A stretch of 64,000 nucleotides of DNA. Source: Pandoraea fibrosis (GTDB lineage: Bacteria; Pseudomonadota; Gammaproteobacteria; Burkholderiales; Burkholderiaceae). Below the pieces are notes generated by a model. That model was not told the DNA's origin, did no database searches, and worked only from the letters and a program-made list of their open reading frames with translations. The stretch is taken from positions 5,332,001 to 5,396,000 of the forward strand of contig NZ_CP047385.1 of NCBI RefSeq assembly GCF_000807775.2. The letters are read 5' to 3'. The first letter of the stretch is position 1. The number at the start of each line of letters is the position of its first letter. Shown here in pieces: positions 1 to 64,000 of the stretch. A program made the translations under genes and the position numbers.

Positions 1-1088
1 ACCTGTTCGGTTCAGTTTTTCAGGCGCTACTCAAGGCTGGGACCCTTGGCGCGATCAATTTGCTGGCCGCCTTCTTCGGGATTCTTACGGTCATTGTTGG
101 ATTCAGCTGGTATGGCACGATCACAGCCATCGCCGCCGGCACCATAGTGCGGGTGTGTTCCGCCACCCTATTGTTGATGGGGGCCTCGCTACTCACCTTG
201 CGGAAGCTCGCGCTGTTGCCTCAGCGAGCGACGATCAGCGAAACCGTGCGACTGCTTCGCGCCTGCGTACCGATCTTCATCGGCGGGGTCGCCAAGTCAG
301 TCGCTGAGAATACGCAGAACCTGCTACTGGCCAATGTGGTCTCGCCATCGGCCATCGCCGTGCTGGCCCTGACCCAGAAGGCTTTCCAGGTCTGCAACAT
401 GGTGCTGGCGCCGATTGGCTCCTCAATCTACTCGAACCTCACCCAGATCAAGGAGAAAACGAATACCCTCTATTTCTCGGCCCTCCTGGGCATCAGCATC
501 CGCAGCCACTTCCTGGTGTCCGTGCTGCTGGTGGCGACGGCACTCACGTTCAACAAATCGTTCGTCGCCCTGTGGGTAGGGGCTGAGAAGTTCGGCGGCC
601 TCGGCCTGTCCATCCTGCTGGCTGTGGCGATGCTCCTCGTCACCCGCTTCTCCTTCTTCAGCTTCCTTATTTACTCTACCGGGGAGTTCAAGAAGCCGCT
701 TATCTTGGAGACGAGTTACTCTGTCACAAAGATCGCGCTGCTGCTGGCCCTGATCCATCCTCTCGGCCTGTTCGCTGTCCCGCTGGCGGACGTTGTTGCG
801 GGAACTGTCTTCCTGTACAGCTTGAGCACTCGGCTCATGGCCCCTCATGTTCGGAGTTCCACGTTCGGTGCGGGCCTCTACACTAACGGTTGGATCGAGC
901 TCGGCGTTCTGACGGTGATTGGCTACGCTGCAATGGCCTGGCTCCCTCCGATCCAGGGGTGGCCAACATTGGCCATGAGCATCTCGGCCTATCTTGTGTT
1001 GGCTGCCGCCGTCGCGCTGGCGATCAATTTCCGCTTCCTCAATGCCTGTTCATACTTTCTCCGCCGCAGATCTGCGACAACCCAATGA
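1..1088 (+). CDS. Polysaccharide flippase (Wzx/MATE-like), 3' part
   Basis: This is the C-terminal part of a membrane protein that probably flips lipid-linked sugar repeat units across the inner membrane. The frame is open from the left window edge, so the true start lies outside. About 360 residues are visible, with many hydrophobic segments separated by short loops, as in polysaccharide-specific transport proteins of the MOP superfamily. Its stop codon overlaps the start of the fucosyltransferase gene (ATGA at 1085-1088), so the two are translationally coupled. The role is inferred from topology and from its place at the head of a glycosyltransferase cluster; no diagnostic catalytic motif exists for this family. 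Confidence 0.75.
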   Translation, partial: LFGSVFQALLKAGTLGAINLLAAFFGILTVIVGFSWYGTITAIAAGTIVRVCSATLLLMGASLLTLRKLALLPQRATISETVRLLRACVPIFIGGVAKSVAENTQNLLLANVVSPSAIAVLALTQKAFQVCNMVLAPIGSSIYSNLTQIKEKTNTLYFSALLGISIRSHFLVSVLLVATALTFNKSFVALWVGAEKFGGLGLSILLAVAMLLVTRFSFFSFLIYSTGEFKKPLILETSYSVTKIALLLALIHPLGLFAVPLADVVAGTVFLYSLSTRLMAPHVRSSTFGAGLYTNGWIELGVLTVIGYAAMAWLPPIQGWPTLAMSISAYLVLAAAVALAINFRFLNACSYFLRRRSATTQ

Positions 1089-2002
1089 CGGAACGCTCAC
1101 GCGTTGCCAACGACACCATGGACATTCATATCCTCTGCCACGGACTCGGAAATCAGCTTTCCCAATACGCCTTTACTCTTGCTCGGCGCAGTCTGAATCA
1201 GCGCGCCCACGCCTATTATGCGTTCAAGGAGCACAACGGCTATGAGCTGGATCGCCTTTTCGGCCTCAAGGAAGGGCTGCCGTGGTACCTGAGATTCGTC
1301 CCGCTCGTCTGCCGTCTTGGCACTTCACGCCGCTTCTATTCGGAGCGCACCGCCAATTTCATCCTGTCTCTGTTCCGCATCAAGGTCGTGGTGGAACCGA
1401 ACAACTATCGATTCGACCCTGAGCTCACGAAACCGTGGTTCGGGCTCCGAATCTTGTACGGTGGCTGGCACGACTGGCGCTATTTCCAGGCCGCCGAGCC
1501 CTTCGTTCGAGAGGCGTTCCGCTTCCCTGAGCTGGGCCCGGTTAATCAAAAGATCCTCGACGACATCGACAACTCGCACAGCGTCTCGATCCATGTTCGT
1601 CGCGGCGACTATCTGAAAGTCCAGAATCGCGCACTATTCGGAGACATTGCAACTGCCGGCTACTACAGGAACGCCATTAAGACGGTCGGCGAACATGCCG
1701 CACGCGCAGGCAAGACTCCAAAGTTCTTCATCTTTTCTGACGACATCGCTTGGTGTCAGGAAAATCTGGGCCTTCCAGATGCCTACTTCGTGAACGCCAA
1801 TCGCGGCAGCGATTCGTGGAAGGACATGGCGCTGATGGCCCGATGTAAGGTCAACATCATCGCGAACAGTACGTTCAGTTGGTGGGCAGCTTGGCTCAAT
1901 GGTCACCCGGACAAATTGGTGCTGTGTCCCACGAAATTCTCGAATCCGGACATCGCGCGCCAAACGATCTACCCGGCTACATGGCTACACATCGAAAGTT
2001 GA
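1085..2002 (+). CDS. Alpha-1,2-fucosyltransferase (GT11 family)
   Basis: A 305-residue glycosyltransferase expected to transfer fucose from GDP-fucose to a growing oligosaccharide at the cytoplasmic face of the membrane. The GT11 signatures are visible: GLGNQLSQYA near residues 20-29 and the donor-binding HVRRGDY near residues 169-175. A further conserved block, NSTFSWWAAWL, lies near the C-terminus. The start chosen is the ATG that overlaps the upstream stop; a second ATG at 1118, just before the first conserved block, is an alternative. Members of GT11 also include alpha-1,2-galactoside acceptors of varied type, so the exact acceptor is unknown. Confidence 0.85.
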   Translation: MTERSRVANDTMDIHILCHGLGNQLSQYAFTLARRSLNQRAHAYYAFKEHNGYELDRLFGLKEGLPWYLRFVPLVCRLGTSRRFYSERTANFILSLFRIKVVVEPNNYRFDPELTKPWFGLRILYGGWHDWRYFQAAEPFVREAFRFPELGPVNQKILDDIDNSHSVSIHVRRGDYLKVQNRALFGDIATAGYYRNAIKTVGEHAARAGKTPKFFIFSDDIAWCQENLGLPDAYFVNANRGSDSWKDMALMARCKVNIIANSTFSWWAAWLNGHPDKLVLCPTKFSNPDIARQTIYPATWLHIES

Positions 2003-2084
2003 TGCGAACACCATGCGCGAGAACGAATCATCATTTACTATCGCGCCCGTTCTGCCTCCCTCTAGCACCTAAATCTTGACTCCT

Positions 2085-3404
2085 ATGACTGTCACCATCT
2101 TCACTATCGTCGCGCGCAACTATTACGGATTGGCTCAAGTCTTGCGTAAATCCGTCATGCGTTATCACGACAATGTCGAATTCTTGGTATTCATTGCCGA
2201 TGGTATTACCGAGCCCGAGCGCGACCAGTTCGGTCCCGATGCCATCGACGCTGCGGCGCTCATGGGCGAGTATGTCTCCCAGGACAAGCTGGCAGAACTG
2301 GCATTCAAGTACAACCTGACCGAGTATTGCACCGCAATCAAGCCCTTCTGCTTCCAACATTTATTCGATACGACTGACTGTCGCGAGGCAATCTACCTTG
2401 ACCCGGATATTTTTGTGTTCGGGCCCATGACGCCCATCTTTGAGAAGCTTGCTAGCGCCGACATCGTACTGACGCCCCATATCCTCTTTCCCTCGTCGCG
2501 AGAGGGGAAGGGAAAGGACAGCAATATCCTGTCTGCGGGGATTTTCAATCTCGGATTTGCCGGGTTGCGGCGCTCCAATAGCGGGATCGCCTTCGTCAAA
2601 TGGTGGGGTCAACGTCTACTGGACCAATGCTTCGCCGACGGTCATAGCGCCCTATTCACGGACCAGAAGTGGGTCGATTTCGTCCCAGCGCTTTTCCCAG
2701 CTGAAGATATCGCGGTGATTCGCCATTGCGGAACTAATCTTGCGCCATGGAACTTCCATGAGCGCCGGGTGAGCAAATCAGAGGGCGATCAATTTTGGGT
2801 TGAACGGCGCGTCGATCCATCCGACCTCTTCGCAACGGAGACCGGCCGTGAGCCGGAGCCGGTCGTGTTCGTCCATTTCTCCGGGTTCGACTACAAGCGG
2901 CTGTGCAGCGGGGAAGTCACCCAATACAACATCGACGGTCTGACGTTCTATCAAGACTTGCAGCCTCTGATCGACCGGTACATGACTGCCATCCAGACGG
3001 ATCGCGAGACCGTGCTCAAGTTCCTGAGCATGACCTACCGCTACGCCAAGTTCAAGGACGGCAGTCCCATCATCGCCTTCCACCGCCGCCTTCTTCGGTC
3101 TGCGGTGGATGCTGGTATGCACTTCGAAGATCCATTCGCTGTCGGCGTGGGGACGTTCCACCAACGGCTTGTCGACAACAACCTGGTGCTGGAGGATGGG
3201 GCCGAGGGGGCCCAACTGGACAAGTCGACCAAGAACAACATGGCAGGCATTGATAGGAAACTCGCGATGGTGAACCGGGTCATGCGGGGGGTGAAGCGGG
3301 TCATCGGTTTCCGCCGCTACCTTTTGCTTCTGCGCCTAATGCGCCCCTATTCTCGCGCGGAGGCCCAGTTGCATCTCATCGATTCGAACCAAAACAAGCT
3401 CTAA
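2085..3404 (+). CDS. Glycosyltransferase with DxD motif (GT-A-like)
   Basis: A 439-residue soluble protein that resembles nucleotide-sugar transferases. The N-terminus (TVTIFTIVARNYYGLAQVL) looks like the first beta-alpha unit of a GT-A fold, and LDPDIFVFGPM near residues 105-115 provides the metal-binding DxD. I chose the ATG at 2085; a TTG three codons upstream is in frame but less likely. It follows the fucosyltransferase after an 82-base gap and precedes the AT-rich polymerase gene. The sugar donor and acceptor cannot be told from sequence. No membrane segments are seen. Confidence 0.75.
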   Translation: MTVTIFTIVARNYYGLAQVLRKSVMRYHDNVEFLVFIADGITEPERDQFGPDAIDAAALMGEYVSQDKLAELAFKYNLTEYCTAIKPFCFQHLFDTTDCREAIYLDPDIFVFGPMTPIFEKLASADIVLTPHILFPSSREGKGKDSNILSAGIFNLGFAGLRRSNSGIAFVKWWGQRLLDQCFADGHSALFTDQKWVDFVPALFPAEDIAVIRHCGTNLAPWNFHERRVSKSEGDQFWVERRVDPSDLFATETGREPEPVVFVHFSGFDYKRLCSGEVTQYNIDGLTFYQDLQPLIDRYMTAIQTDRETVLKFLSMTYRYAKFKDGSPIIAFHRRLLRSAVDAGMHFEDPFAVGVGTFHQRLVDNNLVLEDGAEGAQLDKSTKNNMAGIDRKLAMVNRVMRGVKRVIGFRRYLLLLRLMRPYSRAEAQLHLIDSNQNKL

Positions 3405-3543
3405 GCCGCCGCAAAGACTCCCCCCGATTACACTGCACTGCTATTCATTAGTCCAGAAGTGAGATTCCTCCGCGAAAAGGCAATTTAAATTTTTGTTGAA
3501 ATATTTAAATCACAGTTGAGCCGCCAAAAAATATAACTTCACA

Positions 3544-4650
3544 ATGAATATTTACGTCGCAACAATAGCATTATTGTCGCTTTTTTCTTATATTGAGGTA
3601 TTGGGGGGTAGTTCGACCACAAGACGGGTTATGCTTATGGTTACATTTCTCATTCTAGTGGCTCAAATCGGCCTACGCTGGGAGATGGGAACTGATTGGA
3701 CTCCATATCGAAACCATTTTGAACAGGAGCACTCATGGGAATCAGTTCTTTTAAATGTAACCATTGGATTTGAACTCGGCTACGGTCTATTTGTATGGTT
3801 AATAAATACCATATCCAAAGATTACACCGTATTTTTGTTAATTCACGCGCTAATATTTTACGCTCTTATTTTCAAAGCCTCCAATCAACTTAGCAAGTAT
3901 CCAATACTCACCTTACTGCTATTCTATGCAGCAACGATAGGGCTTACTGGTTCAAATCGCCAATTGTTGGCCCTTGCGATTTGTCTATATTCTTTGAAAT
4001 ACGTGGTCAATAAAAAATTGACCCCATTTCTTTTCTGCGTATCTGTTGCGACGCTTTTTCACACCAGCGCACTTCTCTTCTCAATTTATTATCTACTTAA
4101 CCGAGATCTAAAAAATCGAACCATATTTTTGTTGCTCACTCTTAGTGTATTCATTGGTCTTTCATCAATTCCAGCCATTGCATTTGACAGCATAGCTGGA
4201 TTTTTGGGGGGGACAATTAGTCAGAAAGCGGAATACTATATCAAAGGCTCAAGCATTGCTGGTGCTGACCTCAGCGTGCTAGGACTACTTCGAAGAATTC
4301 TGGTTCTCATTATTGGCCTATACATGTACCAGCCAACTGTCCGGCGCGTACCAACATTCAGAATATTTTTTAATGGCTATCTGGTCGGGCTAATTTTATA
4401 TTTTTTGTTTTCTCATTCTTTGCTAATTCTAGTGAATCGCGGCAGCCTTTATTTCAGCGTAATGGAGGCATTCATTCTTGCCTCAATTATTGTTACCCTA
4501 AAGGACAATTTAACCAAGATAATCGCCCTTGGTTTGCTTATTGCATACACCATTGTAGTATTCAATCAAAGCATTAGCGCTTATCCGGATTTATTCATTC
4601 CATACCAAGGAATATTCATCAACACCGAATATCACCGCAACCTTTATTAG
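3544..4650 (+). CDS. EpsG/Wzy-type polysaccharide polymerase, 3' end replaced by IS junction
   Basis: A 368-residue, very hydrophobic protein of the EpsG family, which polymerises lipid-linked repeat units at the outer face of the inner membrane. GLRWEMGTDW at residues 43-52 matches the family's usual early motif, followed by about ten predicted membrane segments. The gene and the 140 bases before it are clearly AT-richer than their neighbours, which suggests separate acquisition. The stop codon is not native: TA comes from the target and G from the first base of the adjacent insertion sequence. Joining the sequence across the element restores nine more codons (YEVQGAPKC) and a TAA at 5957-5959. 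Loss of nine residues may or may not abolish activity. Confidence 0.8.
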   Translation: MNIYVATIALLSLFSYIEVLGGSSTTRRVMLMVTFLILVAQIGLRWEMGTDWTPYRNHFEQEHSWESVLLNVTIGFELGYGLFVWLINTISKDYTVFLLIHALIFYALIFKASNQLSKYPILTLLLFYAATIGLTGSNRQLLALAICLYSLKYVVNKKLTPFLFCVSVATLFHTSALLFSIYYLLNRDLKNRTIFLLLTLSVFIGLSSIPAIAFDSIAGFLGGTISQKAEYYIKGSSIAGADLSVLGLLRRILVLIIGLYMYQPTVRRVPTFRIFFNGYLVGLILYFLFSHSLLILVNRGSLYFSVMEAFILASIIVTLKDNLTKIIALGLLIAYTIVVFNQSISAYPDLFIPYQGIFINTEYHRNLY

Positions 4651-5928
4651 TCGGTCCTGAAAATTTCGCAAGACCTTATGTAGCGGTGCAGAGGTAAACA
4701 ATAAGCGTTGCCGTATTTGCAGGATAGCGGCATATTTGCCTGGGTAATCCTGCAAATTCCGACGAGGTTTTATGCGGCCAAGGGTGAAAACGGGGAAGAG
4801 CGAGAGCTTTACATCGGACCGAGGCCGTCCGGGCACATGCACGCGATTGATAGCGGGTCTGCTGTACTTGCAGACAAAGGCGCCGATTGATCCGTCGAGC
4901 AGGCGGCTGGGCGAAGCGGGCGTGGAAGAACTGCTGGCCGAGACGATTGAAGCGGCGAAGAAGGCCCAAGTGATCAAGAGCACGGCCCTGAAGCGGGTGA
5001 TTGTGGACACGACAGTGATGGACAAAGCGATAGCGCATCCGACGGATTCACATTTGCTCGAGCGCTGCCGTGAACATCTGGTTAATAAAGAGGCAGCCCG
5101 GCACGGATTGAAGCTGCGTCAGAACTACAACCGCGAGGCGCCACGCCTAGCAAGCCAGATTGGCCGGTACGCCCACGCGAAGCAGTACAAGCGAATGAGG
5201 AAGGCGTTGCGCACGTTGCGCTCGCGCGTGGGTCGAGTGATGCGGGATGTGCAGCGCCAGACCGGCAAGGTGGCTGAGAATCGCCGAGCGGGATTGGAAG
5301 ATCTGATTGCGAAGACGAAGCGGGTTATGACGCAAGGGCAAAAGGACAAAGGGAAGTTGTATGCGCTGCATGCGCCTGAGGTGGATTGCATCTCAAAGGG
5401 CAAGGCGCGGCAACCGTATGAGTTCGGCGTGAAAGTGTCGATCACGACGACACACCGAGAAGGCTTGGTGGTGGGCGCGCGCTCGATGCCGGGCAATCCG
5501 TACGATGGGCACACACTGGAAGAAGCGCTCGAACAGGCGGGGATCCTGAGTGAGGTGAAGCCAGAAGTGGCGGTGGTGGATCGGGGTTACCGTGGCGTTG
5601 CGATACCGGGCGTGAAGATTTACCACCCGGGCTTGCGGCGCGGGATCACGCGTACGCTCAAAGCGATGATCAAACGGCGTAGTGCGATCGAACCGGCCAT
5701 CGGCCACATGAAAGCCGAAGGCAAACTCGGGCGGAACTGGCTCAAGGGATCGATTGGCGATGCGTTGAATGCCGTGCCGTGCGGCGCGGGCTACAACTTG
5801 CGCATGATCCTGAGGAGGCTGCGGCGTCTTTGCGCCCTGATTCTGGCTGCTGTTGTGGGCAGAAATTTCAATCTGACGCCGCTTGCGTAACACCCTCGAG
5901 CTGCGATATCGATTTGTTCAGAGGCGAC
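4650..5928 (+). mobile_element. IS5-family insertion sequence, decayed
   Basis: The element is bounded by imperfect inverted repeats: 4650-4668 (GTCGGTCCTGAAAATTTCG) and 5910-5928 (complement GTCGCCTCTGAACAAATCG), with about 13 of 19 positions equal. Both ends are flanked by the trinucleotide TTA (4647-4649 and 5929-5931), consistent with the 3-bp target duplications of IS5-type elements. An 11-bp perfect inverted repeat, ATTTGCAGGAT at 4715-4725 and its complement at 4747-4757, lies upstream of the transposase and may affect its expression. The transposase has internal deletions, so the copy is probably immobile on its own. Confidence 0.8.
4772..5890 (+). pseudogene. IS5-family transposase with N-terminal deletions
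   Basis: A 372-codon open frame for a DDE transposase. The three acidic catalytic positions appear to survive: D in RVIVDTTVMD, D in VAVVDRGYRG, and E in the region IEPAIGHMKAEGKLGRNWLKG. Compared with the usual length of this group, the N-terminal third is shortened: residues between the MRPR start and DRGRPG, between GLLYLQ and KAPIDPSS, and between SS and RRLGEAG are missing. The deletions keep the frame open, so the protein could be made, but the DNA-binding N-terminal region is badly reduced. I infer that it is inactive. The comparison is from memory of the family, not from an alignment. Confidence 0.75.
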
Positions 5929-5984
5929 TTATGAGGTTCAGGGTGCGCCAAAGTGTTAATAAATAGCATTCACTAATCTTCTCG

Positions 5985-7064
5985 ATGTCAAAATCTATCT
6001 TGTCCGCCATCGTGTACCTGGGATTCAATGACCCTCGTCAACACATTCGTGGTACTGAAAATGTTGTGCAAATGCAGGCCAATGCAGCACCTGGAAAGAA
6101 GTACTACGTCTTCAGGGCAGCTCACACTTCAGTGTTTCGGTGGAGAGGGATTGTCGCTATTGGATGTCCTAGCAACCTGATACTTGCATCAATATTCATT
6201 CGCCGATTGATCCAACGAATCGAGCGAAAAATCGGTCAACCGCCGATTATTCATGGTCATAGCTATTTGCTAACAGCGGTTTCATCTGGCGCCCCAATAG
6301 TCTTCACCGTTCATGACGGGCTAACATACCTGAAGCGCTGCTTCGGCTCCCGTGTTGTCTGGCCCTATCGATGGATAGAACGCTTTGTCTACTGGCGTGC
6401 TACGCGAATCCACGCGATTTCACGGTATGCGTGGTCGCAAGTGGTTGCCGGGTCTGCGGCGCAGAGTAAGGTCAGCTACATCTACAACTCACTGCCGCGC
6501 CCCCTTGACGCAACGGCCGATATGCAGGCAACGACGGACATTCCCCGCGCCAAGACCGAGTATCTGGTTGTACGCAGCATCGAGGATCGCGCTAACCTGG
6601 AACTAATCTTGGAATTCGCGCGGCACTGCCAGCGCGAGCAGCCAGACGCCACAATCCTAGTCGCCGGCAAGGGGCCGCTGTTGCAGCACTATCTGTCGCT
6701 GGTCGAGACTGAGCGCCTGTCCAACCTGAAGTTCCTCGGCTACGTTCCGGACGCGACGCTGGATGCGCTGTACCGTCGTGCGGCCTGCGTCCTCATGCCG
6801 GCCAAGTATGGCGAGGGCTTCGGTCTGCCTCTGATCGAGGCCTATGCCCGCGGTGTGCCCGCCGTTGGGTCACGGGTCTGCGCTGTGCCAGAGGTCATCC
6901 ACTCTGCGCCGCTGATGTTCGACAACGAACTTACCTCGCTTTGTGATGCCATTGCCGCTGCAGTCCGAATCCCGAGGCGGGATTTCGTAGCCCACTTCCA
7001 ATCCCGCTTTTCCCCTGGCGCGATCCAACGACAGTACCAGGCCTTCTACAGCGCTGTCGTTTGA
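5985..7064 (+). CDS. Glycosyltransferase family 4 (GT-B)
   Basis: A 359-residue retaining glycosyltransferase of the GT-B fold. The C-terminal lobe has the typical GT4 nucleotide-sugar site: GEGFGLPLIEAYARGVPAVGS near residues 276-295, in which the E-x7-E pattern binds donor diphosphate and ribose. Upstream, VAGKGPLL and LKFLGYVPDATLDALYRRAA are also standard for the family. It starts 53 bases after the right target repeat of the IS5-type element. Donor and acceptor are unknown. It acts in the cytoplasm during assembly of the surface polysaccharide. Confidence 0.85.
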   Translation: MSKSILSAIVYLGFNDPRQHIRGTENVVQMQANAAPGKKYYVFRAAHTSVFRWRGIVAIGCPSNLILASIFIRRLIQRIERKIGQPPIIHGHSYLLTAVSSGAPIVFTVHDGLTYLKRCFGSRVVWPYRWIERFVYWRATRIHAISRYAWSQVVAGSAAQSKVSYIYNSLPRPLDATADMQATTDIPRAKTEYLVVRSIEDRANLELILEFARHCQREQPDATILVAGKGPLLQHYLSLVETERLSNLKFLGYVPDATLDALYRRAACVLMPAKYGEGFGLPLIEAYARGVPAVGSRVCAVPEVIHSAPLMFDNELTSLCDAIAAAVRIPRRDFVAHFQSRFSPGAIQRQYQAFYSAVV

Positions 7065-7116
7065 GCCAGCCGCGCCCTTCAAGTGACATTCTCCGATCTT
7101 GTACATCTAATCCGCT

Positions 7117-7737
7117 ATGAATGAGTCAAAACATTTGCGCAAGCAATCACCTATGGGCCTGTACGGACCATTTCATCTGATGTGGATGATGGTCTGCCTG
7201 CTGGTGACCCGGCTTCTGTTCCGCCCCTGCCGGCTGGTCAGGCTGCCGATTGCCGTGCGTGGCAAGCGCAATATCCGCTTTGGCGAAGGCTTTGTCTGCG
7301 GCTACATGGTGCGACTGGATGCATGGGCGGACGCTGGCTGCATCACCTTTGGTCGTAACGTCCAAATAAATGACTTCGTCCACATCGGTGCCCGAAATCG
7401 AATCTTGATTGGGGACGACGTGCTGATTGCCAGTCGGGTTTTTATATCAGATCACGATCACGGAATTTACTCCGCAGTGCAGGGGAGCAGCAGCCCGGAC
7501 ATTCCCCCTTCGCACCGTGTAGAACCAACGGCCCCAGTGCACATCGGCAATCGTGTATGGATTGGCGAAGGAGCCGCTGTCTTGTCCGGGGTGTCGATCG
7601 GCGATGGTACGGTAATCGGCGCCGGCGCTGTGGTGACCAAAGACATTCCGGCCGATTGCATCGCGGTAGGAATTCCCGCGCGCGTAATACGACGTTTTGA
7701 CCGATCGACAAACACTTGGAAGGCTATCTCCAAATGA
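7117..7737 (+). CDS. Hexapeptide-repeat acyltransferase
   Basis: A 206-residue acetyltransferase of the left-handed beta-helix (LbH) type. Isoleucine-rich hexapeptide repeats run from about residue 80 to 190 (for example HIGARNRILIGDDVLIAS and VHIGNRVWIGEGAAVLSGVSIG). The loop with SDHDHGIY carries the catalytic histidine expected in WbbJ/WcaF-type O-acetyltransferases. A hydrophobic stretch near the N-terminus could attach it to the membrane. It probably acetylates a sugar of the polysaccharide from acetyl-CoA. Its stop overlaps the ATG of the next glycosyltransferase by an ATGA. Confidence 0.85.
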   Translation: MNESKHLRKQSPMGLYGPFHLMWMMVCLLVTRLLFRPCRLVRLPIAVRGKRNIRFGEGFVCGYMVRLDAWADAGCITFGRNVQINDFVHIGARNRILIGDDVLIASRVFISDHDHGIYSAVQGSSSPDIPPSHRVEPTAPVHIGNRVWIGEGAAVLSGVSIGDGTVIGAGAVVTKDIPADCIAVGIPARVIRRFDRSTNTWKAISK

Positions 7738-8816
7738 GGCTAGTGATTTCAGCAGTTAATTTCACCGAGGGTGGCCCTCTGACGGTGCTGCGGGACGCTG
7801 TCGAAGCGGCAACAACACACTTCCCAGACTGGGAAATTATCGTGGCTGTGAATCGCGTAGGTCTAATTCCACCGAGTCGCGCAAGGGAGATTGCATTCCC
7901 TGAACCCAAGTCATCCTGGTTGCGTCGCCTGCAATTGGAATGGTTTGGATTCCGTCGACTGTCACGCGAATTAAAGCCTGATGTATGGCTCTCGCTACAC
8001 GACATCACACCACGAGTTGAAGCTACTCGCCAGTACGTGTATTGCCACAATCCGGCACCATTTTGCACAGTTACGGTCCCGCTTGAGCAGCTGGACCGCT
8101 CTTTCAGGTTGTTCAGACGCTTCTACGGGCTCTTATATCGGTGCTTCATTCATCGGAACGCTGCCGTCATCGTCCAGCAGCAATGGCTTCGTGACCAGTT
8201 CAAAATGCGTTTTGGAGTTCGCCAAGTGATCGTGGCGCACCCGACGTCAGCGGTTGATAATTTTTCTCAACCTCACGCCAGCGCGCTACCTAGTACCTTT
8301 TTCTACCCTGCCTTTCCGCGCGTCTTTAAGAACATCGAGCTGCTCGGTGAATGCGCAGCGCGCCTGGAAAACAATCCGGCCTGGAACGGTAAGATTTTGA
8401 TCACGCTGGACGGCCGCGAAAATGCATACGCACGCACGATGCGCGAACGCTATGGACATCTACGTTCGCTTGTCTTCTTGGGTCTGCAGAACAAGCTGCA
8501 GATGGAAGCGCTGTATTCTGAGTGCGACGCGATCATTTTTCCATCCCTGCTGGAAACTTGGGGACTTCCAATCAGTGAAGCCAAGGCACGCAAGATTCCT
8601 GTGCTTGCAGCCGATCTTCCCTACGCGCGGGAGACGGTGGGGAACTACGATGCCATTCGGTTTTTCGATCCGCAGGATGCTGATTCTCTGGCTCAACTAC
8701 TTCTTAATTTGCATTTGGGAGCTGAAAGCCTCGGCACAGCCCGGAGTTCCGCGCCGGATGCCCCCTTCGCCGAGGATTGGAAGAGTTTGCTGAAGATGAT
8801 TCTGTCCGACTGTTAG
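7734..8816 (+). CDS. Glycosyltransferase family 4 (GT-B)
   Basis: A 360-residue GT-B glycosyltransferase. The N-terminus (MRLVISAVNFTEGGPLTVL) has the glycine-rich acceptor-side loop and the C-terminal lobe has PSLLETWGLPISEAKA near residues 269-284, the E-x7-E donor site of GT4. The ATG at 7734 overlaps the stop of the acyltransferase gene, so I prefer it to the in-frame start six codons upstream. It belongs to the same transcription unit as the two preceding genes. The sugar it transfers is not evident. Confidence 0.85.
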   Translation: MRLVISAVNFTEGGPLTVLRDAVEAATTHFPDWEIIVAVNRVGLIPPSRAREIAFPEPKSSWLRRLQLEWFGFRRLSRELKPDVWLSLHDITPRVEATRQYVYCHNPAPFCTVTVPLEQLDRSFRLFRRFYGLLYRCFIHRNAAVIVQQQWLRDQFKMRFGVRQVIVAHPTSAVDNFSQPHASALPSTFFYPAFPRVFKNIELLGECAARLENNPAWNGKILITLDGRENAYARTMRERYGHLRSLVFLGLQNKLQMEALYSECDAIIFPSLLETWGLPISEAKARKIPVLAADLPYARETVGNYDAIRFFDPQDADSLAQLLLNLHLGAESLGTARSSAPDAPFAEDWKSLLKMILSDC

Positions 8817-9019
8817 AAACTCGGGCACAGGGTGACACACAAAGCGGAGCGATGGCCGAGAATTGCGTCCGTATGGCTTGCACGACCGCATGCCGACGTT
8901 GCGCCAACAACATGTCTTTCAGGATTGGATTAGCCCCTTGAATCGCCGGACACAGTCACCCACGTAAAATTACGGGTAGACATACGATTGTGTTTTTGAC
9001 TAACAACAAGCTAGAAGTG

Positions 9020-9384
9020 ATGGAAGTGCTGACTGGGCCGGAGCGCCGGCGGAGATGGTCGGCGGATGAAAAGCTGGCGATGGTGCGTGAGAGTTTCGAG
9101 CCTGGCAAGTCAGTCTCGATGGCGGCGCGCCGCAATGGCGTCAATCCGAATCAGCTATTCCACTGGCGCAAGCTGTATCAGGACGGTAGCCTTTCGGCGG
9201 TCAGCTCAGGCGAGGAAGTTGTCTCTGCATCGGAATTGAGTGACGCCCTTAAGCAAATCCGGGAGCTTCAGCGGATGCTTGGTAAAAAACCATGGAGAAC
9301 GAAATTCTTCGTGAGGCGGTGGAGGTAGCGAAGTTGCGAAAATGGATTGCGCGCTCACCCTCATTGCCGGAGGACGACCAGTGA
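9020..9384 (+). pseudogene. IS2-type OrfA (transposase DNA-binding subunit), frameshifted
   Basis: The product has the helix-turn-helix of IS2 Orf[18 protein letters not shown], then [27 protein letters not shown], then a leucine-zipper-like segment ending LQRMLGKK. At 9284-9289 there is a run of six A; seven would restore [19 protein letters not shown] and the normal end SPSLPEDDQ with the TGA at 9382. The present frame instead runs into 16 unrelated codons and stops at 9328. This position is before the usual site of programmed frameshifting, so I read it as a mutation. Confidence 0.75.
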
Positions 9385-9871
9385 AGCGGGTCTGTGACGT
9401 CCTCGGTGTAGCGCGCTCGAATGTGGCGAAAAAACTGGCATGGCCGGCTGATTGGCAGGACGGGCGGCAACGACCGGCGGACACAGTGGCGACGTGGCGC
9501 GTGATGTCATGCTGGCCGCCGTCGAGAACCGCTTCGGCAATGTGATGCGGGCACCGGCCGAGATTGAATGGCTCAGCGACAACGGTTCAGACTACACGGC
9601 CGACAGGACCAGGCGCTTCGCGTCGTCCATCGGCCTGAAGCCATTGACTACGCCAGTGTGCAGCCCGCAGAGCAATGGTATGGCGGAGAGCTTCGTGAAA
9701 ACGATGAAGCGCGGCTATGTTGCCTTTATGCCAAAACCGGACGCCGCGACCGCTGCACGTAATCTCGCAATTGCATTTGAACACTACAACGAGAAACATC
9801 CTCATAGCGCGCTGAAGTACCGCTCGCCACGCGAGTTCAGACGCAGAACCGAATCATCAACCTTGGTGTGA
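9342..9871 (+). pseudogene. IS2-type OrfB (transposase catalytic subunit), internally deleted
   Basis: The start (MDCALTLIAGGRPVKRVCDVLGVARS) matches the usual OrfB N-terminus and overlaps orfA as expected. After the codons for WQDGRQ the frame jumps: the rest ([13 protein letters not shown], then WLSDNGSDY and [11 protein letters not shown]) is the C-terminal half of the rve integrase domain in a different frame. The second aspartate and the glutamate of the DDE triad remain; the first aspartate and about 120 residues around it are gone. The protein cannot be functional. Confidence 0.8.
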
Positions 9872-9965
9872 GACGGTGTCCGGAGGGGCAGGGGCAAATC
9901 CAAGGATTACCAGAACCACCCTGCGACAGAAACCATCAGTACATATATTTTGCGCCGATTGTTAA

Positions 9966-10748
9966 ATGAGTACAGGTGACCAGTTGAACACCACTTACCT
10001 TGATACCCCCAGTTTTGTACATACCCCTGTACCAAAGCTGACGCTTTCGATTGTCAGCCACGGACAGGCGGAACTCGTTCGCCCCTTACTCCTCGAATTG
10101 GCAGCTCTACCGCATCGGGATTTTGAAATAATCCTGACCCTAAACATCCCTGAGGATGAGCGGCCCTACGCGGTGGACGGACTATCCTTGACCGTGATTC
10201 GAAATAACGTCAGAAAGGGCTTCGGCGCCAACCACAACGCAGCTTTTCGCGCGTCCCAGGCACCTTACTTTGCCGTTGTCAATCCGGATGTCCGACTTGG
10301 GCAGACTGACCCTACTGCACTGCTAGAGGGATTCACAGATTCACGTACAGCCGTATGTGCGCCACTCGTGACCAACAGTCTTGGCGAAGTCGAGGACAGT
10401 GCGCGCCGCTTTCCCACCTGGCGCAGTTTGACTCAAAAAGCGCTGGGTCGGCACCCTCGCGTGGAATACGTCATTGGAGACATGCCGTTAGAGGTCGACT
10501 GGGTCGCCGGCATGTTTGCCGTGTTTCGCCGCGAGGCCTACCTTGATGTGGACGGATTCGACGATCGGCGGTACTTCATGTACTACGAGGATGTGGACGT
10601 CTGTTACAGACTGCACCAACGCCACTGGGCGGTATTGCTGGTGCCATCCATACGGGTCATTCATGACGCACAGCGCGCCAGCCGTAGAAACGCTCGCCAT
10701 ATGCGATGGCACGCAACGAGCGTGTTCAGATTCCTGACAGGTTGGTGA
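9966..10748 (+). CDS. Glycosyltransferase family 2, WbbL rhamnosyltransferase-like
   Basis: A 260-residue GT-A glycosyltransferase. The pattern NNVRKGFGANHNAAF, the metal-binding NPDVRL near residues 106-111, DWVAGMFAVFRREAYLDVDGFDD, and FMYYEDVDVCYRLHQ are those of WbbL/RfbF-type rhamnosyltransferases that use dTDP-rhamnose. Family knowledge suggests rhamnose transfer, but dTDP-rhamnose synthesis genes are not in this window. It is the first gene after the IS2-type element. 32 bases separate it from the following gene, so the two are probably cotranscribed. Confidence 0.8.
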   Translation: MSTGDQLNTTYLDTPSFVHTPVPKLTLSIVSHGQAELVRPLLLELAALPHRDFEIILTLNIPEDERPYAVDGLSLTVIRNNVRKGFGANHNAAFRASQAPYFAVVNPDVRLGQTDPTALLEGFTDSRTAVCAPLVTNSLGEVEDSARRFPTWRSLTQKALGRHPRVEYVIGDMPLEVDWVAGMFAVFRREAYLDVDGFDDRRYFMYYEDVDVCYRLHQRHWAVLLVPSIRVIHDAQRASRRNARHMRWHATSVFRFLTGW

Positions 10749-10780
10749 TTTTTTTATGTACTCCAGATATCTCTCCTCAC

Positions 10781-12106
10781 ATGAACACAACCGCCCATAA
10801 GCCCCTGCTGGTCGTCGAACTGAACGAGGTCAATTTCGACCTAGTCCGTCGATATCTATCGACGAACGAGCTGCCCGCCTTTCGCCGGCTGTTGACTGAA
10901 TTTGACAGCATCGAGACATTCGCCGAGAGCCAATACGATCAACTTGAACCCTGGATCCAGTGGGTTTCCGCACACTCCGGCAAGACATTTGGTGAGCATG
11001 GCATCTTTCGCCTTGGAGATGGTGCCGTGAGCAATATCCCGCAGATCTATGAGGCTTTGGAAGGGGCTGGCCTTTCTGTAGGCGCTATCTCGCCAATGAA
11101 CAGCCGGAACAGCCTTGCTAGGCCCGCCTACTTCGTTCCAGATCCTTGGACACAGACGCCGAGCGACTCCAGCGGCTTCTCACGTCGCCTGACAGCGATG
11201 CTTCGCCAAACCGTCAATGAAAACGCACAAGGAAAAATCTCGTGGCGCTCGCTGCTTACGTTGGCGGAAGTTGTCTTACGAACTTTTAATCTTCGTGGAA
11301 CTAAGCAATTAGTCAAGCTGATTGGCAAGGCTAAAGGGTGCCATTGGTACAAGGCACTCGTGCTAGACCAACTCATTCACCTCGTCCATCTGCACTCGTT
11401 GCAAGCAGCCAGGCCAGACGTTTCGTTCGTTTTCTTTAATGCCGGGGCACACATTCAGCACCACTATTACTTCAACTCTACGCAGATTCAAACTGCGTCC
11501 AAAAACCCGGCTTGGTACGTCTCAGCGTCTGCAGATCCGATTCTTGACATGATCAAGGCGTATGACCACGCCCTGGAGGATTATCTCGCGCTAGTCGACC
11601 AAGGTGCCCGCTTGCTTCTCGCCACTGGACTCACGCAGGTGCCCTACAACCGAGTCAAGTTCTATTACCGTCTTAGGAATCACGCCGAGTTCTTGGGGCG
11701 CCTTGGTATCCGATTTATTGCTGTCCAGCCACGGATGACTCGTGACTTTGAGATCCTGTTCGCTTCGAACGAAGAAGCGACAGCAGCAGCTGACAGTTTG
11801 AGCGCATTGAAATTGTCGAGAGACGGGGTCCAACTTTTTAATGAGATCGACAACCGTGGGAAAAGTTTATTTGTCACCTTGACCTATCCTAATGAAATCA
11901 TTCCCGGTGACAAGGCAGTGTCACCAGAAGTAGAGGTTGCGGATCTCGATAAGCAATTTACCTTCGTTGCCATCAAGAATGGCATGCACGACACAAAGGG
12001 GTTTGCATTCGCTTCCAAAGGAAGTTTGAAGTCAATACCGAGGTCTGCGGTGCACGTTTCTGCGCTATATGACTTGACCATGCAGGCCGCAAACCGATCT
12101 CTATGA
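10781..12106 (+). CDS. Alkaline-phosphatase-superfamily-like protein of polysaccharide cluster
   Basis: A 441-residue soluble protein without signal peptide. The start LLVVELNEVNFDLVRRYL followed by LPAFRRLL resembles the first strand and metal site of the type I phosphodiesterase/nucleotide pyrophosphatase branch of the alkaline phosphatase superfamily, but the Asp/Thr pair is replaced by an E-N arrangement. HIQHHYYF near the middle and NGMHDTKGF near the C-terminus could be further metal-binding histidines and aspartates. Similar proteins are found in capsule and O-antigen clusters, function unknown. The ATG at 10781 is chosen over an in-frame upstream codon inside the previous gene. It could also be a phosphotransferase; I do not assign an activity. 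Confidence 0.5.
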   Translation: MNTTAHKPLLVVELNEVNFDLVRRYLSTNELPAFRRLLTEFDSIETFAESQYDQLEPWIQWVSAHSGKTFGEHGIFRLGDGAVSNIPQIYEALEGAGLSVGAISPMNSRNSLARPAYFVPDPWTQTPSDSSGFSRRLTAMLRQTVNENAQGKISWRSLLTLAEVVLRTFNLRGTKQLVKLIGKAKGCHWYKALVLDQLIHLVHLHSLQAARPDVSFVFFNAGAHIQHHYYFNSTQIQTASKNPAWYVSASADPILDMIKAYDHALEDYLALVDQGARLLLATGLTQVPYNRVKFYYRLRNHAEFLGRLGIRFIAVQPRMTRDFEILFASNEEATAAADSLSALKLSRDGVQLFNEIDNRGKSLFVTLTYPNEIIPGDKAVSPEVEVADLDKQFTFVAIKNGMHDTKGFAFASKGSLKSIPRSAVHVSALYDLTMQAANRSL

Positions 12107-12136
12107 CCTTGAACTGGTAAGGAGTTGGGGTGCGTA

Positions 12137-12175
12137 TTTCGGGGAAGTTGAACGCCCGTTTCGGTGAAGTCGAAC
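12137..12175. repeat. Two 17-bp direct repeats resembling IS21-family end sites
   Basis: TTTCGGGGAAGTTGAAC at 12137-12153 and TTTCGGTGAAGTCGAAC at 12159-12175 are 15/17 identical with a 22-bp period. Repeated motifs of this kind are the transposase-binding sites near the ends of IS21-family elements. They lie just past the 3' end of the istB remnant, where the right end of such an element would be. Confidence 0.65.
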
Positions 12176-12208
12176 AGGCCGGGAGAGAGGTACTGCGAGT
12201 GCTCGAGA

Positions 12209-12766
12209 TCAGGCTACTTTTTGATCAGGCGTGTTCTTCTTGCGCATCGAATCGCCCTTCAACGGAAGCTTGTGAGCCTGATGGACGAGGCGGTCGGGGA
12301 TTGCGTCGGCGAGGGTCGGGTCTTGCAGCCATGCGTGCCAGTGTTCAAGGGGCAGTTGGCTTGTGATGATCGTGGATCGCGTGCCGACGCGATCGTCGAG
12401 TACTTCGAGCAGATCGTTGCTCTCGCCTTGGTCGACGTCCTGCAGTCCCCAGTCGTCGAGCAACAAGACGTCCATCTTGGCGAGGTGCGCAAGCCGACGC
12501 GTGAAGCTGCCATCGCCGTGGGCAATCTTCAATTCCTCAAACAGCCGGGCAGCGCACACGTACAGCACGGAGCAGCCCTATCGACAGGCCTGCTGGTCGA
12601 AGGCGCAGGCAATCCATGTCTTTCCGGCGCCCGTTGGCCCCGGGGGGATGAGGTTCTGTGCATTGCGGATCCAGTCACAGCAGGCGAGCGCGACGACGAT
12701 ACGCCAGTTGCAACCGCACCGCTGCAAGTCGCTGATTTTTCTATACCGTGTCACTTGAACGCTCAA
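12209..12766 (-). pseudogene. IS21-family istB (ATP-binding helper) remnant
   Basis: The minus-strand frame keeps the IstB Walker A ([14 protein letters not shown]), the segment [35 protein letters not shown] with Walker B, and the C-terminal [11 protein letters not shown]...PDRLVHQAH block. An in-frame TAG, where a glutamine codon is expected after QQACR, interrupts it around 12575-12580. The N-terminal 60 or so residues are missing or replaced, and no istA transposase gene is present. This is a dead fragment between the polysaccharide cluster and the tRNA gene. Confidence 0.85.
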
Positions 12767-12884
12767 GAGCCCGGTAGAGAATAGAGACAGAAACGGGGCG
12801 TCAGGGCATGAATAGTGGCGCCGTTGCCATCGTGCCGCTCAAGAGGAAACTGCGCCGAACCGCGCCATCACTGGGGGAACGGGC

Positions 12885-12914
12885 AAAAAAATCCCGACTG
12901 ATAGGAGTCGGGAC
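12885..12914 (-). terminator. Rho-independent terminator of tRNA-Ala
   Basis: On the minus strand an 8-bp stem (TCCCGACT and AGTCGGGA) with a short loop is followed by seven T. It lies 10 bases past the tRNA CCA end. Confidence 0.85.
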
Positions 12915-12923
12915 TTCTATGAA

Positions 12924-12999
<76 letters not shown>

Positions 13000-13012
13000 A
13001 CACGAAGCAACG

Positions 13013-13018
13013 ATTATA
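13013..13018 (-). promoter_or_regulatory. -10 box of tRNA-Ala promoter
   Basis: The minus strand reads TATAAT at 13018-13013, 13 bases before the tRNA 5' end. No strong -35 hexamer is seen at the 17-bp position. Confidence 0.65.
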
Positions 13019-13128
13019 GCGACTTTTTTGGGCACGGCGAGCAGCCGACAAAATTGCTCGGGATTTGCGTTTCTCCGACAAAACCCGGGGCGCCCAGGCC
13101 TCGCCCTCACCCGGTGGCCGCCCGCGAC

Positions 13129-14838
13129 TCAAACCGCTCCCAGATTCCCCTTCATCCCCTTGATGGACGGCACTTTCGGCGCTTTTGCAACAACCGTCTT
13201 CTGAGCCCTGAGATACCGCGCCACGACGTCCCAGACCGGCTCGCCCTGCGCTCCCTCGGCCACCGGCGCCCAGCCGGCCACCTTGTACGTCTTGCCCGTC
13301 TCGATCAGCTTGCCGTTCAGACGCATTTCCGTAATCCGCTGCCCCATCGGTGCCATCGGATCGATCGTGTAGTCCATGCCGCCCACCCGCACCATGTCCC
13401 CGCCCTGCTGGTAATACGGGTCGGGATTGAACAGGTTGTCGGCCACGTCCTCCAGCACCGTCTTGATCGTCTCGCCAGTCATCGGCGTGAGCGTCGTGTA
13501 CGGATAGGTCACTGCCGTCTGGTCAAGCAGTTGCTCCATCGTGATCGTCGCGCCCGGCAGCAGCGACGTTCCCCAGCGGAAGCCCGGCGAGAAGCCGATT
13601 TCGGCGTCCTTCTCGGCCATCACCGCGTCGAGCAGCAACTGGTCGAAGGTGCCGTTGAAGTTGCCCCGGCGGTACAGCACGCCCTCCGTCACCGCCAGCG
13701 GCTCGGCCAGCTTCGCGGCAAACGGCGCACGCACACGCTCGATGAGCGCCTGCATCGGCGCATCGGCCGGCAGCAGATTGGAGAACACCGGCAGCAGCTT
13801 GTAGCGGAAGTCCACCGGCTTGCCGCCCTTCACGTCGAAGTCGAGCACCGCCAGAAACTTGCCATTCGACCCGGCATTGGTCACGAGTGTCTTGCCGCCC
13901 GCGTTCTCCACGACGACCGGCTTCGGCACGCCGTCGTGCGTGTGACCGCCCATGATCGCGTCGATGCCGCGCACGCGCGACGCGAGCTTCAGGTCCACAT
14001 CCATGCCATTGTGCGACAGCACCACCACGACCTGCGCGCCCTTGCCACGCACCTCGTCGACCATCGACTGCAAGCGCTCCTCCTGAATCCCGAACGTCCA
14101 GTCCGGGACAAAGTAGCGCGGGTTCGCAATCGGAGTGTACGGAAACGCCTGCCCGATGATCGCCACCGGCACGCCATTCATCGTCTTGATCGTATAAGGC
14201 GCGAAGACCGGGTCGCCGAAATCGTTCGTCTGCACGTTCTGCGCGACAAAGTCGATCTTGCCCTTGAGCTGCTCCTCGACGACGGACTTCACGCGGTCCG
14301 CCCCATACGTGAATTCCCAGTGCGCAGTCATGACATCGACACCCAGCGCGAGCGTGGCGTCGACCATGTCCTGGCCTTTCGTCCACATGGCGGTGCCGGA
14401 GCCCTGCCAGGTGTCGCCACCGTCGAGCAACAATGCTCCCGGGCGCGACGCCTTCATGCGCTTGACCAGCGTAGCCAAATGCGCGAAACCGCCGACCTTG
14501 CCGTAGGTGCGGCACGCCGCCGCAAAATCCAGATAGGTGAACGCATACGCATCAGGCGTGCCGGGACGTAGACCATAGGCTTTCAGGAAAGCCTCGCCCA
14601 CCAGATGCGGCGGCTTGTTGGCCTGCGCACCGATGCCCAGATTGACGCTCGGCTCGCGGAAGTAGATCGGCAACAACTGCGCATGGCAGTCGGTGAAGTG
14701 CAGCAGGTGCACGTTGCCGAACGTCGGCAGATCGTAGAACGCCGCAGCCGCCTTGGCCGCAGCCGTCTCGTGATGCGACAGCGCCATTCCTCCGGCCGCT
14801 GCCACCGCCAGCACCTGCATGAACTCGCGTCGATTCAT
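13129..14838 (-). CDS. soxB: Thiosulfohydrolase SoxB
   Basis: A 569-residue periplasmic enzyme that hydrolyses the sulfone sulfur of SoxY-bound S-sulfocysteine, releasing sulfate. It has a Tat-like signal (MNRREFMQVLAVAAAGG), then the dimanganese metallophosphatase motifs: FTDCHAQL (D50, H52), LLLDGGDTWQGSG (D142), VVVLSHNGMD and IMGGHTHDG. The C-terminal half is the 5'-nucleotidase-type domain. The ATG at 14838 has GGAGA seven bases upstream. It is the last gene of the leftward sox operon; its 3' end is next to the tRNA gene. Confidence 0.95.
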   Translation of the reverse strand: MNRREFMQVLAVAAAGGMALSHHETAAAKAAAAFYDLPTFGNVHLLHFTDCHAQLLPIYFREPSVNLGIGAQANKPPHLVGEAFLKAYGLRPGTPDAYAFTYLDFAAACRTYGKVGGFAHLATLVKRMKASRPGALLLDGGDTWQGSGTAMWTKGQDMVDATLALGVDVMTAHWEFTYGADRVKSVVEEQLKGKIDFVAQNVQTNDFGDPVFAPYTIKTMNGVPVAIIGQAFPYTPIANPRYFVPDWTFGIQEERLQSMVDEVRGKGAQVVVVLSHNGMDVDLKLASRVRGIDAIMGGHTHDGVPKPVVVENAGGKTLVTNAGSNGKFLAVLDFDVKGGKPVDFRYKLLPVFSNLLPADAPMQALIERVRAPFAAKLAEPLAVTEGVLYRRGNFNGTFDQLLLDAVMAEKDAEIGFSPGFRWGTSLLPGATITMEQLLDQTAVTYPYTTLTPMTGETIKTVLEDVADNLFNPDPYYQQGGDMVRVGGMDYTIDPMAPMGQRITEMRLNGKLIETGKTYKVAGWAPVAEGAQGEPVWDVVARYLRAQKTVVAKAPKVPSIKGMKGNLGAV

Positions 14839-15036
14839 TTCGTCTCCGTAGCGCACACGTCGTGCGGCGCGCCTGCTTTTTCGTTATTCGATGAGATCCA
14901 TCCGGGCAGGATCGGATCGCGCCATCTGGTCGTCACCGCCATTGCGCGACGACCGTGCCACGCCCGCCTCACTGCCTCACCTCGCCAGTTCCCGTCACGG
15001 GCTCACGCCGTCGCGTCACCCGTCCGAGTCATGTCG

Positions 15037-15777
15037 TTATTTCCCCGCGTAATCCGCGAGCGCCGCCACGTCCTCGCCGAACATCTCGCCCACTTCCTTG
15101 CGCAGCACCTTGCCGTTACGGCCGATCACGTACAACTCCGGCAATCCACGGCGCTTACCCAGCGCCGCCTGCCACGCGTCGTTTTCCATGCCCGCCGGGA
15201 ACGTATAGCCATGCGCCTTCATATAGTCGACGGCTTCCTGCGGCTTCTTGTCGATGGAGAGCGTGACGATCTGGATCGGCTTGCCGCGCGTGGCCTCGTA
15301 GAGCTTCTGCACATGCGGATTCTGCTGTGCGCAGAACGGGCACCACGACGCCCAGTACTCGACGATCACCGTACGGTCCTTGAACGCGCTGGCGGGCAAC
15401 GTCTTGCCGTCGAGCAACGTGAGCGACGGCAAGGTGACGGTGTCGCCAACCTCGATCGCATGCGCCGGCGTGCCGAGAACCATCGCCCCCGTGGCTAACG
15501 CCGCGCCTGTCACCGCCCGGATACGTCTGAGCACGTCGATCCCCGCTCGTCGCGCAATCTTGCGCATTGGAAGAAGCACCGCGCCGAAGGCGAAGTCGAT
15601 AACAGCGCGCACCGAACGCATCGATGGCGCGCCCATTTGCCAGAAGGTCGTACGCGCGAAAGGCGTCTTAACATCGGAAGCCGGCACACGCGCACCTCGC
15701 CACCACTCACGCGAGCGGGCACATTGCGACGAACCGTGACGCTCAGCGGCCCGGCTCGGAAATTTCAGGGATGTCAT
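15037..15777 (-). CDS. TlpA/SoxW-type periplasmic thioredoxin
   Basis: A thiol-disulfide oxidoreductase placed between soxX and soxB. The redox motif WASWCPFC follows the signal-like segment ending GTPAHA, and the fold continues to GLPELYVIGRNGKVL with the cis-proline. In the Sox system a SoxW-type thioredoxin keeps the SoxY/SoxCD partners reduced. The start is uncertain: ATG at 15777 has GGAG at good spacing but gives about 105 residues before the predicted cleavage site; ATG at 15567 gives a normal signal peptide and a 176-residue protein but lacks a clear ribosome site. I list the longer frame. Confidence 0.8.
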   Translation of the reverse strand: MTSLKFPSRAAERHGSSQCARSREWWRGARVPASDVKTPFARTTFWQMGAPSMRSVRAVIDFAFGAVLLPMRKIARRAGIDVLRRIRAVTGAALATGAMVLGTPAHAIEVGDTVTLPSLTLLDGKTLPASAFKDRTVIVEYWASWCPFCAQQNPHVQKLYEATRGKPIQIVTLSIDKKPQEAVDYMKAHGYTFPAGMENDAWQAALGKRRGLPELYVIGRNGKVLRKEVGEMFGEDVAALADYAGK

Positions 15778-15846
15778 GCAGCACTCCGGAAGTCGGCGGC
15801 GACCCCGGTCGGACAGACCCGGGTCGCGCGCCGCAACGGCGGTGAC

Positions 15847-16497
15847 TTACTGGTTCACAGGCGAGGCCGGATCGAGCAACAGCGCCATGACGTCCTTCAA
15901 CTGCTGTTCCGTCAGGATGCCCGCCGCACCGAAGCGCGGCATGTTCGAACACGCCATATAGCTGTGCGAGTCGTAGACCTTCGCCCACGTGTACTTGACC
16001 ACCTCGGGCGAATCGCCGCGCAGCTTGCCGTAGTTGTACAGCGAAGGGCCGATGTTGCCGAACGATATCTCGCTCTTGGTCAACTGGTGGCACGCGTAGC
16101 AATTGCCGCCGTTGACGGTGTCCGCCTTGTCGGTGAACTGCATGCCGCGGCCGTTCTGCGCAACCTTCTCGCCTTCCTTCCAGTCGCCGAGATACTTGCC
16201 GTCAGCCGGCGCCTTGACGTTTGCCAGTTCGGCCTTTTGCAGACGCTCTGCAATCTTCGCCGGCATCGGCTTGACTGCGTACTGCGTGCACAGCTTCTGC
16301 AATTCGCTCTGATCGATGCGATCGAGCTGGGCGATGCCCGAAGGACGGAACGAGTCGCGCAGTTCCTGCACGACGGCCGCGTCGGTCGAACCGGTGACGA
16401 GCTTCGTGCCCTCGCCCTGTGCGAACGCCATGCCGACGACGAGTGCCCCGGCCGCTGCCAGCGCGACGCTCGTCGCGCGCAATGCGAATGATTTCAT
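15847..16497 (-). CDS. soxX: Sulfur-oxidising cytochrome SoxX
   Basis: A 216-residue monoheme cytochrome c, partner of SoxA in the complex that oxidatively couples thiosulfate to the SoxY cysteine. It has a Sec signal (cleavage after GMAFA), a long N-terminal extension, the heme site CYACH near residue 137 and a distal methionine in SNMPRFG. The sequence NIGPSLYNYGKLRG is typical of SoxX. GAGG lies before the ATG at 16497. It follows soxA with 19 bases between them, consistent with a SoxAX unit. Confidence 0.95.
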   Translation of the reverse strand: MKSFALRATSVALAAAGALVVGMAFAQGEGTKLVTGSTDAAVVQELRDSFRPSGIAQLDRIDQSELQKLCTQYAVKPMPAKIAERLQKAELANVKAPADGKYLGDWKEGEKVAQNGRGMQFTDKADTVNGGNCYACHQLTKSEISFGNIGPSLYNYGKLRGDSPEVVKYTWAKVYDSHSYMACSNMPRFGAAGILTEQQLKDVMALLLDPASPVNQ

Positions 16498-16516
16498 GGG
16501 TGTGCCTCGTGATCGG

Positions 16517-17389
16517 TCAGCGCTTCAGGCCGGGGGCGTCCATCTTGCCGCCGTTGGCCATCACACCGAGGAAGGTAATCAGATCGACGGATGCCTGCGA
16601 GCCGTAGTTCAGCTCAGGCATGCGCTGCTGACGGAAGCAGTCGTACATGCGCCACTGGATGGTGCGCAGCGCGCCTTGCGAGACGCGATAGCCCGGCCAC
16701 GTGGCAAACGCCTGACGCGCCGCCGCGGGTTTGGTCAGATTCGGCAGATCCTGAAGGCGAATACGCTTGTCGTCCGACCCGTGGCACGACGCGCACGAGA
16801 AATCATACGGCCCGGCGCGGTAATAGAAGATCTTCTGACCACGCGCGTAGGCTTCCTTCTCTTCCTTGTGCGACTGCGGCACGCGAATGACCGCACCGCG
16901 CGACTGGCCTGCCACATAGGCCGTGAGCGCTTCGAGATCGGTCGGGTCCTGACCTTCCTTGGAGAACGGTTGCTTGATGACGTCTGCGCGCTTGAAGCCC
17001 TGCAGATTCACCATGCATTCGACGATGCGCGACTCGGCGTCGAGCACACGTTTCGTATCGGGGAAGTAACGCGGCAGTTGGGCGTAGACGTCTTTCACGA
17101 CACCTGCACCCAGACCCAGATCGCATTGGGCAAGCGAGACGTTGTTCGGGCCGCGCGGCGTTTTCCAGAGTTCCTCGCCGCGCATTTCGATCAGTTCGGC
17201 CGGGTTGCCGTCGGCGAGCATCTCGCGGTATTGCGCGATAGCGTCGGCCGTCGAACTATCGGCAGCGTGTACAACGGCGACGGGGGCGCTGGCACCCGCG
17301 ATGGCGAGCATGCCGCCGAGCATAGTCCGACGCAGCCATGCTGCGTGACGTGGGGTGCTCACCCGTGCGCTATGTTGCGCCTCAAGCAT
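16517..17389 (-). CDS. soxA: L-cysteine S-thiosulfotransferase subunit SoxA
   Basis: A 290-residue periplasmic diheme-family cytochrome that here shows a single heme site, CASCH, in the C-terminal domain. The N-terminal domain keeps two isolated cysteines (AQCDLG and VECMV) but no CxxCH, as in the one-heme SoxA branch. The catalytic cysteine is the one in MYDCFRQQRMPE. The chosen ATG at 17389 has GGAGAG seven bases upstream; an in-frame codon 26 positions earlier is less likely. It forms SoxAX with the next gene. Confidence 0.93.
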   Translation of the reverse strand: MLEAQHSARVSTPRHAAWLRRTMLGGMLAIAGASAPVAVVHAADSSTADAIAQYREMLADGNPAELIEMRGEELWKTPRGPNNVSLAQCDLGLGAGVVKDVYAQLPRYFPDTKRVLDAESRIVECMVNLQGFKRADVIKQPFSKEGQDPTDLEALTAYVAGQSRGAVIRVPQSHKEEKEAYARGQKIFYYRAGPYDFSCASCHGSDDKRIRLQDLPNLTKPAAARQAFATWPGYRVSQGALRTIQWRMYDCFRQQRMPELNYGSQASVDLITFLGVMANGGKMDAPGLKR

Positions 17390-17477
17390 CTGACTCTCCT
17401 CTGTGTGGGGTTGTTCGGCGCATCGCGGGGAGGCTCCCCGCCTGCGCCACCGCGCACTTCCCGGCATTCGCCCCGTG

Positions 17478-17789
17478 TCAGGCGACGCTCGCCTCGTCGG
17501 TCCGCGAGTCGCCCTTGTTGTCGGTCCACGTCACCGTGACCTTGTCGCCTTTCTTGCCGCCCTTGAACTTGAACGACATGAACGGGTCTTTCGACACCGC
17601 CGGGCCCCATTCCGCCGTGAGCACCGTCTTGCCGTTGCAGGTGACCGTGACCGTCTGGATGAAGTGTGCGGGGACGATATTACCGGAAGCGTCTTTGCGC
17701 TGACCGGTTTCCATGATGTGGCTCATCAGCGCCTTGACCTCGACGACACCGCCGGCCTCGGTTGCGCGAATGCGCATCGGATTACCCAT
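17478..17789 (-). CDS. soxZ: Thiosulfate-oxidation carrier subunit SoxZ
   Basis: A 103-residue beta-sandwich protein without signal peptide. It binds SoxY in the periplasm, so the heterodimer is exported with the Tat signal of SoxY. The sequence MGNPMRIRA, SHIMETGQRKDASGNIVPAHFI and FKGGKKGDKVTVTWTDNKGD is characteristic. GAGGAG precedes the ATG. It lies 33 bases after soxY. Confidence 0.95.
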   Translation of the reverse strand: MGNPMRIRATEAGGVVEVKALMSHIMETGQRKDASGNIVPAHFIQTVTVTCNGKTVLTAEWGPAVSKDPFMSFKFKGGKKGDKVTVTWTDNKGDSRTDEASVA

Positions 17790-17822
17790 GTTGTGCTCCT
17801 CTAGAGTGCGACGATGCGCCGC

Positions 17823-18290
17823 TTAACCGCCGCAACCGCCCAGCGTGACCTTGATTTCCTTCTCGGCCACGAGGTACTTGTTATCCGCTTTGACGAGGGC
17901 GTAGACCTTCGAGGTCTGCCCCATCTTCACGCGCGTGGTCACCGACGGTTCGGTCCCCTCGGGAATGTCGAACGACGCGGCGAGCGTGTTCGGATTCTTC
18001 TCGATCAGAATCGCGATCGATTGCGTATTCGGTGCCTTGCTCGTCACCGCCACCGGCACGACCGCACCGTTCTCGGCAATGTCGGGAGCGGTCAGCACGA
18101 CCAGGTCGCTGGGGCTTGCGCTCGTGCCGCCCAGCGCCTTGACCGTATCGGCCACGCTCTTGGTCGCAAACGCTGCCTTGTTCCATTCCACCTGTGCCGC
18201 GCGAGCCTCTTCGGGCTTGATCAGCCCGGCGGCCACCGCCAGTCCCATTACCGCGGAAAACCGCAGCATGTCGCGTCGCTGTTGGTTCAT
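17823..18290 (-). CDS. soxY: Thiosulfate-oxidation carrier subunit SoxY
   Basis: A 155-residue carrier. The C-terminal GGCGG motif (cysteine 153) is the swinging arm on which sulfur intermediates are bound during oxidation. The N-terminus MNQQRRDMLRFSAVMGLAVAAGL is a Tat signal. Upstream (higher coordinates) lies the small cytochrome gene and downstream soxZ. The length and ending are exactly those of the family. Confidence 0.96.
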   Translation of the reverse strand: MNQQRRDMLRFSAVMGLAVAAGLIKPEEARAAQVEWNKAAFATKSVADTVKALGGTSASPSDLVVLTAPDIAENGAVVPVAVTSKAPNTQSIAILIEKNPNTLAASFDIPEGTEPSVTTRVKMGQTSKVYALVKADNKYLVAEKEIKVTLGGCGG

Positions 18291-18426
18291 CTCTGTGTAT
18301 TTCCTTCTCTGAAGGCCGCCGATGCGTCATGTGCCGAAGGCACCGAACACACCGGCCGCCGTTCGCTCGCCCGACCCGCCGCCCGGTATTGCATGACGGC
18401 GTGCCAGCGAGCCCCCTGCCCCGACT

Positions 18427-18756
18427 TTACTTCGCCGGGGCGCCAGCCAGGACCCACTCGACGAGGATCTTGGCGTCGGCATCCGACAGGTTCGGGTGTG
18501 CCGGCATCGGGATCGGACCCCAGACGCCCGAACCGCCACCCTTCACTTTCTTCACCAGCTTGGCCACGGCATCCTTGTCGCCCTTGTACTTGGCAGCGAC
18601 TTCCTGATAAGACGGGCCCACGAGCTTCTTGTCGACGGCATGGCAACCCATACAGGCGTTGGCACCCGCGAGCTTGGTCGCCGCAGCAACGTCGACACCG
18701 GCGTGCGCCAGCGAGGTGCCGGCCAGCATGGCCGCAGCGATCAGCAACTTTTTCAT
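18427..18756 (-). CDS. Small cytochrome c (c551/c552 type) of the sox operon
   Basis: A 109-residue class I cytochrome c with a Sec signal (MKKLLIAAAMLAGTSLAHA), heme site CMGCH and axial methionine in GPIPMPAH. It probably takes electrons from SoxAX or SoxCD and passes them to the terminal oxidase. Its mature part closely resembles the C-terminal heme domain of SoxD next door (shared pattern VGPSYQEVA-KY and WGPIPMP-A). The ATG at 18756 follows a GGAG site. It is sometimes named SoxE in related clusters, but naming is inconsistent, so I give no symbol. Confidence 0.9.
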   Translation of the reverse strand: MKKLLIAAAMLAGTSLAHAGVDVAAATKLAGANACMGCHAVDKKLVGPSYQEVAAKYKGDKDAVAKLVKKVKGGGSGVWGPIPMPAHPNLSDADAKILVEWVLAGAPAK

Positions 18757-18838
18757 CGTATCTCCTTCGGTTTGTGTAGGGGACGGGGTCCTGCGGCGGC
18801 CTTGAGAACCGGGCGCATCCGTCGGACACCCTGCCCGC

Positions 18839-20035
18839 TCAATGTGCACCACGGAGAATCCAGTCGACCATCGTGCGGACGTCGGTTTCGGCGACCTGTG
18901 CCTGAGGCGGCATTGGCATGCTGCCCCAGTTACCGGCACCTCCGGCACGTATCTTCGCCACCAGTTTTTCAGTCGCATCCGACTGCCCATGGTACTTGGT
19001 GGCGACCTCCGAGAAGGCGGGCCCGATCTTCTTGTCGGTCACGCCGTGACAGGCCAGACAACCGTTCTTGTCCGCAAGCGTTGCTGCCGGTGACGTCACA
19101 GCGGCGGTTTGGGCCGGCGCGTCCGGACTCGTCATGCCAAGCGTGACGAGAGCCGCCGTCTTGCGCACCGACGCATTTTGCGCGGCAGTGCCCGACAGCG
19201 GCGGCAGCTTCGTATCGACACCGCGCACCGGTCCGATGACACGGTTCTGCGCGGCCAGATCCCCATGTGCGTCGCGGGCGTACGCAGGGAGTGCGGACGT
19301 CACGATACCAGCCTCAGGACAATCCTGCATACACGCCTTGTTATGAGTATCCGGTTTGTCGCCCACGCGCCACATGCCGTGCGCACGCGTCATGCCGTTG
19401 CGATTGGGCATGCGTTTCTGCACGTCGGCGATGTTCTTGTCCGACAGCACGAAGTCCGCCGGCACGATCTCGCCCAGATTCAGGATGTAGGCCGTGACCG
19501 CATACACCTCGTCCGGCGTGAGCGAGCGCGGCGCGTTCCACGGCATGGCCCGACGGATGTAATCCCAGATCGTCGAGACGGTGTCGACTTTCATGAGCGT
19601 GGTACGTACCGGCTGGTTATTCGCGCGCAGCGACGCCACGTGCCCCGTCTTGATGTCATCCGCCGTGGTCCCGCCGACCAGCGGGTTGAACACCTCGTTG
19701 CTCTCGCCGAACGTGCCGTGACACGACGCGCAGCGCGCGTCGAACAGCTTCTGGCCGTCCGCCACAGAACCCTGCCCCTTCGGCAACCCTTTGAAGTCGG
19801 GACGCACGTCGATGTCCCACGCGCTGACTTCTGCGGGCGTGGCGTCGCGTCCGATCCCGGTGGGCGTCTTGATCTTGACGGGGGCCGACGATGCAGCCTG
19901 CGCCGGCGATGAAAGCCACGCCACGACAGTCAGGGCCACGAGCGCCAACGCACTCGCCCAGAGTCCGGCGACGATCAACATTTGTATGCGCTGCATCACC
20001 TGGCGAGGAGACTTGCGTTCAATCGACATGAACAT
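18839..20035 (-). CDS. soxD: Sulfite dehydrogenase (SoxCD) cytochrome subunit SoxD
   Basis: A 398-residue diheme cytochrome c that accepts electrons from the molybdenum subunit SoxC. It has an N-terminal hydrophobic signal or anchor, a first heme site CASCH (residue about 100), an additional CMQDCPEAG segment, and a second heme site CLACH in the C-terminal domain followed by WGSMPMPPQ. The start overlaps the end of soxC, with GGAGG six bases before the ATG at 20035. SoxCD raises the electron yield from thiosulfate from two to eight and makes free sulfur globules unnecessary. Confidence 0.93.
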   Translation of the reverse strand: MFMSIERKSPRQVMQRIQMLIVAGLWASALALVALTVVAWLSSPAQAASSAPVKIKTPTGIGRDATPAEVSAWDIDVRPDFKGLPKGQGSVADGQKLFDARCASCHGTFGESNEVFNPLVGGTTADDIKTGHVASLRANNQPVRTTLMKVDTVSTIWDYIRRAMPWNAPRSLTPDEVYAVTAYILNLGEIVPADFVLSDKNIADVQKRMPNRNGMTRAHGMWRVGDKPDTHNKACMQDCPEAGIVTSALPAYARDAHGDLAAQNRVIGPVRGVDTKLPPLSGTAAQNASVRKTAALVTLGMTSPDAPAQTAAVTSPAATLADKNGCLACHGVTDKKIGPAFSEVATKYHGQSDATEKLVAKIRAGGAGNWGSMPMPPQAQVAETDVRTMVDWILRGAH

Positions 20036-21395
20036 TGGTCACCTCCCCGTTGGCTGCGACCTGCCATGTCTGGATCGCGTTGTTGTGATAAATCGACTTA
20101 GTGCCACGCACATCGCGGAGCTGCCGGTATCGGGGCTGTACGAAACCCGTCTCGTCCACCGCACGGCTTTGCAGCAGCGCGGGCGATCCGTCCCACTGCC
20201 AGTCGAAGTTGAAGCGCGTAAGGCACTTCGGCAACACCGGCGACTCGAGGCGTGCCGCGCGCCACGACTTGCCGCCATCGGTCGACACGTCGACCCGCTT
20301 GATGCGGCCTCGCCCCGACCACGCGAGACCGGTCACATTGAAATAGCCGCGATCAAGCAACGCCTGCCCTCCCGAGGGCGACGTGATCACCGATTTGCAC
20401 TCCTGAATCGAGGTGTACTGACGATGCTGGCCGTCCGGCATCAGGTCGACGTAGTGACTGGTTTCATCCTTGGTATTCCACGGCGCGTCGCCCACCTTGA
20501 TGCGACGCAGCCATTTCACCCAAGACACGCCCTGCACACCGGGCACGACCAGTCGCAACGGATAGCCGTTTTCGGGGCGCAGCATTTCGCCGTTCATGCC
20601 CCACGCGACGAGCACGTCGGAGAGCGCCGCCTCCATCGAGATCGTGCGGGTCATGCCGGAGCCGTCGCCGCCTTCGGCGAGTACGAACTGGCCGCGCCGG
20701 GTGTCGGCGCCCACGTCGTCGAGCAGCACGGACAACGGCACTCCGGTGAATTCGCAGCACGACAGCATGCCGTGCGTGTACTGAACGGTCGGCACCGCTG
20801 CGTTGCCCCACTCCATACCGGTATTCGCGCCGCACTCGATGAAGTGCATGCGCGACACCGAGGGCAGACGCATGATGTCGTCCATCGTGTACACCTTCGC
20901 CTCGCGCACGAGACCGTGCACCATCAGGCGATGCTGCGTCGGATCGATCTCCTGCCAGCCTTGATGGTGACGCTCGAAGTGCAGACCGCTCGGCGTGATG
21001 ATGCCGAACAGGCCTTGCAACGGTGTGAAGGCAACCGAGGCTTGCGCCGTCTGCGTGAGTCCCGGCGACTGACGCCGTTGCAGGTTCGCTTCGTACTTCG
21101 ACGGCATGCCATAGGGACGTGCCGCGACCGCCTGCCCCAGCGAGGTGGCCCATGGGCGCGGTTCGAGAATCATCGGGTCGCCAGCGGCGCCGGCACTGGC
21201 CGGGGCGTCGGCGGCGAAGGCGGCGCCGCCCGCCAGCGCAGCCCCTGCCGCCAGAAAGCTGCGCTGCAGGAAGCTGCGTCGGGTCGGGTTCAATCCGTCG
21301 CGAACGATGTCGGCGGCGAGGTTGTTGTCGACGAAATTCTCCGGAGCGCGGCGCAAACGGCCGGCTCGCGATGCGCTATCGCTGGTCTTGCTCAC
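20019..21395 (-). CDS. soxC: Sulfite dehydrogenase (sulfane dehydrogenase) molybdenum subunit SoxC
   Basis: A 458-residue molybdopterin oxidoreductase of the sulfite oxidase family. The Tat signal contains TRRSFLQRSFLAAGAAL; the molybdenum-binding cysteine is in HFIECGANTG near residue 188; the C-terminal dimerisation domain follows. Translation probably begins at a GTG (21395) with GGAG upstream. It is the first structural gene of the operon and overlaps soxD by 17 bases. It oxidises the sulfane sulfur bound to SoxY in the periplasm. Confidence 0.94.
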   Translation of the reverse strand: MSKTSDSASRAGRLRRAPENFVDNNLAADIVRDGLNPTRRSFLQRSFLAAGAALAGGAAFAADAPASAGAAGDPMILEPRPWATSLGQAVAARPYGMPSKYEANLQRRQSPGLTQTAQASVAFTPLQGLFGIITPSGLHFERHHQGWQEIDPTQHRLMVHGLVREAKVYTMDDIMRLPSVSRMHFIECGANTGMEWGNAAVPTVQYTHGMLSCCEFTGVPLSVLLDDVGADTRRGQFVLAEGGDGSGMTRTISMEAALSDVLVAWGMNGEMLRPENGYPLRLVVPGVQGVSWVKWLRRIKVGDAPWNTKDETSHYVDLMPDGQHRQYTSIQECKSVITSPSGGQALLDRGYFNVTGLAWSGRGRIKRVDVSTDGGKSWRAARLESPVLPKCLTRFNFDWQWDGSPALLQSRAVDETGFVQPRYRQLRDVRGTKSIYHNNAIQTWQVAANGEVTNVHVD

Positions 21396-21552
21396 CCTGT
21401 CTCCTCGCGTTTTGTGGCGGCCGCCTGTATCGCGAGGACACGGGCGGCTTACCGCTTTTGTTCTAGCTTTTGAACGCGGTCTCGTTGCCGCGCTGTCTTA
21501 CGGGTCTTGCCATGCTGCAGTGCTACGGTTCCACAACGACCTGCGGCGTGTG

Positions 21553-21900
21553 TCAGTGCCCGCGTGGCATGAAGCCATCGACGGCACGCTCCGGCAGGGC
21601 CTCCTCCTCGATTCGGCCGGCGACCTGCACGCACACGGCGCGACAGATCTCGACCACCCCGGTATCGGCAATCGTGTAATACACCTGATTCCCGTCGCGA
21701 CGGCGCGACAACACCCCCGCCTGATACATCGCCCCGAGATGCCGCGAGACGTTCGTCTGTGACGAACCCACCTGCGTCACCACCTCGTTCACCGAGCGCT
21801 CGCCACCGCACAGCGCGTGCAGAATTCGCAACCGGGTCGGCTCCGAGAGCAGACTGAAGTAGTGCGACACCTTTTCGAATACGCGATCGAGTTCTTCCAT
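21553..21900 (-). CDS. ArsR/SmtB-family transcriptional regulator of the sox region
   Basis: A 115-residue winged helix-turn-helix protein: EPTRLRILHALCGGERSVNEVV, recognition helix SSQTNVSRHLGAM, wing RRRDGNQVYYTI. The canonical ArsR metal box ELCVCDL is absent. Instead there is Cys31 in the second helix and Cys86 and Cys90 in the last helix, an arrangement reminiscent of the persulfide-sensing SqrR/BigR/YgaV group. Position 157 bases upstream of soxC suggests it represses sox in the absence of reduced sulfur, as ArsR-type SoxR does. The ATG at 21900 is chosen because an upstream in-frame start would lie within the operator palindrome. Confidence 0.85.
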   Translation of the reverse strand: MEELDRVFEKVSHYFSLLSEPTRLRILHALCGGERSVNEVVTQVGSSQTNVSRHLGAMYQAGVLSRRRDGNQVYYTIADTGVVEICRAVCVQVAGRIEEEALPERAVDGFMPRGH

Positions 21901-21939
21901 GACGGTCAGTCTTTGAGTTCGTGTGAAGGCAAGGAAAAT

Positions 21940-21969
21940 TCCGTATATGCCCACATACGCATATACGGA
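21940..21969. promoter_or_regulatory. Palindromic operator upstream of the ArsR-type gene
   Basis: TCCGTATATG (21940-21949) and CATATACGGA (21960-21969) form a perfect 10-bp inverted repeat with a 10-base spacer, 40 bases before the regulator start. A related half-site, TTCCGTGTATACC, is at 22069-22081. The remaining part of 21970-22291 holds nothing else that I recognise. Confidence 0.7.
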
Positions 21970-22291
21970 TAATCAAAATAACGGGCGACAGAAGCAAGCT
22001 GCACTGCAACATATCGGACCCCGATGCATTTCGCCGGACGGCGCGGATTTTGCGTTTGGCAAACCACTTTCCGTGTATACCGTCGGATATAGCGCTCCCA
22101 ACCTCATACGCTTGCGCGCTGGCAGGCGCCGAACCGGCGGGCAGCGGCAGCGACTCACCAGGCGACACGGCGGATGGGGACATCAGGGAAAAACCCGATA
22201 AGAAAAGTAACAAGGGACGGCCCGCCGGAACCACGTTTTCAGCGGACTTCGTCCCTTGCAGGGGGTGGCGACGCGGGAAACCTGCCGCGTC

Positions 22292-24058
22292 TCACTCAAA
22301 TTGATACGACCAGTTCGCATTGAACCGCAGCGGCCGGTTCGGCGAGTTGGTCGGAGCGTCGGCCATTGGTTTAGCCACCGACAGGTCGAGCGAATAGTAC
22401 TTGCTGTCGGAAATCCGAACGCCCAGCCCGACAGAGGCGAGCTGATTGTGGAACAACTGTCCGTAGTTCAGATAGACACGAGCCGTATCGAGCATCAGAT
22501 ACGGCTGGATCGTCTTCAGATAGCGGAAGTCTGTGCGGAACATCCGGTTCAACTCGATCGACGCGCCCCAGCCCTTGTCCCCGGCGATTTCGCCCGCCGG
22601 ATAGCCCAGACCGAAACGCTGGCCACCGAACGTCGCCTGCTCGGACGTCGGCAGTGTGTTGCTGCTGTACTGGGCGCCGGCCGAGACGATGACACCGAAA
22701 TCCCACGGCAACACAACGCCTTGCTTGCCATCGAGCGTGAAGCGCCAGAAGGCCAGATCGTAGGGACCGAGGATTTGGGCCACGCCCGCCGGCTGCGTGG
22801 TGTAGGACTGGCTCGCGCCCATCCCGTTGAAGCCCTTGAACACCCCCAGCGTGGCGCTGCGGGTCTGCTTGTCGGTGACTTCGTTATACGCGAGCTGCAC
22901 TTGCCCGGCGCGCACGTTCGTCTGCGAATTGATGTTGTTCGGCGAATTCGGCACTTCGTAGCGGTCGCGCGAATTCACGCCATACATGCCGCCACTGACC
23001 GTGAGGCTGCGCTGATTGTTCAGCAAAATCGGATACGACACGCTCACGGCGACGCGCTTGGTGTCGAGGTGTCGCGTGAGGCCCGCGAGCGCCTGATCGT
23101 CCGGCTGACCGCGATAGTGCGACGCATCGACACGCGCCTGCAAACCGTCGGAGCCCAGCGGCTGGATGTACGACGCCGCATAGAACTCCTCGTCGTTGTG
23201 TCCTTTGGGGGCAATCGCGGTGAGCTGAATCTGTTCGCCAAGCGGTGTGAGCGCGTTGCTCGACACGGTAAATACGCCGCGAATGCCCGGGTTGTTATAC
23301 GAGAGCGACGTGCCCAGCGCCACGGGCTGACGCGACACATCCAGCGAAAGCTCGGTCGCGCCGTCGGTCTGCGTGGGTGGCTGCACGTCGGCCTTGATCT
23401 TCATGCCGGGCACGAGCGTGAGCAGATTCAGATACCGCTCGAACGTCGCACGCTTGAGCGGACGCTCCGCCTCGATATGCGCCGCGATATCGCGCAGGCG
23501 CTGCTCGGACGGCCCCGGCTTGCCGGTGATTTTCGTGCTCGAGATATAGCCTTCGACCACGGTCACGCGCACGAAGCCGTCGTTGAAATCCTGCGCCGGG
23601 ACGAACGCGAAGGACAGCAGGTAGCCCGCGTCCTGATACATCTTCGTGACCTGATTGGCTTTCTCGACCAGATCGCCGATGGTCACTTCCTTACCCGCCA
23701 TCGGCGCGAACAATCCCGCCACCGACTCGAAAGGCAGGGACTTGACCCCTTCGATACCGAAACGCTGAGGCGTGATCTTGCGGGCGAGCAGCGACTTGAG
23801 GGCGTCTTCCTGCGTCGGCGCCTGAATGTGCAGTGTCGGGGCGGCGGCTTTAGGGACGTCAATCTTCGGAAGACTTTGCAGCGGATCGCCGCGCACGGGG
23901 CTGGCGTCGGCCCAGGCTTGCTGCGTGCCCAACAGGCTGATGGCTGAGAGTGATACGGCAACAAATCGAACGACGACTTTGCGGTTGCGAACAGACTTGC
24001 CCGAGCCCCCACGCGCAATGCGTGACGCTAGACGGGACTCTCCCTGGCGATGCGCCAT
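22292..24058 (-). CDS. ShlB/FhaC/HecB-family two-partner secretion transporter (TpsB)
   Basis: A 588-residue outer-membrane protein of the Omp85/TpsB superfamily. After a long signal region ending QAWA there is a POTRA-like part (residues about 80-200, with ITPQRFGIEGVKSLPFES and GYLLSFAFVPAQDFNDGFVRVTVVEGYI) and a 16-strand-type barrel to the C-terminal SYQFE. The usual VRG(F/Y) motif of the barrel loop L6 is replaced by RFGLGYPAGE. No TpsA exoprotein gene is adjacent: on one side is the sulfur regulator, on the other the sulfide dehydrogenase. ATG 24058 is preferred over a TTG five codons upstream. Confidence 0.85.
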   Translation of the reverse strand: MAHRQGESRLASRIARGGSGKSVRNRKVVVRFVAVSLSAISLLGTQQAWADASPVRGDPLQSLPKIDVPKAAAPTLHIQAPTQEDALKSLLARKITPQRFGIEGVKSLPFESVAGLFAPMAGKEVTIGDLVEKANQVTKMYQDAGYLLSFAFVPAQDFNDGFVRVTVVEGYISSTKITGKPGPSEQRLRDIAAHIEAERPLKRATFERYLNLLTLVPGMKIKADVQPPTQTDGATELSLDVSRQPVALGTSLSYNNPGIRGVFTVSSNALTPLGEQIQLTAIAPKGHNDEEFYAASYIQPLGSDGLQARVDASHYRGQPDDQALAGLTRHLDTKRVAVSVSYPILLNNQRSLTVSGGMYGVNSRDRYEVPNSPNNINSQTNVRAGQVQLAYNEVTDKQTRSATLGVFKGFNGMGASQSYTTQPAGVAQILGPYDLAFWRFTLDGKQGVVLPWDFGVIVSAGAQYSSNTLPTSEQATFGGQRFGLGYPAGEIAGDKGWGASIELNRMFRTDFRYLKTIQPYLMLDTARVYLNYGQLFHNQLASVGLGVRISDSKYYSLDLSVAKPMADAPTNSPNRPLRFNANWSYQFE

Positions 24059-24256
24059 CCCTATGCCCCCCAACGCTTATTTTTTCGTCCGGCCAGTGTA
24101 ACCGAGAGGCGTGAGGCCCCGTCAACGGGGGATTTCGGGGAGATTCGGCACCGACACAACAACCGGATCGTGCGCGTCGGCAGCACGTACATGGCGTCGC
24201 TTAGAGACTATCCTCCAAACGCATTTCGACAGCAGTGCATGCCGCCGACATCCCCG

Positions 24257-25552
24257 TCAGGCCAGCATGTCTGCCCAGATGCCTTGTGCCCATGCGAGTC
24301 CCAGCGCGAATTCGTCTCGCGTGGCGCGCGGCGAGGCGCCGCCTGTGCCCGGCACCGGGAGCATGGTGCGCTGTGCCGCGTCATATCGGTGAACGCTCGC
24401 CACGTGCATCGCTTCGGTGGCCGACACGAACGTGTAGCAAGTGTTGCTATAGAGCGGCGCGGAGTTGACCGTGCGGCCGGACAGGGTCGCCACGATGGCG
24501 GCGGCACAGACCTTGCCGTGCTGGTTCGCCATGTGGCCCGACTTCGGCATTTGCGGCGCGATCTGGATGGCGTCGCCGAGAACATGAATGTCGGCGTGCG
24601 CCTTGGAAGCGAACGTCAGGAAATCGACATCGCACCAGCGGCCGTTGGCCGTAGCGAGTCCGCTCTCGACGGCAATATCGCCTGCCCGCATGGGCGGGAT
24701 CACGTTGAGCACATCGGCCCGGACCTCCTCCCCTAGTTCGAAGCGCGCGATCTGCCGGGTGCCGTCGATGGCCACGTCGGTGCAATTGAACTGCGGGTGA
24801 TACTCGACGATACCGGCGAACTGCGTGCGCCAGACCTCTTGAAACTGCTCCGCTTCGGCAAGCACCTGATCGTTGGCGTCGAAGACGAGCACCTTCGCCC
24901 TCGGCTTGTGCTGCTTGAGCCACGCGGCCACCTGACACGCGCGCTCGTAGGGCGCGGGGGGGCAGCGAAACGGCGCGTCGGGAATGGTGATGGCGAATAC
25001 ACCGCCGTCGGGCATCGCTTGCAGGCGGGCGTGCAATGCAGTGCTTTCGCGTGCATCGGTCCATGCCACCGGCAAGGCGTCGCGGATCGCCGGATCGGAG
25101 AGCCCGGCGATAGCATCGCGGCGCAACGATACGCCGGGGGCAACGATCAGTTTGTCGTAGGAGAGGCGGTTGCCGTCTGCCAATTGCACGTGTTTGCCGG
25201 CGGCGTCGATGGCGGCGGCTCGCGTGCGCCGCCAGACCACGCCGTGGCGCGCGACGAGCGCGTCGTATGACACCGTCAGGTCGCTGACCCGCAGATTTCC
25301 ACCGACCACCAGATTCGATAACGGCGACGAGACGAATGCCGGATTCGGTTCAACAAGCGTGACATCGATCGTGTTGCCGGAGAGCACGCGTAATGCCTTC
25401 GCGGCCGTGGCCCCGCCGAACCCGCCACCGATGACGACCACGCGCGCGCGCCCCTTTACCGGCGTCGGCCAGAGAGGTGCGGCCCTCGTGGGAGTGGCAC
25501 CGGCCAATGCCGCCGTCGCGCCCAATCCGAGAAGAAAATTACGGCGACGCAT
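24257..25552 (-). CDS. fccB: Sulfide dehydrogenase flavoprotein (FccB/SoxF)
   Basis: A 431-residue FAD protein that oxidises sulfide to sulfur in the periplasm. It has a Tat signal (MRRRNFLLGLGATAALAG), a Rossmann FAD site (VVVIGGGFGGATAAKAL), VEPNPAFVSSPLSNLVVGG with typical flavocytochrome c context, and the C-terminal TCYTFVSATEAMHVASVHRY domain. The cysteines in FRCPPAPYERACQ and the C-terminal TCY are candidates for the redox-active disulfide. Its start overlaps the end of the cytochrome gene by 14 bases, so the two form a flavocytochrome c complex. Confidence 0.93.
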   Translation of the reverse strand: MRRRNFLLGLGATAALAGATPTRAAPLWPTPVKGRARVVVIGGGFGGATAAKALRVLSGNTIDVTLVEPNPAFVSSPLSNLVVGGNLRVSDLTVSYDALVARHGVVWRRTRAAAIDAAGKHVQLADGNRLSYDKLIVAPGVSLRRDAIAGLSDPAIRDALPVAWTDARESTALHARLQAMPDGGVFAITIPDAPFRCPPAPYERACQVAAWLKQHKPRAKVLVFDANDQVLAEAEQFQEVWRTQFAGIVEYHPQFNCTDVAIDGTRQIARFELGEEVRADVLNVIPPMRAGDIAVESGLATANGRWCDVDFLTFASKAHADIHVLGDAIQIAPQMPKSGHMANQHGKVCAAAIVATLSGRTVNSAPLYSNTCYTFVSATEAMHVASVHRYDAAQRTMLPVPGTGGASPRATRDEFALGLAWAQGIWADMLA

Positions 25553-25991
25553 CGTGTCCGCCTGATGAAGATTGACGCTCGGATGCTGACGGCATTTTCG
25601 CTGCCGGCTGCGCCGCGAAATACGCGGCGATGCGCTGCAACTCGTCGTCGCGGTAGCCTTTGAGAAGCTGTGGCATCAGTGTGGCGGGCCGCCGCCCGTC
25701 ACGCATGGCCTGCAATAGCGTCATGAGTTCCGCCGCCGGGCGGCCCTCCAGCGTTGGTAGCGCCGGCTGACCGGCACTCACTGGCGCCGACGCATTGTGA
25801 CAACTCATACACGCCATCGCCCAGTCGCGGGCCTGCCAGTCGGGCCGCGACGTTTGCGAAGCCGTTTGCGCGGCAGCCACCGGAGACGCGGCACGCGCGC
25901 CGGACGCGGGGGCAGCGAACGCGGCACCCGTGACGGCGAGCCATGCGGCGCTCGTCAGAACGAACGCCGCCGCTATCGACGGGTTCGTCAT
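25539..25991 (-). CDS. fccA: Flavocytochrome c cytochrome subunit (FccA-like)
   Basis: A 150-residue monoheme cytochrome c with a Sec signal ending AAFAAPA, heme site CMSCH and an axial methionine in TLMPQLLKGYRDDEL. The segment YRDDELQRIAAYFAAQ is typical of FccA and related class I cytochromes. The ATG at 25991 begins a normal signal peptide; the longer in-frame start is 20 codons upstream. It takes electrons from FccB. The diheme type of FccA is about twice this size, so this is the short, one-heme type. Confidence 0.85.
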   Translation of the reverse strand: MTNPSIAAAFVLTSAAWLAVTGAAFAAPASGARAASPVAAAQTASQTSRPDWQARDWAMACMSCHNASAPVSAGQPALPTLEGRPAAELMTLLQAMRDGRRPATLMPQLLKGYRDDELQRIAAYFAAQPAAKMPSASERQSSSGGHDASP

Positions 25992-26080
25992 GGCATGACG
26001 AGGTCGATAGCGGCGGCTTCCTGCTGAGTCGATGTCAGCACGCATGCGCACGGAGGAATCCGGGGCGTGGGGTGCGTGCG

Positions 26081-26854
26081 TCAGTTACCGGTCTTGGTCG
26101 ACGGGCCCGGCTTGACGGGGCCCTCGCTGATCGGGGCAGGCGAGGACAGCGGCTTGGCCGTCACCGTGTCGGTGCCGATCGGCGTGGTCGTGACCGTCGC
26201 GGCGTTCGCGTCGTCCGCCTGAGCCGGCGCCGGGTTCTTCTCGGCTTCGGTCGACAGGCGCTGCGCCTCTTCAGGCTTCACGTATTCGTAGAGCTTGATC
26301 ACCTTCTGCACACCATCGATCCGGCTCGCTACGTTCGCCGCGATACGGCCTTCCTCTTCGGAGACCAGACCCAGCAGATAGACGTCGCCCCGCTCGGTGA
26401 CCACCTTGAAGACGTTGGCCGAGATTTCCTTGGTGTTGATCAGGTTGGCCTTCACTTTGCTGGTGATCCAGGCATCGTTCGAGCGGGAGCCGAAGGAACT
26501 CTTCGGTCCAATGGCGATTTCGTCGACGATGCCGCGCACATTGCTGATCTGCTTGACGATGTCCACCGCGCGTTGCTTGCTCTTGTCGTCGGGCACTTCG
26601 CCGGTCAGCAATACGCGACGGTTGAAGACGGTCACGTTCACATGGACGGCGTCGTCGGTCAGGGTATTGGCGATGTTGGCTTCGGCCTTGACCTGAATTT
26701 CGCGGTCTTCCGTCTGCGCGCCGACGGAACGACGATCGGTGGCGACCAGTGCGCCGGTCGCAGCGCCGCCGAGGATGATAGGGGCGCAGCCGCCCAGGGT
26801 TGCAACAATCAACGCTGCCGCAGCAAGCGGCTTAACCACGCGTTGGAAACTCAT
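26081..26854 (-). CDS. dolP: BON-domain lipoprotein DolP (YraP)
   Basis: A 257-residue outer-membrane lipoprotein. The signal ends in the lipobox LGGC (cysteine 23), followed by two BON domains: the first around DREIQVKAEANIANTLTDDAVHVNVTVFNRRVLLTGEV, the second around NDAWITSKVKANLINTKEISANVFKVVTERGDVYLLGLV. The C-terminal 60 residues are low-complexity Thr/Pro/Ala. In E. coli DolP supports outer-membrane integrity and BAM function. The order dolP-diaA-yraN with divergent rsmI matches the conserved proteobacterial cluster. Confidence 0.88.
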   Translation of the reverse strand: MSFQRVVKPLAAAALIVATLGGCAPIILGGAATGALVATDRRSVGAQTEDREIQVKAEANIANTLTDDAVHVNVTVFNRRVLLTGEVPDDKSKQRAVDIVKQISNVRGIVDEIAIGPKSSFGSRSNDAWITSKVKANLINTKEISANVFKVVTERGDVYLLGLVSEEEGRIAANVASRIDGVQKVIKLYEYVKPEEAQRLSTEAEKNPAPAQADDANAATVTTTPIGTDTVTAKPLSSPAPISEGPVKPGPSTKTGN

Positions 26855-26969
26855 CGGGCTTTCTCCTTATTGGATGGTCGAACGGGGCGGCCCCCGCCGC
26901 ACTCAGCCGGCACCGCCCGCCCCCGCGACCCGATGCCCGTCATGTTGACGCCCTACGATGACAATTGGT

Positions 26970-27635
<666 letters not shown>

Positions 27636-27702
27636 TCACAGGCCATCAGTCTTGAAAACGGCACTTTCGCAAGTGTAACAGGGCCGGGGGACGCGGGTTT
27701 CG

Positions 27703-28056
27703 TCAACCGTCGTCGGCGCCAAAGGCGTCAGGCAGCCAGCGCACCACCGGCGGATGGCCATCGAACGCCACGACGTCGAAGCGGCAACGCCCCGCAGGAC
27801 GCCGCAAAAGGTAATGACGCGCGGCGAGCATCAGGCGACGTCGCTTGGCACGCGTAATGCTCTCGGCCGCTCCGCCAAAGTCGCTGCGCGCGCGGGCGCG
27901 CACCTCGACGAATACCAGTACCCCGGCGCGATCCCGCATAATGAGGTCGATTTCGCCGCCGCGACACCGATAGTTGCGCGCGACAAGCCGCCAGCCGCGT
28001 CGCTCCAGCAGCGTCTGCGCGCGGCCCTCGAACGATTCTCCAAGCTGATTCGACAT
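27703..28056 (-). CDS. yraN: YraN-family endonuclease-like protein (UPF0102)
   Basis: A 117-residue protein with the restriction-endonuclease-like fold. [27 protein letters not shown] and [12 protein letters not shown] hold the conserved E-x-D-L and (E)V-K-like catalytic set, here with R in place of the lysine-like position. Function is not established. It is divergent from rsmI, with starts 95 bases apart when the downstream rsmI ATG is used. Confidence 0.88.
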
Positions 28057-28151
28057 GGTTGTTCCGATGTTTACCCAGACCGGCGATGCCGGTATTCCCC
28101 ACGCCCGCAGACCCCGCGAGGCAGCCCTTTCGTTGGCGGGAGCCCTTCGAC

Positions 28152-29036
28152 ATGGATGATCGTCTGATGTCGCTGGCCGAAGGCCAGCATTACCCGACCG
28201 GCACGCTGTACGTCGTGGCCACGCCGTTGGGCAATACCGCCGACATCACCGTGCGAGCGCTTCACATCCTCGGCCTGGTCGACGCCATCGCCTGTGAAGA
28301 TACCCGTAACAGTGCGCAGTTGCTGCAACGGTATGGCATCGACAAGCCGCTGATTGCGGCCCATCAACACAACGAGAATGAGGCGGCAACGCGACTCGTC
28401 GAGCGCCTGCGCGGCGGCGAGCGCATCGCCTACATTTCGGATGCCGGCACGCCCGGCATCTCGGACCCAGGTGCGCGGCTGGTCGACGCCGTGCGGGCTG
28501 CGGGCCTCGCCGTGGTGCCGGTGCCGGGCGCAAGCGCGGTGATCACGCTGCTCTCGGCGGCCGGCGCCTGGGTGGAGTCGTTCACGTTCGTGGGATTCCT
28601 GCCGTCGAAGGCGCAGCAGCGGGCTCAGGCGATTGCAGCACTCGCGGCGTCGACGTCGGCGCAGGTCTTCTACGAGGCGCCGCATCGGATCGTGGAGACG
28701 GTCGCCGCACTGGCTGACGGCCTGAGCGGCGATCGACGACTGTTGATCGGGCGCGAATTGACCAAGCGCTTCGAAGACATTCACGAGTGCGCGCTGAGTG
28801 AAGGGGTGACGTGGCTGAAGGCCGACGCGAATCGTCAACGCGGCGAATTCGTGCTGGCGGTTTCCGGTGCGACGGCGAGTGCGAGCGAAGACGGCGTCGA
28901 CGCCGAAGCGCAACGCGTCCTCGCGCTCCTCGTTGCGGAACTGCCGACGAAAAGCGCCGCCAAGCTCGCGGCAGCGATTACCGGCGCCCCAAAGAATGCC
29001 CTTTACGAACGCGCGCTCGCGTTGAAAAACGGTTGA
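28152..29036 (+). CDS. rsmI: 16S rRNA (cytidine1402-2'-O)-methyltransferase RsmI
   Basis: A 294-residue SAM-dependent tetrapyrrole-methylase-fold enzyme that methylates the ribose of C1402 in the decoding centre. Motifs are [46 protein letters not shown] and [18 protein letters not shown]. The C-terminal segment [27 protein letters not shown] is the usual helix-turn-helix-like tail. I chose the ATG at 28152 with GGGAG upstream; an earlier in-frame start would overlap yraN. A bidirectional terminator follows at 29125. Confidence 0.95.
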
Positions 29037-29124
29037 TTGCCGGGACGCGGGAAGCGGTGTCCTGAGACGTCAGGAATCGGAAGCTTCCGATACCGATTGC
29101 TCCGTTCCCCAAGCGCCGCCAAAT

Positions 29125-29151
29125 AAAAAAGCCCGCCGAAGCGGGCTTTTT
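29125..29151. terminator. Bidirectional terminator between rsmI and the ABC operon
   Basis: GCCCGC-CGAA-GCGGGC hairpin with a six-A run on the left and five T on the right, so it can end transcripts from both converging units. Confidence 0.92.
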
Positions 29152-29167
29152 CATCGCGTAACGACGA

Positions 29168-29962
29168 TCAGCTCAGCAGCAGCGCGTCGTCGTCGAGTTG
29201 TTCGCCACGCGTGCGTTCGAACATTTGCAGCAGATCGGGCACATCCAGGCCCTTACGCGCCTCGCCCGACACGTCCAGCACGACCTTCCCCTGATGCAAC
29301 ATCACGGTGCGGTCGCCGTAATCGAGTGCCTGACGCATGCTGTGCGTGACCATCATCGCCGTGAGCTTGCTTTCCTGCACAATGCGCGCCGTCAACTCCA
29401 GCACGAACGCCGCCGTTTTCGGGTCCAGCGCGGCCGTATGTTCGTCGAGCAGCAGAATTCGCGATGGCTGCAACGACGCCATCAACAGACTCACCGCCTG
29501 ACGCTGACCGCCGGAGAGCAACCCGATACGGTCCGACAGCCGGTTCTCCAACCCGAGATTAAGCAGACTCAGCTTCTCGCGGAACCGCTCGCGCAGCCCC
29601 CGATTCAGCGCAAAGCCGAAGCCCCGGCGCTCGCCGCGCTTGACCGCCAACGCCATGTTTTCCTCGATGGTCAACGCCTCGCACGTCCCCGCCATCGGGT
29701 CCTGAAACACGCGCGCCACCTGACTCGCGCGCTGCCACGCCGTTTTCTTCGTCACGTCGTTGCCGTCGATGGAAATCGTGCCCGAATCCACCGACAAGTC
29801 ACCGCTGATCGCGTTCAGGAAGGTGGATTTGCCGGCACCGTTCGAACCGATGACCGTCACGAACTGGCCCGTCGGGATCTCGAGCGACATGCCTCGCAGC
29901 GCGCGGTTCTCGATGGGCGTGCCCGGGTTGAAAGTGATCTTGAGGTCTTTTGCGCTCAACAT
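29168..29962 (-). CDS. ABC transporter ATP-binding protein (TrpXYZ-type importer)
   Basis: A 264-residue ATPase: Walker A GSNGAGKST near residues 39-47, signature LSGGQRQAVSLLMA, Walker B ILLLDEHTAALDP, and the switch histidine in MVTHSMRQAL. It energises the permease encoded immediately upstream (2-base gap). This set of permease, ATPase and ABC_sub_bind-type binding protein is found widely, with proposed amino-acid (tryptophan-like) or purine-like substrates, which are not proven here. Confidence 0.92.
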   Translation of the reverse strand: MLSAKDLKITFNPGTPIENRALRGMSLEIPTGQFVTVIGSNGAGKSTFLNAISGDLSVDSGTISIDGNDVTKKTAWQRASQVARVFQDPMAGTCEALTIEENMALAVKRGERRGFGFALNRGLRERFREKLSLLNLGLENRLSDRIGLLSGGQRQAVSLLMASLQPSRILLLDEHTAALDPKTAAFVLELTARIVQESKLTAMMVTHSMRQALDYGDRTVMLHQGKVVLDVSGEARKGLDVPDLLQMFERTRGEQLDDDALLLS

Positions 29963-29964
29963 GA

Positions 29965-30894
29965 TCAGGCGCCTCCGTTCTTACGGGCGAACAGCTTGCG
30001 ACGCGTCGCCGGCAGCACCAACGCCACCGCGACGAGCAAGGCCGTCACCAAATTGAGGTCCTGCGCTTTCAGACCGATGAAATCGCTGTTGAGCGCCAGC
30101 GCGATGAAGAAGCGGTACAACACCGCCCCGACGACCACCGCGAGCGTGGTGAGAATGAGGCGTCGCGCCGGCAGAATCGTCTCGCCGATGATCACCGCCG
30201 CCAGACCGATCACGATGGTACCGATCCCCATCGAAATATCCGCACCGCCCTGAGACTGTGCAAACAGCGCACCGGCGAGTGCCACCAGCGCATTCGACAG
30301 CGCCATGCCGGCCAGAATCTCGTGTCCCGTGTTCACGCCCTGTGCACGAGCCATGCGCGAATTCGCGCCCGTCGAACGCATGGCGAGACCCTGCTGTGAC
30401 GAGAAGAAATAGTCGAGACCGAGCTTCGCTACGACCACCACCACCAGCAGAAGGAGCGGACGCAGCACGAAGTCCGGCAGCCAGTCCGGTGCATTCTCCG
30501 GCAGGATCATCGTGAAGACCGTCGGCGACGTGATCAGCGGCACGTTCGGCGCGCCCATCACACGCAGGTTCACGGAATAGAGCGCGATCATCATCAGGAT
30601 ACTGGCGAGCAGATCCATGATCTTCAGACGCACATTGAGCCAGCCCGTGATGAAGCCCGCCAACGCCCCGGCCGCCATCGCCGCGACGGTCGCCGCAAAG
30701 GGATTGGTGCCGCCGGCGATCAGCGTCGCCGCCACCGCGCCGCCAAGCGCGAAGCTGCCGTCAACGGTCAGATCGGGAAAATTGAGGATGCGGAAGGAAA
30801 TCAGCACCCCGAGCGCCACGAGGCTGAAGATCAGACCGATCTCCAGTGCGCCCATCATAGAAAAAAGGGACATTTTCGTTATTCCACTGCGCAA
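29965..30894 (-). CDS. ABC transporter permease (BPD_transp_2 type)
   Basis: A 309-residue integral membrane protein of the branched-chain amino acid/sugar type permease family. Several hydrophobic segments are clear; the stretch MRSTGANSRMARAQGVNTGHEILAGMALSNALVALAGALFAQSQGGAD holds the cytoplasmic coupling loop for the ATPase. Only this one permease gene exists, so a homodimer is expected. The binding protein gene is 210 bases upstream; nothing gene-like is seen in that gap. Confidence 0.9.
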   Translation of the reverse strand: MRSGITKMSLFSMMGALEIGLIFSLVALGVLISFRILNFPDLTVDGSFALGGAVAATLIAGGTNPFAATVAAMAAGALAGFITGWLNVRLKIMDLLASILMMIALYSVNLRVMGAPNVPLITSPTVFTMILPENAPDWLPDFVLRPLLLLVVVVVAKLGLDYFFSSQQGLAMRSTGANSRMARAQGVNTGHEILAGMALSNALVALAGALFAQSQGGADISMGIGTIVIGLAAVIIGETILPARRLILTTLAVVVGAVLYRFFIALALNSDFIGLKAQDLNLVTALLVAVALVLPATRRKLFARKNGGA

Positions 30895-31104
30895 GACGGC
30901 CCATGCCGGGTCTCGGCATCAGCGCTCGCACGGCCGACATAGGCCAGTTCGGGTCATAGCCGGTCGTTGTGCGACCGCGTTCGGGGGGAGCCGTCCCACC
31001 CATTCGATAGGAAAAGAGCGGCGGGGACAGATCGTGTCCGGACGCCGCCCTGTCACTCGCCGGTGCCGCAGGCATTCGCCCGCCTCACCGGTGTCGCGCG
31101 CACT

Positions 31105-32091
31105 TTACTGCTTGATGACCGTCTTGGCTTCCTTCACCAGATCGTCCGACAGCGTCACGCCTTGCTTGGCGGCCGCAGCCGTGTTCACGAACAGTTCCAG
31201 ATTCGAGCTGGTCTGCGAAGCGATCGCACCCGGCTTCTCGCCCTTCAGGATACGGCCGACCACCTTGCCCGTCTGACGGCCCAGGTCGTAATAGTTGATG
31301 CCCAGCGCCGCAATGGCCCCACGCTTCACGCTATCGGTATCCGACGCCACCAGCGGGATCTTGCGGTCGTTAGCCACCTTCACCAGCGATTCGTAAGCCG
31401 ACACGACGTTGTTGTCCGTGTTGGTGTAGATCACGTCGACCTTGCCGGCCAGGCTGCTGGCAGCCGAGCTGATGTCGACGGTGCGCGGTGCAGCGGCTTC
31501 GACCAGCGTCAGGCCGGCGGCGGGCAACAGCTTCTTCAGCTCGTTGACGACCACGACCGAATTGGCTTCACCCGGGTTGTACACCATGCCCACGCGCTTG
31601 GCGTTCGGCACCACGCGCTTGATCAGCGCGACCTGCTTGTCCAGCGGCAGCTTGTCCGACACACCGGTCACATTGGTGCCCGACGGCTCCCAGCTCTTGA
31701 CCAGTTGTGCGGCGACCGGATCGGTCACGCCCGAGAACACCAGCGGCACCGACTTGGTGGCGGCCGCGACGGCCTGTGCCGTCGGCGTGGCGATGCCGAT
31801 GATGGCGTCCGGCTTGTCGCCCACAAACTTGCGGGCGATCTGCGCGGCCGTGCCGACATTGCCCTGTGCGCTCTGGTATTCCCACTTGAGGTTCTTGCCG
31901 ACCTCGTAGCCTTCCGCCTTGAGTTCGTCGCGCGCGCCATCACGGATGGCGTCGAGTGCCGGATGCTCCACGATGGCGAGCACGGCCACCGACTTCGTCG
32001 TTTGCGCGAATGCCGCGCCGGTCGTCCCCAACAACGCTGCGGCCACGGCGCACAGCAGAGTGCGCTTGGCGTGTTTGCCCATTGTCGACAT
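31105..32091 (-). CDS. ABC transporter substrate-binding protein (ABC_sub_bind family)
   Basis: A 328-residue periplasmic protein with a Sec signal ending GAAFA. The family pattern is clear: VAVLAIVEHPALDAIRDGARDELKAEGYEVGKN, FVGDKPDAIIGIATPTAQA, PLVFSGVTDPVAAQLVKSW, YTNTDNNVVSAYESLVKVA and GINYYDLGRQTGKVVGRIL. The ATG at 32091 has a strong GGAGGAG five bases upstream; a much longer frame to 32340 has no ribosome site. The ligand is unknown; tryptophan and related compounds are proposed for homologues in other bacteria. Confidence 0.92.
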   Translation of the reverse strand: MSTMGKHAKRTLLCAVAAALLGTTGAAFAQTTKSVAVLAIVEHPALDAIRDGARDELKAEGYEVGKNLKWEYQSAQGNVGTAAQIARKFVGDKPDAIIGIATPTAQAVAAATKSVPLVFSGVTDPVAAQLVKSWEPSGTNVTGVSDKLPLDKQVALIKRVVPNAKRVGMVYNPGEANSVVVVNELKKLLPAAGLTLVEAAAPRTVDISSAASSLAGKVDVIYTNTDNNVVSAYESLVKVANDRKIPLVASDTDSVKRGAIAALGINYYDLGRQTGKVVGRILKGEKPGAIASQTSSNLELFVNTAAAAKQGVTLSDDLVKEAKTVIKQ

Positions 32092-32531
32092 CAAAACTCC
32101 TCCAGGAATACTTTTTGATAGGTGCGCCGTGCCCGGGTCTCTGCGGGCCTCATTCGGATGCACACAAAGCGTGCACCTGCGCGTGGGGCACAGTCTACCC
32201 ACATCCCCGGCAGCGAACAACGGTTGCCAGCGCAACGGCCCCGGAGGCCCGCGGAACGTCGGATTGCGCCCAATTGGTGGCAGATTGATGCGGCAATCGG
32301 AAAAAAAATAGACGATTCGGTCGCCCATGATCGTCAGCACGCACGTTCATGCGATGCGTTCAATCCATGAGATACGCCAAAAAACGAAATAATTCGGATA
32401 ATTCCAATGAGAACGTGCGCTTTCACACAATAAATGCGCGAGCGGCGTCCCATTTTTTAAGAGGGTTCCGAGGCAGATTCGGAATGAGGTTCAGAGATGA
32501 GATGCGGCGACAAACCGCAAATGGGGGCGCG
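32092..32531. other. Gene-free stretch between binding-protein gene and rlpA
   Basis: About 440 bases without a supported gene. The part around 32340-32465 is AT-rich and contains the close direct repeat GGAATTATCC/GAATTATTTC on the minus strand; it probably holds the promoter of the leftward ABC operon. I see no terminator or structured RNA that I can name. Confidence 0.4.
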
Positions 32532-33143
32532 TCAGGGCGTGTTGCTGTCCAGGCCGAGGGCCGCGACTTCGCTGCGGGACAGGCGACGGATTTCGACCTT
32601 GGCGTGGCCGGCACGAATGAAGTCGAGTTGCTTTGCCGCGCCAAACGACAGATCGATGATGCGATTTCGGGCATAGGGCCCGCGATCGTTGATTTTGACG
32701 ACGACGGTCTTGTTATTGGCGACGTTGCGAACCAGCGCGAAGCTTCCCAGCGGCAACGTCGGATGCGCGGCGGTCGGCTCGTTCATGTCGAACGCTTCCC
32801 CTGTAGCCGTGCGTCGGCCGTGGAATTTCTTGCCATACCAGGACGCCATACCGCTCTGAAAGAACGTGCCGGCATCGGCGCGCAGACGAGCTTCACCGTC
32901 GCGATCCGGTGCATCGGGGTCGCCGGGATTGAGGCCTTCGGCGCGATACGACCGGCCCGGCCAGTGCAAATCGAAGCTCGAGCCGACCGGTGCGTTGGCT
33001 TCGCGCGCACGGGCGCGCTCGCCTGTCGCCGAAGTGGCGGCAGCCGTTTGGCTGGGGGGTTCGAGCGGCGTTGTGCAGGCTGTCAACGTCAGGGCGAGGA
33101 CGCAACCAACCGCGAACCGTGTGAGCATGTCGCGTGTTCGCAT
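32532..33143 (-). CDS. rlpA: RlpA-family septal-ring lipoprotein / lytic transglycosylase
   Basis: A 203-residue lipoprotein. The lipobox LTLTAC lies at the end of a short signal (cysteine near residue 23). The double-psi beta-barrel domain begins at GMASWYGKKFHGRRTATGEAFDMN, includes LPLGSFALVRNVANNKTVVVKINDRGPY, and ends with IIDLSFGAAKQLDF; the catalytic aspartate is in NDRGPY and the paired glutamate in GEAFD. No SPOR domain follows, so this is the short form that cannot rely on SPOR for septal targeting. Start choice between the ATGs at 33143 and 33128 is open. Confidence 0.9.
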   Translation of the reverse strand: MRTRDMLTRFAVGCVLALTLTACTTPLEPPSQTAAATSATGERARAREANAPVGSSFDLHWPGRSYRAEGLNPGDPDAPDRDGEARLRADAGTFFQSGMASWYGKKFHGRRTATGEAFDMNEPTAAHPTLPLGSFALVRNVANNKTVVVKINDRGPYARNRIIDLSFGAAKQLDFIRAGHAKVEIRRLSRSEVAALGLDSNTP

Positions 33144-33386
33144 AGCCTGCGAGTTTAACACGTCGTCAAAGTCAACCCATCAGCGAGCGTTCACTTACAT
33201 GGAGAGACTTGTTTACAAAGCGTTACCTCATTCGACAGTTCACGCTGTCCGGACGCTTTTGGAAACGCCTGGCATCCCCTCCGGCAAGGGCGCGACACTC
33301 GTCGGGTGCATCGGGCTCGCGCGGGACGCCGGGCGGTGGCACCCCCGCCCGAATTACAATAGCGAAAACTGCGTCCCCGATAACTC

Positions 33387-34043
33387 ATGAACGTCACCCT
33401 GATTCCTGTCACGCCTTTCCAGCAAAACTGCACCCTGCTCGTCTGCGATGCGACGAAGCGCGCCGCCGTGGTCGACCCCGGTGGCGATATCGACCGGATC
33501 GCGGGCGAGATCGAACGCCAGGGGGTGACGCTCGAAAAGATCTTCCTGACGCACGGCCATCTGGACCATTGCGGTGGCGCAGGCGCACTCGCGGCGAAGT
33601 ACAACGTGCCGATCGAGGGCCCCCACCCGGACGACGCCTTCTGGATCGACCAGCTCGAGGCGCAAAGTGCGCGATTCGGCTTCCCCGAGCCCGAGCCGTT
33701 CACCCCCGACCGCTGGCTGGGTGACGGCGATACCGTCCAGTTCGGCGACGTCACCCTGGACGTGTTCCATTGCCCCGGCCATACACCGGGCCATGTGGTG
33801 TTCTTCTCGGCAGACGAGCGTCTGGCGAGCGTCGGCGACGTCCTGTTCGCCGGCTCCATCGGCCGCACCGACTTTCCGCGCGGCAATCATGCCGACCTGA
33901 TCGCCTCGATCCGCGACAAGCTCTGGCCGCTCGGCAGCGACGTGACGTTCATTCCGGGACACGGCCCCGTGTCCACGTTCGGTCAGGAGCGCGAGACCAA
34001 TCCTTATGTTGCCGACGCCGTACTCGCCCGGAGCGCCGTATGA
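33387..34043 (+). CDS. MBL-fold metallo-hydrolase (YcbL/glyoxalase II-like)
   Basis: A 218-residue metallo-beta-lactamase-fold protein. The metal-binding motif [10 protein letters not shown] is near residues 53-62; further ligands are the histidine in HCPGHTPGH, the aspartate in VGDVLF and the histidine in IPGHGP. The short size and the C-terminal ending [12 protein letters not shown] resemble YcbL-type glyoxalase II-like hydrolases, which act on thioesters. The exact substrate is not known. Its stop overlaps the next start (ATGA). Confidence 0.88.
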
Positions 34044-34801
34044 GTGAGGCCATGTCCCGCACCCCGTCGCGCATCATTCCCGTGGACGAGGAGATTTTCG
34101 TCAGCACCGATGTCGAAGCCGACGGCCCGATCCCCGGGCCGCATTCGATGCTGAGCTTCGCCTCGGCGGCCTACACGGCGGACAAGGAATTGATCGGCAC
34201 CTTCAGCGCCAACCTCGAGTGCCTGCCGGATGCGAAGGGCCATCCGCTGACGATGAAATGGTGGAAGACCGAGCCCGAAGCGTGGGCTGCTTGCCGCGTC
34301 GACCCGGAAGATCCGGCCAAAGCGCTCAAGGCGTATGTGAAGTGGGTAGAGAAGCTACCGGGCAAACCGGTGTTCGTCGCTTACCCGGCGGGGTTCGATT
34401 TCACCTTCATGTTCTGGTACATGATGCGTTTCGTCGGACGTTGTCCGTTCTCGTGGTCGGCGCTCGACATCAAGACGCTCGCGTTCGCGATGACCGGCAT
34501 GCCCTACCGCAAGTGCATCAAGCCGCGCTTGCCGCAAGTCTGGCTCGACCCGCTGCCGCACACGCACGTGGCGCTCGACGACGCGCTCGAACAAGGCGCG
34601 CTCTTCTGCAACATGCTCGCCGAGCTGCGCGAACAGCAGAAGACGTTGTCCGAACTCCCGGGCTGGCGGGGTGCCGGACTCACGGCCAACGCCGATGCGC
34701 CGGTATTCGGATCGGCGGCGGCAGCGCAGGCATCCGTCGCCGAAGCGGACGCCGAATCGCCTGAAACCGGGCCCGGCAAAGACAGCACGGCCCACGGCTG
34801 A
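34040..34801 (+). CDS. DnaQ-like (DEDDh-type) 3'-5' exonuclease-family protein
   Basis: A 253-residue protein translationally coupled to the preceding hydrolase. [14 protein letters not shown] near residues 18-31 has the D-x-E of Exo[15 protein letters not shown] the second aspartate (ExoII), and [11 protein letters not shown] the H-x4-D-like ExoIII motif. This pattern is that of the DEDDh exonuclease fold, though the overall sequence is distant from the proofreading subunit. The last 50 residues are low-complexity and Ala/Glu rich. Function (nucleic acid trimming or other) is not established. Confidence 0.72.
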
Positions 34802-34910
34802 AGCGCCGCGCGGCCCTGGTCACTCCCGCGGACCACACCCGCTCAACCCACACAGCCCATCGCGCGACGTGTCATGCGTCGCGCGTCCTTCTCCTTCTGA
34901 CGCCGGCCGC

Positions 34911-35267
34911 TTACAGCACGTTGTTCGCCAACTCGGGCGGACGTGCAATCACGGCTTTGTCTCCGTTCACCACGATAGGACGCTGCAATAGCTTCGGGTG
35001 CTTTGCCACGGCGGCGAGCAACGCGTCGTCGGTCAGCGTCGTGTCGGCCAGCCCCAATTCCGCATACTCGGCTTCGTTGCTGCGAATCATGTCGCGCACA
35101 GGCACGCCAAGCAGTTTGTGCAGACGCTTGAGTTCGGCCAGTGTGGGCGGCGTCTTCAGATATTCGATGATTTGCAGATCGCTGCCCCCCACGGCCGGAG
35201 ACCCCTCCACCAGGGCCAGTGCTTCGCGCGACTTCGAGCAGCGCGGGTTGTGATACACGGTAATCAT
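34911..35267 (-). CDS. arsC: Arsenate reductase-like (ArsC, glutaredoxin-dependent)
   Basis: A 118-residue thioredoxin-fold protein. ITVYHNPRCSKSREAL has the catalytic cysteine near residue 10, and LQRPIVVNGDKAVIARPPE has the conserved arginine and cis-proline pair. IEYLKTPPTLAEL is also standard. No other arsenic genes are adjacent, so a role in a general stress or Spx-like function is an alternative. The ATG at 35267 fits the family length better than the one 13 codons upstream. Confidence 0.88.
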   Translation of the reverse strand: MITVYHNPRCSKSREALALVEGSPAVGGSDLQIIEYLKTPPTLAELKRLHKLLGVPVRDMIRSNEAEYAELGLADTTLTDDALLAAVAKHPKLLQRPIVVNGDKAVIARPPELANNVL

Positions 35268-35611
35268 GGTCACTCCATTGCGTACAAAAAGCGTCCGACG
35301 CGACATCGTCGTTCGCGTCTGGAACGTGCGTTCCGAGTATGCATGGTATCGTCAGATGCCGCTACCCAAGGGCCTCCCAGGTAGCAGTGGCCGCATCTCC
35401 CCGGCTTTCCCCCTTAACTTCACGCATCGTCCGACGTACGCTTCGCCGCAGGGCTTCACGTGCTTGTGATGCCATGTGCCGCGTTCTACGTGTCGCCCAT
35501 TACGTGCTGCCTTCTACGTGTTAACCGCGCTGCGGGACACGCATGGGCCACCTAAGATAGGCAGAGAGCGCACTGTGCGTCGCACGATCCGGTGTTTCAG
35601 GAGACAGTGAC
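35268..35611. other. Intergenic stretch with three phased TACGTG repeats
   Basis: Between the arsC-like gene and the hydrolase gene. TACGTG occurs at 35487, 35501 and 35515, exactly 14 bases apart, the outer two within TTCTACGTG; a CACGTG is at 35457. A GGAG ribosome site lies at 35600 before the next ATG. I see no gene here. Confidence 0.45.
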
Positions 35612-36847
35612 ATGGCAGGACGCTTCATCAGCATCAAGTCGCGCGACGGCAAAACCTTTCAGGCCTATCTGGCGCTTCCCAAAGGGCCGGGAAAAGGTCC
35701 GGGACTGGTGCTGTGTCAGGAGATTTTCGGCGTGAACGCTTACATACGCGAGCTTGCCGATCGATACGCCGAAGAGGGCTACGTCGTGCTGGCGCCCGAT
35801 CTGTTCTGGCGCATCGAGCCGGGTATCGAGCTGGGCTATTCGTCCGGCGACTGGCAGCGCGCGTTCGCCTTGTTCCAGAGCTTCGATGTAGACCTTGGAA
35901 TGGAAGATGTCGGCGCGAGCGTCGACGCCTTGCGTGCGTTACCCGAATGTGTCGGGGGTGTGGGGGTCGTCGGCTACTGCCTTGGCGGCAAGCTGGCCGC
36001 CCTGTCGGTCACGCGCACGAGCGCAGACGTGGCCGTGGGCTATTACGGCGTGGGGTTGGAGCAGCACATCGACGAACTGGCCGGCGAGCACCCGCCACTC
36101 GTGCTGCACATTGCCGAACTCGACAAATATGCACCCGCCGAAGTCCGGGAGACCCTCGCCACACGGTTGGGCGAGCACGCCAACATCACGCTCTACAGCT
36201 ATCCCGACGCCGATCATGCCTTCGCCCGCCCCGGCGATCACTTCAACCGGGCGGCGACGCAGCTCGCGCATCAGCGCACCATCGGTGCCGTGCGTCGTGT
36301 CCTGGGCCCGCACTATGACTTCGCGTCGCTCTGGGAGACGCATTGCGCGTATGAGTTCGCCATCCGCGAGATCGATCCGTTGATGAAGACGATGGTGGCC
36401 GAGCCGTATGTCAATCACATTCCGACGATGACGGGCGGGGTGGGCCATCAGCAACTGGCGCACTTTTACCGGAACCACTTCGTCAACAGCAATCCACCAG
36501 ACACCAAGCTGATTCCGATTTCGCGAACGATCGGCGCGACGCAACTCGTCGACGAATTGCTGTTCTGCTTTACGCATACGACGCCGGTCGACTGGATGTT
36601 GCCGGGTGTCGAGCCCACCGGACGCCGCGTCGAGATTCCGCTGGTCGCCATCGTGCGGTTCCGGGGCGACAAGCTCGAGCATGAGCATATCTATTGGGAT
36701 CAGGCGAGCGTGCTGGTGCAGATCGGCCTGCTGGACCCCACCGGTTTGCCGGTGTCTGGCGTGGAGACGGCGCGAAAGTTGCAGGACGAGAATCTGCCGT
36801 CCAACACGCTGATGCCGAATTGGTCATTCGGGACGCGACCGCACTGA
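35612..36847 (+). CDS. Dienelactone hydrolase fused to an NTF2/SnoaL-like domain
   Basis: A 411-residue two-domain protein. Residues 1-230 are a dienelactone hydrolase: CQEIFGVNAYIRELADRYAEEGY, nucleophile cysteine in VVGYCLGGKLA, aspartate in AELDKYAP and histidine in DADHAFARPG. Residues about 240-380 resemble the NTF2/SnoaL-like fold (FVNSNPPDTKLIPISRTIGATQLVDELLFCFTH and IPLVAIVRFRGDKLEHEHIYWDQASVLVQIGLL). GGAGA precedes the ATG. The hydrolase part opens lactone rings such as dienelactone; the second domain may bind or transform the product. Neighbours do not reveal the pathway. Confidence 0.85.
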   Translation: MAGRFISIKSRDGKTFQAYLALPKGPGKGPGLVLCQEIFGVNAYIRELADRYAEEGYVVLAPDLFWRIEPGIELGYSSGDWQRAFALFQSFDVDLGMEDVGASVDALRALPECVGGVGVVGYCLGGKLAALSVTRTSADVAVGYYGVGLEQHIDELAGEHPPLVLHIAELDKYAPAEVRETLATRLGEHANITLYSYPDADHAFARPGDHFNRAATQLAHQRTIGAVRRVLGPHYDFASLWETHCAYEFAIREIDPLMKTMVAEPYVNHIPTMTGGVGHQQLAHFYRNHFVNSNPPDTKLIPISRTIGATQLVDELLFCFTHTTPVDWMLPGVEPTGRRVEIPLVAIVRFRGDKLEHEHIYWDQASVLVQIGLLDPTGLPVSGVETARKLQDENLPSNTLMPNWSFGTRPH

Positions 36848-36949
36848 CCGCAAAGGTGTTTTCCCCGTCGCGCGGCAATAGACGCTGCGTGACGGGCGCA
36901 AGCGTGTGAATTACAAGAACAGTGTCGCGAACGTTGCGGGAGACAGCGC

Positions 36950-37465
36950 ATGAATACGCAACTTTCCCGGTGCCAGCGGGCACCGTCCGCCGCCGCATGG
37001 CTCGTCATCGTTGCCGGGATTTCGGGCGTTCTGGCCGTCGCCGGTTGCGCCAATCCGGATTTCGAACCCAAGAAGCCGCTCATCCTGAATCTGTCACCCG
37101 GTCAGCCACCGGTCACGGCGCTCGATCAGTACAAGATCGTGGCCGCGCAACGCGTGACGGAAGTGAACGCGAAGGAAATCACACCGGGCAATCCACAGCC
37201 GATGTTGCGCTCGGTGGTCTCGCTCGAGTATTGGGTCGACCGTAGCGGAAACGTGACAAGCGTCGCGCTCTATCGCAGCAATGGCGATCGCGAGGCGGAG
37301 CGCATCGCGGTGGCCAGCCTGCGACGGGCCAGCCCGTTGCCGGCCCCCAGCCGGGCGTTGGTCGACAGTAGCGGACGTGTGCGCGCCGTCGAGACCTGGC
37401 TCTTCAACAACGATGGCCGGTTCCAGTTGCGCAGCGTGGCGGCGCCTCAGATCGACGGGCAATGA
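36950..37465 (+). CDS. Lipoprotein with TonB C-terminal-like domain
   Basis: A 171-residue envelope protein. The lipobox LAVAGC places the lipidated cysteine near residue 33 after a hydrophobic helix. The rest contains SVVSLEYWVDRSGNVTSVALYRSNGDREAERIAVASLRRASPLPAP, which matches the pattern of the TonB C-terminal fold (strand with V-x-x-G-x-V followed by LD-x-A-hydrophobic-x-ALR). A TonB-like energy-transducing role is unlikely without a proline-rich linker. Function unknown; 57 bases before the next gene. Confidence 0.65.
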   Translation: MNTQLSRCQRAPSAAAWLVIVAGISGVLAVAGCANPDFEPKKPLILNLSPGQPPVTALDQYKIVAAQRVTEVNAKEITPGNPQPMLRSVVSLEYWVDRSGNVTSVALYRSNGDREAERIAVASLRRASPLPAPSRALVDSSGRVRAVETWLFNNDGRFQLRSVAAPQIDGQ

Positions 37466-37522
37466 TATTGTGACGGGCATAGGCCCACCCAGCCCGGCCC
37501 GCATCGGGCGACGGAGACTCTC

Positions 37523-38311
37523 ATGCCGCGATTTGCCGCGAATCTGACGCTGCTTTATCAGGAATTCCCGTTTCTGGACCGCTTTCGCGAAGCGGCGAGC
37601 GATGGCTTCCGGGGCGTCGAATTCCTGTTCCCCTACGACCATCCCGCGCAAGCGATCCGCGCGCGTCTGAACGACGCCGGACTGACGCAGGTGCTGTTCA
37701 ATACGCCGGCGGGCGACTGGGCAAGCGGCGAGCGCGGACTGGCCGCCCTGCCGGGTCGCGAAGCGCAATTTCGTGATGGCGTCGAACTCGCGCTCGACTA
37801 CGCCGACGCCCTCGGCTGTCGTCAATTGCATGTGATGGCCGGATGCCCCGACGCCTCGGCCTCACCCGATCGCTGCCGCGAGGTCTATCTCGAGAACCTC
37901 GCTTACGCGGCCGGGCAAGCCGCCGCCCACGGCGTCACGATCCTGATCGAACCCATCAATCCGCGCGACTTCCCCCGTTACTTCCTTACGCGTCAGGATC
38001 AGGCGCATGCCATTCGTCAGGAAGTGGGCGCCAGCAATCTCAAAGTGCAGTTCGACGCCTATCACTGCCAGATCGTCGAAGGCGATCTGGCAGTCAAGCT
38101 ACGTCAATACATCGCGAACATCGGACATGTGCAGGTGGCGGGCGTCCCCGCGCGTCACGAACCGGACACCGGCGAGGTCAACTACCCCTTCCTGTTCCGT
38201 CTGCTCGACGAGTTGAACTACGCGGGATGGATCGGGTGCGAATACCGGCCGCAAGGCGCAACACGCGACGGGCTGGGCTGGCTCAAACCCTGGCTCAGAG
38301 CCACACGGTGA
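37523..38311 (+). CDS. Hydroxypyruvate isomerase-family protein (Hyi/OtnI)
   Basis: A 262-residue TIM-barrel protein of the AP-endonuclease-2-like group. [84 protein letters not shown] and [12 protein letters not shown] carry the metal-binding Glu, Asp, His and Glu set. The family covers hydroxypyruvate isomerase and 2-oxo-tetronate isomerase; the sequence alone does not separate them. No dehydrogenase or kinase of a tetronate pathway is next to it. Confidence 0.88.
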
Positions 38312-38509
38312 GCCGACCTTGAAGGTGGATTCGGAACGGATGACGCAGCAGAACGTCGCGTCGTTTCTCAGGCAATCCCGACACTCGGCCGGCATTGCCG
38401 CCGCCAATTTACGCAGGAGTGAATCGATTTCCGGAAATGAGTCGGAGGGCGAATCAATTCAGGGGAAATGTCGGAGAAAGGTTTAGGAAAGATGTAGGTC
38501 TTCGCAGGC

Positions 38510-38540
38510 AAAAAAAATGGCGGGACACACGGGCCCGCCA
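38510..38540 (-). terminator. Orphan leftward terminator
   Basis: GGCGGG (38519-38524) pairs with CCCGCC (38534-38539); a run of eight A on the left becomes a T tract on the minus strand. No minus-strand protein gene ends here. Confidence 0.75.
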
Positions 38541-38713
38541 AAACCACACGCTACGGGGTTAGCGCGAGGAGACCAGATTCGGAGCACTGCATCGAATTGC
38601 GCTGCAAATTGCGCCGGGGGACGCCATCTGCCGATACAGTCGCGCTGCTGTGTTACCGGGGGATAAGCACATCAGCGTTGAGATGCATTGTGGTGGAAAC
38701 GTTTGGCGTGAGG

Positions 38714-38739
38714 GGTAACAAAGTGTTTCAGGTTGTAAC
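38714..38739. promoter_or_regulatory. Three phased hexamers, OmpR-like site
   Basis: GGTAAC (38714), TGTTTC (38724) and TGTAAC (38734) are spaced exactly 10 bp; on the minus strand they read GTTACA, GAAACA, GTTACC. OmpR-type regulators bind tandem direct half-sites with this period. The site is 175 bp upstream of the leftward terminator. Confidence 0.45.
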
Positions 38740-39074
38740 ACCTAGAGCGTGCCACCCACGTTGCAAGCCGTTGCCCGGCCTTGCGCGACAAGGACTTCAC
38801 GATTGCCCTCGTCACTGCGACTTGGTTCGCCATCCTGAATAACTCGTCGGGCGAAACATCCTCCCTCGAGTGACATGAAGACGGGCCGCTCCACCGGGAC
38901 CCGCCATGGCACCGCATTTCACGCCCGATTCCCCGATGTGCTAAGTTCATTCTTTGTGCGTGGCAACAAAGTAGGCGTGCGCGATACGGACGCGCCAACT
39001 TCATGGCGCAACAGCGCACCGAGAGCAAGCATTTCGTCCAACGACAGCACCGGCCCGAACGAGGCCGCACCCGC

Positions 39075-39548
39075 ATGGAAACCATGGAACGTCTGGGGAA
39101 GATACTGGCGCGCGACCGCGTTATCGGGGTTGTGGGCCTGTCGCCGCGGCCCGACCGGCCGAGCTACACCACATCTCGCTATATGCAGCAGCAGGGATAC
39201 CGGATCGTGCCGGTCAACCCGCAGGCGGCCGACTCCGGCGAGAAGATTCTGGGCGAGACCGTCTACGCCAGCCTGACGGACGCCGCCGAAGCCCTGCGCG
39301 CCGAAGGGGTCCGGATTCAGATGGTCGACTGCTTTCGCCGCAGCGGCGACATTCCGCCGATTGCGGAAGAGGCCATCGCTATTGGCGCCCACAGTTTATG
39401 GATGCAGTTGGGCATCGAGAACGACGAGGCGGCAGCCGTTGCGCTGGCCGCCGGGCTCGACGTCGTGATGGATCGCTGCGTCAAGATCGAGCACCAGCGC
39501 TGGCAGATGCAGGGCGGCGACGCCCCCGCGCAAGCGAACCGCCGCTGA
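39075..39548 (+). CDS. CoA-binding domain protein (YccU-like)
   Basis: A 157-residue single-domain protein with a Rossmann fold: RVIGVVGLSPRPDRPSYTTSRYMQQQGYRIVPVNPQ, GETVYASLTDAAEAL and MVDCFRRSGDIPPIAEEAIAIGAHSLWMQLGIENDEAA, ending VVMDRCVKIEH. This is the CoA-binding domain pattern known from YccU-type proteins. The biochemical role is unknown. A longer frame begins 24 codons upstream but lacks a ribosome site, so I use the ATG at 39075. Confidence 0.82.
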   Translation: METMERLGKILARDRVIGVVGLSPRPDRPSYTTSRYMQQQGYRIVPVNPQAADSGEKILGETVYASLTDAAEALRAEGVRIQMVDCFRRSGDIPPIAEEAIAIGAHSLWMQLGIENDEAAAVALAAGLDVVMDRCVKIEHQRWQMQGGDAPAQANRR

Positions 39549-39630
39549 GTCGGTCGCCCCGTCCGCCGCTGCCGAACCAACACAAGACCGCCTTCTCCTC
39601 CAACCGCTTTTACGCCACTCGCCTGCCGAC

Positions 39631-40569
39631 ATGACCATCGACGCCGATCTACTCGCCTACTACGACCAAATGGCGCGCAAGTATCCCGACGCGGCCGACG
39701 CGCCAACGCCCAGCCCGCAGGACGTGCGCGCCAAGTTCGCCACCGTCGCTGTCGAGGCATTGCGCCCATTACCGGCCGGGTTGAAAAGCGAGACCTTTGA
39801 CATTCCGCTGCCGGGCCGCAATCTGCGCGCACGACTATATCGGCCGGTCGGCCGCGAAGTGCCGCTGGTCGTGTATTTCCACGGCGGTGGCTGGGTCGTC
39901 GGCGACGTCGATACGCATGGCACGCTGGCCGCCTTCCTCGCGCAGGACGGCGACGTGGCAGTGCTGAGCGTCGATTACCGGCTCGCGCCGGAGCACCCGT
40001 TCCCCGTCCCCGTGGACGACGCACGCGAAGCGTTGGCGTGGGCGGCAGAGCAACGCGCCCGGTTGGGCGTGCGCGTCGATCGTCTGGCAGTTGCCGGCGA
40101 CAGCGCGGGAGGCCATCTGGCGGCGCAGGCGGCCGCCTGGTTCAACGATCAGCATCCAGGAATCGTGGACGCGCAATTGCTGATCTACCCGGTCGTGCAG
40201 TACCGGTTCGACACCCCGAGCTACGACCGTCTGGCCGACGGTGTGGGTCTGACGCGCGACGAAATGCGTTGGTACTGGCGCGAATTCCTTGGCGGCGTGG
40301 AACCGTCGGCAGACGATGTGCGCATCAATCTGACGGCGCAGGCCCCGCGTCACCCGTTGCCGAACGCGCTGGTGATTGCGGCGGAATATGACCCGTTGCA
40401 TGACGAAGCCGTGTCATACGCACAGTTCGTGGCGCAGTCGGGTGGCCGGGCGGAGATCATCGAAGCGCCCGGCCTCACGCACAGTTTTGCGAGGCTACAG
40501 CCGTTTGTCCCGCAAGCGAGACTGATCATGCACGACGCCGCACAGCGTCTGCGCGACTGGCTGGGCTGA
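39631..40569 (+). CDS. Alpha/beta hydrolase, HSL-family esterase
   Basis: A 312-residue cytoplasmic esterase. The oxyanion-hole motif HGGGW (residues about 86-90) and the nucleophile elbow GDSAGGH define the hormone-sensitive-lipase family; the acid and base are in EYDPLHDEA and GLTHSF. VDYRLAPEHPFPVPVDDA is the standard middle block. It probably cleaves short-chain acyl esters. Neighbouring genes give no specific pathway. Confidence 0.92.
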   Translation: MTIDADLLAYYDQMARKYPDAADAPTPSPQDVRAKFATVAVEALRPLPAGLKSETFDIPLPGRNLRARLYRPVGREVPLVVYFHGGGWVVGDVDTHGTLAAFLAQDGDVAVLSVDYRLAPEHPFPVPVDDAREALAWAAEQRARLGVRVDRLAVAGDSAGGHLAAQAAAWFNDQHPGIVDAQLLIYPVVQYRFDTPSYDRLADGVGLTRDEMRWYWREFLGGVEPSADDVRINLTAQAPRHPLPNALVIAAEYDPLHDEAVSYAQFVAQSGGRAEIIEAPGLTHSFARLQPFVPQARLIMHDAAQRLRDWLG

Positions 40570-40580
40570 GCCCCGCGCGC

Positions 40581-41420
40581 TCACTTGAGCCACTTGTCCA
40601 CGACGGCCTGATATTCCCCGGTCTTCTGCGCGAGGTTGAGCCACTGGTCGACGTATTGCTTGAGGATGTCGTCGCCGCGCGGAATCAGATAAGCCTTCTC
40701 GCCGAACTGAAGCGGCTTGTCGGGATTGACCGGGCACAGCGAAGGAATGAGCTTGTGTTGCAGCAGGGTTTCGGACGTGTCCGTGACCATCACGTCGGCG
40801 CGACCTTCGGCAATCTGCTGAAAGATCGTGACGTTGTCGGGATAGATCGTGAGCGTGGCTTTGGGCAGGGACTGACGGGCGAAGCGTTCGTTCGTGCCGC
40901 CCGGATTGGCGATGGCCCGCGTGCTGGGCTGGTTCAGATCGGCGAGCGTCTGATACTTCGCTACGTCGGCGCAGCGCACGATCGGAGACTTGCCGTCGAC
41001 CATCACCACGCTGCTGTAATAGGCGCGTGCCGCACGATCGAGCGTCACGGAGATACCGCCCACCGCGATATCGCACTTGCCGGCGGTGAAATCGTCCATC
41101 AGCCCTTTCCACGTCGTGGGGACGATCACCGGCTTCACGCCGAGCGACTTCGCCAGCGAGGCGACCAGATCCACGTCGATCCCCTCGAACTGGCCGTCCG
41201 CACGGCGATAGGTATACGGCTTGTAGTCGCCGGTCGCGCAGGCGCGCAGCGTGCCCGACTTCACAATGTCGTCGAGCCGGGAGTGCACGGCAACGGGAGC
41301 GACAGGGCTGGCGGCGGCCGATTGTGCGTGAGCGGTGAGGGAGGTAGCGATGGTGGCAATGGCGGCGAGCGCCGCCCCGGCCATGAGAACCGCGCGGGCG
41401 GCCTTCTTCGTGGCTTTCAT
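40581..41420 (-). CDS. pheC: Periplasmic cyclohexadienyl dehydratase
   Basis: A 279-residue protein of the solute-binding fold with a Sec signal ending SLTAHA. It matches PheC, which converts prephenate or arogenate to phenylpyruvate or phenylalanine in the periplasm: LRACATGDYKPYTYR, FEGIDVDLVASLAKSLGVKPVIVPTTWKGLMDDF, IANPGGTNERFAR, TIYPDNVTIFQQIAEGRADVMVTDTSE and YVDQWLNLA. The glutamate after VMVTDTS corresponds to the catalytic region of PheC. An amino-acid binding protein is the alternative, but no transporter genes adjoin it. Confidence 0.82.
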   Translation of the reverse strand: MKATKKAARAVLMAGAALAAIATIATSLTAHAQSAAASPVAPVAVHSRLDDIVKSGTLRACATGDYKPYTYRRADGQFEGIDVDLVASLAKSLGVKPVIVPTTWKGLMDDFTAGKCDIAVGGISVTLDRAARAYYSSVVMVDGKSPIVRCADVAKYQTLADLNQPSTRAIANPGGTNERFARQSLPKATLTIYPDNVTIFQQIAEGRADVMVTDTSETLLQHKLIPSLCPVNPDKPLQFGEKAYLIPRGDDILKQYVDQWLNLAQKTGEYQAVVDKWLK

Positions 41421-41636
41421 ACTTGTCTCCAGAGTTTTGACGTGATGACGCACGTATTTCGCGAACTGTCTGACGCAGCTCGTGGGGCTCAATACTAATG
41501 ACTCGCCTGCCCGACGCCAACCGTCACGACGCAAGCCCTCCCGATCCCCGTCGCAAGACCGCCAACCCTTACCGCCAACCGCTTATGTGCGGCATAACGG
41601 CCCGCAAAGCGACCGGCCCCCGGATACCCGAGTAAA

Positions 41637-42746
41637 ATGGCCGCTTGCTCAAATCATCCAACCCACCGCCGCGACGTGTCCCAAGCTCTGCAAAACGATA
41701 CTTTCCTGCGCGCCCTGCTGCGCCAGCCGACCGAGTACACGCCGATCTGGCTGATGCGCCAGGCGGGCCGGTACCTGCCCGAATACAACGCCACCCGCGC
41801 CAAGGCCGGTAGCTTCCTGGCGCTGGCCAAGAACCCCGCCTACGCCACCGAGGTCACGTTGCAGCCGCTCGAGCGCTTCCCGCTCGACGCCGCCATCCTG
41901 TTCTCGGACATCCTCACCATTCCCGATGCCATGGGCCTCGGTCTGTCGTTCGAAGCCGGCGAAGGGCCGCGCTTCGCGCGTCCGCTGCGCACCGAAGACG
42001 ACGTGCGCCGTCTTCAGGCCCCGGACCTCGACAGCCTGCGTTACGTGTTCGACGCCGTGACCGAGATCCGCCGTGCCCTGAACGGACGCGTGCCGCTGAT
42101 CGGTTTCTCGGGCAGCCCATGGACGCTCGCGTGCTACATGGTCGAGGGCGCCGGGTCGGCCGACTTCCGTACCGTCAAGACGATGATGTACGAGCGTCCC
42201 GATCTGATGACGCATATCCTCGAGACCAATGCCCGCGCCGTGGCGGCCTATCTCAACGCCCAGATCGAAGCGGGCGCACAGGCCATCATGGTGTTCGACA
42301 CCTGGGGTGGCGCGCTGGCCGACGGCCTCTACCAACGGTTCTCGCTCGCTTATATGCAAAAGGCACTGGCAGGCGTGCACCGAGAGTGGAACGGCGCGCG
42401 GATTCCGCACATCGTCTTCACCAAAGGCGGCGGCCAGTGGCTCGAAGCCATTGCCGACACCGGCCCCGACGCGATCGGCCTGGACTGGACCGTCGATCTT
42501 GCCGCCGCGCGCCGTCGCGTGGGCGAGCGTTGTGCACTGCAAGGCAATTTCGACCCGACCGCGCTCTTTGCATCGCCCGAGGCCATCCGCACCGAAGTGC
42601 GCCGGCTGCTCGACGCCTATGGCAATGCACCGGGCCATGTCTTCAATCTGGGCCACGGGATCTCGCAGTTCACCCAGCCCGAGCACGTCGCGGCGCTTGT
42701 CGACGAAGTGCATAGCTACAGCCGAAAGCTGCGCCAGACGGTGTAA
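41637..42746 (+). CDS. hemE: Uroporphyrinogen decarboxylase HemE
   Basis: A 369-residue cytosolic enzyme that removes four carboxyl groups from uroporphyrinogen III to give coproporphyrinogen III in heme synthesis. Signatures: [15 protein letters not shown] near residues 36-50, [12 protein letters not shown] with the catalytic aspartate, [17 protein letters not shown] and [11 protein letters not shown] near the C-terminus. The start may be the ATG at 41637 or a GTG 13 codons later. It is followed by 395 bases without a gene. Confidence 0.96.
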
Positions 42747-43141
42747 TCGGCCATCCTCACAAGCGGTGGTGCGGGTTCGCGGGGCATTTCGCTGCGCAAA
42801 CCCAACCGCCGTTTCAAGTGGGGAATGTCAAGGGAAACGCAGTGGAATAACCCCTCCAATTTGCGGAGTTGTCCCGAAGACTTATGCACAAATTCTCGCT
42901 GCGCCGCCGCAAGTGAGAGTCTTTGGGGATGCCCCTTCGGGGTTATTCATAAGCTATTGATCAAAAAGCATTTTTGATTCTGGCAAAGTCCAGGCGTTAC
43001 GCGATGTGAGGGCCGCGCCGCGTGGCAAGCGGACGATAATCCCCACAGTTCTCAACATAGTTATCCACAAGCGTTTTGCCTCCGCCGGAAAGCCGACTCA
43101 AATCCGGGGTTTAGCGAAACTTCTCAGGATTCACTTTAAGT
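42747..43141. other. Intergenic region upstream of priA with DnaA-box-like motifs
   Basis: Contains TTATCCACA (43061-43069, the perfect DnaA box), TTATGCACA (42882-42890, one mismatch), and TTATTCATA (42943). A 19-nt palindrome, ATCAAAAA-GCA-TTTTTGAT, is at 42960-42978, and a small CCCC-TTCG-GGGG hairpin at 42931-42942. I see no gene here. Confidence 0.5.
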
Positions 43142-45619
43142 TTGACCCGCGCCGACGCCCTGTCCGAACCGTCTTGCGCATCGACCGACGATGCGTTGTC
43201 TCCGGTAGCCAATCCACGCACCGGCACGCCGGCGATCGCCCGCGTGGCGCTCGACACGCCGCTGCTGACGCTTTTCGACTACCGGCTCGATCAGGCCGCG
43301 AGCCTCGGTCAGTTGGTGCAGGTGCCGTTTGGACGACGACAGGTCGTAGGGGTCGTCTGGGAATTGACGCAGCGCAGCGAAGTCGACCCGGCAAAACTGC
43401 GCGATGTGACAGCCGTCTGGCACGAATTGCCACCGCTCGGCGACGACTGGCGCGACCTGATGCAATTCGCGGCACGCTATTACCAGCGCGGCGTCGGCGA
43501 AGTCGCGCTGCCCGCCATCCCGGGCCATTTGCGCACGCCGATGCGCTGGCCGCGACTCCTCGCTCAGCGCGGCGTGCAGCGCTACCGGATCGCCGACGGC
43601 GCCCTGCCAACGCTCATGGACAACGTGCCCGCCCGGTTGCGGGCGCAGCGTCGACTGGCCGAAGGGCTCGCGCAAGCCGGCACACTCGATGCCGACGAGG
43701 CCAAAGCCCTCTGCTCGAAAGCCGCCGACGTGCTCAAGCAATGGGCCGCCGCCGGATGGGTCACGGTTGAAACCGTGCCGTTCCACGAAACGATACGTGA
43801 GGACGATGAGGCGCACGCAACGCACGCAACGCAGATGGATGACGCGTCGGACGCCGCACAGACCGACCCGGGCGTCGATCCCGTCGCGGGCGACACTCCC
43901 GGCGTCACCAAAACGCTCACCGCCGGACAGGCCGATGCGGTCGCAGCGATTCACGACGCCCTCGAAGCGGCAGGCGCCCAGCGCCTCGATCCTTCGCCGC
44001 TGGCGGTTGAGGGCACGGGCGAAGGGGCCGACACCCCCGCCTGCGCGCCTTTCCTGCTCTACGGCGTGACCGGCAGCGGCAAAACCGAAGTCTATCTGCG
44101 CGCCGTCGCCGAAGCGCTTCGTCAACCCGACGCGCAAGTGCTCGTCCTGGTGCCGGAAATCAATCTGACGCCGCAACTCGAAGGCGTCTTCCGCAAGCGA
44201 TTCCCCGACGAGACGCTCGTCACCCTGCACAGCGCACTGGCCGAAGGCGAACGCGCCCGGCATTGGCTCGCGGCGCATCGCGGCGAAGCGCGCATCGTCC
44301 TCGGCACACGGCTCGCGGTCATGGCGTCGCTGCCGCATCTGCGCCTGATCGTCGTCGACGAAGAGCACGATCCGTCATACAAGCAACAGGAAGGATTGCG
44401 CTACTCGGCCCGCGACCTCGCCATCTGGCGCGCGAACCGGCTGCGCATTCCCGTGGTCCTCGGCTCTGCCACGCCGTCGCTCGATAGCTGGCGACGGGCC
44501 GAGCAGGGCCGCTACGTGCGCCTCGCGATGCCCGAGCGCGCCACGCCCGACGCCGTGCTGCCACGCGTCTCGCTCATCGACATGGAGATCGAGCGAAAGC
44601 GACAGCGCGCAGTGCACGAAGGACTATCGCAGCCCCTGCTCGCCGCCATTCGCGCGCGCTTCGAAGCCGGCGAGCAAAGTCTGCTGTTCCTGAATCGTCG
44701 CGGTTACGCGCCGGTGCTCAATTGCGACGCCTGTGGCTGGATCAGCGACTGCCGCCGATGCAGCGCGCACATGGTGCTACACAAGCCCGAACGGCGGCTG
44801 CGCTGCCACCATTGCGGCGCGGAGTCGCGCATTCCGCATGCGTGCCCCGACTGCGGCAATCAAGACCTCGCGCCGCTGGGACGCGGCACGCAGCGCATTG
44901 AAGAAGCGCTGGCCGAGCACTTCCCCGACGCACGTCTCGCCCGCATCGACGCCGACAGCACGCGCCGCAAGGGCAGCGCTCAGGCGTTGTTCGCACAGGT
45001 GCATGCGGGAGAGGTCGACATCCTGATCGGCACGCAAATGGTCGCCAAGGGGCACGACTTCCGCAACGTCACGCTCGTGGGTGTGGTCAACGCCGACAGC
45101 GCGCTGTTCTCGCACGACTTCCGGGCAGCCGAGCGTCTCTTCGCACAACTGATGCAAGTGGCCGGACGTGCCGGTCGCGCCGCCCGCGCCGACGGCCCCG
45201 GCGATGTGCTGATCCAGACACGCTACGCATCCCACCCGTTGTTCGCGTCGCTCATGCGTCACGACTACGCGGGCTTCGCCGCACAACAACTGGAGGAACG
45301 CCGCGTCGCCCTGCTGCCGCCGTACACCCATCAGGCGCTGCTGCGCGCCGAAGCACGGCGTCTCGACGACGCCATGACGTTCCTCAAGCAAGCCCGCGAA
45401 ATCGCCGCCACGCCCGCGTTGAACGACCCGCGCATTTCCCTTTGGGACCCGGTGCCGATGACCATGGTGCGGATCGCCGGCACCGACCGCGCGCAGCTCG
45501 TGGTCGAGAGTCCGCATCGCGGCGCCCTGCAACGCTTCCTCACGCATTGGATGGGCGAGTTGCGCGCACTCAAGGCCCCCGTGCGCTGGCATCTTGAAGT
45601 CGACCCGCTCGAAATATAA
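43142..45619 (+). CDS. priA: Primosomal replication helicase PriA
   Basis: An 825-residue superfamily 2 helicase that reloads the replisome at stalled forks. The 3'-DNA-binding domain begins near ARVALDTPLLTLFDYRLD; the helicase core has Walker A GVTGSGKTEVY near residue 307, DEEHD near 405 and LNRRGYAPVL; eight cysteines between residues 529 and 575 (CDACGWISDCRRC, CHHCGAE, CPDCGN) form two zinc sites. It is about 90 residues longer than the E. coli protein, mainly through an acidic, low-complexity linker (EDDEAHATHATQ...) before the core. The start is a TTG or another non-ATG codon nearby and is uncertain. Confidence 0.95.
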   Translation: MTRADALSEPSCASTDDALSPVANPRTGTPAIARVALDTPLLTLFDYRLDQAASLGQLVQVPFGRRQVVGVVWELTQRSEVDPAKLRDVTAVWHELPPLGDDWRDLMQFAARYYQRGVGEVALPAIPGHLRTPMRWPRLLAQRGVQRYRIADGALPTLMDNVPARLRAQRRLAEGLAQAGTLDADEAKALCSKAADVLKQWAAAGWVTVETVPFHETIREDDEAHATHATQMDDASDAAQTDPGVDPVAGDTPGVTKTLTAGQADAVAAIHDALEAAGAQRLDPSPLAVEGTGEGADTPACAPFLLYGVTGSGKTEVYLRAVAEALRQPDAQVLVLVPEINLTPQLEGVFRKRFPDETLVTLHSALAEGERARHWLAAHRGEARIVLGTRLAVMASLPHLRLIVVDEEHDPSYKQQEGLRYSARDLAIWRANRLRIPVVLGSATPSLDSWRRAEQGRYVRLAMPERATPDAVLPRVSLIDMEIERKRQRAVHEGLSQPLLAAIRARFEAGEQSLLFLNRRGYAPVLNCDACGWISDCRRCSAHMVLHKPERRLRCHHCGAESRIPHACPDCGNQDLAPLGRGTQRIEEALAEHFPDARLARIDADSTRRKGSAQALFAQVHAGEVDILIGTQMVAKGHDFRNVTLVGVVNADSALFSHDFRAAERLFAQLMQVAGRAGRAARADGPGDVLIQTRYASHPLFASLMRHDYAGFAAQQLEERRVALLPPYTHQALLRAEARRLDDAMTFLKQAREIAATPALNDPRISLWDPVPMTMVRIAGTDRAQLVVESPHRGALQRFLTHWMGELRALKAPVRWHLEVDPLEI

Positions 45620-45748
45620 ATCGGTATATAGCGTTCCGGAAATTTGACAACATCGTCAGAATCTCCGACGATGCGGCCATTAGTCGAACGCCGCATGTCG
45701 CACGATTCCAGTCATCCGCACGACAAGAAGTCCTACAGGAGACACACG

Positions 45749-47062
45749 ATGAAGTCGCACGACCGGAGCGCCGCCCCCACGGCGCCGCACCTCGCCACCC
45801 CGTCCCTCCCACCGTCCGAATCCCCGCTGGCCGAAGCCTCGCGTCGTCGCTTCCTGCGACGCGCCGGTGCACTGGGCGTCGGCGCCAGTCTCGCGGGACG
45901 CGCACTCGATGTCCTCGCCGCCACCGCCGCGCCGCAGACGGTCACGCTGCCGTTTGCGAACGGCGAGCGCGACCTCGTGGCGTATCCGCAGAAACGGCCG
46001 CTGATCCGGCTCACGGCACGGCCGCCGCAACTGGAAACGCCGTTCGAAGTCTTCAACGACGGCCTGATTACGCCGAACGACGCGTTCTTCGTGCGCTATC
46101 ACCTCGCGGGCATTCCCACCGACATCGATCCGGCGAAACACCGGATTCGCGTGGGCGGCAGCGTTGCCAGGCCGCTCGACATCTCGCTTGCGTCGCTCAA
46201 GAAGGATTTCGGCGCGCCGGTGGAAATCGTGGCGGTGCATCAGTGCTCGGGCAACAGCCGCGGGTTTTTCGAGCCGCGCGTCGGCGGCGGGCAGATCGCC
46301 AACGGGGCGATGGGCAACGCGCGCTGGCGCGGCATTCCGCTCAAGCGGATTCTCGAGCGCGCCGGGGTGTCGTCCAGCGCAAAGCAGGTCACCTTCGAAG
46401 GCCTCGACCGGCCGATCGTTCCGGCGACGCCGGAGTTCGTGAAGGCGCTCGACCTCGATCACGCGATGGATGGCGAAGTGATGATCGCATTCGCCATGAA
46501 CGGGAAGGATCTGCCGATGCTCAACGGCTTTCCCGTGCGTCTGGTCGTGCCCGGCTACTACGGCACGTACTGGGTGAAGCATCTGGCGGACATCAACGTC
46601 GTGGACAAGGTGTTCGACGGCTTCTGGATGGCCACCGCCTATCGCATTCCGGACAACGACTGCAATTGCGTCGCCCCCGGCAAGGCACCCGAGAAAACCA
46701 AACCGATCGGACGCTTCACCGTGCGCTCGTTCGTCACCAGCCACACCGACGGGCAGCACGTTGCGGCGGGCCAGGCCACGCGCGTGCGCGGCATCGCCTT
46801 CGATGGCGGCGAAGGGATTCGCGACGTGCAGTTCTCGGCCGACGGCGGCCAGACATGGCAGGCCGCGCAACTGGGCAGCGAGTTGTCCAGGTATTCGTTC
46901 CGCGAGTGGACGGTGTCGTTCACACCGCCGCAGCCGGGCGAATACGCGTTGAAAGTCAGGGCAACGAATCGCGCAGGGGTCTCGCAACCGCTGCAATCGC
47001 TGTGGAATCCGGCCGGCTATCTGCGCAACGGGGTGGAAACCGTGCGCGTGATCGCGGCATGA
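45749..47062 (+). CDS. sorA: SorA-type sulfite dehydrogenase, molybdenum subunit
   Basis: A 437-residue molybdopterin enzyme that oxidises sulfite to sulfate in the periplasm. The Tat signal contains SRRRFLRRAGALGVG; the molybdenum cysteine is in VAVHQCSGNSRGFF (Cys166); a C-terminal Ig-like dimerisation domain follows. The ATG at 45749 has AGGAG eight bases upstream. It is immediately followed by a cytochrome c gene, as in SorAB. It is distinct from the SoxC gene elsewhere in the window, which belongs to the same family but has a different partner. Confidence 0.9.
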   Translation: MKSHDRSAAPTAPHLATPSLPPSESPLAEASRRRFLRRAGALGVGASLAGRALDVLAATAAPQTVTLPFANGERDLVAYPQKRPLIRLTARPPQLETPFEVFNDGLITPNDAFFVRYHLAGIPTDIDPAKHRIRVGGSVARPLDISLASLKKDFGAPVEIVAVHQCSGNSRGFFEPRVGGGQIANGAMGNARWRGIPLKRILERAGVSSSAKQVTFEGLDRPIVPATPEFVKALDLDHAMDGEVMIAFAMNGKDLPMLNGFPVRLVVPGYYGTYWVKHLADINVVDKVFDGFWMATAYRIPDNDCNCVAPGKAPEKTKPIGRFTVRSFVTSHTDGQHVAAGQATRVRGIAFDGGEGIRDVQFSADGGQTWQAAQLGSELSRYSFREWTVSFTPPQPGEYALKVRATNRAGVSQPLQSLWNPAGYLRNGVETVRVIAA

Positions 47063-47076
47063 GACGGGGGACGATC

Positions 47077-47418
47077 ATGAACGTTTCGAAGTTCGCCAAC
47101 CGCGTCACTTGCGCGGCCGCACTGCTCGGTCTGGCCGGCGCGCTCGCCACCGCCCCGGCGCATGCGCTCGACATCAAGCTGCCGCAGGAGACATCCCAGC
47201 TGAAAGCCTCGACCCTTGCGGGCCATCAGTCGGCCAGCGCGTGGTGCGTGATGTGCCACTCGGTCGATTACATCAACAGCCAGCCACCGATGCCGGCGGC
47301 CTTCTGGAGTGCGGAAGTCACCAAAATGGTGAAGGTGTACGGCGCACCCATCCCGGAAGACCAGGTCAAGCTGATCTCGGAGTATCTGGGAACGGCCTAC
47401 GGCAGCGATTCGAAGTAA
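47077..47418 (+). CDS. sorB: SorB-type cytochrome c subunit of sulfite dehydrogenase
   Basis: A 113-residue monoheme cytochrome c with a Sec signal (LATAPAHA) and the heme site CVMCH. The pattern HSVDYINSQPPMPAAFWSAEVTKMVKVYGAPIPEDQVKLISEYL is that of SorB, with the axial methionine in PPMPAAF. It accepts electrons from SorA. GGGGG six bases before the ATG at 47077 supports this start; an ATG overlapping the sorA stop at 47059 is also in frame. Confidence 0.9.
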   Translation: MNVSKFANRVTCAAALLGLAGALATAPAHALDIKLPQETSQLKASTLAGHQSASAWCVMCHSVDYINSQPPMPAAFWSAEVTKMVKVYGAPIPEDQVKLISEYLGTAYGSDSK

Positions 47419-47445
47419 CCCCACCCGGGGGTCTACCACGGCATT

Positions 47446-47479
47446 AGGTGCAACCCGAATATTGATGCTGGTTGCACCT
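47446..47479. promoter_or_regulatory. Inverted-repeat operator before putA with PutA GTTGCA motifs
   Basis: AGGTGCAACC (47446-47455) and GGTTGCACCT (47470-47479) form a perfect 10-bp inverted repeat with a 14-base spacer. Each arm contains GTTGCA, the hexamer that the ribbon-helix-helix domain of E. coli PutA binds. It lies 77 bases before the putA start. Confidence 0.8.
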
Positions 47480-47555
47480 CTTATCAAACCCGGTTACGAT
47501 GCCGCAATTCACCCGCTATGGGTGTCACGTTTTCGCGTCATCAGGTAACCCTTCC

Positions 47556-50500
47556 ATGGCTAACACCACTCTTGGCGTCAAGGTCGACGACGTCCTGCGC
47601 ACCCGGCTGAAAACGGCCGCCCAGCAAATCGAGCGCACGCCGCACTGGCTCATCAAACAGGCAATCTTCGCCTATCTGGAGCGCATCGAAAGCGGCGCGC
47701 TGCCGCCCGAACTGAGTGGTGCCGTCCAGTCCGGGACCGAGGTGATCGACGGCCACGCGGGCGACGACACGGTGCCGCATCCGTTCCTCGAGTTCGCGCA
47801 GAACGTGCAACCGCAGTCGGTGTTGCGCGCGGCGATCACGGCGGCCTACCGCCGGCCCGAGCCGGAGTGCGTGCCCGTGCTGGTCGGTCAGGCCAAGCTG
47901 GCCCCGGCGACCGCCACGTCGGCGTCCGACCTCGCCCGCAAGCTCGTTGTCGCCCTGCGCGGCAAGAGCACCGGCGGCGGCGTGGAAGGTCTGATTCACG
48001 AGTTCTCGTTGTCCAGCCAGGAAGGTGTGGCGCTCATGTGCCTCGCCGAAGCGCTGCTGCGCATTCCCGACAAGGCCACGCGCGACGCGCTGATCCGCGA
48101 CAAGATCAGCAAGGGTGACTGGCACGCCCACATGGGCAACTCGCCATCGATGTTCGTCAACGCTGCCACCTGGGGGCTGATGATCACCGGCAAGCTCGTC
48201 ACCACGACCAGTGAAGCCGGTCTCACCAAGGCGCTCACACGTCTGATCGGCCGTGGCGGCGAGCCGCTCATCCGCAAAGGTGTGGACATGGCCATGCGCC
48301 TGATGGGCGAGCAGTTCGTCACTGGCGAAACCATCTCCGAGGCTCTGGCCAACAGTCGCAAGTACGAAGCTCAGGGCTTCCGCTACTCCTACGACATGCT
48401 GGGCGAAGCGGCAACGACCGAAGAAGACGCGCAACGCTACTACGCGAGCTACGAGCAAGCCATCCACGCCATCGGCAAAGCCTCGGCCGGCCGTGGCATC
48501 TACGAAGGCCCGGGCATCTCGATCAAGCTCTCGGCCTTGCATCCGCGTTACTCGCGCAGCCAGCACGAGCGCACGGTCTCGGAACTGCTGCCGCGCGTGC
48601 AATCGCTCGCCAAGCTGGCGCGCTCGTATGACATCGGTCTGAACATCGACGCCGAAGAAGCCGACCGCCTCGAAATCTCGCTCGATCTGCTCGAAGCGCT
48701 GTGCTTCGACCCGGAGCTGGCCGGCTGGAACGGCATCGGTTTCGTGGTGCAGGCTTATCAAAAGCGCTGCCCGTTCGTGATCGACTTCATCATCGATCTG
48801 GCGCGCCGCAGCCGTCACCGCATCATGGTGCGTCTGGTCAAGGGCGCTTACTGGGATACGGAAATCAAGCGTGCGCAGGTCGACGGCCTCGAAGGCTATC
48901 CGGTCTACACGCGCAAGATCTACACCGACGTGTCGTACCTCGCCTGCGCGAAGAAGCTGCTCGCCGTGCCGGACGCGATCTATCCGCAATTCGCCACGCA
49001 CAACGCCTATACGCTCTCGGCGATCTATCACCTGGCGGGCAACAACTACTACCCCGGTCAGTACGAATTCCAGTGTCTGCACGGCATGGGCGAGCCGCTT
49101 TACGAAGAAGTCGTCGGCCCCATCGCCTCGGGCAAACTCGCACGACCGTGCCGCGTGTACGCCCCGGTCGGCACGCACGAAACGCTGCTCGCCTACCTCG
49201 TGCGCCGTCTGCTCGAGAACGGCGCGAACACCTCGTTCGTGAACCGCATTGCGGACGAAACCATCAGCGTGGACGAACTGATCGCCGATCCGATTTCGGA
49301 AGCCGAGAAGGTGCAACCGCTCGGCGCACCGCACGCGAAGATTCCGCTGCCGCGCGATCTGTACGGCACGTCGCGCGCCAACTCGTCGGGCTTCGATCTG
49401 TCGAACGAGCATCGTCTCGCCTCGCTGTCGTCCGCCCTGCTCGCCAGTGCCGGCACACCGTGGCGCGCCGCGCCGCTGCTCGCCGATGGCGAACGCACCA
49501 CGGGCACGCCGCGTGCCGTGCGTAACCCGGCCGATCTGCGCGATGTCGTCGGTCAGGTCATCGAAGCCACCTCGGCAGATGTGGAAGCCGCGCTCGCACA
49601 CGCCGTGGCCGCCGCCCCGATCTGGCAAGCCACGCCGGTCGAAGCGCGCGCCGACTGCCTGATGCGCTCGGCCGATCTGCTCGAAGCGCATATGCCCACG
49701 CTCATGGGTCTGTGCGTGCGCGAAGCGGGCAAATCGCTGCCCAATGCCGTGGCCGAAGTCCGTGAAGCCGTCGACTTCCTACGCTACTACGCCGCGCAGA
49801 TCCGTCAGGGCTTCTCCAACGACACGCACCGTCCGCTGGGTCCGGTGCTGTGCATCAGCCCGTGGAACTTCCCGCTCGCGATCTTCGTGGGCCAGGTCGC
49901 CGCAGCGCTGGCCGCCGGCAATCCGGTCATTGCCAAACCGGCCGAGCAGACGCCCCTCATCGCCGCCGAAGCCGTTCGCCTGATGCAGGCCGCCGGCGTA
50001 CCGGCCGGGGCATTGCAACTGCTGCCGGGCACCGGCGAAACCGTGGGCGCTGCGCTCGTGGCCGATGCCCGCACCAAGGCCGTCATGTTCACCGGCTCGA
50101 CCGAAGTGGCCCGCATCATCGCCCGCACGCTGGCCGACCGCCTCGACGCCAACGGCCGTCCGATTCCGCTGATCGCCGAGACCGGCGGTCAGAACGCGAT
50201 GATCGTGGACTCCTCGGCGTTGCCCGAACAGGTCGTGTACGACGTGCTCGCCTCGGCCTTCGATTCGGCCGGTCAACGCTGCTCGGCACTGCGCGTGCTG
50301 TGCCTGCAGGACGACATTGCCGACAAGACCCTGCACATGCTCAAGGGCGCGATGCAGGAGTTGGCCATCGGCAACCCGGACCGTCTGGCCATCGACGTCG
50401 GCCCGGTGATCGACGCCGAAGCGCAAGACGGCATCAACCGCCATATCGAACAGATGCGCGCCAAGGGCTTCCCGGTCGAGCAACTGATGCTGCCGGAGGC

Positions 50501-51479
50501 CGCTCGTCACGGCACGTTCGTGCCGCCGACGCTCATCGAACTGACCGATCTGAAGGCACTGCAACGCGAAGTCTTCGGCCCGGTGCTGCATGTGATTCGT
50601 TTCAAGCGCGCGCAACTCGACAAGCTGCTCGATCAGATCAATGGCACCGGCTACGGCCTGACGTTCGGTGTGCATACGCGTATCGACGAAACCATCGCCT
50701 ATGTGACGGAGCGCGCCCATGTCGGCAACGTCTACGTGAACCGGAACGTGATCGGCGCTGTGGTCGGGGTGCAACCGTTCGGCGGCGAAGGTCTGTCTGG
50801 GACAGGTCCGAAAGCCGGTGGTCCGATGTATCTGCCGCGTCTGCTGGCGACCCGTCCGGCCGCGCTGGCCCCGGAACTCCATCGCAACGAAGCCGCGCTC
50901 TCGCCACTGGTGAGCTACCGCGACTGGCTGCACGCCAAGGGCAACACGGCAGACAGCACCGCTGCGATCGATCGCGTCGACCGTTACCTGGCAACGTCGG
51001 CGCTCGACGCCACGGCCGTTCTCCCGGGACCGACCGGCGAGCGCAACACCTACGGTCTGGAGCCGCGCGGCCCGGTACTGTGCGTGGCAGCCACGCCGCT
51101 CGGCGCGCGCACGCAACTGGCCGCCGTACTGGCAACGGGCAATCACGCCGTCTTCACCGACAGCGCCGCCGCCCGCGATCTCGTCAGCGCTCTGCCCGCC
51201 CCCCTCAAGGGCCGCGCCTCGGTGCTGGCCGCCGGCGCGGATGCTGCGGCAGAACCGTCGCTCGCCGCAGTGCTGTTCGAAGGCGACAGTGACGAACTGC
51301 GGGCGCTGAACCGCCGCATCGCCACCCGTAACGGCCCGATCCTGTCGATGCAAGGCCTCGCCCCCGAGGCACTGGCGGCTGGCGACGACTACGCGCTGGA
51401 GCGTCTGCTGTGCGAGCGCTCGGTGTCCGTCAATACGGCTGCCGCAGGGGGTAACGCCAACCTCATGACTATCGGTTGA
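47556..51479 (+). CDS. putA: Trifunctional PutA: proline dehydrogenase, P5C dehydrogenase, repressor
   Basis: A 1307-residue bifunctional catabolic enzyme plus DNA-binding repressor. Residues 1-48 (NTTLGVKVDDVLRTRLKTAAQQIERTPHWLIKQAIF) are a ribbon-helix-helix domain; the proline dehydrogenase barrel follows with YEGPGISIKLSALHPRY; the aldehyde dehydrogenase part has PWNFPLAIFVGQ, ETGGQNAMIVD and the catalytic cysteine in AGQRCSALR near residue 909. A C-terminal domain of over 150 residues follows. It converts proline to glutamate and, when not membrane-bound, represses its own gene. The ATG at 47556 gives the usual N-terminus; a longer frame starts 28 codons upstream. Confidence 0.96.
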   Translation: MANTTLGVKVDDVLRTRLKTAAQQIERTPHWLIKQAIFAYLERIESGALPPELSGAVQSGTEVIDGHAGDDTVPHPFLEFAQNVQPQSVLRAAITAAYRRPEPECVPVLVGQAKLAPATATSASDLARKLVVALRGKSTGGGVEGLIHEFSLSSQEGVALMCLAEALLRIPDKATRDALIRDKISKGDWHAHMGNSPSMFVNAATWGLMITGKLVTTTSEAGLTKALTRLIGRGGEPLIRKGVDMAMRLMGEQFVTGETISEALANSRKYEAQGFRYSYDMLGEAATTEEDAQRYYASYEQAIHAIGKASAGRGIYEGPGISIKLSALHPRYSRSQHERTVSELLPRVQSLAKLARSYDIGLNIDAEEADRLEISLDLLEALCFDPELAGWNGIGFVVQAYQKRCPFVIDFIIDLARRSRHRIMVRLVKGAYWDTEIKRAQVDGLEGYPVYTRKIYTDVSYLACAKKLLAVPDAIYPQFATHNAYTLSAIYHLAGNNYYPGQYEFQCLHGMGEPLYEEVVGPIASGKLARPCRVYAPVGTHETLLAYLVRRLLENGANTSFVNRIADETISVDELIADPISEAEKVQPLGAPHAKIPLPRDLYGTSRANSSGFDLSNEHRLASLSSALLASAGTPWRAAPLLADGERTTGTPRAVRNPADLRDVVGQVIEATSADVEAALAHAVAAAPIWQATPVEARADCLMRSADLLEAHMPTLMGLCVREAGKSLPNAVAEVREAVDFLRYYAAQIRQGFSNDTHRPLGPVLCISPWNFPLAIFVGQVAAALAAGNPVIAKPAEQTPLIAAEAVRLMQAAGVPAGALQLLPGTGETVGAALVADARTKAVMFTGSTEVARIIARTLADRLDANGRPIPLIAETGGQNAMIVDSSALPEQVVYDVLASAFDSAGQRCSALRVLCLQDDIADKTLHMLKGAMQELAIGNPDRLAIDVGPVIDAEAQDGINRHIEQMRAKGFPVEQLMLPEAARHGTFVPPTLIELTDLKALQREVFGPVLHVIRFKRAQLDKLLDQINGTGYGLTFGVHTRIDETIAYVTERAHVGNVYVNRNVIGAVVGVQPFGGEGLSGTGPKAGGPMYLPRLLATRPAALAPELHRNEAALSPLVSYRDWLHAKGNTADSTAAIDRVDRYLATSALDATAVLPGPTGERNTYGLEPRGPVLCVAATPLGARTQLAAVLATGNHAVFTDSAAARDLVSALPAPLKGRASVLAAGADAAAEPSLAAVLFEGDSDELRALNRRIATRNGPILSMQGLAPEALAAGDDYALERLLCERSVSVNTAAAGGNANLMTIG

Positions 51480-51950
51480 GACGTCGGCCGGAATCTCCGT
51501 CGATCGGTCGACTCGGGGCCGACGTATCGAGACACGTCGTCAGGTCTTGCGACGAATCGCATTGGATTCGTCCTAAATCTGACGGCCGACCTCGATGACC
51601 GGACGCCCCGTCAGCTACGTCACGCAGCACCGCGCGGCCGCCCATGTCCTGTGTTTCGGGACATCGGCGGCCGCGCATCGTTGATGGCCAGGCCACGCGC
51701 CCTCGCCTGCACAACGCCCTCTACGCCCCTCCGCATCTGCCGTAGTCACGCGCATTGAGCGCATTCGCGGTATCTTCGCGCCCGCCCCCGACATCTCATG
51801 TGCCTTGCCGCTATGGCGCGGTTGGCACTGTTAACCCGTGCCGGCGACACGCATCGCCGGCCACAGCGGTCGTCGTCCCGCGTTTGCGCCTCTTTCGTCA
51901 TGCCGCGAGAAGCGCCCGACGCGCGTGACACCGACGCTCGAGGAGGCTAC
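51480..51950. other. Intergenic region between putA and putP
   Basis: About 470 bases without a supported gene. A hairpin, GACGAATC (51551-51558) and GATTCGTC (51565-51572), could lie at the end of the putA transcript but has no T run. I find no GTTGCA-type operator before putP. Confidence 0.4.
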
Positions 51951-53495
51951 ATGTCCCTTTGGAATCCCACTGCGGTGTCTTTCACCGTCTATCTGTTACT
52001 GATGTTGGTGATCGGATGGCTCGGCTATCGATCCACCCACAACCTCTCCGACTACATCCTCGGCGGACGGCGTCTCGGCAGCTTCGTGACAGCACTCTCG
52101 GCCGGCGCTTCCGACATGAGCGGCTGGCTGCTGCTCGGCTTGCCCGGTGCCATTTACGTGGGTGGCCTCTCCGGCGTCTGGATCGCCATCGGCCTCGCCA
52201 TCGGCGCATGGGCCAACTGGCGCCTCGTGGCGGCACGCCTGCGCGTGCATACGGAGGTCTGCGGCAATGCGCTGACCCTGCCTGAGTACCTCACCCAACG
52301 TTTCGGCGACCGCAGCCATGTGCTGCGTATCGTCACGGCACTCGTGATCCTGATCTTCTTCACGATCTATTGCGCGTCGGGGGTGGTGGCCGGTGCCCGT
52401 CTGTTCGAGACGATGTTCGGCTTCGAGTACCGCACGGCGCTGTGGATCGGTGCGGTGGCGACCATCGCCTACGTTTTCATCGGGGGCTTTCTCGCGGTGA
52501 GCTGGACGGATACGGTGCAGGCGTCGCTGATGTTTGCCGCGCTGGTCGTGACCCCGATTGCGGTGATCGCGCTCGACGGCAGCCCGGCGGCGGCCGTCGA
52601 TGCCGTGACCGCCGTGCACCCGGCACACACCGACTGGTTCGGCGACCTCGCGCCCATCGGGGTGATTTCGATGCTCGCCTGGGGGCTGGGCTACTTCGGC
52701 CAGCCGCACATTCTCGTGCGCTTCATGGCGGCGCGCTCGGCGGCGGCGATTCCGCAGGCACGCCGCATCTGCATGACATGGATGGTGCTGTGCCTGACCG
52801 GCGCGGTCGCCGTGGGCTTCTTCGGGCTGGCGTTTTACAGTGCACGACCGGATCTCGGCGCAGGCGTGGCCGCGAATCCGGAAACGATTTTCATGGCGCT
52901 GACGACGCAACTCTTCACGCCGTGGCTCACCGGCATCCTGCTCGCCGCGATTCTCGCCGCCGTGATGAGTACCTTGTCGTGCCAGTTGCTGGTGTGCGCC
53001 AGTGCGTTGACGGAAGACCTCTACAAGACCTTCGCGCGCGGGCCGGTCAGCCAGCGCCGTCTGGTCTGGATCGGCCGGGCCATGGTGCTGAGCGTGGCCG
53101 TGGTCGCCGTTCTGCTGGCGCTCGACCCGGAAAGCCGCGTGCTCGGCATGGTGAGCTACGCGTGGGCAGGGTTCGGCGCGGCCTTCGGACCGCTGGTGCT
53201 CGCCACCCTGTTGTGGCCCCGCGTCACCCGTAACGGGGCGCTGGCGGGCATTGTGACCGGCGCGGCGACCGTGCTGATCTGGAAGCAGTTCGGATGGTGG
53301 GATCTGTACGAAATCCTGCCGGGCTTTGTGCTGGGAAGTCTGGCGCTCTTCGTGGTGAGCCGTCTCGACCGGGCGCCCGGCGCCGATGTTCTCGCCCGCT
53401 TCGCCGCCGCCGAAACCGCTCTGCGCGAGATCCAGCAAGGCGCGGCGGACGGTCCGGGTAGCACCGGCACGCCGGCGGCGCAACCGTCACCATAA
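51951..53495 (+). CDS. putP: Sodium/proline symporter PutP
   Basis: A 514-residue membrane protein of the sodium-solute symporter family with about 13 hydrophobic segments. The N-terminus YLLLMLVIGWLGYRSTHNLSDYILGGRRLGSFVTALSAGASDMSGWLLLGLPGAIYVGG has the sodium- and proline-binding residues typical of PutP. GAGGAGG lies seven bases before the ATG, which rules out the longer in-frame starts. It supplies proline for PutA, from which it is separated by 471 bases. Confidence 0.93.
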   Translation: MSLWNPTAVSFTVYLLLMLVIGWLGYRSTHNLSDYILGGRRLGSFVTALSAGASDMSGWLLLGLPGAIYVGGLSGVWIAIGLAIGAWANWRLVAARLRVHTEVCGNALTLPEYLTQRFGDRSHVLRIVTALVILIFFTIYCASGVVAGARLFETMFGFEYRTALWIGAVATIAYVFIGGFLAVSWTDTVQASLMFAALVVTPIAVIALDGSPAAAVDAVTAVHPAHTDWFGDLAPIGVISMLAWGLGYFGQPHILVRFMAARSAAAIPQARRICMTWMVLCLTGAVAVGFFGLAFYSARPDLGAGVAANPETIFMALTTQLFTPWLTGILLAAILAAVMSTLSCQLLVCASALTEDLYKTFARGPVSQRRLVWIGRAMVLSVAVVAVLLALDPESRVLGMVSYAWAGFGAAFGPLVLATLLWPRVTRNGALAGIVTGAATVLIWKQFGWWDLYEILPGFVLGSLALFVVSRLDRAPGADVLARFAAAETALREIQQGAADGPGSTGTPAAQPSP

Positions 53496-53703
53496 ACCGG
53501 TAACACCATCTATCGGATTATCCCCTCTTGACCGGCGCGCGCAGCCATCCAATACTGCCGCGTCGGACGCATTCTGCGTTTGATTGCGATTGATGCCGTT
53601 CCGGGCCTGACCGGCCTTGTCTGGACGGCGTTCCAAGAAAGGCGTACCGCGGCGATCCCGCAGGTGGGCCACTCAACGACATACACATGCAAGGAGAGGG
53701 TTG

Positions 53704-54846
53704 ATGCAATCGAAGCTTACGCTCAGCGCAGTCGCGCTCGCGGGTCTGCTCGCGTTCGGCACCGCCGGTGCGCAACAGGCGCAGGAAGTGAAGCTGGGTT
53801 TTGCCGCACCGCTCACGGGCGCTCAGGCGCACTACGGCAAGGACATGCAGAACGGCATCCAGCTCGCCGTTGACGAGTACAACGCCACGAAGCCGACCAT
53901 CGAAGGCAAGCCGGTGAAGTTCGTGTTGCAGGCCGAAGACGATCAGGCCGACCCGCGTCAGGGTTCGCTGGTCGCTCAGAAGCTGGTCGACAACGGCGTC
54001 AAGGGCATGCTCGGTCACTTCAACTCCGGCACCACGATCCCGGCGTCGCGTATCTACGCGCAAGCCGGTATCCCCGAAATCGCCATGGCGACGGCACCGG
54101 AATACACCAAACAGGGTTTCAAGACGACGTTCCGCATGATGACCTCGGACATCCAGCAAGGGTCGGTCGTCGGTAACTTCGCCGTCAAGAAGCTGGGCTT
54201 CAAGAACATCGCCATCGTCGACGACCGCACCGCCTACGGTCAGGGTCTGGCCGACGAGTTCGAGAAGGCTGCCAAGGCCGCCGGCGGCAAGATCGTGCGC
54301 CGCGAGTTTGCCAACGACAAGGCCGTGGACTTCCGCGCCATTCTGACCAACCTGAAGCGCTCCAACCCGGACGTGATCTTCTACGGCGGCGCCGATGCGC
54401 AAGCCGGCCCGCTCGCCAAGCAGATGCGCGAACTGGGCATGAAGAGCACGCTGATGGCCGGTGAAATGGTCAAGTCGGACGCCTTCCTGAAGATCGCAGG
54501 CGACGCCGCCAACGGCTCGGTCGTCTCGCTCGCCGGTCTGCCGCTCGACAAGATGCCGGGCGGTGCCGCATACGAGTCGCGCTACAAGACCAAGTTCGGC
54601 AGCGGCCCGGAGACGTATTCGCCTTACGCCTACGACGGCGCAATGGCGATGATGTCGGCCATGAAGAAGGCCAACTCGACCGATCCGGCGAAGTACCTGC
54701 CGGTGCTCGCCAAGACGAGCATGCCCGGCGTGACCACGCGTGAGCTGGCTTACGACAGCGTGGGCGATCTGAAGTACGGTTCGATCACGGTGTACAAGGT
54801 GGTCGACGGCAAGTGGACCGTGCTGGAGACCGTCGGCGGCAAGTAA
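53704..54846 (+). CDS. livK: Branched-chain amino acid ABC transporter binding protein
   Basis: A 380-residue periplasmic binding protein of the LIV family. The signal peptide ends AFGTAGA; KLGFAAPLTGAQAHYGKDMQNGIQLAVDEYN is the usual start of the mature protein, followed by HFNSGTTIPASRIYAQAGI, IAIVDDRTAYGQGLADEF and VIFYGGADAQAGPLAKQMRELG. GGAGAGG lies before the ATG at 53704. No permease or ATPase genes adjoin it, so it must serve a transporter encoded elsewhere. A strong terminator follows. Confidence 0.92.
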   Translation: MQSKLTLSAVALAGLLAFGTAGAQQAQEVKLGFAAPLTGAQAHYGKDMQNGIQLAVDEYNATKPTIEGKPVKFVLQAEDDQADPRQGSLVAQKLVDNGVKGMLGHFNSGTTIPASRIYAQAGIPEIAMATAPEYTKQGFKTTFRMMTSDIQQGSVVGNFAVKKLGFKNIAIVDDRTAYGQGLADEFEKAAKAAGGKIVRREFANDKAVDFRAILTNLKRSNPDVIFYGGADAQAGPLAKQMRELGMKSTLMAGEMVKSDAFLKIAGDAANGSVVSLAGLPLDKMPGGAAYESRYKTKFGSGPETYSPYAYDGAMAMMSAMKKANSTDPAKYLPVLAKTSMPGVTTRELAYDSVGDLKYGSITVYKVVDGKWTVLETVGGK

Positions 54847-54878
54847 GCTGACAACGCATCGATAGCAGCACCATCAAC

Positions 54879-54909
54879 AAGGGCCGGTGAGGATAACTCA
54901 CCGGCCCTT
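54879..54909 (+). terminator. Terminator after livK
   Basis: A perfect 12-bp stem (AAGGGCCGGTGA and TCACCGGCCCTT) with a 7-base loop 32 bases past the livK stop. Only a weak T tract follows. Being symmetrical, it can also act on the convergent pilus-gene transcript. Confidence 0.8.
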
Positions 54910-54987
54910 GTGTTTGACGCGCATCACCACGACTCAGCACGCACACCTTGGACGTCCCTCGCAACTGCCGAAGTGATTACGCCGTCG

Positions 54988-55015
54988 CGATGCCCGATGC
55001 CCGATGCCCGATGCC
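54988..55015. repeat. Four tandem copies of CGATGCC
   Basis: A perfect 7-bp tandem repeat, 15 bases beyond the stop codon of the truncated PilV-like gene. The unit length is not a multiple of three. Confidence 0.85.
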
Positions 55016-55030
55016 GTCACATCATGCGTC

Positions 55031-55960
55031 TCAAAGCCGTTCGTCGTCAGCGTGCCATCGCCGGCCTGGCTCGGTGATGCCCCGACTGTGTCGATCCGCA
55101 TCGTCGCTCAGCTGAAGCGGTGTCTGAGGGGGCGCCTTGCGCTTGATCTCCGGCTCGTTCATTTCAGGCTTCCCCACTCCGACGATGCCCTTGATGGTCT
55201 TGACGCCCTTGATGCTCCGATTCGTGTCGTCGCTTTGCCCCTCCAGATCGGCGGCGGTATCGCGCACTCCGTCACGCGCGACGTCAGTGTCCCGGCTTTG
55301 CATCTGGAAGCTACCGCGCATGGCGACCAGCCCGGGCTTTCTCAATGGATTCGGGATCGTGTCCGGTGTCGGCCGCTGGTACTCGTCGACGAATCGGAAT
55401 GCCTCCGGCCGATCGATGGTCGACCTTCCCCCACGCACCCCGACCGTCTTCGCGACAATGATCGCGAAGTCGTGATCGGGCGAAGCGGAGTAGGCAAGCT
55501 TTGCCGGTTCGGTGAGATAGGTCACCGAATTGATCCGGCAATTCGACGGATTCGTCCGATCGCACTCTCGATACACACGAATCTCATAATTGCCCAAGCC
55601 GTGCGGTGGCTTGGTGGCCACGCCGGAAATATCGAGTGCGCTCGTGAGTGAGGTAGCGTCCAGATTGCCCACGTAGGCATAGTCGAACGACGAGGAGGCC
55701 GGCGTGTAGATAAACGTATGGTCGTTGAGCGTAAAGGTGCTACCGGGCGTCGATAGCATCTCGTTGATGTCTTTGTGGTATTTCGCGATGAATGTATCCG
55801 TCGCGTTACCGATCATGTTCAGGCTATGACCCACACGTTCGGCTCGCTCGACACGCATCTGACGCATCTGGTTCACGCCCCAGAACGTCGCCAGCAGACC
55901 CGCGACAGCAATCGCAATAGCGACCGAGACGAGAAGAATGCCGGATTGGTTGCTTCGCAT
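55031..55960 (-). CDS. PilV/shufflon-type pilin-like protein, truncated paralogue
   Basis: A 309-residue paralogue of the two larger genes at 57929 and 59961. The prepilin-like leader MRSNQSG is followed by ILLVSVAIAIAVAGLLATFWG; no glutamate occurs at position +5. The head region keeps the family pattern ERVGHSLNMIGNATDTFI, YLTEPAKLAYS and RFVDE, but the shaft stops after KGVKTIKGIVGVGKPEM and no C-terminal tip domain is present. The last 30 residues are unlike the paralogues and may be frame-shifted; the +1 frame beyond has DGTLTTNGFETHDV. GAGGG lies before the ATG at 55960. It might be a pilin-only subunit or a decayed gene. Confidence 0.6.
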   Translation of the reverse strand: MRSNQSGILLVSVAIAIAVAGLLATFWGVNQMRQMRVERAERVGHSLNMIGNATDTFIAKYHKDINEMLSTPGSTFTLNDHTFIYTPASSSFDYAYVGNLDATSLTSALDISGVATKPPHGLGNYEIRVYRECDRTNPSNCRINSVTYLTEPAKLAYSASPDHDFAIIVAKTVGVRGGRSTIDRPEAFRFVDEYQRPTPDTIPNPLRKPGLVAMRGSFQMQSRDTDVARDGVRDTAADLEGQSDDTNRSIKGVKTIKGIVGVGKPEMNEPEIKRKAPPQTPLQLSDDADRHSRGITEPGRRWHADDERL

Positions 55961-56055
55961 TGACGCGCCCTCAGTTGAATCGTCCGGCAACTACGCTGCG
56001 ACACATGCGCGCGATTGCGAGATCGTTGAAATGTGGCATTGTCAGTGAGGTCACT

Positions 56056-56085
56056 CGTTAGAAGCTTGGGAAATACCCGTTAACG
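56056..56085 (-). promoter_or_regulatory. Shared upstream element of the PilV-like family (copy 1)
   Basis: On the minus strand TTAACGGGTATTTCCCAAGC begins here, 96 bp before the start of the truncated gene. It is the counterpart of the elements at 59838 and 61979. A CATT (56037-56040) sits 19 bases nearer to the gene, as in the other two copies. Confidence 0.55.
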
Positions 56086-56125
56086 CTTCATCGGTGACGG
56101 CGAATACCAAAACCAGAGCCCGAAA

Positions 56126-56159
56126 TAAAAAACCGCGGGACTTTCGTCACGCGGCTTTT
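56126..56159 (-). terminator. Terminator after the alanine symporter gene
   Basis: CCGCG (56132-56136) and CGCGG (56149-56153) stem with an A run on the left and a T run on the right; on the minus strand it ends the symporter transcript, 60 bases past the stop. Confidence 0.75.
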
Positions 56160-56221
56160 TCATATTTTGACCATCGGCAGCACTTCGACAGCCCCTAATT
56201 GCGTGTCGTACCGGAACGTTG

Positions 56222-57661
56222 TTAACGTCCGCCACCCCGCTCTGCATGCCAGACGTCCTTTGACAAGCGTTCGCGCATCTCCGGTGGCAGTACGTCGCGG
56301 GTAAAGACAGGCTCTGTAATGCCAGCTTTGCGTTGTGCCTGATAGTCGCGCCATGCAATCAACGCGTACTTCATCAACATACCGATCGCGATCAGATTGA
56401 TGAACGCCATCAGCGCGGTGCCGACATCGGCGAAGCTCCACACCAGCGGCAGACTGGCGACTGACCCAAGCATCACAGCCAACAGCACGAGCGCGCGGAA
56501 GATATTGAGAAGCCACGGACGTTGCGTCAGATAGTCCATGTTCACTTCGGCATAGGCATAGTTGCCAAGCACGCTCGAGTAGGCGAGGAAGAACACGGTG
56601 ATGCCAGTGAATATGACGGCCCAATTGCCAACATGCGCCGCCAGGGCGCGTTGCGTGAGCACAGCACCTTCCGGTGCAGCCCCCGGGATGAACTGACCCG
56701 ATAACAGAATCATGAACGCCGTGGCCGAACACACGACGATGGTGTCGAAGAACACGCCGAGCATCTGCATCAACCCTTGTTGCACCGGATGTCGGGTCGT
56801 CGCCACCGCTGCTGCGTTGGGTGCGCTGCCCATGCCCGCCTCGTTGGAGAAGAGACCACGCTTGACGCCCATCAACACCGCCTGACTCACCGCGTAGCCA
56901 GCGATGCCGCCCGCGGCCGGTTCAAGTCCGAAGGCGTGCCGAAGGATCATCGACATCATGCCGGGAATCTGATCGATGTTGGCGATGCAGATGTACACGG
57001 CAAGGCCGAGATAAGCGATGGCCATCACGGGCACGATCCATTGCGCTACGCGCGCCACGCGCCGGACACCGCCATAGATGATTGGCGCCGTCATCAACAC
57101 GAGTGCAATGCCGATCCAGGTCCGTTCCCAGCCGAACGACGCCTCCAACGCCTCCGCAATTGAATGCGACTGCACGGAGTTCAGCGCGAAGCCGAACGTA
57201 AATAGCAATGCCAGCGCAAAGAGAATGCCGAATTTGCGCGAGCCAAGGCCCATCTGAATGTAGTACGCGGGGCCGCCACGAAAGGTGCTGTCGTGGTGCG
57301 GAATCTTGAAGATCTGTGCCAGCGTCGATTCGACGAATGCGGACGCCATGCCGAGCAGCGCCGTCATCCACATCCAGAAGATGGCGCCCGGCCCCCCGAT
57401 GGTCAGCGCGACGGCGACGCCGGCAATGTTGCCGGTCCCGACGCGACTCGCCAGCCCCGTAGCAAACGCCTGAAACGGCGAGATACCCGAGGTGGTTCCC
57501 GCGGAACGCAGCAGACAGATGCTGTGCCAGAGTGCACGAATCTGAATCCCGCCGAATCGAACAGTGAAGTAGAACCCCGCACCCAGCAAGGCGACGACGA
57601 GGGGGTATCCCGACAACACCCCGCCAACGGCATCGATCAACGGCTTGAGCCAACTTTCCAT
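56222..57661 (-). CDS. Sodium:alanine symporter (AGCS family)
   Basis: A 479-residue inner-membrane transporter. SRVGTGNIAGVAVALTIGGPGAIFWMW, FRGGPAYYIQMGLG and FSNEAGMGSAPNAAA are hallmarks of the alanine or glycine:cation symporter family (AlsT, YaaJ). About 11 hydrophobic segments are present. GGAGA lies before the ATG at 57661; a start seven codons upstream is less likely. It imports alanine or glycine with sodium. It is flanked by terminators, so it is an independent unit inserted between PilV-like genes. Confidence 0.92.
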   Translation of the reverse strand: MESWLKPLIDAVGGVLSGYPLVVALLGAGFYFTVRFGGIQIRALWHSICLLRSAGTTSGISPFQAFATGLASRVGTGNIAGVAVALTIGGPGAIFWMWMTALLGMASAFVESTLAQIFKIPHHDSTFRGGPAYYIQMGLGSRKFGILFALALLFTFGFALNSVQSHSIAEALEASFGWERTWIGIALVLMTAPIIYGGVRRVARVAQWIVPVMAIAYLGLAVYICIANIDQIPGMMSMILRHAFGLEPAAGGIAGYAVSQAVLMGVKRGLFSNEAGMGSAPNAAAVATTRHPVQQGLMQMLGVFFDTIVVCSATAFMILLSGQFIPGAAPEGAVLTQRALAAHVGNWAVIFTGITVFFLAYSSVLGNYAYAEVNMDYLTQRPWLLNIFRALVLLAVMLGSVASLPLVWSFADVGTALMAFINLIAIGMLMKYALIAWRDYQAQRKAGITEPVFTRDVLPPEMRERLSKDVWHAERGGGR

Positions 57662-57797
57662 GTCACGCGTCTCCTGTCGCAACCACTCGAAGGCCCTCTG
57701 AAAATAGAAGGTTAGCGACGAAGAATCTCAAGATTTGGCCCGGTGCGATAGAACGTAGCGAGACTTTCCGCCAATTCCCATACGTAACCGCGCGACA

Positions 57798-57832
57798 AGA
57801 AAAAAGCCGCCCGGCAAACGCCGCGCGGCTTA
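57798..57832 (-). terminator. Terminator after the second PilV-like gene
   Basis: AGCCGC and GCGGCT stem (57805-57810 and 57825-57830) with an A run on the left that becomes a T tract on the minus strand. Confidence 0.7.
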
Positions 57833-57928
57833 AAGACAAGGCAAGGAGACATCGAGGACTAGCTTAACGAGGAAATATGTCTGTCATGTGACGCCCGCAA
57901 AGCCATCGTCAATGCATCGTGCCGCTCA

Positions 57929-59746
57929 TCAGAACAGCGATCGCCACTCGCCGTTGTTGGATTGCACCGTATCCACAGCGCCCGCAAACACCTGCACTCC
58001 CGAATTACGCATCATGAGGAATTTTCGCAGCTCGGCATCGAAGTCAGCATGTCCCTGGGGCAGATAAAAGTAGGAACCCAGGTCGCCTGAATATCCACTG
58101 GACCCGTCGCCGTCCTTACCACCCGCCCACCTGCCGATGAAGAACCGACCGCCTATGCGACTTCTCTCTGTACTGCCCCTTGCAATCTCATAGCCACCCA
58201 TTTGCAGGTACGCAATGCGTCCCTTGGTCAGGCACATCATCCTTCCCGTTCCTTGGCCACGCGAGACTTGAAATCCTACCTGGTCATAGCCCCAACTATT
58301 CCGGCGCCCGGTCTCCCAGTAATCATAGAGCATGACAAAGCTACCGCCCTCAGCCTTGCACACCCCGCCTTTACTGCCGAGGAGAAGCGGAAACCCAACG
58401 GCATCTTTGCCCTGTCTGGGACTGGGTATGGTGAAACTTGAGATGTACAAGCTGTCACCGCGATTGTCGTTGACGATTTGCTCAACCACTGTCTTGGGCA
58501 CTTCGTCTTTGGTCACAGGCGCAGACTGCATGGAGAGCTTCCACTTCCACTTCTCGCCCTTCTCTTGTTGGCAGGACAGGATTCTTCCAGCGCCGTCTCG
58601 TCCGAGCCCCCAAACGTCACATTCACTTCCTTCAATAACAGCTTCGCCGAGCTCGACGACACCCGAGGTCGATTTCAGGGATCGTGACTCCACATTCTTC
58701 GCTCGAACCGACGTGGCTTTCACAGCATTGGCACCGTCGATATCGTTGTTCTGCAGATCCAGGTTGCCGCTGATCGTCGCACCTTCAGTGGCAGTCAAGG
58801 CACCCACCGTCGCGCTTTTCGCTTGGATGCCCGCCATTTTCAATCGCCCCGTCCCCTCAATATCGCCCGCGTTGACGATATTGTTGTTGACGATCTTATT
58901 GTCCTTTTTCGACTCCAGATTCAGCGTTCCCTTGATAGACGCTTCGCCCACATCCAGACTTCCCATTTGGAGCGTGCCCTTTCCCTGGATATTTCCCGCC
59001 CCGACGATATTGTGTCGGGTCGTCGCGCCATTCGCGCCGCCGTTGGTATCTTCCAGATTCAGATTCCCTGTCATCGACTTGCGTCCATCAAGGCTGAGCA
59101 GGGTGTCCATCGCGCTCGTCTGATGTCCGCCGCGCACGGCGATCAGGCCCGGCTGTGCAGACGGATTCACGACCGCGCGCTCCGACCCGTCATTATCGAG
59201 AAAGCGGAATTGATCCGGCGAGTCCTGTCTCGACATGCCGCCCAATGCACCGATCTTCCGTATCGCTGTGGCCGCTGCGTCGTAATCGGGCGCGTTAGAA
59301 TAGGCACGCTTCATCGGCTCGGTGAGATACACCAGCGTCTTGATGTCGCACTTGTTGTCGACGCAATCTTCATACACACGAATGGCGTATTCGCCCATCC
59401 CGTTCGGCGGCCGGGTCGCGGCACCCCGAACGTTCATGACCTTGATCAGGCTTTCCGCCGTCAGATTGCCGACCACGCGAGGCGAAGTTCCCTCCCGCGT
59501 GAACTGAACGTCACCGATCGCAAACGATTCATTCTTTTCGAACAATTTATTGAGTCGATCGTGATACATCACCGCGAAGCTCTGCGTCGCCTCGCCCATG
59601 ATCTTCAGCGACTCCCCGATTCGCTCCGCGCGCTCGACGCGCAACTGGCGTGTGTAATTGACGCCCCAGAACGTAATCAGCATGCCGGCCACGCCTACGG
59701 CGACGGCTGCTGAGATCAGAAAAATGCCGGACTGCTTTCTTCGCAT
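57929..59746 (-). CDS. PilV/shufflon-type pilus-tip protein
   Basis: A 605-residue protein. The leader MRRKQSG is followed by a hydrophobic stretch IFLISAAVAVGVAGMLITFWG, as in prepilins, without the +5 glutamate. The N-terminal head (to about residue 215) is conserved with its two paralogues. A repetitive shaft follows, with blocks such as MTGNLNLEDTNGG, NNIVNAGDIEGTGRLKM and ATISGNLDLQNNDIDG. ECDVWGLGRDGAGRILSCQ with paired cysteines is the pattern that ends the constant part of shufflon PilV proteins, and the remaining 190 residues form a candidate receptor-binding tip. No recombinase or pilus gene is near. GAGGGA precedes the ATG at 59746. Confidence 0.75.
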   Translation of the reverse strand: MRRKQSGIFLISAAVAVGVAGMLITFWGVNYTRQLRVERAERIGESLKIMGEATQSFAVMYHDRLNKLFEKNESFAIGDVQFTREGTSPRVVGNLTAESLIKVMNVRGAATRPPNGMGEYAIRVYEDCVDNKCDIKTLVYLTEPMKRAYSNAPDYDAAATAIRKIGALGGMSRQDSPDQFRFLDNDGSERAVVNPSAQPGLIAVRGGHQTSAMDTLLSLDGRKSMTGNLNLEDTNGGANGATTRHNIVGAGNIQGKGTLQMGSLDVGEASIKGTLNLESKKDNKIVNNNIVNAGDIEGTGRLKMAGIQAKSATVGALTATEGATISGNLDLQNNDIDGANAVKATSVRAKNVESRSLKSTSGVVELGEAVIEGSECDVWGLGRDGAGRILSCQQEKGEKWKWKLSMQSAPVTKDEVPKTVVEQIVNDNRGDSLYISSFTIPSPRQGKDAVGFPLLLGSKGGVCKAEGGSFVMLYDYWETGRRNSWGYDQVGFQVSRGQGTGRMMCLTKGRIAYLQMGGYEIARGSTERSRIGGRFFIGRWAGGKDGDGSSGYSGDLGSYFYLPQGHADFDAELRKFLMMRNSGVQVFAGAVDTVQSNNGEWRSLF

Positions 59747-59837
59747 GGTCGTGTCCCTCGGAACGGCTGGCAAACGTGCCACGCGAGGCGTCGACGATTG
59801 CGGCAGCATGAAAAAGGACATTCTGAGTTGAGCGGCA

Positions 59838-59866
59838 GGCTTCAGGGTTAGGATTTGACCGATAAA
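59838..59866 (-). promoter_or_regulatory. Shared upstream element of the PilV-like family (copy 2)
   Basis: On the minus strand TTTATCGGTCAAATCCTAAC begins this element, 92 bp before the ATG. It agrees with copy 3 at about 20 of 25 positions. A CATT lies 19 bases nearer to the gene. Confidence 0.55.
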
Positions 59867-59960
59867 ATTCTTCGGCGGGCTCAGATACCGAAGTCATGCC
59901 GCAAAAGGAGAAAGGCGCGTTGTGAAATGCCGCAACGGTTCTCCTGATCACCCCCCGCAC

Positions 59961-61883
59961 TTACAACACTTCGTCAAAGCCAGCGTCGCGAACATCCTGC
60001 AAGGAATCGAAGCGGCACGTCGCCCGAAGGTAGTTGCTGAAGGGCAGATTCGAATATGAAACATACATGCCGTCATTGCGAGTCTCCGCATGAAGGCTAC
60101 CGAGACCGTATTCGACGTTGTCGCCGCGGACCCTAAAGAATGTCTCCACATTGCACATCCGCGCCTTCTTGATGAAGTACCCCGTGTCGAGCGCCAAACG
60201 TTCAAAGTTCGACGGGTACCACACGCGCTTTCCGATCACGTGCGTGCCAACCCGATTCATATCGATGCCACCGAGCCCCAGTGTCAGATCGGCGAGCCAT
60301 CTCTCAAACTCGACGTGATCGCTCGAATAGTTGACCACACCTTTGACATCGAAAAGCTCGTCCACTTTGAACACGGCGCCTTGCGCACCGTAGTATTTGG
60401 ATTGCCGGGCCGCGTTGGTGTCGTACCGCCACAGACACAACAGAGGATGCTTGCTCGCCCCGGCAAGCGTGTACTTGCCGGCACTATCGCGCTCGAGCTT
60501 CGCCGGTTTGTTGCTCCAACGGCTGCCGACGTGACTCTCGGACCGAGACGAGAATCCACAAAGCACCACGTTCGATGCGGAGTAACCATTTAAGGCAGGT
60601 CGATATCGATTTCCTCCGATCCAGGCCGTTCCGCCGACGGGAACCTTCGAGATATTCCATCTCTCACCTCGCCCAATGCCGACAAGCACCATGTCGGTAA
60701 TTGTCTCCTTGGCGATTGCCATGAGCACGTTGTCCGGCACATCGGCCTTGCTGTTCGCAGTCCCCGAGAGCTTCCATAACCTTCCCGTCGTGCTTTTGTC
60801 GTCGGGCTGACACGACAACACCCTGCCGTCGCCATTCACCGCGATACCCGAGCCCTTGCACTCGTCGTTCACCGCTTGCACTTCATTGAGCTCAACGATG
60901 CCGGACGTCGACCGGAGCCGTTTCGATTTCACTTCCTGCGCCTCGATGGTCTTCGCATTCGTGACATTTTCTTTCCCCATATCCAACGAACCGCCGAACC
61001 TCGACGGACCTTTGGTTGTCAGGGAATCGGTCGACAGGGTCGCGGCATTCAACTCCCTGGCCACCGCCTTGTCGGCAATGTTGAGTTGACCGACGTCCAG
61101 CGCGCCTTCGGCTTTAATGTTGTGGACACCCACGATGCTGTGCTTCTGCGACGTATTGGGATCCATAAAATTCAGATCCCCCGTCATCGCTCGCGAGCCG
61201 TCGCGCGTCACGACGTTGTTCAGATCCTTTGTCTGTGAACCACCGCGCATGGCGATCAACCCGGGCCGCCCCAGAGGGTTCGCTACGGGTAGCGCACCGT
61301 TGACCTGTTCGATGAATCTGAACTCGCCCGCGTTATCTGGCGTCGACAGTCCGCCATAAACCCCTATCTTTTTCGCAGCGACGATCGCCAGACTGAGATC
61401 GGGTTCTGAGGAGTACAGCTTCTTGATCGGCTCCGTGAGATACGCAAGCGTCTCGATCCTGCAAGACGACGTGCTGCCAGCGTCGCAGATCCGGTACACA
61501 TGCAGCCTATACTCTCCAACGCCACGAGGCGGCGTCGCGCCAACCCCCGGGAGTGCGAGCGCCTTGATCAGACGCGTTGCATTCAGATCGGCGATCTCGG
61601 TGGTCGCTCCCGGCCCCGGCGTTCCTTTGACTGTGAAGGTCTCCCCACCCGCAGAGAAACTTCCTGTCGTGCCTGAGAGCACCTTCTCGATGTCGCCGTG
61701 GTGTTTTACTGTGAACGTTTCGACGGCATTGCCGATGACTTTCAGCGATTCTCCGATACGCTCCGCACGCTCAATGCGCATTTGACGGCTCTGCTGAACA
61801 CCAAAAAAAGTAATTAGCATGCCGACAATACCTACGGCAATCGCAGCGGAGATGAGAAAAATTCCAGACTGTCCGATTCGCAT
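59961..61883 (-). CDS. PilV/shufflon-type pilus-tip protein
   Basis: A 640-residue paralogue of the gene at 57929. The leader MRIGQSG and the hydrophobic IFLISAAIAVGIVGMLITFFG are almost the same, followed by the same head domain (SLKVIGNAVETFTVKHHGD, AYLTEPIKKLYSSEPD, FRFIEQVNGALPVANPLG). The shaft has MTGDLNFMDPN, HSIVGVHNIKAEGALDVGQLNI and LRSTSGIVELNEV. NDECKGSGIAVNGDGRVLSCQ then leads to a tip region of about 270 residues unrelated to that of the paralogue. The conserved N-terminus with differing C-termini is the arrangement seen in PilV variants. GAGAGGG lies before the ATG at 61883. Confidence 0.75.
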   Translation of the reverse strand: MRIGQSGIFLISAAIAVGIVGMLITFFGVQQSRQMRIERAERIGESLKVIGNAVETFTVKHHGDIEKVLSGTTGSFSAGGETFTVKGTPGPGATTEIADLNATRLIKALALPGVGATPPRGVGEYRLHVYRICDAGSTSSCRIETLAYLTEPIKKLYSSEPDLSLAIVAAKKIGVYGGLSTPDNAGEFRFIEQVNGALPVANPLGRPGLIAMRGGSQTKDLNNVVTRDGSRAMTGDLNFMDPNTSQKHSIVGVHNIKAEGALDVGQLNIADKAVARELNAATLSTDSLTTKGPSRFGGSLDMGKENVTNAKTIEAQEVKSKRLRSTSGIVELNEVQAVNDECKGSGIAVNGDGRVLSCQPDDKSTTGRLWKLSGTANSKADVPDNVLMAIAKETITDMVLVGIGRGERWNISKVPVGGTAWIGGNRYRPALNGYSASNVVLCGFSSRSESHVGSRWSNKPAKLERDSAGKYTLAGASKHPLLCLWRYDTNAARQSKYYGAQGAVFKVDELFDVKGVVNYSSDHVEFERWLADLTLGLGGIDMNRVGTHVIGKRVWYPSNFERLALDTGYFIKKARMCNVETFFRVRGDNVEYGLGSLHAETRNDGMYVSYSNLPFSNYLRATCRFDSLQDVRDAGFDEVL

Positions 61884-61978
61884 TACGTCGCCCTCTCATT
61901 GAGTCGACGGTCGTCATCTCATGTCACGCATTTGAGATTCCGACGACGCCGAAAGCAGACATTTTCCGCGAGTAGAAC

Positions 61979-62007
61979 GTGCTCAGGCTTGGGATTTCCC
62001 CGGTAAA
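61979..62007 (-). promoter_or_regulatory. Shared upstream element of the PilV-like family (copy 3)
   Basis: On the minus strand TTTACCGGGGAAATCCCAAG begins this element, 96 bp before the ATG at 61883. CATT (61960-61963) lies 19 bases nearer to the gene. Confidence 0.55.
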
Positions 62008-62043
62008 CCCGGATGGCGATGACGTATACAGAAGCCTCACCGC

Positions 62044-62084
62044 AAAAAGAAAAAGCCGTGCGGCTTTCACCGCACGGCTTTTTT
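62044..62084 (-). terminator. Terminator after sdaA
   Basis: A 13-bp stem AAAAGCCGTGCGG and CCGCACGGCTTTT (62051-62063 and 62071-62083), 21 bases past the sdaA stop on the minus strand, with a T tract on that strand. Confidence 0.9.
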
Positions 62085-62104
62085 CGTTCATCGCGACGAA
62101 ACGC

Positions 62105-63508
62105 TCAGCACTCCACGATATTCACCGCCAAGCCACCGCGCGCCGTTTCCTTGTACTTCGTCTTCATGTCGGCACCGGTCTCGCGCATCGTCTTGATGAC
62201 GGAGTCGAGTGACACATAGTGCGCGCCGTCACCGCGCAGCGCCATGCGTGCCGCGTTCACCGCCTTCACCGACGCCATCGCATTACGCTCGATGCACGGA
62301 ATCTGCACCAGTCCGCCCACCGGATCGCACGTCAGACCAAGGTTGTGCTCCATGCCGATTTCCGCAGCGTTCTCAACTTGCTCGACCGTGCCGCCCTGCA
62401 CCGCAGCGAGCGCCCCGGCAGCCATCGAGCACGCCACACCGACTTCGCCCTGACACCCCACTTCCGCGCCCGAGATCGACGCGTTGAGCTTGTACAGAAT
62501 GCCGATGGCCCCGGCGGTCAGCAAGAAGTCGATCACGCCCTGCTCGTTCGCACCGTGCACGAAACGGTCGTAGTAGTGCAGTACCGACGGGATAATGCCG
62601 GCCGCGCCGTTGGTCGGCGCCGTCACGACACGTCCACCGGCGGCGTTCTCTTCATTGACGGCAATCGCGTACAGGTTCACCCAGTCCATCACCGACAGCG
62701 GATCGGACAATGTACGTTCAGCACGTTGCGTCAGTTGACGATACAACTCCGGCGCACGACGGCGCACATGCAACGGTCCCGGCAACTCGCCGTCGGCCTC
62801 GTCGTTGCCGATACCGCAACCGCGCGTTACACACGACTGCATCACATGCCAGATGTTGAGCAAGCCGCGACGAATATCCTCTTCCGCCGTTTCGCCGTGA
62901 TGCCAGACCTTTTCGTTCTCCCACATCAACTGCGCGATGCTCTTGCCACTCGCGCGGCACATCTCCAGCAGTTCCTTGCCCGTGCGGAACGGATACGGCA
63001 ATTGATCGTGCGCGGCAAGCACCTGCGCATTCGACGCACCGGCCGTCACGACGAAGCCACCGCCGACCGACAGGTAGCGCCCTTCGCGCAGCTTGTTACC
63101 GGCACCGTCGAAGGCATGGAATTTCATGCCGTTGGGGTGCTCCGCCATCGCCTCGCGACGGTAGAACACCATGTGCTCCTTCTCGACGAACGGCACTTCG
63201 TGCTTGCCGAGAATCGACAGCACCTTCGCACGACGCAGCGTCGCCAGACGTTCTCCGATCGTTGACGGATCGACGGTATCGGGCGCTTCGCCCATGAAAC
63301 CGAGCAACACGCCCTTGTCGGTGCCGTGGCCCTTGCCCGTGGCACCGAGCGAGCCGTACAGCTCGGCGCGCAGCGCCGCCACCTGCGGCAGCAGGCCGTC
63401 GCGCTCCAATCCCTGCACAAACATCAGCGCCGCGCGCATTGGCCCCACGGTATGCGAACTCGACGGTCCGATACCGATCTTGAATAAGTCGAAAACTGAA
63501 ACGGCCAT
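62105..63508 (-). CDS. sdaA: L-serine ammonia-lyase (deaminase), single-chain
   Basis: A 467-residue [4Fe-4S] enzyme that converts L-serine to pyruvate and ammonia. The N-terminal domain has [24 protein letters not shown], and the catalytic domain has [36 protein letters not shown] and [22 protein letters not shown]; the cysteines in the last two blocks ligate the cluster. The length and single chain are those of the proteobacterial type II enzyme. GGGA lies before the ATG. It is next to gcvP, in keeping with glycine and serine metabolism. Confidence 0.95.
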
Positions 63509-63591
63509 GGGGCTTCCCTGAAGTTCTGAAACGATTTTGTAACGCCACGAATGCCGTCAGGCTGACGCATCCGTGTTACATCCATAGAGAC

Positions 63592-63622
63592 AAAAAAGGG
63601 CCGGCAATGTTTCTGCCAGCCC
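63592..63622 (-). terminator. Terminator after gcvP
   Basis: GGGCCGGCA (63598-63606) and TGCCAGCCC (63614-63622) form a nine-base stem with one mismatch; six A on the left give the T tract on the minus strand. It lies 26 bases past the gcvP stop. Confidence 0.8.
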
Positions 63623-63647
63623 CCGTTTGTCGAGATTTCGCGACGTT

Positions 63648-64000
63648 TTACTCGTAGTCGCTCATCGGTACGCAGGCGCAGAACAGGTTCCGGTCGCCGT
63701 AGACGTTATCGGCACGTCCCACCGGCGGCCAGTACTTGCGCTCGCGCAGTGCCTTCACCGGGTACGCAGCCTGACTGCGGGCGTAGGCGTGCGGCCATTC
63801 GTCCGCCGTCACGACGTCGGCCGTGTGCGGCGCGTGCTTGAGCGGATTGTCCTCGCGATCGGCACGACCCTCTTCCACCGCGCGGATTTCCTCGCGGATC
63901 GCGACCATCGCTTCGATGAAGCGGTCGAGTTCGTGCTTCGATTCCGACTCGGTCGGCTCGACCATCAGCGTGCCCGGCACCGGGAAGCTCATCGTCGGCG
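63648..64000 (-). CDS. gcvP: Glycine dehydrogenase (decarboxylating), 3' part
   Basis: The last 117 codons of the P protein of the glycine cleavage system; the frame is open to the right window edge, so the start lies outside. The visible part [38 protein letters not shown] is the conserved C-terminal region, and [26 protein letters not shown] is the usual end. The full protein uses pyridoxal phosphate to decarboxylate glycine; the PLP lysine is outside the window. Confidence 0.95.

Follow-up and report, generated by a model that had tools for sequence, protein, structure and literature searches.

For the genome of Pandoraea fibrosis, three paralogous genes raise the question to which protein family they belong and which surface structure their products would serve. 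Here, all three genes are located on the minus strand (55031..61883) of a stretch of 64,000 nucleotides, which was analyzed as a whole and is called the window in the following, and a search of the whole genome (one contig of 5,592,065 bases) revealed that the copy number is limited to these three. The explanation, which is considered very probable as a whole, is that they encode chromosomal PilV-type tip subunits of an R64-type type IVb pilus (T4bP), which have been relocated, multiplied and kept as fixed genes. The original prediction had described them as a tandem trio of such tip proteins. This holds true for copies 1 and 2, which are direct neighbors, whereas copy 3 is set apart from copy 2 by a symporter gene. 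The features are the following:

59961..61883, minus strand: copy 1, predicted PilV-type minor pilin of 640 amino acids (open reading frame with head, shaft, LSCQ segment and tip)
61179..61883, minus strand: pilin head of copy 1, residues 1-235, with a prepilin-like leader (from alignments and a model)
60807..60860, minus strand: cysteine-bounded segment C342...VLSCQ359 of copy 1, putative end of the PilV constant part (from the alignment with the plasmid C...LSCQ)
59961..60806, minus strand: variable C-terminal tip of copy 1, 281 amino acids (1 of 14 tip types among 39 proteins)
57929..59746, minus strand: copy 2, predicted PilV-type minor pilin of 605 amino acids, counted from the MR-x3-SG start
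58568..58621, minus strand: cysteine-bounded segment C376...ILSCQ393 of copy 2
57929..58567, minus strand: variable tip of copy 2, 212 amino acids (from the tip comparison across genomes)
56222-57682: sodium:alanine symporter gene (PF01235), between copies 2 and 3
55031..55960, minus strand: copy 3, predicted PilV-type head and shortened shaft, 309 amino acids, without LSCQ segment and without tip

The open reading frame called for copy 2 begins further upstream, with an ATG at 59821, but the start at MR-x3-SG is preferred. All eight named relatives belong to Pandoraea, and the orthologue of copy 1 in P. communis is 81% identical in the best segment.

On sequence level, each of the three copies starts with MR-x3-SG followed by a hydrophobic helix, and cleavage of this leader is predicted. 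Between copies 1 and 2, the heads share 47% identity. For the head of copy 1, a structural model displays pLDDT values of mostly 80-89 across residues 41-190, with one block of 70. The repetitive shaft and the cysteine-bounded segment expected for the two long copies are also present, the latter reading C...VLSCQ in copy 1 and C...ILSCQ in copy 2. The tip regions had been called unrelated. This is in line with the 21% identity between the tips of copies 1 and 2, whose tip-type profiles share just a short, weakly similar linker (probability 45, 43 columns), but it does not apply to copy 3, whose sequence ends within the shaft and which has no tip.

Family databases gave no direct answer. Scans of the three proteins against Pfam and NCBIfam revealed no match, including Shufflon_N (PF04917), one of the families against which the original prediction had proposed to check them. 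A Shufflon_N search of the genome found none either, and the control genomes were likewise without match. This profile covers only a part of the family, since just 3 of 10 plasmid proteins encoded at the position of pilV (the PilV slot) lie above its cut-off, two lie below and five are unmatched; Shufflon_N therefore overlooks many PilV-slot proteins.

Instead, the relationship became visible by comparison with plasmids. A tblastn search using copy 1 revealed 16 plasmid records with E-values from 4e-23 to 3e-2. In 15 of the 15 records opened, the match occupies the PilV position at the 3' end of a pil gene cluster, and the unannotated 16th record resembles an opened one in species, length and score. 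The gene preceding the match, or preceding an intervening ATPase gene, is annotated as a major pilin in 11 records, as a prepilin-type protein in two and as a hypothetical protein in two. The match itself lacks an annotated gene in one record (H8), and three records already carry PilV as annotation. Furthermore, hhalign aligned a profile of 18 Pandoraea proteins with a profile of 14 plasmid PilV-slot proteins at a probability of 99.9 and an E-value of 1.5e-37, in which columns 1-407 correspond to residues 1-378 of copy 1 and the matched region takes in the LSCQ segment. The likeness to PilV refers to these plasmid PilV-slot proteins, R64 PilV itself being outside the alignment. The head is thereby assigned to the PilV family instead of an unrelated family, which supports the earlier interpretation of the genes; judged by sequence, all three encode PilV-type minor pilins. 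The missing glutamate at position +5, to which attention had been drawn before, is confirmed insofar as the residue at +5 after the glycine is a serine in all three copies. However, this is not peculiar to them, as a glutamate is present in just one of seven plasmid PilV-slot proteins (counted by eye among those with a glycine cleavage site in the annotated frame).

The PilV of the R64-type thin pili (IncI1/IncI2) with their shufflon likewise combines a conserved N-terminal part with a variable C-terminal tip. For TP114, PilV is reported to act both as minor pilin and as adhesin; the recipient range is determined by its C-terminal variants, which are generated by Rci at sfx sites (PMC9045228). 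In contrast to the R64-type PilV, the Pandoraea proteins are encoded by several fixed genes outside of the pil operon, without sfx sites or Rci at the locus. Searches of the window for the 19-base shufflon site (no match at up to 3 mismatches) and for a shufflon-linked integrase (no match) found neither, as had been claimed for the surroundings of the genes. A 17-base form of the site has no exact match in the genome; allowing 2 mismatches, 76 matches are obtained, while the reversed pattern gives 45. Two of the 76 fall into the window, at ~46134 and ~49917, each more than 5 kb away from the genes, and none is present at the pilV-like genes. The genome contains two integrase matches; the better one lies 2.2 Mb away, and no such repeats are found around it. 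This is different from the two closest plasmid relatives, from Chromobacterium phragmitis and Vogesella, which have the best plasmid E-values to copy 1 (4e-23 and 4e-20). Their PilV-slot proteins have the head and the LSCQ segment in common with Pandoraea, but are encoded in a pil cluster, and pilV is followed by several repeated, partly inverted sites of ~19 bases in both orientations and an integrase gene.

In Pandoraea, pilV-like genes are present in 28 of 32 genomes (Pandoraea fibrosis counted), adding up to 46 open reading frames with one to four per genome. Among the 39 proteins with a measurable tip, 14 tip types were distinguished (45% linkage). Head and tip identity are correlated (r 0.73 over 741 pairs, which are not independent of each other); nevertheless, 52 pairs combine heads of at least 60% identity with tips below 30%. 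The reverse, a head below 55% with a tip of at least 45%, is observed in three pairs, all involving one gene of ASV26. Copy 2 of P. communis, for example, is 87% identical to copy 2 of the window in the head and 28% in the tip, in comparison to 86% and 80% for the orthologue from P. eparura. The head of the ASV26 gene is 73% identical to copy 1 and 50% to copy 2, while its shaft and tip are both 69% identical to copy 2 and its tip is 18% identical to copy 1. In both cases the identity shifts at approximately residues 240-270, the border of head and shaft, and not after LSCQ as in the R64-type shufflon. Furthermore, profile comparison aligned tip type 2 with the final portion of type 3 (probability 99.4), and types 6 and 9 with each other in their final portions (99.7). 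Taken as a sequence pattern, the tips appear to be exchanged between related Pandoraea species without a gene-flipping switch, and homologous recombination close to where the head ends is inferred as the agent. Loss of a tip followed by regain from outside is a possible alternative route.

The same two cases would also fit to a slow-switching system, in which gene conversion between the copies of one strain lineage would exchange the tips, a recombinase-free counterpart of the shufflon. A copy-1-type head on a copy-2-type shaft and tip, as in the ASV26 gene, and the shared position of the shift in this gene and in P. communis copy 2 speak for it. Nevertheless, no tip pieces are found outside of the genes in the window, and head and tip identity mostly go together as described. 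As the sample contains one genome per species, within-strain exchange is not visible in it. This reading is rather unlikely.

For the pilus itself, the original prediction had suggested a location elsewhere, with no pil genes in view. Indeed, the window contains no TIGR02520 or PF08805 match, whereas matches to both families led to an R64-type T4bP operon on the same contig (250,196-258,829), at a distance of ~0.45 Mb from the pilV-like genes if the contig is a closed circle. This operon consists of eight genes, pilS, tcpQ/pilL, pilN, pilO, pilP, pilQ (ATPase), pilR and pilU. PilN reaches 302 bits in TIGR02520 (cut-off 287.65) and PilS 40 bits in PF08805 (cut-off 22), while PilP is weak (20.6 bits, cut-off 34.65); the other matches are TcpQ, PilO (PF06864), the T2SSE ATPase (pilQ), T2SSF and the A24 prepilin peptidase (pilU). 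A pilV gene is absent from the operon of Pandoraea fibrosis, and a GMC oxidoreductase gene comes after pilU. Together with gatB, polyphosphate kinase 2 and AcrB-type pump genes, the latter forms the flanks of the operon.

One could assume that pilus and tips serve conjugation by stabilizing mating pairs, since this is the role reported for a plasmid PilV in the TP114 study (PMC9045228). However, the genes recognized next to the pilV-like genes and next to the operon serve metabolism, transport and housekeeping, and a conjugative function is regarded as improbable.

The link between the PilV-type genes and this pilus is suggested by their distribution in the genus. A PilN of at least 250 bits is present in exactly the 28 genomes harboring pilV-like genes, 27 of which exceed the family cut-off, in comparison to 62.7, 41.2 and 40.4 bits and no match at all in the four pilV-negative genomes. 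The survey of related genomes foreseen by the original prediction thus returned one to four copies, with both loci in 28 of 32 genomes and neither in the remaining four. The operon is identical in gene content in all 28 genomes, and none of the 28 operons contains a pilV-like open reading frame. PF08805 is a poor marker here, because it is matched in just 24 of the 32 genomes. The 46 pilV-like open reading frames lie in 29 stretches, every one of which has at least one of sdaA, alsT, livJ, putP and putA (in the window, neighboring genes were identified by Pfam). In a gyrB tree, the negative genomes G023, G025 and G030 form one clade, while the fourth, G017, groups with the positive G028 across a starred branch (100/99). 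Since the negatives fall in two positions of the tree, at least two joint changes of both places are needed under any root; this number holds if the branch holds, given the small set of genomes and the long branch of G017, whose placement is uncertain.

Outside of the genus, a profile of the head was compared with 249 genomes of the family, 31 of them Pandoraea. Of the 218 others, 11 were matched, weakly (E-values 5e-9 to 3e-6), and 10 of these 11 matches are located in pil clusters; for the remaining one (G113), a stretch of 16 kb revealed no pil gene. The best PilN outside of Pandoraea, 44% identical, is found in G065, a member of another Burkholderiaceae genus. Its cluster has the order S-L-N-O-P-Q-R-pilV and therefore shares pilS-L-N-O-P-Q-R with Pandoraea, but ends with a pilV-like gene overlapping pilR by 4 bases, whereas in Pandoraea pilR is succeeded by pilU, with pilV located elsewhere. 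From gene order, the arrangement in Pandoraea is best read as an operon of the G065 kind whose pilV now sits at another site.

These data also bear on the idea that, instead of the T4bP, another filament of the cell (a type IVa pilus or type II secretion) uses the proteins as minor pilins or pseudopilins. The lack of linkage between pilV-like genes and T4bP operon in all 28 Pandoraea genomes and the existence of other, low-scoring secretin matches in the genomes would be compatible with it. On the contrary, G023, G025 and G030 each keep three to five low-scoring secretin-family matches, without a strong T4bP PilN or pilV-like genes, and the relatives reside in T4bP clusters in all 15 plasmids opened and in 10 of the 11 family genomes, which makes a role in these other machineries very improbable.

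For the heads, dN/dS (Nei-Gojobori) ranges from 0.08 to 0.21 in nine comparisons, and the head of the tipless copy 3 yields 0.15 against its ASV26 counterpart; these values are rough, because synonymous change is high in several comparisons. That the genes are non-working, decaying relics of a plasmid or an integrated conjugative element is very improbable, since the missing tip of copy 3, copy-1-type tip remnants outside of open genes in G013 and G003 and the plasmid origin of the relatives found first are opposed by these ratios, by the same gene neighborhood in 28 of 32 genomes and by the gatB, polyphosphate kinase 2, AcrB-type pump and GMC oxidoreductase genes flanking the pil operon.

For chromosomal PilV-type tip subunits of the R64-type T4bP, the following mechanism can be proposed. 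The pilV-like genes occupy a conserved site of their own away from the pil operon, namely the sdaA-alsT-livJ-putP-putA region, where they are often multiplied. The prepilin peptidase PilU of the operon would cut each leader after the glycine of MR-x3-SG, and the cleaved head would join the pilus, probably at its tip. Here, the shaft would project the variable C-terminal domain, which may bind a ligand on a surface, for example a glycan. Separate fixed genes would make up the repertoire, the number of which shifts by gain, loss and decay, with copy 3 as a tipless head. Over evolutionary time, homologous recombination close to where the conserved head ends, rather than a site-specific inversion of cassettes, would swap shaft and tip.

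Minor pilins of type IVb systems such as TcpB and CofB assemble as trimers at the tip; a search of PDB sequences revealed no sequence relation between these and the Pandoraea proteins. Tfp7 of Burkholderia is a chromosomal R64-variant T4bP in which TcpQ possibly replaces PilL, as in Pandoraea. According to the study describing it, however, pilV2 lies within the operon, and the R64-variant operons compared there include pilV (PMC3984277). Within the open literature, outside of which most subscription journals lie, no paper was found joining Pandoraea with PilV or with 'type IVb', and the accessible parts of a paper on Pandoraea plasmids cover secretion systems and name no such pilus (PMC5064223). 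New would be the relocated and multiplied PilV genes without a shufflon, apparently tied to a specific pilus.

Genes without a usable family match are in this way linked to a chromosomal type IVb pilus of 28 out of 32 genomes of the genus, which suggests a second way of diversifying pilus tips. Pandoraea includes opportunists of the lung.

A more far-reaching idea, tentative and for the time being a minority possibility, is that in Pandoraea an open repertoire of several full-length tip-adhesin genes, working without a recombinase, has taken the place of the shufflon; it would be uncoupled from the operon and perhaps separately regulated. Heads would recombine with shafts and tips, one type of pilus could carry different or mixed tips per cell, and copy 3 might act as a cap or competitor. 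The short form of copy 3 is also present in ASV26 (G024), and orthologues of 539-544 amino acids are found in six other genomes.

The R64-type type IVb pilus (T4bP) operon of P. fibrosis (genome G000, contig C1) is located on the chromosome and lacks pilV, an arrangement found in 28 of the 32 Pandoraea genomes.
L086:9197-17830 (G000:C1:250196-258829), pilS-L-N-O-P-Q-R-U

Here, pilN of the compared genome G018 (G018:C1:205760-207523) contains a single in-frame TAG, seen in the sequence search; the pilN genes of its relatives show none, and the TAG is either a sequencing error or marks a broken gene. A second, divergent T4bP cluster was observed in G012, G001, G014 and G029 (stretches L142-L145).

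Near sdaA, remnants of a tip of the copy-1 type also occur outside open pilV-like genes, each probably a decayed copy.
L099:12566-13096, remnant, G013 (P. horticolens)
L089:7372-7548, remnant, G003

A further orphan, from outside Pandoraea, is the PilV-like head gene of G113, around which no pil genes were seen within a 16 kb stretch.
L194:10805-12100, head gene

On two plasmids, pilV is followed by repeated sites of ~19 bases in both orientations and an integrase, regions which by their sequence look like shufflons; across much of the intervening stretch the PLSDB table holds no annotated gene.
L005:8600-10800, Chromobacterium
L006:10600-15200, Vogesella

G000 itself carries an integrase gene, whose neighbours, judged by eye, resemble AAA ATPase and HNH protein genes, a layout presumably reminiscent of two-gene phage defence systems.
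L232:8783-13524 (G000:C1, ~3.146 Mb), integrase gene and its neighbours
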